Source: Halomonas sp. (GTDB taxonomy: Bacteria > Pseudomonadota > Gammaproteobacteria > Pseudomonadales > Halomonadaceae). Taken from it: DNA of 35,371 nt. A model generated the notes under the pieces. That model saw nothing but the letters and a program-made list of their open reading frames with translations. It searched no databases and was not told where the DNA came from. Shown piece after piece: positions 1 to 35,371 of the stretch. A program made the translations under genes and the position numbers. Position 1 is the first letter of the stretch, and each line of letters opens with the position of its first letter. The stretch lies in assembly GCA_003552795.1 (NCBI GenBank), contig PUOM01000206.1:1-35371 (forward strand). Direction: 5' to 3'.

Positions 1-151
1 CTTCTCGATCGCCCTGATCATCGGCGTGGTGGCGGGGACCTTCTCCTCCATCTACGTGGCCGCGGCCCTGCTGATCGCCGTCAAGCTGCAGCGTGTGGAC
101 CTGATGCCGCCCAAGAAGGAGGATGCCGAGGCCGAGGAGGAGCTGCCCTGA
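1..151 (+). CDS. secF: Protein translocase subunit SecF, C-terminal end (5' truncated by window)
   Basis: Frame 2 reads FSIALIIGVVAGTFSSIYVAAALLIAVKLQRVDLMPPKKEDAEAEEELP*, the typical last TM segment and tail of SecF; it lies next to suhB/trmJ. Confidence 0.8.
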   Translation, partial: FSIALIIGVVAGTFSSIYVAAALLIAVKLQRVDLMPPKKEDAEAEEELP

Positions 152-209
152 CAGCGGGAAGCTGTAAGCTGTAAGCTACTGATTAGAAAATTACTTTAAG
201 TGAAAAAGC

Positions 210-242
210 AAAACCCCACCGCTGTCAGGCGAGTGGGGTTTT
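210..242. terminator. Bidirectional intrinsic terminator between convergent secF and suhB
   Basis: Perfect inverted repeat AAAACCCCAC-N13-GTGGGGTTTT, with A/T tracts on both sides. Confidence 0.85.
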
Positions 243-271
243 CTTATGGCTTACGGCATAAAGCTTATGGC

Positions 272-1066
272 TCAGAAGTGCGGCTTGAGCTGCTGCACCA
301 GGGCCTTGTAGAGGCGCGGGCCGGCGGCCATCAGCTGCCCTTCCACCTCGACCTTGGGCTGGCCGTCCGGGGTGCCCATCAGGGCCCCGGCCTCTTTCAG
401 CAGCAGGCTGCCGACCTGCATGTCCTGCTCCTCCAGGCCCAGCACGAAGGCGGCATCGGCGCGGCCGGCGGCCAGTTCGGCCAGATCCAGCAGGCCGCTG
501 CCCGAGGCGCGCTGCACCTCGATGACCGGGCCGAGCTGCTGCACCAGGGTCAGATAGGCCGGCAGGTGGCGCGGGCGCAGCCAGGTCTCGGGCAGGCCCA
601 TGGCGATGCGCGTGCCGCCCACGGCGTGGGTCTTGGGCACGCGGATGCGCTTGCCGTTGTGCTGGGCACCGCGGCCGCGACTGACCAGGTACTCGTCGTC
701 GCTGAAGGGACAGATCACCACCGCATGCTCCGGACGGCCCTTGACCAGGCAGACCACCGACAGCGCGAAGCCGGAGGCGGCCACACCGAGGTTGGAGTAG
801 CCGTGGAAGGGTTCGATCTTCCACAGAGTGTCGGCGCCCTCCCCCTCACCGGCGCGGTGGGGGGTAAAGCGGCCGACGACGCCGTGCTGGGGGTAGCCGC
901 GGGAGAGCTGACGGACGATCAGCGCCTCGGCGTTGCGGGCGGCGTCTTCCAGCAGGCGATCGAGGTTGCTCTCTTCGTGGGCGTTCTCTATTCGCTCGCG
1001 AATGCGCAGGAACTGTTCGCCGGCGCTGCGCGCGGCGCGCAGCGCATATTGGACCATCGGATGCAT
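272..1066 (-). CDS. suhB: SuhB / inositol monophosphatase family protein with degenerate active site
   Basis: Starts MHPMVQYALRAARSAGEQ and contains LVKGRPEHAVVICPFSDDEYLVSRGRGAQHNGKRIRV and SGSGLLDLAELAAGRADAAF, colinear with E. coli SuhB. Sits divergent from trmJ. The track's longer ORF start (2146) is artefactual. Confidence 0.9.
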   Translation of the reverse strand: MHPMVQYALRAARSAGEQFLRIRERIENAHEESNLDRLLEDAARNAEALIVRQLSRGYPQHGVVGRFTPHRAGEGEGADTLWKIEPFHGYSNLGVAASGFALSVVCLVKGRPEHAVVICPFSDDEYLVSRGRGAQHNGKRIRVPKTHAVGGTRIAMGLPETWLRPRHLPAYLTLVQQLGPVIEVQRASGSGLLDLAELAAGRADAAFVLGLEEQDMQVGSLLLKEAGALMGTPDGQPKVEVEGQLMAAGPRLYKALVQQLKPHF

Positions 1067-1312
1067 GATCGGGCCTTGGGGAGTCGGTGGTGTTAAAGAA
1101 CGAGGATGTTCACTGAAAACCGGAAACGGTTCATTGAAACGGTCGGCGCGAATCCTAGCAGACCCCGCCCGATTGCGCCACGCCGACCGCGCCGGGTGGC
1201 CACAACATGCTAGACTCATGCCCCCCGGGCCCACCGGCCCAGGCCCCTTTGGCCCAGCCCCCTCTGTTAGCCCCGTTTTTCGTCCCGTTTCTTCGCCCCA
1301 GGAAAGCCCACC

Positions 1313-2077
1313 ATGCTCGACCGCATCCGCATCGTTCTGATCGGCACCAGCCACCCCGGCAATATCGGCGGCGTCGCCCGCGCCATGCACAACATGGGCC
1401 TCGCCGACCTGGCCCTGGTGGCACCCCGCTGCGTGCCGGTCACCGCCGACAGCGTATCGCGGGCTTCCGGGGCCGACCACCTGGTCAATGCCGCCCGGGT
1501 GGTGGAGACTCTGGAGGAGGCGGTGGCCGACTGCACCCTGGTGGTGGGCGCCAGCGCCCGTTCGCGTACCCTGCCCTGGCCGATGATCACGCCTCGCGAG
1601 CTGGGCGTGCGGCTCCCGAAGGAGCTGGCCGGTGAGGCCGCGCGCCTTGCCCTGGTGTTCGGCCGCGAGGACAGCGGCCTGACCAACGCCGAGCTCCAGC
1701 GCTGCCATGCCCACGTGCACATCCCCACCAACCCGGACTTCAGCTCCCTGAACCTGGCCGCCGCCGTGCAGGTGCTCGCCTACGAGTGCCGCCTGGCCTG
1801 GCTGGCCGGGCAGGAGACCCCCGACGAGGAGCCCGGCCAGCCGCTCGCCACCCACGAGGAGCTGGAGCACTACTTCGCCCACCTGGAGCGCACCCTGATC
1901 GCCATCGGCTTTCACGACCCGGCCATGCCGCGCCAGCTGATGGCCCGTTTGCGTCGCTTCACCCTCAGGGCGCGCCCGGAGCGCATGGAGCTCAATATCC
2001 TGCGCGGCATCCTCTCCGAGACCGACAAGCGGGTGCCGGGTCAGGGCGACGACAAGGACCACCGCCACGGGGAATAG
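1313..2077 (+). CDS. trmJ: tRNA (cytidine/uridine-2'-O-)-methyltransferase TrmJ (SPOUT family)
   Basis: MLDRIRIVLIGTSHPGNIGGVARAMHNMGL..., SARSRTLPWPMITPRE, LVFGREDSGLTNAEL. Confidence 0.92.
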   Translation: MLDRIRIVLIGTSHPGNIGGVARAMHNMGLADLALVAPRCVPVTADSVSRASGADHLVNAARVVETLEEAVADCTLVVGASARSRTLPWPMITPRELGVRLPKELAGEAARLALVFGREDSGLTNAELQRCHAHVHIPTNPDFSSLNLAAAVQVLAYECRLAWLAGQETPDEEPGQPLATHEELEHYFAHLERTLIAIGFHDPAMPRQLMARLRRFTLRARPERMELNILRGILSETDKRVPGQGDDKDHRHGE

Positions 2078-2220
2078 CCCGTCGCTGGCCACCCTGACCG
2101 AACGGCAACAACGCCGCGCCTTGAAGGTCGCCGCCGGCGCCCCCAATAATGGGGGTCATCCCGGTGACCGACGGCCAAAGGCTCCGCTCTCCCCCTGCCA
2201 CTCACGCCAAGGACCGCTGC

Positions 2221-3084
2221 ATGTTTCAACGCCTGCGCGAGGACATCAACAGCGTTTTCGACCGCGACCCCGCGGCCCGCAACTTCCTGGAAGTGCTGAC
2301 CAACTACCCGGGGCTGCACGCCCTGCTGATCCACCGGCTGAGCCATCGACTGTGGCGCCTCAACCTCAAGTGGCTGGCCCGCTCCCTTTCCACCTTTTCG
2401 CGCTGGCTGACCGGCGTGGAGATCCACCCCGGCGCCACCATCGGTCGACGCTTCTTCATCGATCACGGCATGGGGGTGGTGATCGGCGAGACCGCCGAGG
2501 TCGGTGACGACGTCACCCTCTATCAGGGCGTGACCCTGGGCGGCACCAGCTGGAAGGCGGGCAAGCGCCACCCCACCCTGGAGGATGGCGTCATCGTCGG
2601 CGCCGGCGCCAAGATCCTCGGCCCCTTCAACGTGGGCGCCGGGGCCAAGATCGGCTCCAATGCCGTGGTCACCAAGGAGGTACCCGCCGGCGCCACCGTG
2701 GTGGGCATCCCCGGCAAGATCGTCAAGCGCGCCGACCCCGATGCCGCCGAGATCCTGGAGGTGGACCCCGAGCGTCGCGAGGCGATGCGCCGCAAGTTCG
2801 GCTTCGACGCCTACGGCATCAGCGAAGACATGCCTGATCCCGTGGCGCGCTCCATCCAGGCCATGCTCGACCACATGCACGCGGTGGACGAGCGTATCGA
2901 GCGCATGTGCCAGACCCTGCGCAAGGTCGATGCCAGCTACCGCGACGGCCGACTGCCTGAGCTGCGCGACGAGGACTTCGCCGATATCCTCGACGACGCC
3001 GACGCCTGCGCCATGCCCGAGAAGGCCCCAGCGCCGAAGCCTGCTCCCGGCAAGGGTAGCGACGGACGCGGGGACAATGGTTGA
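2221..3084 (+). CDS. cysE: Serine O-acetyltransferase
   Basis: [42 protein letters not shown]... with hexapeptide repeats ([29 protein letters not shown]). ATG 2221 is preferred over the track start 2149. Confidence 0.92.
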
Positions 3085-3101
3085 CCGTGACACTCGGTCT
3101 T
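3077..3101 (+). promoter_or_regulatory. Putative IscR type-1 binding site overlapping the -35 of the iscR promoter
   Basis: ATGGTTGACCGTGACACTCGGTCTT; the core TTGACCGTGACACTCGG matches about 14/17 positions of the type-1 core YYGACTRWWWYAGTCRR (consensus recalled, not searched). Located 80 bp upstream of iscR. Confidence 0.6.
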
Positions 3102-3110
3102 TACCATAAT
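3081..3110 (+). promoter_or_regulatory. Putative sigma70 promoter of iscR
   Basis: TTGACC - 18 nt - CATAAT; the -35 overlaps the cysE stop codon (3082-3084). Confidence 0.6.
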
Positions 3111-3181
3111 GGGCGTCCTCCCGCGCTCAGCGGGGGAGTGCCCGTTCACCGACCGCCGACCCTTTCGGCGCCGAGGTCGCC

Positions 3182-3652
3182 ATGCGCCTGACCACCAAGG
3201 GACGCTACGCCGTCACCGCCATGCTCGATCTGGCCATGCACGCCCGATCGGAACCGGTTTGCCTGGCCGACATTTCCAGGCGCCAGGAGATCTCGCTCTC
3301 CTACCTGGAACAGCTGTTCGCGCGGCTGCGCCGGGCCAAGCTGGTCGAGAGCGTGCGCGGCCCCGGCGGCGGCTATCTGCTGGCCCACGCGCCGGAGAGC
3401 ATCTCGGTGGCCCGGGTCATCGACGCGGTGGACGAGTCGGTGGATGCGACCCGCTGCGGCGGCCTCTCCGACTGCCAGCAGGGCGATACCTGCCTGACTC
3501 ACCACCTGTGGTGCGAGCTCTCCGAACAGATTCACGGCTTCCTGGAGGGCATCACCCTGGGCCAGCTCGCCGCCCGCCAGGAGGTTCAGCAGATCGCCGG
3601 ACGCCAGCGCGGTCGTCTGAACGCCAGCAACATCTTCGCCTCGGCGCCCTGA
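3182..3652 (+). CDS. iscR: Fe-S cluster assembly transcriptional regulator IscR (Rrf2 family)
   Basis: [21 protein letters not shown]...[29 protein letters not shown]; cluster ligands C..C..C..H ([20 protein letters not shown]). Confidence 0.95.
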
Positions 3653-3686
3653 GGGCGCCCCACCGAGCCCCACGACACCCGAGCCC

Positions 3687-4844
3687 ATGAGCACACCCGT
3701 CTATCTCGACTATGCCGCCACCACGCCCGTCGACCCCCGCGTCGCCGAGCTGATGGGCCGCCACCTGACCCTCGATGGCATCTTCGCCAATCCCGCCTCG
3801 CGCAGCCATATGCTGGGCTGGCAGGCCGAGCAGGCGGTGGAGAACGCTCGCCGCCAGGTGGCCGACCTGATCGGTGCGGACCCCCGCGAGATCGTCTGGA
3901 CCAGCGGCGCCACCGAGGCCAACAACCTGGCCCTGACCGGCTATCTGCGGGCCAACCGCCACCGCGGCCGCCACCTGGTAACCTCAAGCGTCGAGCACAA
4001 GGCGGTGGTGGATACCGCCAGGGCACTCGAGGCCGAGGGCTTCGACGTCAGCTGGCTCGCCCCGGACCGCGACGGGCGCGTCACCCCCGAGCAGCTTGAG
4101 CAGGCCATGCGCGAGGATACCGTGCTGGTGTCGCTGATGGCGGTGAACAACGAGCTGGGCGTGATACACGACCTGGCGGCGCTCTCCGAAGTGACCCACG
4201 CCGGTGGCGCCCTCTTCCATGTGGACGCTGCCCAGGCGGTGGGCCGTCTGGACCTCGACGTGAAGCGCCTGGGCATCGACCTGATGTCGCTCTCCGGCCA
4301 CAAGGCCTATGGCCCCAAGGGCATCGGCGCCCTCTACGTGAAACGCCATCCCGATATCCGCCTGGAGGCGCTGATCCACGGCGGCGGCCACGAGCGCGGC
4401 ATGCGCTCCGGCACTCTTGCCACCCACCAGATTGTCGGCATGGGCGAGGCCTTTGCCCTGGCCGGCGCCGAGGGCGAGGCCGATCAGGCGCACATTGCGA
4501 CGCTGCGCGACCGGCTGCTCGAGGGCCTGTCGGACCTCGGCGGCATCCACTGCAACACCGCCGTCGAGGCGTCGGTGCCCAACATCCTCAACCTGGCCTT
4601 CGAGGGCGTCGACGGCGAATCGCTGCTGATGGCGCTGCGCGACATCGCCCTCTCCACCGGCTCCGCCTGCAACTCGGCGAGCGTCGAGCCGTCCTATGTA
4701 CTGAAGGGCATCGGCGTCCCCCGGGCGCTGGCGCTGGCCTCATTGCGCTTCAGCTTCGGGCGTTTCACCACCGAGGCCGATATCGACACGGCGCTTGTCG
4801 CCCTGCGCCACGCCCTGACCGGGCTGCGCCGCCAGGCGATATGA
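3687..4844 (+). CDS. iscS: Cysteine desulfurase IscS (C-terminally short)
   Basis: VYLDYAATTPVDPRVAELM...FANPASRSHMLGWQAEQAVE; PLP site SLSGHKAYGPKG; active Cys loop LSTGSACNSASVEPSYVLKGIG. Confidence 0.95.
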   Translation: MSTPVYLDYAATTPVDPRVAELMGRHLTLDGIFANPASRSHMLGWQAEQAVENARRQVADLIGADPREIVWTSGATEANNLALTGYLRANRHRGRHLVTSSVEHKAVVDTARALEAEGFDVSWLAPDRDGRVTPEQLEQAMREDTVLVSLMAVNNELGVIHDLAALSEVTHAGGALFHVDAAQAVGRLDLDVKRLGIDLMSLSGHKAYGPKGIGALYVKRHPDIRLEALIHGGGHERGMRSGTLATHQIVGMGEAFALAGAEGEADQAHIATLRDRLLEGLSDLGGIHCNTAVEASVPNILNLAFEGVDGESLLMALRDIALSTGSACNSASVEPSYVLKGIGVPRALALASLRFSFGRFTTEADIDTALVALRHALTGLRRQAI

Positions 4845-4884
4845 GCCCGGCCACCGCCCTATACATCGTTCACAGGAGAGACCC

Positions 4885-5211
4885 ATGGCGCACCTGAATA
4901 TCACCACCGCCGCCGCAGACCAGATCCGCCGGGTGCTCGACGAGCGCGGGGAGGGCCTCGGCCTGCGCGTCTCGGTCAAGCCCAGCGGCTGCTCGGGCTA
5001 CAGCTACGTTCTCGACTTCGCCGACGAAGCCGCCGACGACGACACCTGCTTCGAGGAGCACGGCGTCAAGGTCTTCGTCGCCCCCGAGGCGCTGGAGATG
5101 CTCGATGGCAGCGAGGTGGACTACGTCAACGAAGGGCTCAACCGCTTCTTCCGCTTCAACAATCCCAACGTCAAGGACGAGTGCGGGGGCGGCGAGAGCT
5201 TTACGGTCTGA
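4885..5211 (+). CDS. iscA: IscA-type iron-sulfur carrier protein
   Basis: MAHLNITTAAADQIRRVLDERGEGLGLRVSVKPSGCSGYSYVLDFADE...NPNVKDECGGGESFTV; A-type carrier family, adjacent to iscS. Confidence 0.92.
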   Translation: MAHLNITTAAADQIRRVLDERGEGLGLRVSVKPSGCSGYSYVLDFADEAADDDTCFEEHGVKVFVAPEALEMLDGSEVDYVNEGLNRFFRFNNPNVKDECGGGESFTV

Positions 5212-5229
5212 GCCTTTCCGGTACGACGA

Positions 5230-5259
5230 TTGTTCAACGCCGCCCCGGAGCGGTATAAT
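5230..5259 (+). promoter_or_regulatory. Putative sigma70 promoter upstream of ndk
   Basis: TTGTTC - 18 nt - TATAAT in the iscA-ndk gap. Confidence 0.45.
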
Positions 5260-5390
5260 CCGCCCCCGGCCGGCGCCCTCGGGCCGCCGCACGCGTTTCA
5301 CACGACCCACCGCACCGCCCGCGCCTCCCGCCAGGAGGCGTCCGGGCGGCGTGGCGCTATCCATCGATACCCCCTACTGGAGACTCCTGC

Positions 5391-5816
5391 ATGGCTACCC
5401 AGCGCACCCTGTCCATCATCAAGCCCGACGCCGTTGCCAAGAACGCCATCGGCGACATCATCGCCCGCTTCGAGCAGGCCGGCCTCCAGGTCGTCGCCGC
5501 CAAGATGCTGCACCTGGATGACGACAAGGCCGGCGGCTTCTACGCCGAGCACAAGGAGCGTCCCTTCTTCAAGGATCTGGTCGGCTTCATGACCTCCGGC
5601 CCGGTGGTGGTGCAGGTGCTCGAGGGCGAGGATGCCATCGCCAAGAACCGCGAGCTGATGGGCGCCACCAACCCCAAGGAAGCCGCGCCGGGCACCATCC
5701 GCGCCGACTTCGCCGAGACCATCGACGCCAACGCCGTGCACGGCTCCGACTCCCCCGAGTCCGCCGAGCGCGAGATCGCCTACTTCTTTGGTGCCGACGA
5801 GATCTGCCCGCGCTAA
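5391..5816 (+). CDS. ndk: Nucleoside diphosphate kinase
   Basis: [32 protein letters not shown]...[20 protein letters not shown]. Confidence 0.97.
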
Positions 5817-5818
5817 GT

Positions 5819-5957
5819 AAACACTGATTTATTGCTGCGCTCGATATCTTGGTCGCCGGCGGTGCTCGAAATCCTCACCTAGTACCGCATAGGCTCCGGT
5901 TTCTGCGCTCCGACGACGACCAACCTTTCTTCGCTCGCGACATAAATCAGCAGTTTC
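5819..5957. repeat. Palindromic intergenic element (~140 bp) with imperfect terminal inverted repeats
   Basis: Left end AAACACTGATTTATTGCTGCGCTCG; right end reverse-complements to GGAAACTGCTGATTTATGTCGCGAGCG. Inner arms CTTGGTCGCCGGCG / GGTTGGTCGTCGTCG. A 27-bp match to its left end occurs at 17691. Confidence 0.7.
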
Positions 5958-6029
5958 CTTATGGCAGCTCTACTCGGCTCAGCGGGGGCCCAAGCCCCCG
6001 CCACCTCCACCCCAGACCCGCTGACCGCC

Positions 6030-7157
6030 ATGACCGCTGATACCGCACCCCAGAAGACCAACCTGCTCGGCATGTCCCGCGAGGAGATGGAAGCCTTCTT
6101 CCTCTCCGTCGGCGAGAAGAAATTCCGTGCCGCCCAGGTGATGAAGTGGATCCACCACGAGGGCTGTGACGACTTCGCGGCCATGACCAATCTCTCCAAG
6201 GCCCTGCGCGCCAAGCTCGCCGAGGTAGCCGAGATTCGCGGCCCCGGCGTGGTCTACGAGGGCACCTCCGGCGACGGCACCCGCAAGTGGGTGCTGGAGG
6301 TCGAGGACGGCAGCTATGTGGAAACCGTGCTGATCCCCGCCGACAACGGCAAGCGCCGCACCCTGTGCGTCTCCTCCCAGGTGGGCTGCTCGCTGGACTG
6401 CAGCTTCTGCTCCACCGGCAAGCAGGGGTTTCAGCGCAACCTGACCGCCGCCGAGATCATCGGTCAGGTATGGGTCGCCCAGCGCAGCGTGGGGCCGCGC
6501 AAGGATACCGCCAACCGCCCGGTCACCAACGTGGTGATGATGGGCATGGGCGAACCGCTGATGAACTACGACAACGTCGTGCCGGCCATGAAGCTGATGC
6601 TCGACGACAACGGCTACGGCCTCTCCAAGCGCCGCGTCACCCTCTCCACCTCCGGGGTGGTGCCGATGCTCGACAGGCTCGGCGACGAGCTCGACGTGAG
6701 CCTGGCCATCTCGCTGCACGCCGCCAACGACGAGCTGCGCACCGAGCTGGTGCCGCTCAATCGCAAGTACAACATCCGCGCCCTGCTGGACGCCTGCCAC
6801 CGCTACCTGGCCAAGTGCGACGACACCCGCATGGTCACCATCGAGTACACGGTGATCAAGGACGTCAACGACCAGCAGGAGCACGCCCGCCAGCTCGCCG
6901 AGCTGCTCCGGGAGCTGCCCTGCAAGATCAACCTGATCCCCTTCAACCCCTTCCCCCACTCCGGCTACGAGAAGCCCTCCCGCAACCAGGTGGTGCGCTT
7001 CCAGCAGTGGCTCTACGAGCTGGGCTACACGGCGCCGATCCGCACCACGCGAGGCGACGATATCGATGCCGCCTGCGGCCAGCTGGTGGGACGGGTCAAG
7101 GATCGCACCAAGCGTCACGAACGTTACATCCAGTCGATCCAGATCGATGCCGACTGA
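6030..7157 (+). CDS. rlmN: Dual-specificity RNA (adenine-C2)-methyltransferase RlmN (radical SAM)
   Basis: [41 protein letters not shown]; start [24 protein letters not shown] chosen at ATG 6030. Confidence 0.95.
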
Positions 7158-7282
7158 GCGGGCCGGCCGCCTTGACTTCGACCGGGCACGACGCTTTGAT
7201 GGTCAGGCTCTTGACCGCCCCGACCCGCCTGCCGTCGGCCTGCCGCCGCGAGAGGCCTCGTGTCGAACCTGGGGAGAACACC

Positions 7283-8035
7283 ATGACGCGCCGTACATGC
7301 CTGCCGGGAACCTCTCGGCTGCCTACCCTGGCACTGCTGCTGAGTAGTCTCTGGCTGGCCGGCTGCGCTACCCAGCAGCAGGGGCTCGGCAACGGCGAGC
7401 GCGAGACCAGCCCGGCGGACGCCTGGACCCAGCTGGGAGTGGCCTACCTGGAGCGCGACAATCTGCAGCGCGCCATGAACGCCCTGGAGCGCGCCCTGCG
7501 GATCGCCCCCAACGACCCCGAAGCGCTGCAGGCCATGGCCCTGGCCTACCAGCGGCAGGGCGAGTACGAGCTGGCCGATGCAAGCTTCCAGCGCGCCCTG
7601 TCGGCGGACCGCCATTTCACCCGGGCGCGCAACAACTACGCGGCCTTCCTGTATGATCGTGGCCGCACTCGCGAGGCCTGCGAGCAGCTCGAACGGGCCT
7701 CCGGCGATGCTCAGTATTCGGCCAGGGCCCAGCTGTTTGCCAACCTGGGGCAGTGCCAGCGTGAGCTTGGCGATCTCGAGGCGGCTCGACAGAGCCTGGA
7801 GCGCGCCCAGAACCTCGACCCGCGCAGCCCTCGCAGCTACTTCACCCTGGCCGAGCTGGAGCATGCCGCCGGTAACCACGAGCGCGCTCAGGAACAGGTC
7901 GACGCCCTGATCCGACTGGCCGGTCCGAGCCCCGAGGCGCTGCGCCTGGCCCGGGAGATCGCCGAAGCCCGTGGCGACGACGCCACCGCGGCCTTCTATT
8001 CCGAACAATTGGACGGCCGACCCGGCACGCCCTGA
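7283..8035 (+). CDS. pilF: Type IV pilus biogenesis/stability TPR lipoprotein PilF/PilW
   Basis: MTRRTCLPGTSRLPTLALLLSSLWLAGCATQQQ (lipobox LAGC) followed by TPR repeats; position between rlmN and rodZ is conserved. Confidence 0.88.
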   Translation: MTRRTCLPGTSRLPTLALLLSSLWLAGCATQQQGLGNGERETSPADAWTQLGVAYLERDNLQRAMNALERALRIAPNDPEALQAMALAYQRQGEYELADASFQRALSADRHFTRARNNYAAFLYDRGRTREACEQLERASGDAQYSARAQLFANLGQCQRELGDLEAARQSLERAQNLDPRSPRSYFTLAELEHAAGNHERAQEQVDALIRLAGPSPEALRLAREIAEARGDDATAAFYSEQLDGRPGTP

Positions 8036-8065
8036 CCCAAGACTCTAGACGAAGGATGCTCAGCC

Positions 8066-9061
8066 ATGAGCGACACCCAGACACCGGACCCTGCAGATAC
8101 CGCCTTTTCTGCTTCACCGGGCGAACAGCTCAGGCAGGAGCGGGAGACCCAGGGCCTCTCGATCACCGAGGTGGCTGGCGCCCTCAACCTGCGCCCGGCG
8201 GTGATTCGCGGACTGGAGGAGGACAGCTACGAGGAGGTGCCGGTCGCCGCCTATCGGCGAGGCTATCTGCGCGCCTATGCCAACCTGCTGGGCATCGACG
8301 ACCAGCCGGTTCTCGCCGCCTACCGCGCCCGCAGCGGCGGCGATGAGGCCGAGCGCAAGGTCAGCCCGGTGCAGGTCACCCGCCCACCGACGCGTCTTGG
8401 CACCTGGCTGTTCCGGCTGGTGACCCTGCTGGTCATCGCCGGGCTGATCGGCCTGACCCTGATGTGGTGGCAGAGCCGCGGCGGCAACGAGCCGCCGGGC
8501 GTCGGCGACAGCAGCCCGGTGGCCGTGGACGGCCTGGACGGCACCACCTCCACCATCTCCGAGCCCGAGGCCCCTGAGGTCGAGGCGCCCGGTGCGAGCC
8601 TGCCGCCGCTACCCGAGGAGGGCGAGGGTGAGGACATGGGCCTGGTGGAAGATCCCGCCGCCATGGCCGATGAGCCCGCCGAGGTCGACACCGATACTGC
8701 CGTTGCGCTGGCCGATACCGAGCCCGAGGGGGTCGACGAGGCCGCCGGCGAGGATACCGCCGCCGCGGAGGCCACCGACGATGAGGCCACCGTGGAGGAG
8801 GAAGCCACCGCCGCCGACCCGCGCCAGCTTGAGCTGACCTTCAACGAGCAGTCCTGGACCGAGATCTTCGATGCCAACAACGAGCGCATCCTGGTTGGCC
8901 TGCAGGAACCCGGCACCACCGCCAGCGTCGAAGGTGAACCGCCCTTCCGCCTGACCGTGGGCAACGCCACCGGCGTGGAGCTGATCTGGGCCGGCGACAG
9001 CGTCGACCTCGGCGCCCGCGCCGGCGCCAACAACGTCGCTCGTTTCACTCTGGGAGATTGA
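8066..9061 (+). CDS. rodZ: Cytoskeleton protein RodZ (HTH, TM, acidic linker, DUF4115)
   Basis: GEQLRQERETQGLSITEVAGALNLRPAVIRGLEED HTH; single TM LFRLVTLLVIAGLIGLTLMWW; C-terminal LELTFNEQSWTEIFDANNERILVG. Confidence 0.9.
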   Translation: MSDTQTPDPADTAFSASPGEQLRQERETQGLSITEVAGALNLRPAVIRGLEEDSYEEVPVAAYRRGYLRAYANLLGIDDQPVLAAYRARSGGDEAERKVSPVQVTRPPTRLGTWLFRLVTLLVIAGLIGLTLMWWQSRGGNEPPGVGDSSPVAVDGLDGTTSTISEPEAPEVEAPGASLPPLPEEGEGEDMGLVEDPAAMADEPAEVDTDTAVALADTEPEGVDEAAGEDTAAAEATDDEATVEEEATAADPRQLELTFNEQSWTEIFDANNERILVGLQEPGTTASVEGEPPFRLTVGNATGVELIWAGDSVDLGARAGANNVARFTLGD

Positions 9062-9070
9062 TCCGTCACC

Positions 9071-10183
9071 ATGCACGCCCCATCCCCCATCGTTCGTCGC
9101 AAGTCCCGCCAGATCCATGTCGGCCAGGTGCCGGTCGGTGGCGACGCCCCCATCTCGGTGCAGAGCATGACCAACACCGACACCCTGGACGTGGCCGCCA
9201 CCGTGGCGCAGATTCGCCGCCTCGAGGAGGCCGGTGCCGATATCGTGCGCGTCTCCGTGCCCGACATGGACGCCGCCGAGGCCTTCGGCAGGATCAAGCG
9301 TGACGTCTCGGTCCCCCTGGTGGCCGACATTCACTTCGACTACAAGATCGCCCTGCGCGTCGCCGAGCTCGGCGTCGACTGCCTGCGCATCAACCCCGGC
9401 AATATCGGCCGTGAGGACCGGGTGCGCGCCGTGGTCTCGGCCGCCCGGGACAACGGCATCCCGATCCGCATCGGCGTCAACGCCGGCTCGCTGGAGAAGG
9501 ACCTGCAGAAGAAATACGGCGAGCCCACCCCGGACGCCCTGGTCGAGTCCGCCATGCGCCACATCGACCACCTCGATCGCCTCGATTTCCAGGAGTACAA
9601 GGTCAGCGTCAAGGCCTCCGATGTGTTCATGGCGGTGGCCGCCTACCGCAAGCTGGCCGCCCTGATCGAACAGCCCCTGCACCTGGGGATCACCGAGGCG
9701 GGCGGGCTGCGCTCGGGGACCGTCAAGTCCTCCATCGGCCTCGGCCTTTTGCTGATGGACGGCATCGGCGACACCATCCGGGTGTCACTGGCCGCCGACC
9801 CGATCGAGGAGATCAAGGTCGGCTTCGACATGCTCAAGAGCCTGCGCCTGCGCGCCAAGGGCATCAATTTCATCGCCTGCCCCAGCTGCTCGCGCCAGAA
9901 CTTCGACGTCATCGGCACCATGAATGCCCTGGAGGAGCGCCTCGAGGACGTCATGACGCCGCTGGATGTCTCGGTAATCGGCTGCGTGGTCAACGGCCCC
10001 GGCGAGGCCAAGGAGAGCGACATCGGCCTGACCGGGGGCTCGCCGGCCAACCTGGTCTACATCGACGGCAAGCCCGCCAGCAAGCTGCGCAACGACACCC
10101 TGGTCGACGACCTGGAGCGGCTGATCCGCGACAAGGTTCGCGAGAAGGAGCAGGCCGAGAAGGACATGATCGTCCGCGGCTGA
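9071..10183 (+). CDS. ispG: 4-hydroxy-3-methylbut-2-en-1-yl diphosphate synthase (flavodoxin)
   Basis: [33 protein letters not shown]...; Fe-S motif [36 protein letters not shown]. Confidence 0.96.
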
Positions 10184-10227
10184 ATCGCAGCACGAAAGCG
10201 CCGCGGCGACCCATCAAGGAGCAAGCG

Positions 10228-11538
10228 TTGAGCAAGTCCGACAGTAGCAAGAAGAAGATCCAGGCCATTCGCGGCATGAACGACCTGCTGCCCGAGCACT
10301 CCCCCCTGTGGCAGTACTTCGAGGGCAAGGTGCGGTCGCTGCTGGCCCGCTACGGCTACGCCGAGATCCGCACCCCCATCGTCGAGCAGACCGCCCTGTT
10401 CGCGCGCTCAATCGGCGAAGTGACCGATATCGTCGAGAAGGAGATGTACACCTTCGAGGATCGCAACGGCGACAGCCTGACCCTGCGCCCCGAAGGCACG
10501 GCGAGCTGCGTGCGCGCGGCCATGGAGCACGGGCTGCTGCACAACCAGACCCAGCGACTCTGGTACCAGGGCCCGATGTTCCGCCACGAGCGCCCCCAGA
10601 AGGGCCGCTACCGCCAGTTCCATCAGGTGGGCGTGGAGACCTTCGGCCTCGAGGGCCCGGACATCGACGCCGAGGTGATCCTGCTCTCGGCGCGCCTGTG
10701 GCGCGAGCTGGGCCTGCTGGAGCAGGTCACCCTGGAGCTCAACTCCCTGGGCTCTGCCGAAGCGCGGGCCGCCTACCGCGACACCCTGGTGGCCTATTTC
10801 GAGCAGCACCATGACCGGCTCGACGAGGACTCCCGGCGCCGACTGACCAGCAACCCGCTGCGCATCCTGGACTCCAAGAACCCGGAGATGGCCGCGATGC
10901 TGGCCGATGCGCCGAAGCTGATCGACCATCTGGACGAGGAGTCCCGGGCGCACTTCGAGGCGCTCTGCGCCATGCTCGATGCCGCCGGCATCACCTACGA
11001 GATCAACCCGAGGCTGGTGCGCGGCCTGGACTACTACGGCCGCACCGTCTTCGAGTGGACCACCACCGCGCTGGGCAGCCAGGGCACGATATGCGCCGGC
11101 GGCCGCTACGATGGCCTGGTGGAGCAGCTCGGCGGCAAGCCGACCCCGGCGGTGGGCTTCGCCATGGGCATCGAGCGGCTGGTGCTGCTGCTCGAGACCC
11201 TCGAGCTGGTGCCGGATGCCGCCCGCGGCGAGCTCGACCTCTACCTGCTGCCCATGGATGACGCCGCCACCGGTGCCGCCCTGCAGCTGGGCGAACGGCT
11301 GCGCGGCGAGCTGCCCGGCCTGCGCGCCCAGCTGCACTGTGGCGGCGGCAGCTTCAAGAGTCGCCTCAAGAAGGCCGACAAGAGCGGTGCGCGGCTGGCC
11401 CTGCTGCTGGGCGAGAACGAGCTGAACCATGGCACCGCGACCCTGAAGTTCCTGCGCGAGGAGCGCGAACAGCAGAGCCTGGCCCAGGAAGCTCTGGCCG
11501 AAACCCTCACCGGGCTGCTGGGCAACCGGGACACCTGA
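10228..11538 (+). CDS. hisS: Histidyl-tRNA synthetase (TTG start)
   Basis: [67 protein letters not shown]. Confidence 0.96.
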
Positions 11539-11621
11539 CCATCCGGGCGTCGGCGATGGCCCGGCGTCCACTGGAGCACGTCTTCCATAAGGCGCTCCAT
11601 CGAAAGACAAGGAGGCCGCCC

Positions 11622-12275
11622 GTGGCGGAGCTGAGAACCGAAGAAGAACAGGTCGATGCGCTCAAGCGCTGGTGGAAGGAGAACGGCGTCTCGCTGATTG
11701 CCGGGGTGGCCCTGGCCGCCGCCGGCATCCTCGGCTGGAACGCCTGGCAGAACCATCAGGAGAACCAGGCCTCGGCCGCCTCCATGCGCTACCAGCACCT
11801 GATCAACCTGACGGCCGGCGAGCTGGACGACGCGAGCATCGCCGAGGCCCGGGAGCTGGTGGTAGAGATCACCGACAATCACGGCCGCACCCTCTACGCC
11901 GACCTGGCACGGCTGCTCGATGCCCGCCTGGCGGTGGCCCAGGATGACCCGGCCGAGGCTCGCGCCGCCCTGGAGGCGGTGATCGATGCCAGCGGTCGCG
12001 ACTACGTCAAGGGCCTGGCCCGCCTGCGCCTGGCGCGCCTGCAGATCGCCGACGGCGACGCCGAGACGGCCCTGGCCACCCTCGACGCCGGCGTGCCCGA
12101 GTCGCTGGCCGCCCAGCGCGCCGAGGTGCGCGGTGACGCCCATCACGCCCTGGGGAGCGACAGCGACGCCGGCGAGGCCTGGCGTGAGGCGCTGGAGCTG
12201 GCCGAGGCCCGCGACCAGTCGCTCTATGGCGTGCAGCTCAAGCTCGACAATCTGGGCCTTGGAGCCAACTCATGA
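11622..12275 (+). CDS. yfgM: YfgM family tetratricopeptide membrane protein (GTG start)
   Basis: VAELRTEEEQVDALKRWWKENGVSLIAGVALAAAGILGWNAWQNHQENQA; position between hisS and bamB. Confidence 0.88.
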   Translation: MAELRTEEEQVDALKRWWKENGVSLIAGVALAAAGILGWNAWQNHQENQASAASMRYQHLINLTAGELDDASIAEARELVVEITDNHGRTLYADLARLLDARLAVAQDDPAEARAALEAVIDASGRDYVKGLARLRLARLQIADGDAETALATLDAGVPESLAAQRAEVRGDAHHALGSDSDAGEAWREALELAEARDQSLYGVQLKLDNLGLGANS

Positions 12276-13420
12276 AACCGACCTTTCTGATCGCCGCCGT
12301 AGCCGGACTGCTCGTGCTCACCGGCTGTGCTCGCAACCAGGTGGAGCCGCAGTATCCCCCCAAGGAGCTCGCAAGCTTCGAGGAGCGCACCGAACTCTCC
12401 AGCGTCTGGGGCCAGCGGGTCGGCCGCGGCCTGGGCCGTGCTACCTACCCGATCGCCCCCTTCCGGGATGGTGACACCCTGTTCGCCGCCGATGAGCGCG
12501 GCCGACTGGCCGCCTTTGATGCCGATGACGGCGATCGCCAGTGGCAGGTGGATCTCGAGGCGCCCGTCTCCAGCGGCCTGACCGCCGTGGCCGGCGATAT
12601 CTACCTGGGCACCCGCGACGGTGAAGTGCTGGCCGTGAGCCAGCGCGACGGCAGCGTGCGCTGGCGCGCTCGCGTACCCAGCGAGGTTCTCGCCGCCCCG
12701 CAGCCCAACCAGCAGCTGCTGGTGGTGCAGAGCGTCGACGGCAGCGTGACCGCTCTGGACCGCGCCAGCGGCGAGGAGCGCTGGAGCTACACCGCCAGCC
12801 GCCCCTCGCTGACCCTGCGCGGTACCGGCACCCCCACGGTGATCGACCCGGTCACCTTCGCCGGCTTCGCCAACGGCCGCCTGGTCACTCTGGACAACCG
12901 CAGCGGCCAGCCGCTGTGGGAGCAGCGCGTTGCCGTGCCCCAGGGCCGCAGCGACATCGAACGCCTGGTGGATCTGGCCGCACAGCCGGTGCTCACCCCG
13001 GACGGCCGTCTCTTCGTCTCCAGCTTCAACGGCCGCCTGATGGCCCTGGAAGCCACCCGCGGCGAGCCGCTGTGGGCCATCGACTTCTCCAGCTTCCACA
13101 CGCCGCTTGTGGTCGGTGACTTCCTGTTCGCCGTCAACGAGGCGGGCCATGTCCACGCCCTGGATGCCAACAGCGGCGAGGAGGTGTGGCGCAATACCGA
13201 CCTGGAGGGTCGCAGCATCACCGCCCCGGCCTTCGCCGACGGCCATCTGGTGTTCGGCGACTACGAGGGCTATCTGCACCTGATCGACGCACGCAGCGGC
13301 GAGATCGTCGGCCGTGAGCGGGTCGACCGCTCCGGCATCAGCCTCCGCCCGATCACCGAAGGCAGCCGCATCCATGTGCTCGCCAACGACGGCAGCCTAG
13401 AGACCCTGGACATCCAATGA
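12272..13420 (+). CDS. bamB: Outer membrane assembly lipoprotein BamB
   Basis: Lipobox [13 protein letters not shown]-type beta-propeller repeats; ATGA overlap with yfgM. Confidence 0.93.
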
Positions 13421-14823
13421 CACCCGTGATCGCCCTGGTCGGCCGCCCCAACGTGGGCAAGTCGACCCTGTTCAACCGCCTGACCCGCTCCCGGGACGCC
13501 CTGGTGGCCGACTTTCCCGGCCTGACCCGCGACCGCAAGTACGGCAACGGCCTGCTCGGCGACAAGGCCTACACGGTGATCGACACCGGCGGCATCAGCG
13601 GCGACGAGGACGGCATCGACGCGGCCATGGCCGAGCAGTCGCTGGTCGCCATCGACGAGGCCGATATCGTGCTCTTCCTGGTCGACGCTCGGGCCGGCCT
13701 CAGCGTGGCCGACCAGGCCATTGCCAACCACCTGCGGGTCAATCAGAAGAAGACCTGGCTGGTGGTCAACAAGACCGACGGCCTGGACGAGGCCACCGCC
13801 ACCGCCGAGTTCTGGGAGCTGGGTCTCGGCGAGCCGCGCCCCATCGCCGCCGCCCACGGCCGCAACGTCACCTCGCTGATCGACGAGGTGCTCGCGCCCT
13901 TCCCCGAGCGCGACGAGAGCATCCCGGCGGATACCGGCACCAAGGGCATCCGCATCGGCGTGATCGGTCGCCCCAACGTGGGCAAGTCGACCCTGGTCAA
14001 CCGCCTGCTCGGCGAGGAGCGGGTGGTGGTCTACGACGAGGCCGGCACCACCCGCGACGCCATCGAGATTCCCTTCGAGCGTCGCGGCAAGCCCTATGTG
14101 CTGGTCGATACCGCCGGCGTCCGTCGGCGCAAGAACGTCCACGAGACGGCCGAGAAGTTCTCGATCATCAAGACCCTGGAGGCGATCAAGGAGTGCCATG
14201 TCGCCATCGTGGTGCTGGATGGCCGCTCGGGCCTGGTGGAACAGGACCTGCACCTGCTCGACTATGTGCTGACCAGCGGGCGCGCCCTGGTGCTGACGGT
14301 CAACAAGTGGGACGGCCTGGAGCACGACGCCAAGGAGAAGATGCGCAACGAGATCAAGCGCCGCCTGGGCTTTGCCGACTACGCCGACCTGCACTTCATC
14401 TCGGCGCTGCACGGCACCGGCGTGGGTGACCTCTACCCGTCACTGGAACGCGCCTTCGCCTCGGCCAACGCCCACTGGTCCACCAACCGACTGACCAGCA
14501 TCCTTCAGGATGCGGTGGAGTCCCATCAGCCGCCCATGGTGCATGGCCGGCGGATCAAGCTGCGCATGGCCCACCAGGGTGGCGCCAATCCGCCCATCAT
14601 CGTGGTCCACGGCAACCAGACCGGGTCGCTGCCCGAGGCCTACCGACGCTACCTGACCAACACCTTCCGCAAGGTGCTCAAGGTGCGCGGCACGCCGATG
14701 CGCTTCGAGTTCCGCTCCGGCAAGAACCCCTTCGACCCCATGGCCGATGCCAGCGACCGCGAGAAGGCCAAGAAGCGTGAGCTGGGACGCACCAAGGAGG
14801 CGCGCAACAGCCGTCGCCGCTGA
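13417..14823 (+). CDS. der: Ribosome biogenesis GTPase Der (EngA)
   Basis: Two G domains: [17 protein letters not shown] and [19 protein letters not shown]-like C-terminus. Confidence 0.97.
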
Positions 14824-14834
14824 CCCCGCCCTAG

Positions 14835-14880
14835 CGCCGGCGCCCGACCCGCCTCCCGGTGGGTCGGGCGCCGGCGTTTT
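14835..14880 (+). terminator. Intrinsic terminator after der
   Basis: CGCCGGCGCCCGACCC-N10-GGGTCGGGCGCCGGCG-TTTT, perfect 16-bp stem. Confidence 0.9.
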
Positions 14881-15019
14881 CGTCTGCTTTTTCGGCCGAA
14901 AACCGCCCCGCAGAATTCGCTTGACAGGAACATTGGCCGACCTTCCAATACGCCAGTTTTGCGCTGCAGCATTGCAGCGCTCCGGGCCCCGCCCACCCTG
15001 CCACTGGAGGCACCCCACG

Positions 15020-15649
15020 ATGATGTCTCGTCGCGTTCCTGCCCGTTTCCGGCGCTGGCGCCTGCTCGCGCCGCTCTGCCTCTCCGCCCTGCTCGCCGGC
15101 TGCCTGGCACTGCCGCAGACCGGGCTCTTCGCCTTCCGCCTGGCGGTGACCTCGCTGGGGGTGGAGGAAGTGCGCATCGGCTCCTATGCCGTGGATGCCC
15201 GCTTCGACACCAGCGATATCATGTCGCTGGCGATGTCGAGTCTGGGGGCCGGCAGCCTGCCGGTGCAGGCGACCCTGGCCATGGGTCTGGGGCTGCCGAC
15301 CGGCATGCCGCCGGTGGAGATGTCCGGCTTCCGCTGGACCCTGGACATGCCGGGTGCTGACCCGGTGAGCGGCAACTACAAGCAGGACGTCACCCTGACC
15401 TCGGGTGACGACGCCAACCTGCGCCTGCCGGTGGCCTTTGATCTGCTGGCCGGCGGCCGCGAGGGGCTCGGCCCCATGGTGGAGCTGGCCAGCCAGATGG
15501 CCCGCCAGGGCGAACTGCCCGCCGGCAGCGAGCTTGCCATCACGCCCGGCGACCTGCGCGGCCTGGGCATGACCCTGCCCGCCGGCCTGCTCACCCCCAC
15601 CATCCGCCTGGGCGTCGGCGAGGACGGCAGGCTGATTCCGCGGGGCTGA
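15020..15649 (+). CDS. Hypothetical lipoprotein, possibly LEA14/WHy-like
   Basis: MMSRRVPARFRRWRLLAPLCLSALLAGCLALPQTGLF... lipobox LLAGC; the beta-rich LEA-like assignment is tentative. Confidence 0.7.
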   Translation: MMSRRVPARFRRWRLLAPLCLSALLAGCLALPQTGLFAFRLAVTSLGVEEVRIGSYAVDARFDTSDIMSLAMSSLGAGSLPVQATLAMGLGLPTGMPPVEMSGFRWTLDMPGADPVSGNYKQDVTLTSGDDANLRLPVAFDLLAGGREGLGPMVELASQMARQGELPAGSELAITPGDLRGLGMTLPAGLLTPTIRLGVGEDGRLIPRG

Positions 15650-15694
15650 TATGCCCCACCCGCCGCGCTTCGCGCTTTGAGGAGGCTTGAGGTT

Positions 15695-15834
15695 ACTGGT
15701 GGGAGATCGGCTCTGCCGGGCGAATGGCGCCGCAGGCGCCCTCGGCGGCATTGCTTGCGTCAGCGCATGCCGCCCAGGAGCCCTTCGGTCTCCCTTCGTC
15801 GAAGCGTCGAACCGCGAGAGAGCCCAGCTCCAGT
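15695..15834. repeat. Candidate palindromic intergenic element with imperfect inverted ends
   Basis: ACTGGTGGGAGATCGGCTCT at left; right end reverse-complements to ACTGGAGCTGGGCTCTCT. Internal perfect arms GGCGGCAT/ATGCCGCC. Only one copy in the window. Confidence 0.4.
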
Positions 15835-15884
15835 GTGTACTTGACCTCAACAGGGGTTTACGCAAGTTTACCGAGCGAAACTTC

Positions 15885-16751
15885 CTACTTCCCGTGCAGG
15901 CGGCGGCGGCCCACCCACTGGGTGGCGAACTGCCAGGCGCCGCGGCCGCTGCGCCCGCCGCGCAGGGTGGCGAAGCGGATCGCCTCGGCGCGGGCCTCGG
16001 CATTCCAGTCCTGCCGCTTGCCCAGCTGGGTGACCCAGTGGCAGCACGCCTCCAGGTAGACATCCTGGTTGAAGGGGTGGAAGCCCAGCCACAGCCCGAA
16101 GCGGTCCGAGAGCGAGATCTTCTCCTCCACGGCATCGCCGTGGTGCAGCTCGTCGCCCACCAGCCTGGAGCCCTCGTTGTCGCTCATGGACTCCGGCAGC
16201 AGATGGCGGCGGTTGGAGGTGGCGTAGAGCAGCACGTTGGGCGGCGGGCCGGTCAGGGCGCCGTCCAGCACGCTCTTGAGCGCCTTGTAGGCGTCGTCGT
16301 GACCCTCGAAGGAGAGATCGTCGCAGTAGACCACGAAGCGCTGCTCATGATGGCGCAGCTGCTCCACCAGCATGGGCAGGCTGGCAGGGTCGTGGCGATC
16401 CACCTGCACCAGCCGCAGCCCCTCTCCGGCCAGAGAGTTGAGCAGGGCGCGGATCAGCGACGACTTGCCGCTGCCCCGGGAGCCCCACAGCAGCGCATGG
16501 TTGGCCGGCAGGCCCTGGAGGAAGGCCCGGGTGTTGTCCACCAGCGCCAGCTTCTGGCGCTCGATGCCCAGCAGGTCGTCCAGGCTCAGGGCGTCCCGGG
16601 GCGGCACCGGCAGCAGTCGCCCCCCCAGGCTGTGGCGCTGCCAGAGGGCGGCAATATCCCGCGACCAGTCAACCTCCTGGGGAGGCGGCGGCAGCCAGTG
16701 CTCCACGTGATCAAGCAGGTTGAGCAGGCGACGCGTCAGCTCGGGATCCAT
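15885..16751 (-). CDS. DUF815-family AAA+ ATPase
   Basis: Walker A LLWGSRGSGKSSLIRALL; Walker B FVVYCDDLSFE; VLLYATSNRRHLLPE. Confidence 0.88.
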   Translation of the reverse strand: MDPELTRRLLNLLDHVEHWLPPPPQEVDWSRDIAALWQRHSLGGRLLPVPPRDALSLDDLLGIERQKLALVDNTRAFLQGLPANHALLWGSRGSGKSSLIRALLNSLAGEGLRLVQVDRHDPASLPMLVEQLRHHEQRFVVYCDDLSFEGHDDAYKALKSVLDGALTGPPPNVLLYATSNRRHLLPESMSDNEGSRLVGDELHHGDAVEEKISLSDRFGLWLGFHPFNQDVYLEACCHWVTQLGKRQDWNAEARAEAIRFATLRGGRSGRGAWQFATQWVGRRRLHGK

Positions 16752-16878
16752 GGCAATCTCCTTCTCCGTATCGAGCGGTTGACCTTCCAGTCATTCCGGG
16801 TATCTTGTGGCGAACCCGAGGCCCCGTCCAGAGTCTGACCCCTCGGGACGACCGAGCCCGGTCAAAGGAGACCTGAAC

Positions 16879-17685
16879 ATGCGCTGGATCCACTGGCTTG
16901 CCATTGGCGCCTTGAGCCTCACCCTTACCGCCTGCGCGACCTCCCCGACCGGACGCCAGCAGCTGACGCTGGTGTCCGATGATCAGCTCAACCAGATGGG
17001 TGCCGAGGCCTTCGAGCAGTACCAGCAGGAGCTGCCCAAGGCCGATGCCGCCTCGCAGCGCTACGCCCAGTGCATCGCCGATGCCCTGATCGACGCCCTA
17101 CCGGCCGAGCAGCAGCGCGCCCAGGACTGGCAGATCCGCGTTTTCGAGTCGGAGCAGGCCAACGCCTTCGCCCTGCCGGGCGGCTACATGGGGGTCAATA
17201 CCGGCCTGCTGAGCATCGCCGAGACCCAGGGGCAGCTGGCAACGGTGATCGGCCACGAGATGGGGCACGTGCTGGCCCGCCATGCCAACGAGCGGGTCTC
17301 CACCCAGACCGCCACCCAGCTCGGCCTATCGGTGCTCTCCTCGGCGTCCGGCATGCAGGGCCCGGCCGGAGAGCAGATGATGGGGGCGCTCGGGCTCGGC
17401 GCCCAGTTCGGGGTCCTGCTGCCTTTCTCTCGGCGCCACGAGAGCGAGGCCGACGTGATCGGTCTGCGCCTGATGGCCGAGGCCGGCTTCGATCCGCGAG
17501 AAAGCGTCACCCTCTGGGAGAACATGCAGGCTGCCGGCGGCGGCGCCCAGCCCCCGACCTGGATGTCCACCCACCCGAGCCAGGGCCAGCGCATGGCCGG
17601 CCTGCAGGCCAACATGGACGATGCCCTGGAACGCTACGAGCAGGCCCGCCAGGCGGGGAGAACGCCCAACTGCCCGCGCCCCTAG
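16879..17685 (+). CDS. M48 family metallopeptidase lipoprotein
   Basis: LTLTACATSPTGRQQL lipobox; HEMGHVLARH zinc motif; ESEADVIGLRLMAEAGFDP. Confidence 0.92.
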   Translation: MRWIHWLAIGALSLTLTACATSPTGRQQLTLVSDDQLNQMGAEAFEQYQQELPKADAASQRYAQCIADALIDALPAEQQRAQDWQIRVFESEQANAFALPGGYMGVNTGLLSIAETQGQLATVIGHEMGHVLARHANERVSTQTATQLGLSVLSSASGMQGPAGEQMMGALGLGAQFGVLLPFSRRHESEADVIGLRLMAEAGFDPRESVTLWENMQAAGGGAQPPTWMSTHPSQGQRMAGLQANMDDALERYEQARQAGRTPNCPRP

Positions 17686-17690
17686 GAACA

Positions 17691-17717
17691 CACTGATTCA
17701 CTGCTGCGCTCGATATC
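17691..17717. repeat. Left-end fragment of the element found at 5819-5957
   Basis: CACTGATTCACTGCTGCGCTCGATATC vs CACTGATTTATTGCTGCGCTCGATATC (5822-5848), 25/27 identical. Confidence 0.75.
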
Positions 17718-17738
17718 CCACTAACTTCTGGAAAGCGA

Positions 17739-17999
17739 ATGCTGAAGCTTGGACTACTGCTGCTGATTGCCCCCTCTCTGCTGATGATGGGGGTCTACTT
17801 CTGGGAGCAGTCGGACGTACGCGCCTGCACTTACGCCGGCGGCCACTGGGACTATCTGGAAGGGGTATGCCGCGACACTCCCCAGCCCTTCGTCTCCCTG
17901 CTGGAGCGCTCCCCGCTGCTGGTCAACGGCGGCATGCTGCTGTCGGTGATCGGCCTGGCGCTCTGCATGGTGGGCTTTTATGTCGGCGGCAAGCGCTGA
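17739..17999 (+). CDS. Small two-TM hypothetical membrane protein (86 aa)
   Basis: [22 protein letters not shown]...[19 protein letters not shown]...[27 protein letters not shown]; two hydrophobic segments. Confidence 0.7.
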
Positions 18000-18814
18000 G
18001 CTGACAGCGACGCCCTGAGCGCCTCCAGCACCGGCCCGGTGTCGGGGCGCTTGCCGCGCCACTGGAAGAACGACTCGGCGGCCTGCTCGACAAGCATGCC
18101 CAGGCCGTCCACAGTGCGGGCGCCGCGCTCGGCGGCCCAGCCCAGGAAGACGGTGGGCTCGGCCCCGTACATCATGTCGTGGGCCGTGGCGCCCTCGGCG
18201 AACAGATCCTCGGGCAGCGGCGGAAGGTCCCCGGCCAGGCTGGCGCTGGTGCCGTTGATCACCAGATCGAAGGGGCCGGTCACCGCGTCGAAGCCGCCGC
18301 CGTCGATCTCGCCCAGATCGCGGAAGTCGGCGGCCAGCGCCTCGGCCTTGGCCGCCGTGCGGTTGGCCACACGCAGGCTCGCCGGCGCCTCGGCCAGCAG
18401 CGGCTCCAGCACGCCGCGCACGGCCCCGCCGGCGCCCAGCACCAGCACCCGCGCGCCGGCCAGTGTCACGCCGTGGCGCATGAGGTCGCGCACCAGGCCC
18501 ACTCCGTCGGTGGTATCGCCGTATGTCGCGCCGTTGCCGCCGAGAATCAGGGTATTCACCGCTCCGGCCCGCCGCGCGCGCTGACTCAGGGTATCACTGA
18601 GAGCGAAGGCCTCCTCCTTGAAGGGCACGGTGACGTTGGCGCCGCGCCCACCCTCGGTCACGAAGCGCCGCCAGGCGCCGGCGAAGTCGTCCAGCGGGGC
18701 CTCGATGGCGGTGTAGTCGATGGCCTCGCCGGTCTGGGCCGCGAAGGCGGCGTGGATGGCCGGCGACTTCGAATGGGCCACCGGGTGGCCGAAGACACAG
18801 TAGCGGTCGGTCAT
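17978..18814 (-). CDS. aroE: Shikimate dehydrogenase (NADP+)
   Basis: [29 protein letters not shown]...[11 protein letters not shown]...[18 protein letters not shown]. Confidence 0.95.
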
Positions 18815-18827
18815 GGTCGCTCCTTGA

Positions 18828-20353
<1,526 letters not shown>

Positions 20354-20405
20354 GGGGACTCCTCGGCGATGGACACGGCTGGGTGCATGAATGCGCTGCA
20401 TTCTA

Positions 20406-21518
20406 TCACGCCCCCGAGAGCCGCACCCAGCCGCCCGCGACCTGGGCCACCCGCCCCTCCAGCTCGAGTTCCAGCAGGCGCCGCTGGCACTCGGCGATGC
20501 CCAGCCCCGAGAGCCCCACCAGGGTATCCACCGGCGTTGGCTGGCCGCTCAGCCAGCGCAACAGCGGATCGCCGGACGCCCCCTCGTCCTCGGCGGGTGC
20601 CTGGTCGGGAGGCGCCGGAACGCGCGATGCGGGCAACCACTGGGCCAGCTCAGACACGATATCATCGACGTCGCGCACCAGCGCGGCCCCGTCGCGGATC
20701 AGCCGCAGGCAGCCCAGGGCCTGGGGGTTGTGGATGGAGCCCGGCAGCGCAAACACCTCGCGCCCCTGCTCGCCAGCCAGGCGGGCGCTGACCAGGGAGC
20801 CGCTGCGCTCGGCCGCCTCCACCACCAGCACGCCGAAGGCGAGGCCGGTAACGATACGGTTGCGACGCGGAAAGAAGGCCGCCCGGGCCGGCGTGCCGGG
20901 CGGGTGCTCGGAAACCAGCAGACCGCCGGGGGCGCGCAGGCGCGCGTGCAGTCGATGATGACGCGGCGGGTAGACCACATCGACGCCGCAGCCGAGCACC
21001 GCCACGCTTGCGCCACCGGCGTCCAGCGCCGCCTGCTGAGCGGCGGCGTCGATGCCCAGCGCCATGCCGCTGACCACGCACCAGCCGCGCCCGGCCAGCT
21101 CCCGGGCGAAAGCGGCGGCGTTGGTGAGCCCCTCCCGGGTGGCGCGCCGGGCGCCCACCATGGCAAGGCGTGGCGGCGCCAGCGCGGCCAGATCGCCCCA
21201 GGCCCACAGCAGCGGCGGCGGGTCGGGGATCTCGGCGAGCAGAGCGGGCCACCGGGGGTGGCCGGGGTGGAGCAGATGCCGATCGGGGGCCGCAGCGAGC
21301 CACGCCTCGGCCCGGGCAATATCGTCACCGAGCGGACTGCGAGCGGGGTGATCCAGCCACAGGCGCAGCGCCGTGGCGGCTTCCCGGGGCAGCAGCGCCA
21401 GCCAGCCGTGGGGCCAGGCCGGCGCCCTGACGGCCAGCTCGGCCAGCCGCGCGGCGCCCAGACCGGGCAGCCGGGAGAGGGCCAGCCACTCCCGAGCACC
21501 GAGCCGCCGGCCAGTCAT
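20406..21518 (-). CDS. dprA: DNA-processing protein DprA (Smf)
   Basis: LAMVGARRATREG, VVSGMALGIDAAAQQAALDAGG, GCGVDVVYPPRHHRL, SEHPPGTPARAAFFPRRNRIVTGLA. Confidence 0.93.
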   Translation of the reverse strand: MTGRRLGAREWLALSRLPGLGAARLAELAVRAPAWPHGWLALLPREAATALRLWLDHPARSPLGDDIARAEAWLAAAPDRHLLHPGHPRWPALLAEIPDPPPLLWAWGDLAALAPPRLAMVGARRATREGLTNAAAFARELAGRGWCVVSGMALGIDAAAQQAALDAGGASVAVLGCGVDVVYPPRHHRLHARLRAPGGLLVSEHPPGTPARAAFFPRRNRIVTGLAFGVLVVEAAERSGSLVSARLAGEQGREVFALPGSIHNPQALGCLRLIRDGAALVRDVDDIVSELAQWLPASRVPAPPDQAPAEDEGASGDPLLRWLSGQPTPVDTLVGLSGLGIAECQRRLLELELEGRVAQVAGGWVRLSGA

Positions 21519-21527
21519 GGCACCGCC

Positions 21528-22634
21528 TCAGCGCCGGGCAGCGCCAGGAGCGCGCTCGGGAGAATGCACGCGATCACCCACCGAGAGCATGCGGCTGGCC
21601 TCCATCACCAGGGCATAGCTCATCTTGTCGTAGGGCCGGAAGACCATCACCATCCCGGCGTTCTCGCCGGGCAGGCGCAGGGATTCATCGGTACGAGGAT
21701 CGCTGACCGTCTCCCCCTGCTGCTCGACCATCAGCACGTGCCCCGGCTCGAGGCCATCTCGGCGTCCGCGATCCAGGGCGATGACCTGCAGGCGACCGAT
21801 GAACTGCACGCCCCCCGGCACCGCCAGGATAGTCCCCTCCATCTCGCGCTCCGGCGCACGGGGATAGAACTCGGTCACCAGATTGCGCGCCTCCAGCGGC
21901 AGCACGATGTCATTGTTGCGCACCTCCTGACGCGCGGAGGTCACCTCCAGAATCACGATCTCCCCCTCCTGGCGCTCGCGGCGCGCCTGGCCAACGCTCT
22001 CCAGCTCCAGGCCCAGCAGCTCACCGCTGGCCGGATCGAGGAAGCGCTCGCCGACCCGATAGAAGCCAACCCGGCCGCTGCCTTCCACCTCGCCACGGGC
22101 ATAGAGGCGATCGCCCAGGCCGCTCATCAGGCGGCGGTCGTCGCCGCCCACCACATAGGCCAGCTCGTCGAGGGAGTCGGGGTCGTCGACGATGCGGTGG
22201 TCGCGCAGGAAGTGGCGGATCGCCTCGAGGGGAATCGGCTCGATGGCCTCGCGATGGGGAAGGGTGCGCATCTCGGGGGAGAGCCGCACCTCGTTTCGGC
22301 CCCGCTCCAGCCCCAGGCAGGCACGACCACCGCAGTCGTGGAGATAGATGACGTCGCCCGGGTAGATCAGATCCGGGTTGCGAATCTGGGGGTTGACCTG
22401 CCATACCTCGGGCCACTGCCAGGGGTGACGCAGGAAGCGGCCGGCGATATCCCAGAGGGTGTCACCGGACGCCACCGTATAGCGATCCGGCGCATCGCCG
22501 CGCAGGCCACCTTCCCAGGATAGCCCTTGTGCCCGGACATCGCCGAGGCCGCCAAGCGCCAGCAATACGCCCAGCAGCAGCGCCGCCCTGCCCGGCCAGC
22601 GGCGCGGCACCGCCCCCTCTTGCAGCATTTTCAT
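21528..22634 (-). CDS. LysM peptidoglycan-binding domain protein
   Basis: Signal-like N-terminus; LysM YTVASGDTLWDIAGRFLRHPWQWPEVWQVNPQIRNPDLIYPGDVIYL; located upstream of dprA in the usual arrangement. Confidence 0.88.
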   Translation of the reverse strand: MKMLQEGAVPRRWPGRAALLLGVLLALGGLGDVRAQGLSWEGGLRGDAPDRYTVASGDTLWDIAGRFLRHPWQWPEVWQVNPQIRNPDLIYPGDVIYLHDCGGRACLGLERGRNEVRLSPEMRTLPHREAIEPIPLEAIRHFLRDHRIVDDPDSLDELAYVVGGDDRRLMSGLGDRLYARGEVEGSGRVGFYRVGERFLDPASGELLGLELESVGQARRERQEGEIVILEVTSARQEVRNNDIVLPLEARNLVTEFYPRAPEREMEGTILAVPGGVQFIGRLQVIALDRGRRDGLEPGHVLMVEQQGETVSDPRTDESLRLPGENAGMVMVFRPYDKMSYALVMEASRMLSVGDRVHSPERAPGAARR

Positions 22635-22802
22635 CCCTGCGTCCCCGCATCTGCCCGACACGCGGCGTTCTCATCGAACCCGGCCGCCATGCTATAGTCA
22701 GAGGTTATTGATGTGATGCGCGCCCCGCGGTTTCCGTGCAGAACACGCCCCTCTAGAATAGAGTCATTCCGTGAATGACAGCATAACGGTGGAACCAACG
22801 CC

Positions 22803-23315
22803 ATGGCCAAATTACCGATCCTCGAATTCCCCGACGAGCGGCTGCGCACTCGGGCGGCACCGGTGGAGACGGTCGACGACGAGGTCCGCCAGCTGGTCGA
22901 CGACATGCTCGAGACCATGTATGCCGCCCGCGGCATCGGGCTGGCCGCGACCCAGGTCGATGTGCACCGCCGAGTCATCGTGATGGACACCAGCGACGAC
23001 CAGTCTCGCCCGCTGGTATTGATCAACCCCGAATACACCCCCATCGGCGAGGAGCGCGATCTGCTCTCGGAAGGCTGTCTGTCGATTCCCGAGTACTATG
23101 CCGAGGTGCCTCGAGCGCTCAGGGTCCATCTCAAGGCCCTGGGGCGCGACGGCAAGCCCTACGAGCTCGAGGCCGACGGCCTGCTGGCCCACTGCATCCA
23201 GCACGAGCACGACCACCTGGAAGGGGTGCTGTTCGTCGACTACCTCTCGCCGCTCAAGCGCGACCGGGTCATGAAGAAGATGCAGAAGCGTCACAAGCAG
23301 ATGCAGAGCGCCTGA
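22803..23315 (+). CDS. def: Peptide deformylase
   Basis: [44 protein letters not shown]. Confidence 0.96.
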
Positions 23316-23335
23316 CTCCCCGGCGTTTATCCTTT

Positions 23336-23373
23336 CGAAGGGCCGGTGCCACGCGCACCGGCCCTTCGTCGTT
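23336..23373 (+). terminator. Hairpin/terminator-like structure between def and fmt
   Basis: CGAAGGGCCGGTGC-N5-GCACCGGCCCTTCG-TCGTTT, perfect 14-bp stem; the T tract is short. Confidence 0.6.
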
Positions 23374-23426
23374 TGCGGCCGGCTCCGTTATCATTGGGGT
23401 CATCCACTCCCCGCCAGGCCCGATTC

Positions 23427-24431
23427 ATGACCCGACCCCACGACTCTCGCCCCCTCAGCGTCATCTTCGCCGGCACGCCAGACTTCGCCGCCGAGAGCCT
23501 TCAGGCGCTGCTGGACAGTCGCCATCGCGTCATCGCCGTCTACACCCAGCCGGACCGCCCGGCGGGCCGCGGCCGCAGGCTGACGCCGAGCCCGGTCAAG
23601 CGCCTCGCCCTCGAGCATGAACTGCCGGTCCACCAGCCGGAGACGCTCAGGGCGCCCGAGGCCCAGGCCGAGCTCGGCGCCCTCGATGCCGACATCATGG
23701 TGGTGGTGGCCTATGGCCTGATCCTGCCCGGGGCGGTGCTGGAGACGCCACGGCTGGGCTGTCTCAACGTCCACGCCTCGCTGCTGCCCCGCTGGCGCGG
23801 CGCCGCCCCCATCCAGCGCGCCATCGAGGCCGGCGACGCCGAGAGCGGGGTGACCATCATGCAGATGGACGAGGGGCTCGACACCGGCGACATGCTGCTG
23901 ACTCGGCGCACCCCGATCACCCCCGCCACCACCGGCGGCGAGCTTCACGACACCCTGGCCATTCTGGGCGGCGAGGCCATCGTCGAGGCGCTGGACGCCC
24001 TGGCCGGCCAGGGGCTGCCCGCCACCCCCCAGCCCGAGACGGGGGTCACCTACGCCGCCAAGCTCTCCAAGGCCGAGGCCGAACTGGACTTCCGCGAGCC
24101 CGCCGCGACCCTGGCCGCCCGGGTCCGCGCCTTCAACCCCTGGCCGGTGGCCTGGTGCGCCCAGGGCAGTGACCGCCTGCGCCTGCTGATGGCCGAGGCG
24201 AGTGAGCTAAGCGGCGGCGAGGCCCCCGCCGCTCCCGGTACCCTGCTCGAGCATGACTCGGGTGCCCTGCGCATCGCCTGCGGCCCCGAAGGCGACCAGG
24301 TGCTGCGCGTGACCCGGGCCCAGCTGCCCGGGGGCAAGGCGCTACCGGTGAGCGAGCTGCTGCGCGCTCGGGCCGAACGTTTCGCCACGGGCCTGCTCCT
24401 GGGCCGTCACGACAAGGAGGCCTCCGCATGA
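23427..24431 (+). CDS. fmt: Methionyl-tRNA formyltransferase
   Basis: [22 protein letters not shown]..., [24 protein letters not shown]; start ATG 23427. Confidence 0.95.
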
Positions 24432-25804
24432 GCCAAGCCACCGACCCCTCTTCCCGCAAGCCACGCCAGCGCCAGCGCCAGCGCGGCCTGGAAAATGACG
24501 GTGGCCTGGCGGTTCGCGCCGCCGCCGCCCGCGCCCTGGTCCCGGTGATTACCGGCAAGGGGTCGCTCACCGGCCTCGACGACCACCAGGTGGTGGCCCG
24601 CGACCGCGCCCTCTTCAAGGCGCTCTGCTACGGCACCTGCCGCACCCTGCCGCGCCTCGAGGCGCTGGCGGCGAAGCTGCTGGCCAAGCCCCTCAAGGTA
24701 CGCGATGCCGACGTCCAGGCGCTGCTGCTGCTGGGCATCCATCAGCTGCTCTATCTGCGCATTCCGGCCCACGCCGCGGTCGGCGAAACCGCCGGTGCGG
24801 CCCGCCTGCTCGGCAAGGAGTGGGCCACCCGGGTGCTCAACGGCTGCCTGCGCCGCCTGCAGCGGGAAGCCGCCGCGCTCCAGGCCGAGGTGGACAAGGA
24901 CCCGGCGGTGGCGCTGCTGCACCCGAAATGGCTGCTCAAGTCGCTTCGCCAGGCCTGGCCCGACGACTGGCGTGCCGTCTGCGAGGCCAACAACCTGCCC
25001 GGCCCCATGACCCTGCGCGTCAATCGTCGCCACGGCGACCGCGAGGCCTACATGGACCGGCTGGCCGCCGCCGGCATCCAGGCGCGGCTCTGTCTGCACG
25101 CCCCGGACGGCATCACCCTGGAGACGCCCTGCGACGTCCAGCTGCTGCCGGGCTTTGCCGAGGGCGACGTCAGCGTCCAGGACGAGGCCGCCCAGCTCAC
25201 CAGCGTACTGCTCGGTCCGGCCCTGGCGCCGCGTCCCGGCGCCCGGGTGCTGGATGCCTGCTGCGCCCCGGGGGGCAAGACCGGACACCTGCTGGAACTG
25301 CTGGACGTCGACGTGCATGCCGTGGACAGCGATGCCGAACGCCTGGCCCGAGTCGAGGACTCACTGAGCCGGCTGGGCCTCGCGGCGCGCCTGGAGCATG
25401 GCGACGCCACCGCCCGGGACTGGTGGGACGGCGCCCCCTTCGACGCCATCCTGCTCGACGCACCCTGCTCTGGCAGCGGCGTGATTCGCCGCCATCCCGA
25501 TATCAAGCGCCTGCGTCGACCCTCCGACATTCCGGCCCTGGCCACCCTCCAGGCGAAGATGCTCGACAATCTCTGGCCGCTGCTGCGCCCCGGCGGCACA
25601 CTGCTCTACGCCACCTGCTCGGTACTGCCCGAGGAGAACAGCGAGCAGATCGATGCCTTCCTGGCACGCACCCCGGACGCCGAGATCACCACTCCCACCG
25701 ACGTGGCCTGGGGGCGTCCCGCCGGCGCCGGCCGCCAGCTGCTGCCGGAGAACGACAGCCACGACGGTTTCTTCTATGCCAGACTGAAGAGACGGCCGCG
25801 CTAA
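24428..25804 (+). CDS. rsmB: 16S rRNA (cytosine-967-C5)-methyltransferase
   Basis: NusB-like N-terminus; [38 protein letters not shown]. Confidence 0.95.
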
Positions 25805-25835
25805 GCGGTCGACCACCCTCAGCAAAGGAGGCAGC

Positions 25836-26042
25836 ATGAGTACCCATATCTACAAGCATATCGAGCTGACCGGGTCCTCCGAGAACAGCATCGAGGAAGC
25901 GATCCAGAACGCCATCACCAAGGCCAGCGAGAGCCTGCACGGCATGCGCTGGTTCGAGGTCACCGACACCCGCGGCCACCTGGAACATGGCCGGGTGGCC
26001 CACTGGCAGGTCACCATCAAGGTGGGCTTCACCCTCGACTGA
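25836..26042 (+). CDS. Dodecin family flavin-binding protein
   Basis: 68 aa: [68 protein letters not shown]. Confidence 0.92.
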
Positions 26043-26093
26043 TGGCAGGCTGTCCTTCTCCCGGCGGCTGGTTTAGGCTTGCCGCTACCATGT

Positions 26094-26116
26094 TGCGGCG
26101 CACAAGGTGCGCCGCA
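26094..26116. repeat. Perfect inverted repeat upstream of trkA
   Basis: TGCGGCGCAC-AAG-GTGCGCCGCA, 27 bp before the trkA start. Confidence 0.8.
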
Positions 26117-26142
26117 CTCGCTGGAAGCGGACATAAGACTCC

Positions 26143-27516
26143 ATGAAGATCATCATCCTCGGCGCCGGCCAGGTCGGCGGCACCCTGGCCGAACACCTGG
26201 CCCGGGAGGAGAACGACATCACCGTCATCGATACCGACGGTGACAAGCTGCGCGAACTGCATACCAAGCTCGACATTCGCACCGTGGTGGGGCCCGGCTC
26301 CTACCCCATGGTGCTGCGCCAGGCCGGCTGCGAGGATGCCGACATGCTGATCGCGGTGACCAGTCAGGACGAGGTCAACATGGTCGCCTGCCAGGTCGCC
26401 CACACCCTCTTCCGTACCCCTACCAAGATCGCCCGGGTGCGCGCCACCGCCTACCTGACCCGCAAGGGGCTCTTCGCCCACGAAGCGGTGCCCATCGACG
26501 TGCTGATCAGCCCCGAGCAGGTGGTCACCGACCACATTCGCCGACTGATCGAGCATCCGGGTGCGCTGCAGGTGCTGGAATTCGCCGGCGGCCTGGCGCA
26601 GCTGGTGGCGGTCAAGGCGATCTACGGCGGTCCGCTGGTCGGCCAGGACCTGGCCTTCCTGCGCCGCCACATGCCCAGCGTGGACACCCGAGTGGCGGCC
26701 ATCTACCGCCGCAACCGCCCGATCATCCCCCGCGGCGATACCGTCATCGAGGCCGACGACGAGGTGTTCTTCATCGCCGCCCGCCGCGATATCCGCGCGG
26801 TGATGAGCGAGCTGCGCCGCCTCGACCGCGACTTCCGCCGGGTGGTGATCGCCGGCGGTGGCAATATCGGCGAGCGCCTCGCCGAACACCTGGAGCACAG
26901 CCACCAGGTCAAGATCATCGAGCACAGCCTGGAGCGCTGCACGGTGCTCTCCGAACGCCTCGACCGCACCGTAGTGCTGCAGGGCAGCGCCACCAGCAAG
27001 CGGCTGCTCGAGGAAGAGAACATCGAGGATTGCGACATCTTCTGCGCGCTGACCAACGACGACGAGGTCAATATCATGTCGTCGATGCTGGCCAAGCGCA
27101 TGGGCGCCAAGAAGGTGCTGACGCTGATCAACAACGCCGCCTACGTGGACCTGGTGCAGGGCGGCGAGATCGATATCGCCATCTCGCCCCAGCAGGCCAC
27201 CATCGGCAGCCTGCTGACCCACGTTCGGCGCGGCGACATCGTCAACGTGCACTCGCTGCGTCGCGGTGCCGCCGAGGCCATCGAAGCGATCGCCCACGGC
27301 GATACCCAGTCGTCGAAGGTGGTGGGCCGTGCCATCGGCGAGATCGAGCTGCCCCGCGGCACTACCATCGGCGCCATCGTGCGCGGCAAGACGGTGCTGA
27401 TCGCCCACGATGACGTGGTGGTGGAGTCCGGCGACCACGTGATCCTGTTCGTGATCGACAAGCGCCGACTCCGTGACGTGGAGCGGCTCTTCCAGGTCGG
27501 CCTGACCTTCTTCTGA
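26143..27516 (+). CDS. trkA: Trk system potassium transporter regulatory subunit TrkA
   Basis: [32 protein letters not shown]; duplicated RCK_N/RCK_C, second Gx[19 protein letters not shown]. Confidence 0.96.
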
Positions 27517-27543
27517 CGTGACGCTACCAGGGAGCAACGCGAG

Positions 27544-28992
27544 ATGAGCCTGCGCATGATCCTGCGTATCCTGGGCCTGCTGCTGATGCTGTTCAGCCTC
27601 ACCATGATGCCGCCGATCCTGATCTCGCTGCTGTTCGGCGACGGCCAGTGGAACGCCTTCGCGGTGGCCATCGGCATCACGGTGCTGACCGGCCTGGTGA
27701 TGTTCCTGCCCAACCGGCGCGCCCGCAAGGAGCTGCGTACCCGGGACGGCTTCCTGATCGCCGCACTGTTCTGGAGCGTGCTGGCGCTGTTCGGCTCGCT
27801 GCCGCTGATGCTCGCCAGCGAATCGCCGCTCTCCATCACCGACGCGGTGTTCGAATCCTTCTCGGGGCTGACCACCACCGGTGCCACGGTGATCACCGGC
27901 ATCGAGCACCTGCCCGAATCGATACGCTACTATCGCCAGCAGCTGCAGTGGCTGGGCGGCATGGGGATCGTGGTGCTGGCGGTGGCGATCCTGCCCACGC
28001 TGGGGGTTGGCGGCATGGCCCTCTATCGCACCGAGATCCCCGGGCCGCTCAAGGACTCCAAGCTCACCCCGCGCATCACCGAGACCGCCAAGGCGCTCTG
28101 GTACATCTACGCCGCCCTGACCGTCACCTGCATGCTGGCCTACATGGCCGCCGGCATGAACTGGTTCGACGCCCTCGGCCACAGCTTCTCCACCGTGGCC
28201 ATCGGCGGCTTCTCCACCTACGACGCCAGCATCGGCCACTTCGACAGCGCCGTGATCGAGATGATCTGCGTCTTCTTCCTGATCGTCTCGGCGGTGAGCT
28301 TCAGCCTGCATTTCGTCGCCTGGCGCCAGCGCAGCATCACCCACTACTTCCAGGACCCCGAGGCGCGCTTCCTGCTGCTCTTCCTGCTGGGCCTGGCGGT
28401 GATCACCGTGGTCTCGCTGTGGCTCACCGAGACCTACGAGACCGAGCGGGGCCTGCGCCACGGGGTGTTTCAGGTGGTATCGGTGGCCACCACCGCCGGC
28501 TTCGGCGTGGCCGACTTCTCGCTGTGGCCCGGCGCCCTGCCCTTTCTGCTGTTCATGGCCGCCTTCGTCGGCGGCTGCTCGGGCTCCACCGGCGGCGGCA
28601 TGAAGGTGATCCGCATCATCCTGATCCTCAAGCAGGGCATGCGCGAGGTGATGCGCCTGATCCACCCCAACGCGGTGATCGCGGTGAAGGTGGGCAAGGT
28701 GAGCGTGCCGGACGGCATCGCCCAGGCGGTGTGGGGCTTCTTCTCGGTCTACGTGATGCTGTTCTTCCTGATGCTGGTGGGCGTCATGGCCACCGGCGTG
28801 GATCAGGTGACCGCCTGGTCCACGGTAGCCTCGTCGCTCAACAACCTGGGGCCGGCGCTGGGCGAGGCCTCCGGCAACTACGGCGACCTGCCGGCCATGG
28901 CCAAGTGGATCCTGCTGGTGGCCATGCTGCTCGGCCGTCTGGAGATCTTCACCGTGCTGGTGCTGTTCACGCCCGCCTTCTGGCGGCGCTGA
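27544..28992 (+). CDS. trkH: Trk-type K+ transport membrane protein (TrkH/TrkI family)
   Basis: SFSGLTTTGATVITGIEHLPESIRYYRQQLQWLGGMGIVVLAVAILPTLGVGGMALYRTEIPGP; GCSGSTGGGMKVIR. Confidence 0.93.
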   Translation: MSLRMILRILGLLLMLFSLTMMPPILISLLFGDGQWNAFAVAIGITVLTGLVMFLPNRRARKELRTRDGFLIAALFWSVLALFGSLPLMLASESPLSITDAVFESFSGLTTTGATVITGIEHLPESIRYYRQQLQWLGGMGIVVLAVAILPTLGVGGMALYRTEIPGPLKDSKLTPRITETAKALWYIYAALTVTCMLAYMAAGMNWFDALGHSFSTVAIGGFSTYDASIGHFDSAVIEMICVFFLIVSAVSFSLHFVAWRQRSITHYFQDPEARFLLLFLLGLAVITVVSLWLTETYETERGLRHGVFQVVSVATTAGFGVADFSLWPGALPFLLFMAAFVGGCSGSTGGGMKVIRIILILKQGMREVMRLIHPNAVIAVKVGKVSVPDGIAQAVWGFFSVYVMLFFLMLVGVMATGVDQVTAWSTVASSLNNLGPALGEASGNYGDLPAMAKWILLVAMLLGRLEIFTVLVLFTPAFWRR

Positions 28993-29057
28993 GGGAATTT
29001 GGCCGGCACCGGCCCATCGTGGATAATCCCCTTCTCACTCCTTCATACCGAGCGTCC

Positions 29058-30302
29058 ATGACCGACTCCCAGGACACCGCGATGCCCACCGAGCCGACGG
29101 CCGGCATCACCGGCCCGCGCCGCGTCATCCAGCTGGGCGAGACCCGCTACACCCTGCTGGGTACCGCCCACGTCTCCGCCGAGAGCGCGCTGGACGTGCG
29201 CGAATTGATCCGCTCCGGCGACTTCGATGCCGTGGCCATCGAGCTGTGCGACTCCCGTCACCACAGCCTCGACAACCCTGACGCCATGCACAATCAGGAT
29301 CTCTTCGAGATCTTCCGCCAGGGCAAGGCCGGCATGGTGGCGGCGAGCCTGGCCCTGGGCGCCTTCCAGCAGCGGGTGGCCGAGCAGTCGGGCATCGAGC
29401 CCGGCGCCGAGATGCGCGCCGCCCTGGAGGAGAGCCGCGAGGCCGGGCTGCCGCTGCTGCTGATCGACCGCGACGTGGGGATCACCCTCAAGCGCATCTA
29501 TCACAATGTGCCCTGGTGGCAGCGCTTCTCGCTGTTCTCGGGGCTGCTGGGCAGCGTGCTGTCGCGCCAGGATGTCTCCGCCGAAGAGATCGAGCGGCTC
29601 AAGGAGGGGGACGTGCTGGAGTCCACCTTCAGCGAGTTTGCCGCCGAGTCGGAGACCCTCTACACGCCGCTGATCAGCGAACGCGACCGCTACATGGTGC
29701 TGCGCCTGGCGGAGGAGGCACCACCGGGGCGCTACCGCCGCGTGCTGGTGGTGATCGGCGCCGGCCACATGAAGGGCATGGCCGAGGAGCTGCAGGCCCC
29801 GCTGCCCGAGGCGCCGACGCCGGAGCGGGAGGCCCTGGAGGTCACCCCGCCGCCGTCGAGGCTGTGGAAGGCGCTGCCCTGGCTGATCACCGTGCTGGTC
29901 CTCACCGGCTTCGCCATCGGCTTCTCGCGCAACACCGAACTGGGCTGGCAGCTGGTAGGCGAGTGGTTCCTGATCAACGGCGTCTTCTCGGCCGCGGCCA
30001 CTCTGGTGGCGCTGGCTCATCCGCTGACGGTGACGGTGACCTTCTTCGCCGCGCCGCTCACCTCGCTCAACCCCACCATCGGCGCCGGCTTCGTGGCCGC
30101 CGGTACCGAGCTCTACCTGCGCAAGCCCAAGGTGCGCGACTTCTCCACCCTGCGCCATGACGTCACCGAACTGAAGGGCTGGTGGCGCAACCGGGTCTCG
30201 CGCACCCTGCTGGTCTTCATGCTGGCCACCCTGGGCTCGGCCGCCGGCACCTGGGTGGCGGGGTTCCGCATCGCCGGGGCGCTGTTCGGCAGCGGCGCCT
30301 GA
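29058..30302 (+). CDS. TraB/GumN family protein with C-terminal TM segments
   Basis: YTLLGTAHVSAESALDVRELIRSGDFDAVAIELCDSRHHSL...VVIGAGHMKGMAEEL; hydrophobic C-terminal half. Confidence 0.88.
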   Translation: MTDSQDTAMPTEPTAGITGPRRVIQLGETRYTLLGTAHVSAESALDVRELIRSGDFDAVAIELCDSRHHSLDNPDAMHNQDLFEIFRQGKAGMVAASLALGAFQQRVAEQSGIEPGAEMRAALEESREAGLPLLLIDRDVGITLKRIYHNVPWWQRFSLFSGLLGSVLSRQDVSAEEIERLKEGDVLESTFSEFAAESETLYTPLISERDRYMVLRLAEEAPPGRYRRVLVVIGAGHMKGMAEELQAPLPEAPTPEREALEVTPPPSRLWKALPWLITVLVLTGFAIGFSRNTELGWQLVGEWFLINGVFSAAATLVALAHPLTVTVTFFAAPLTSLNPTIGAGFVAAGTELYLRKPKVRDFSTLRHDVTELKGWWRNRVSRTLLVFMLATLGSAAGTWVAGFRIAGALFGSGA

Positions 30303-30307
30303 GCCGA

Positions 30308-32074
30308 TCAGACGGGCAGTCGGGGGAGCCCGTAGCGAGCGGGGCTGACCACGTGATCGAGGCGGCCGATCTGGTCGATTTCGCCCGCCTCGAGCTCGGT
30401 GTCGAGGAAGGCATCGGCGAAGGCCAGGTTCTTGACCACCTTCACGCGACGCGGCACGCCCTTGCCGCCAAGGCTCATGACCCAGGCCAGAAACCCGCCG
30501 GTATACATCACCAGAGAGCCCACCGGCCAGGGTCCCCGGCGACGAATCACTTCTATCAGCAGCTCCCGGTCATAGGCCTCCGGCCGGGCATTCAGCTCGC
30601 GGTAGGCCTCCAGGGGCGTCAGGGCATCCCGGCCGTTGCGCTCGTGGGTCATGACGTTGAGCGCCTTGAGCACCGCCGCCAGCCTGACCGGCGGCGACAG
30701 CCGACGTCCCGGGCTTCCCTGGGGGTAGCCGCTACCATCCAGGCGCTCGCTGATGCCGGCGATCACGTCTCGGCAGACGGGTCCCGCTGACCAGCCCAGC
30801 GCCTCCAGCCTGGCCAGCAGCACCTGCGAATGCACGCGCAGCCGTTCGGCCTGGGAGGGCGCGAGGTGGCCGCTCAGCGTGGGTAGCGCATCGCCGATCA
30901 GCAGCGGCTTGCCGAGGGTGTGCAGCAGGGCACCCGCCACGGCACCGCGCAGCTCGGGGGCCTCGGGATCCCTGGCCACCAGGACATGCGCCAGTTCGCC
31001 GGCCACCTGCACGGCCTGGCGCACCCAGCCCTCCTCCTGATAGAGCTGGCCCAGGCCGAACAGCAGGCTGTCCGGGTCGCGGTGGGCCAGGTAGATCAGC
31101 GTATCCACGCTGTCATAGAGCAGCTCGTCTGGAAACCGCCGGTGGTGCTGCATGATCATGGCGATGCGCTGCAGCTGCTGCACCACCTCGCGAACGCCCA
31201 GCAGCCGGGAAGAGTATCGCCGCTGGCCGGGCCGCACGCCATCCGTCATGCCAGCCTCACGGCCACCCTCGCGGGGCTCCAGGCGCGGCACGAAGATCTC
31301 CGAGCGCCCCGCCGCTGCGGCAGCCCCCCCTCCGGCACGATGCAGCAGCTCGCGCTGGGTCGCCAGCCTGAGCGTCAGCCACTTGTCGCGCTCATCATCC
31401 GACAGCCCCTCGAGCGGCAGCCAGGCAACGGCACGGTCCTGGTTGCCGAAGGGCCGCAGTCGGGCCACCCGGGTGCGCAGCTGGAAGCACTCGCCATTGG
31501 GGAAACGCAGCGTCACCGCGGGCAACGCCTGCCCCGCGCCGAGGGCCAGGCTGTCGTCGAGATGGAGCAGGACGGCCACCTCGCCGGCCGCGACGTTCAG
31601 GACCTGGCCGGGAATGCTGAACTCGCCGGGATAGACATCCAGGCTGACGGCAATCTTCATGCCGTACAGGCAGGGAAGCGGCGAGAGATAGGTCCCCTCC
31701 TGACGCCCCGCCGCCAGCATGTCGGGCAACCGGCAGTCCAGCTGAAGCTCGCCGGAGGGCAGCGCCATCGCCGTGACCGCCACCCCAGCGAACGTCAGTC
31801 GCTCCTGGCGTCCCTGACGCACCAGCGGGGCCTGACTTTCCAGATCCAGCTCCATGACGCCGCCGGCAAGATGCGGCAGTAGGTCCTCTGCATAGGCCGC
31901 GGGCACGCTCAATACCAGGGTGCCCTGTGCCGGATCCTGACGCACCAGCTGCACCAGCCTGGGTGCCTGCATCTCTCCGGCGAGGAGAGACAGCTGCGTG
32001 CGGCGATCGTGGAGCGAGTCAAGGAGCCAACCGGCGGGATGGCGAGTGGTATCGAGGTAGTGGGGGCGAAGCAT
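30308..32074 (-). CDS. PilZ/YcgR-like N-terminus plus degenerate HD-GYP domain protein
   Basis: C-terminal half has HD-GYP hallmarks (AGALLHTLGKPLL...RVHSQVLLARLEALGW...ISERLDGSGYPQGSPGRRLSPPVRLAAVLKALNVM) but with substituted metal ligands. The N-terminal beta-rich assignment is tentative. Confidence 0.7.
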   Translation of the reverse strand: MLRPHYLDTTRHPAGWLLDSLHDRRTQLSLLAGEMQAPRLVQLVRQDPAQGTLVLSVPAAYAEDLLPHLAGGVMELDLESQAPLVRQGRQERLTFAGVAVTAMALPSGELQLDCRLPDMLAAGRQEGTYLSPLPCLYGMKIAVSLDVYPGEFSIPGQVLNVAAGEVAVLLHLDDSLALGAGQALPAVTLRFPNGECFQLRTRVARLRPFGNQDRAVAWLPLEGLSDDERDKWLTLRLATQRELLHRAGGGAAAAAGRSEIFVPRLEPREGGREAGMTDGVRPGQRRYSSRLLGVREVVQQLQRIAMIMQHHRRFPDELLYDSVDTLIYLAHRDPDSLLFGLGQLYQEEGWVRQAVQVAGELAHVLVARDPEAPELRGAVAGALLHTLGKPLLIGDALPTLSGHLAPSQAERLRVHSQVLLARLEALGWSAGPVCRDVIAGISERLDGSGYPQGSPGRRLSPPVRLAAVLKALNVMTHERNGRDALTPLEAYRELNARPEAYDRELLIEVIRRRGPWPVGSLVMYTGGFLAWVMSLGGKGVPRRVKVVKNLAFADAFLDTELEAGEIDQIGRLDHVVSPARYGLPRLPV

Positions 32075-32202
32075 GGCGTGGCGTTTTTCCTGACCTGTTC
32101 CTGAAGTATCACTCCCTGTGATTCTAGGCCTCCGACGCCGAGCGGAGTATGTCGTTTCTTATACCCTGCGAGTTGTTTTGAAAACATTCTGGCCAGGTTG
32201 GC

Positions 32203-33012
32203 TCACGCCAGGTGACCACTTCGACGTTTCAGTAACCTTTGCATGGCCGGGGTCGGCGCCTCGATCCTCTCGAAGCGCCGGCTGGCGGCATAGCTCAGGT
32301 TGAAGGCGTCGAAGTAGTCGTCAAGAGTCTGGGCGGCATCGCCGTCTCCCCCTTGACGCAGCAGCTCGGCGGCCACCTCGGCGGTGCAGAGGTGCGCGGC
32401 CGAGGCGGGCTTGCGCAGCCGATAGCGGGTCAGCCGCTCGGTGCGCAGCGGCAGCACCGGCAGCCGGTCGAGGTAGGGGCTCTTGCGAAAGATGCGCCGG
32501 GCCTGGCGCCAGGTGCCGTCGAGCAGCAGATAGACCGGCGTGCGTCCAGCCGCCTTCTCCCTTGCCACGGCGTCCATGCCCACCACCCGTTCGGCGTAGT
32601 CGGGCTGATCGTCGGGGAAGATCACGAAGGGGGCGTAGCCCTCGTCCGCCAGCAGCGCCAGCAGGCGCTCGTCCGGCGCGGTGCGATACCAGGTGAAGAC
32701 CTCGGTCTCGGCCAGCACGTCGCGGATCAGCCGCCCGGTATTGGTGGGCTTGTGGTGCTCCATGGGGTGGGTGAGCAGCCACACCCGGGCGTCGCTCTCG
32801 GCCGTCACCGCATAGGGGCAGAGGCAGTTCAGCTGCGGCAGGTTGCAGCCGGGGCAGCGCTCGACAAAGCTGCCCCGGGACTTGAACTCGCGGCGCGGCG
32901 GCCGCGGATGCCCCGTCCCGGGATCATGAGACAGCCCGGTGGCGGCGTCGCGGGAAGGGGCCGGAACATCCGGGTGACGATCGGCGCAGGTGTCGAGAGT
33001 CTCGTGCTGCAT
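32203..33012 (-). CDS. DTW domain protein, tRNA-uridine aminocarboxypropyltransferase-like
   Basis: RCPGCNLPQLNCLCPY; HPMEHHKPTNTGRLI; YLLLDGTWRQARRIFRKSPYLDRLPVLPL (DGTW motif). Confidence 0.88.
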   Translation of the reverse strand: MQHETLDTCADRHPDVPAPSRDAATGLSHDPGTGHPRPPRREFKSRGSFVERCPGCNLPQLNCLCPYAVTAESDARVWLLTHPMEHHKPTNTGRLIRDVLAETEVFTWYRTAPDERLLALLADEGYAPFVIFPDDQPDYAERVVGMDAVAREKAAGRTPVYLLLDGTWRQARRIFRKSPYLDRLPVLPLRTERLTRYRLRKPASAAHLCTAEVAAELLRQGGDGDAAQTLDDYFDAFNLSYAASRRFERIEAPTPAMQRLLKRRSGHLA

Positions 33013-33055
33013 GGCGGCTACCGCATTGAGAGAGGCGCCGCATTCTAGCACCTCT

Positions 33056-33793
33056 TCAGGAGGCCAGCAGGGGCTCCGGCACCCACAGCCGCCCCTCGCG
33101 CTTCCAGTGGCGCACCAGCGCCGGCACCCCCTTGCCGGCGGCCTGGCTGAGCCGGGTCACGCCCGGCGGCGCCAGCAGCTCCGCCTCGGGGTCCACCAGC
33201 ACGCAGGGGGCATCGTAGGACGCGTACTGCAGCAGCGAAGCCGCCGGCATCACCGCCAGCGAGGTGCCCACCACCAGCAGCAGGTCCGCCTCACTGACCA
33301 GCTCGCAGGCCTCGCCGAAGTGGGGCACCTCCTCGCCGAACCAGACCACGTCGGGTCTGAGCTGGCTGCCCTTGTCGCAGATATCGCCCAGCTCGATGCC
33401 CCCCCGGGGCAGCGGGTAGTGCATGCGGCGGTCTACCGTGGAGCGCGCCTTGAGGATCTCGCCGTGCAGGTGAAGCACCTGGCGGGAGCCGGCGCGCTCG
33501 TGGAGGTCATCGATATTCTGGGTAATGATGCTGACCCGGAACCCCTGCTTCTCCAGCGCCGCCAGCGCCTTGTGAGCGGCATTGGGACGCGCGCGGCGCA
33601 CCTGATCGCGGCGCTGATTGTAGAACGCCAGCACCCGGGCAGGATCCTTCCGCCAGGCACGGGGCGTGGCCACCTCCTCCACGGCGTGGTCGGCCCAGAG
33701 GCCGTCCTCGGCGCGAAAGGTCTGGATGCCGCTTTCGGCACTGATGCCCGCCCCGGTGAACACCACCAGATGCGGCGCGCGCTGCTCCGCCAT
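33056..33793 (-). CDS. SIR2-family NAD-dependent protein deacylase lacking the zinc Cys4 motif
   Basis: VVFTGAGISAESGIQTFRAEDGLW; ITQNIDDLHERAGS; LHGEI; GSQLRPDVVWFGEEVP; VVGTSLAVMPAASL. Confidence 0.92.
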   Translation of the reverse strand: MAEQRAPHLVVFTGAGISAESGIQTFRAEDGLWADHAVEEVATPRAWRKDPARVLAFYNQRRDQVRRARPNAAHKALAALEKQGFRVSIITQNIDDLHERAGSRQVLHLHGEILKARSTVDRRMHYPLPRGGIELGDICDKGSQLRPDVVWFGEEVPHFGEACELVSEADLLLVVGTSLAVMPAASLLQYASYDAPCVLVDPEAELLAPPGVTRLSQAAGKGVPALVRHWKREGRLWVPEPLLAS

Positions 33794-34028
33794 TCACCAC
33801 CTCTCCTGTCACCGATGTCGATCGCCGCCATCCCGCGCCGGCGGCTCGCTTGCCTGAGACAGGAGCCTGGCGGCCTGGGTTCTGAAATTACCATTCGCCC
33901 CCCTGGCGCGACCAGCCAAGGGGGGGCGCCGCCGCGACACCCAACTCACTGACAACCCGATGCCGGCGAGCCACCCGAAGGCAACCGATGCCGCCCCTCC
34001 CCACATGAGCAGAGGCGCATGAAATATA

Positions 34029-34049
34029 TTTTGCTGCATCGCAGCAAAA
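34029..34049. promoter_or_regulatory. Perfect palindrome, candidate operator upstream of the 36-aa ORF
   Basis: TTTTGCTGC-ATC-GCAGCAAAA (9-bp arms). Contains CTGC-N3-GCAG, resembling reported PhaR binding motifs (recalled). Confidence 0.6.
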
Positions 34050-34093
34050 AAGCGCCTATGGTGGATGATGTCCCACTCAGGAGGACTTTCACC

Positions 34094-34204
34094 ATGCAAC
34101 ACTCCACCTCGTTTCTCTTCGACACCGAAGTTCTCGCGTTCTGGCATCATCAGGCCCGGTGGCAAAGCGCCGCCTTCGAGGCCTATGCGGCCTACCTAGG
34201 CTGA
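34094..34204 (+). CDS. Small ORF (36 aa), possible microprotein or truncated phasin-like gene
   Basis: MQHSTSFLFDTEVLAFWHHQARWQSAAFEAYAAYLG*, preceded by a good Shine-Dalgarno (CAGGAGGACTTTCACCATG). No family assigned with certainty. Confidence 0.5.
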   Translation: MQHSTSFLFDTEVLAFWHHQARWQSAAFEAYAAYLG

Positions 34205-34288
34205 CGCTGCCGGCTTTTCGGCACCGGGCCCACGGATCGCGCTCAGGCCCGGCGGCGCTACAGGGTAGCAGGTGGTGAAGCCGGACAG

Positions 34289-34362
34289 GGCTCCCGCGAG
34301 GGAGCCGACGCCCAGTCGCTCCTCGGGGAGGTCGCACCCCTCGAGGAGCGCCCTTGCGTCGG
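34289..34362. other. Highly structured intergenic region (several perfect helices)
   Basis: GGCTCCC-GCGA-GGGAGCC (GNRA loop); CCGACGC(34305)/GCGTCGG(34356) enclosing GCTCCTCG(34318)/CGAGGAGC(34342). Confidence 0.5.
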
Positions 34363-34463
34363 GCGTGCCGGCGCCATCATCACGGCAGGCCGGCGACAGT
34401 TCGCGTTAGGGCCGACGGGGCCCTAGACTGGCAGCTTCCCCCGTCACGTGAAGGAAGATCCCC

Positions 34464-35371
34464 ATGCAGTCACGCTACTTCACTCTCAACCACCACCTCC
34501 CCCAGGGCACGCCGGGGCGCGAGCTGTTCGAACTGCACGAGGTCGAGCTGCCCGACCTGGCCGAGGGCGAGGTGCGGATTCGCAATACCTGGCTATCGGT
34601 GGACCCCTACATGCGCGGTCGCATGACCGGCGTGACGACCTATATCGAGCCTTTCGCCATCGGCGAGCCGCTGGAAGGCGCCGCGGTGGGCGAGGTGATC
34701 GAATCGCGGGATACGCGCCTGGCCGTGGGCGAGAAGGTCCGACACATGGCCGGCTGGCGGGACATCGCCCAGCTGCCGGGCGCCCAGGTGGAGCCGCTGC
34801 CGGATATCCCGGTCCCCGAGCAGGCCTATCTCGGCGTGCTGGGCATGCCGGGCATGACCGCCTGGACGGGTCTGAACCGGATCGCCGAGATGCAGGAGGG
34901 CGACAACGTGCTGGTCAGCGCCGCCAGCGGCGCGGTGGGGTCGCTGGCCGTTCAGCTGGCCAAGGCCCGGGGCGGCACCGTGGTGGGCATTGCCGGGGCA
35001 CCGGAGAAGCTCGCCTGGCTCGAGTCCCACGGCATCAAGGCGGTGAGCTACCGCGACCGCGATGCCGGACAGCTGACCGAGGCACTCAAGGCGGCCTGCC
35101 CGGCAGGCTTCGACGTCTACTACGAGAACGTCGGCGGCACCTGCCTGGAAGCGGCCCTCAACGTCCTGCGTACCGGCGGGCGCATCGCCGTGTGCGGGAT
35201 GATCGCGCGCTACAACGCCGAGGGGCCGGCACCGGGGCCGAGCAACCTGGCCATGGTGCTGATCCAGCGCCTGCGCATGCAGGGCTTCATCATCTTCGAC
35301 CACTGGGCCGACTACCCGCGCTTCCTGGAAGAGGTCGGCCCCAAGGTCGCCAGGGGGGAGATCGACTACGC
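34464..35371 (+). CDS. NADP-dependent oxidoreductase, MDR superfamily (3' truncated by window)
   Basis: MQSRYFTLNHHLPQGTPGRELFELHEVELPDLAEGEVRIRNTWLSVDPYMRGRM...VLVSAASGAVGSLAVQLAKARGGTVVGIAGAPEK. Confidence 0.9.
   Translation, partial: MQSRYFTLNHHLPQGTPGRELFELHEVELPDLAEGEVRIRNTWLSVDPYMRGRMTGVTTYIEPFAIGEPLEGAAVGEVIESRDTRLAVGEKVRHMAGWRDIAQLPGAQVEPLPDIPVPEQAYLGVLGMPGMTAWTGLNRIAEMQEGDNVLVSAASGAVGSLAVQLAKARGGTVVGIAGAPEKLAWLESHGIKAVSYRDRDAGQLTEALKAACPAGFDVYYENVGGTCLEAALNVLRTGGRIAVCGMIARYNAEGPAPGPSNLAMVLIQRLRMQGFIIFDHWADYPRFLEEVGPKVARGEIDY

Follow-up and report, generated by a model that had tools for sequence, protein, structure and literature searches.

A Halomonas SuhB orthologue with a ruined phosphatase site, probably retained as a Nus factor

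The importance of the SuhB phosphatase for the rRNA role of the protein has so far been argued from mutants of E. coli. In that species, SuhB is both a Nus factor and an inositol monophosphatase (IMPase; PDB 2QFL, 6IB8 and 6TQN) with the core catalytic and metal-binding set E67, D84, D87, T89 and D212 (hereafter EDDTD, in E. coli numbering). E. coli SuhB binds NusA AR2 and nut-like RNA, admits NusB/E and delays Rho termination (PMC6614801), and its role in growth and cold sensitivity was not tied to its IMPase activity (PMC4807359). The IMPase-defective, growth-proficient E. coli SuhB mutants, as cited in PMC4807359, likewise indicate that the enzyme activity is dispensable for the growth role; those are laboratory alleles, whereas the state found in Halomonas is natural, fixed and repeated in whole families. 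The Halomonas protein shares with E. coli SuhB its fold, its length, the trmJ-iscR-iscS neighbourhood, an N-terminal signature and Lys251, but it has lost four of the five catalytic residues and is only ~32% identical. The E. coli and P. aeruginosa proteins are the nearest solved ones, and P. aeruginosa SuhB (PDB 8WIP and 8WDQ) is the closest in structure, with 39% identity and a TM-score of 0.91; in contrast to the Halomonas protein, it has a canonical EDDTD set and was crystallised with inositol-1-phosphate (8WDQ).

The window analysed here, that is, the whole stretch of 35,371 nucleotides, carries the suhB orthologue on the minus strand at positions 272-1066 (coding 275-1066, stop codon 272-274; 264 residues), with a reading frame uninterrupted from 1066 to 275; by its sequence, the product appears to be catalytically dead. 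The genes of the window run in the order secF (+), suhB (-), trmJ (+), cysE, iscR and iscS. The divergent neighbour trmJ (1313-2077, plus strand; SpoU_methylase match) anchors the orthology of suhB, and iscR (3182-3652, plus strand) and iscS (3687-4844, plus strand) are part of the same conserved suhB/trmJ/isc neighbourhood, the counterpart of which in E. coli is suhB-trmJ-iscR-iscS. As the two neighbourhoods agree, the window gene is the genuine orthologue of SuhB rather than a paralogue. The protein matched Pfam Inositol_P (PF00459) with 87 bits, above the gathering cut-off of 27, and failed the NCBIfam equivalog model for SuhB inositol-1-monophosphatase (NF008027, PRK10757; 143.7 bits vs the curated cut-off of 332), which was nevertheless the top-scoring model of all NCBIfam. 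A terminator-like hairpin with a T-run lies at 207-243 between secF and suhB. The 3' end of secF (1-151) lies past suhB and is convergent with it; in E. coli, a secY mutant was suppressed by suhB mutants (PMC4807359).

The IMPase catalytic set reads R, E, H, Y and D in the window protein (E67R, D84E, D87H and T89Y), so that D212 alone is kept of EDDTD. The ruined metal-binding and catalytic motif WKIEPFHGYSNL (788-823, minus strand; canonical W[VI]IDPLDGTTNF) aligned to WVIDPLDGTTNF of E. coli, with D84 corresponding to E85, D87 to H88 and T89 to Y90, and with G88 and N91 retained. At the C-terminal side, EQDMQVG (410-430, minus strand) is the remnant of PWDxAAG and retains Asp215, the equivalent of E. 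coli D212. The first-pass annotation had read both of these changes, namely the replacement of the DPxDGT Asp residues and catalytic Thr by E, H and Y and the survival of only the Asp of PWDxAAG, and the alignment upheld them. Its reading of the TEES motif as FTPH was corrected: TEES aligns with GRFT, and Glu67 is replaced by Arg66 (869-871, minus strand).

The AlphaFold2 model of the window protein revealed a complete SuhB fold (pLDDT 95.9, pTM 0.92), and the top Foldseek matches were all SuhB, namely the P. aeruginosa protein, the E. coli protein within the rrn antitermination complex (6tqn) and SuhB in complex with NusA AR2 (6ib8). Several residues that distinguish SuhB from its paralogues were also retained. 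The N-terminal signature MHPMVQYALRAAR (1028-1066, minus strand) contains P3, A8 and R10, which are present in canonical and pseudo-SuhB and rarer in IMPase paralogues. The SRGRGAQHNGKRIR segment (641-682, minus strand) carries the SuhB-specific Arg130 and Arg140 (E. coli R129 and R139), and R141 is also retained; R139 was found in 100% of pseudo-SuhBs, 97% of canonical SuhBs and 12% of IMPase paralogues. Overall, R10, R129, R139 and K251 were shared by canonical and pseudo-SuhB but seldom or never found in the 17 IMPase paralogues, and L9, E112, H113, E124 and S128 were likewise SuhB-specific in this taxonomic order. The C-terminal helix GPRLYKALVQQLK (284-322, minus strand) holds the two positions that correspond to the E. 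coli contacts with NusA-AR2, namely K254 and V257 (K251 and L254 in E. coli). Among 56 representatives, position 251 was K or R in 54 and position 254 was hydrophobic in all 56; in E. coli, the KL251/254AA substitution lowered the affinity of SuhB for AR2 more than 1000-fold (PMC6614801). NusA with a C-terminal AR2 was present in all 67 of the genomes checked. The dimer-region residues R183 and R184 were poorly conserved (R183 in 27 of the 56), which counts against an unchanged interface; R184 was tied to the E. coli SuhB dimer through the R184A variant (PMC6614801). The transcription-factor surface of the window SuhB is probably kept.

We therefore regard it as likely, on sequence and a predicted model, that the window protein is a SuhB without catalytic activity, retained to serve as a dedicated Nus factor. 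Substitutions have ruined its IMPase active site, but the fold is preserved; the protein would bind NusA AR2 and the rRNA leader and help to load NusB and NusE, and Rho-resistant rRNA transcription and rRNA folding would thus be supported with no phosphatase step. We infer the lack of phosphatase activity, the NusA binding and the rRNA role from sequence, and homology to E. coli points to rRNA antitermination as the role that was kept.

A match to the window protein was found in all 250 sampled Halomonadaceae genomes. In the core Halomonadaceae (108 distinct sequences), R67, H87 and G88 (R66, H88 and G89 of the window protein) were invariant, Y89 (Y90) was present in 107 and E84 in 106. These fixed new pocket residues indicate a new constraint rather than drift, so the former active site may have been rebuilt, its Arg-Glu-His-Gly-Tyr-Asp set binding a ligand or nucleic acid or performing other chemistry, besides or in place of the Nus role. 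Arg at position 67 also recurred, in 27 of the 56 representatives, including the independent lineage of family f45, and was seen in f1, f27, f39, f45 and others; such recurrence of Glu67 to Arg beyond one clade hints that a positive charge takes the place of the metal. Against this, the replacement residues differ between families (for example REHYD, QQHWE, RNLYE, RCDIS, ENDLE and RDQQE), which leaves no common new catalytic set, and the invariance could be structural, with Arg filling the metal site. We consider a rebuilt pocket of this kind unlikely. A related proposal, to which we give slightly more credence while still doubting it, is that of a metal-free functional pocket: Arg would have replaced the metal repeatedly, in more than one lineage, and the Arg-His-Gly-Tyr set invariant in Halomonadaceae would bind a ligand or lock the protein in the conformation that joins the rRNA antitermination complex, such that loss of the enzyme improved Nus function instead of only being tolerated.

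One other PF00459 member was found in the window genome, a canonical IMPase paralogue on another contig (C219, L001:1447-2304) with EDDTD intact, which answers the check proposed earlier for a second, canonical IMPase. The paralogue shares the Pfam Inositol_P superfamily with the window SuhB but differs in its full EDDTD set and in having none of R10, E112-H113, R129, R139 and K251. It was ruled out as a canonical SuhB located elsewhere, as it is without the SuhB-specific residues. More generally, the IMPase paralogues had EDDTD in 16 of 17 cases (the 17th is partial) and were without these residues. The existence of this paralogue would allow the window SuhB to act as a regulatory or dimer partner of an active IMPase. 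In four genomes that are 99-100% complete (G004, G474, G582 and G311), however, the pseudo-SuhB was the sole PF00459 member, so a partner is unnecessary and such a role is very improbable; the lineage can evidently dispense with IMPase-type activity from PF00459. The proposal that the enzyme was dropped and the scaffold kept is supported in silico in its first part: four of the five residues are gone, the loss extends across the family, and the genome encodes a distinct IMPase of canonical type.

A weak phosphatase activity could in principle persist through a different metal arrangement, given that the core group retains carboxylates at positions 84 (Glu) and 212 (Asp). However, E67 and D87, both metal ligands, are lost together with the catalytic T89, and a positively charged Arg occupies the metal site. 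Among 13 sequences from deeper-branching Halomonadaceae genera, at most one of the five catalytic residues was retained, and genera g40, g42, g59 and g61 had different, equally ruined motifs, such as NPLLGYEN, QPTHGWNN, NPLVGRDN and CAEHGMDN. In g40, g42 and g59, the carboxylate at position 84 was mostly gone and position 212 was E, Q or A. We judge residual activity to be even less probable than the partner role.

The window suhB lineage is under purifying selection: the median pairwise dN/dS of suhB among Halomonas relatives was 0.17 (IQR 0.15-0.20), compared with 0.15 for trmJ, a value derived from nine trmJ sequences only. Relatives with DPxDGT, which in the first-pass annotation were to mark the change as a sequencing or strain artefact, were absent from the Halomonadaceae (108 core and 13 deeper-branching sequences). 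The lost catalytic residues and low family-model score might suggest a pseudogene in decay, an error of sequencing or a peculiarity of the strain. This is almost certainly excluded by the matches in all of the family's sampled genomes, the dN/dS value and the high-confidence fold, and the earlier statement that the gene is not decaying holds. Retention of the scaffold is likewise supported by the dN/dS value, the predicted fold, synteny and the SuhB-specific residues, including the AR2 contact.

Identity between families was 29% among pseudo-SuhBs vs 54% among canonical SuhBs, although the two sets are equally diverged in NusA (66%) and RpoB (76%). This difference is as expected from lifting the enzyme constraint alone; because the pseudo-SuhBs are so divergent, their interfaces may have changed.

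Outside the Halomonadaceae but within their order, families f6, f7, f20, f27, f38 and f39 had trmJ-adjacent SuhBs with at most three of the five catalytic residues, and trmJ adjoined suhB in every pseudo-SuhB case of the order. In most remaining families of the order, the SuhBs examined had canonical EDDTD. A class-wide survey revealed more ruined SuhBs in four families outside the order, f178 (G865), f198, f67 and f171; those of f67 and f171 adjoin trmJ, and f178 contains both a canonical (G767) and a pseudo-SuhB (G865). Most low profile scorers in this survey, for example in f56, f91, f138 and f172, were canonical on inspection; a low score was therefore dropped as proof of loss, and the residues decided each case.

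A tree of NusA and RpoB was rooted with E. coli, and an AU test was performed on 59 taxa. Thirty-six genomes from seven GTDB families formed one clade (SH-aLRT 96), in which all were pseudo and none canonical. In f45, G498 was canonical and its sister group G306/G619/G342 was pseudo (support 100), and this loss is separate from that of the seven-family clade. A single origin, with all pseudo genomes in one clade, was rejected by the AU test (p = 3e-97). In f40, SuhB was canonical in three genera and pseudo in the fast-evolving G365; as this genome forms a very long branch, its family membership is the ground for taking its origin as separate. G390 (f38) grouped with f5 on the NusA-only tree, and its placement was left aside. 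The evidence is thus strong for two losses or more, and five or more are probable. Within the large clade, no residue was lost in every member; L227, for example, retains D87, T89 and D212. The particulars of the decay thus followed a separate course within each family. The first-pass annotation had spoken of "this lineage"; loss throughout the family was found, and the extent was underestimated, as it covers at least seven families and more than one origin. RpoB and NusA of G365 (L233, genus g99) are themselves unusually diverged (branch 1.31; NusA of 533 residues), in addition to its ruined SuhB.

The most economical reading is that the window protein performs the Nus role known from E. coli and nothing else. 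The pseudo-SuhBs would represent a repeated natural separation of the Nus role of SuhB from its phosphatase, wider than first claimed. The pseudo-SuhB families would then constitute a repeated natural experiment in which the scaffold is kept under selection without the enzyme, in some members with no other Inositol_P protein. Comparison of pseudo and canonical SuhBs marks candidate residues for the non-catalytic job, namely the N-terminal ALRAAR, R129, R139, R141 and K251. The label "inositol-1-monophosphatase" suggested by the family models is probably wrong for this clade. A literature search found no description of a pseudo-SuhB; most subscription papers were beyond its reach, and prior notice is possible.

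Some minor observations were made on the placement of suhB. In f15, the best SuhB-profile match of G074 and G318 (L193 and L235) was an IMPase-type paralogue away from trmJ, while G556 (L203) had a canonical trmJ-linked SuhB; some members of f15 may have lost suhB or carry it elsewhere. Canonical SuhB also lay away from trmJ in f37 (L221, L224 and L226 of G510, G334 and G453), unlike in most of the order. Finally, G761 and G860 of f172 (L392/L418 and L398/L419) each contained two strong, motif-intact SuhB-like genes, one of them adjacent to trmJ, which may reflect a duplication of suhB.
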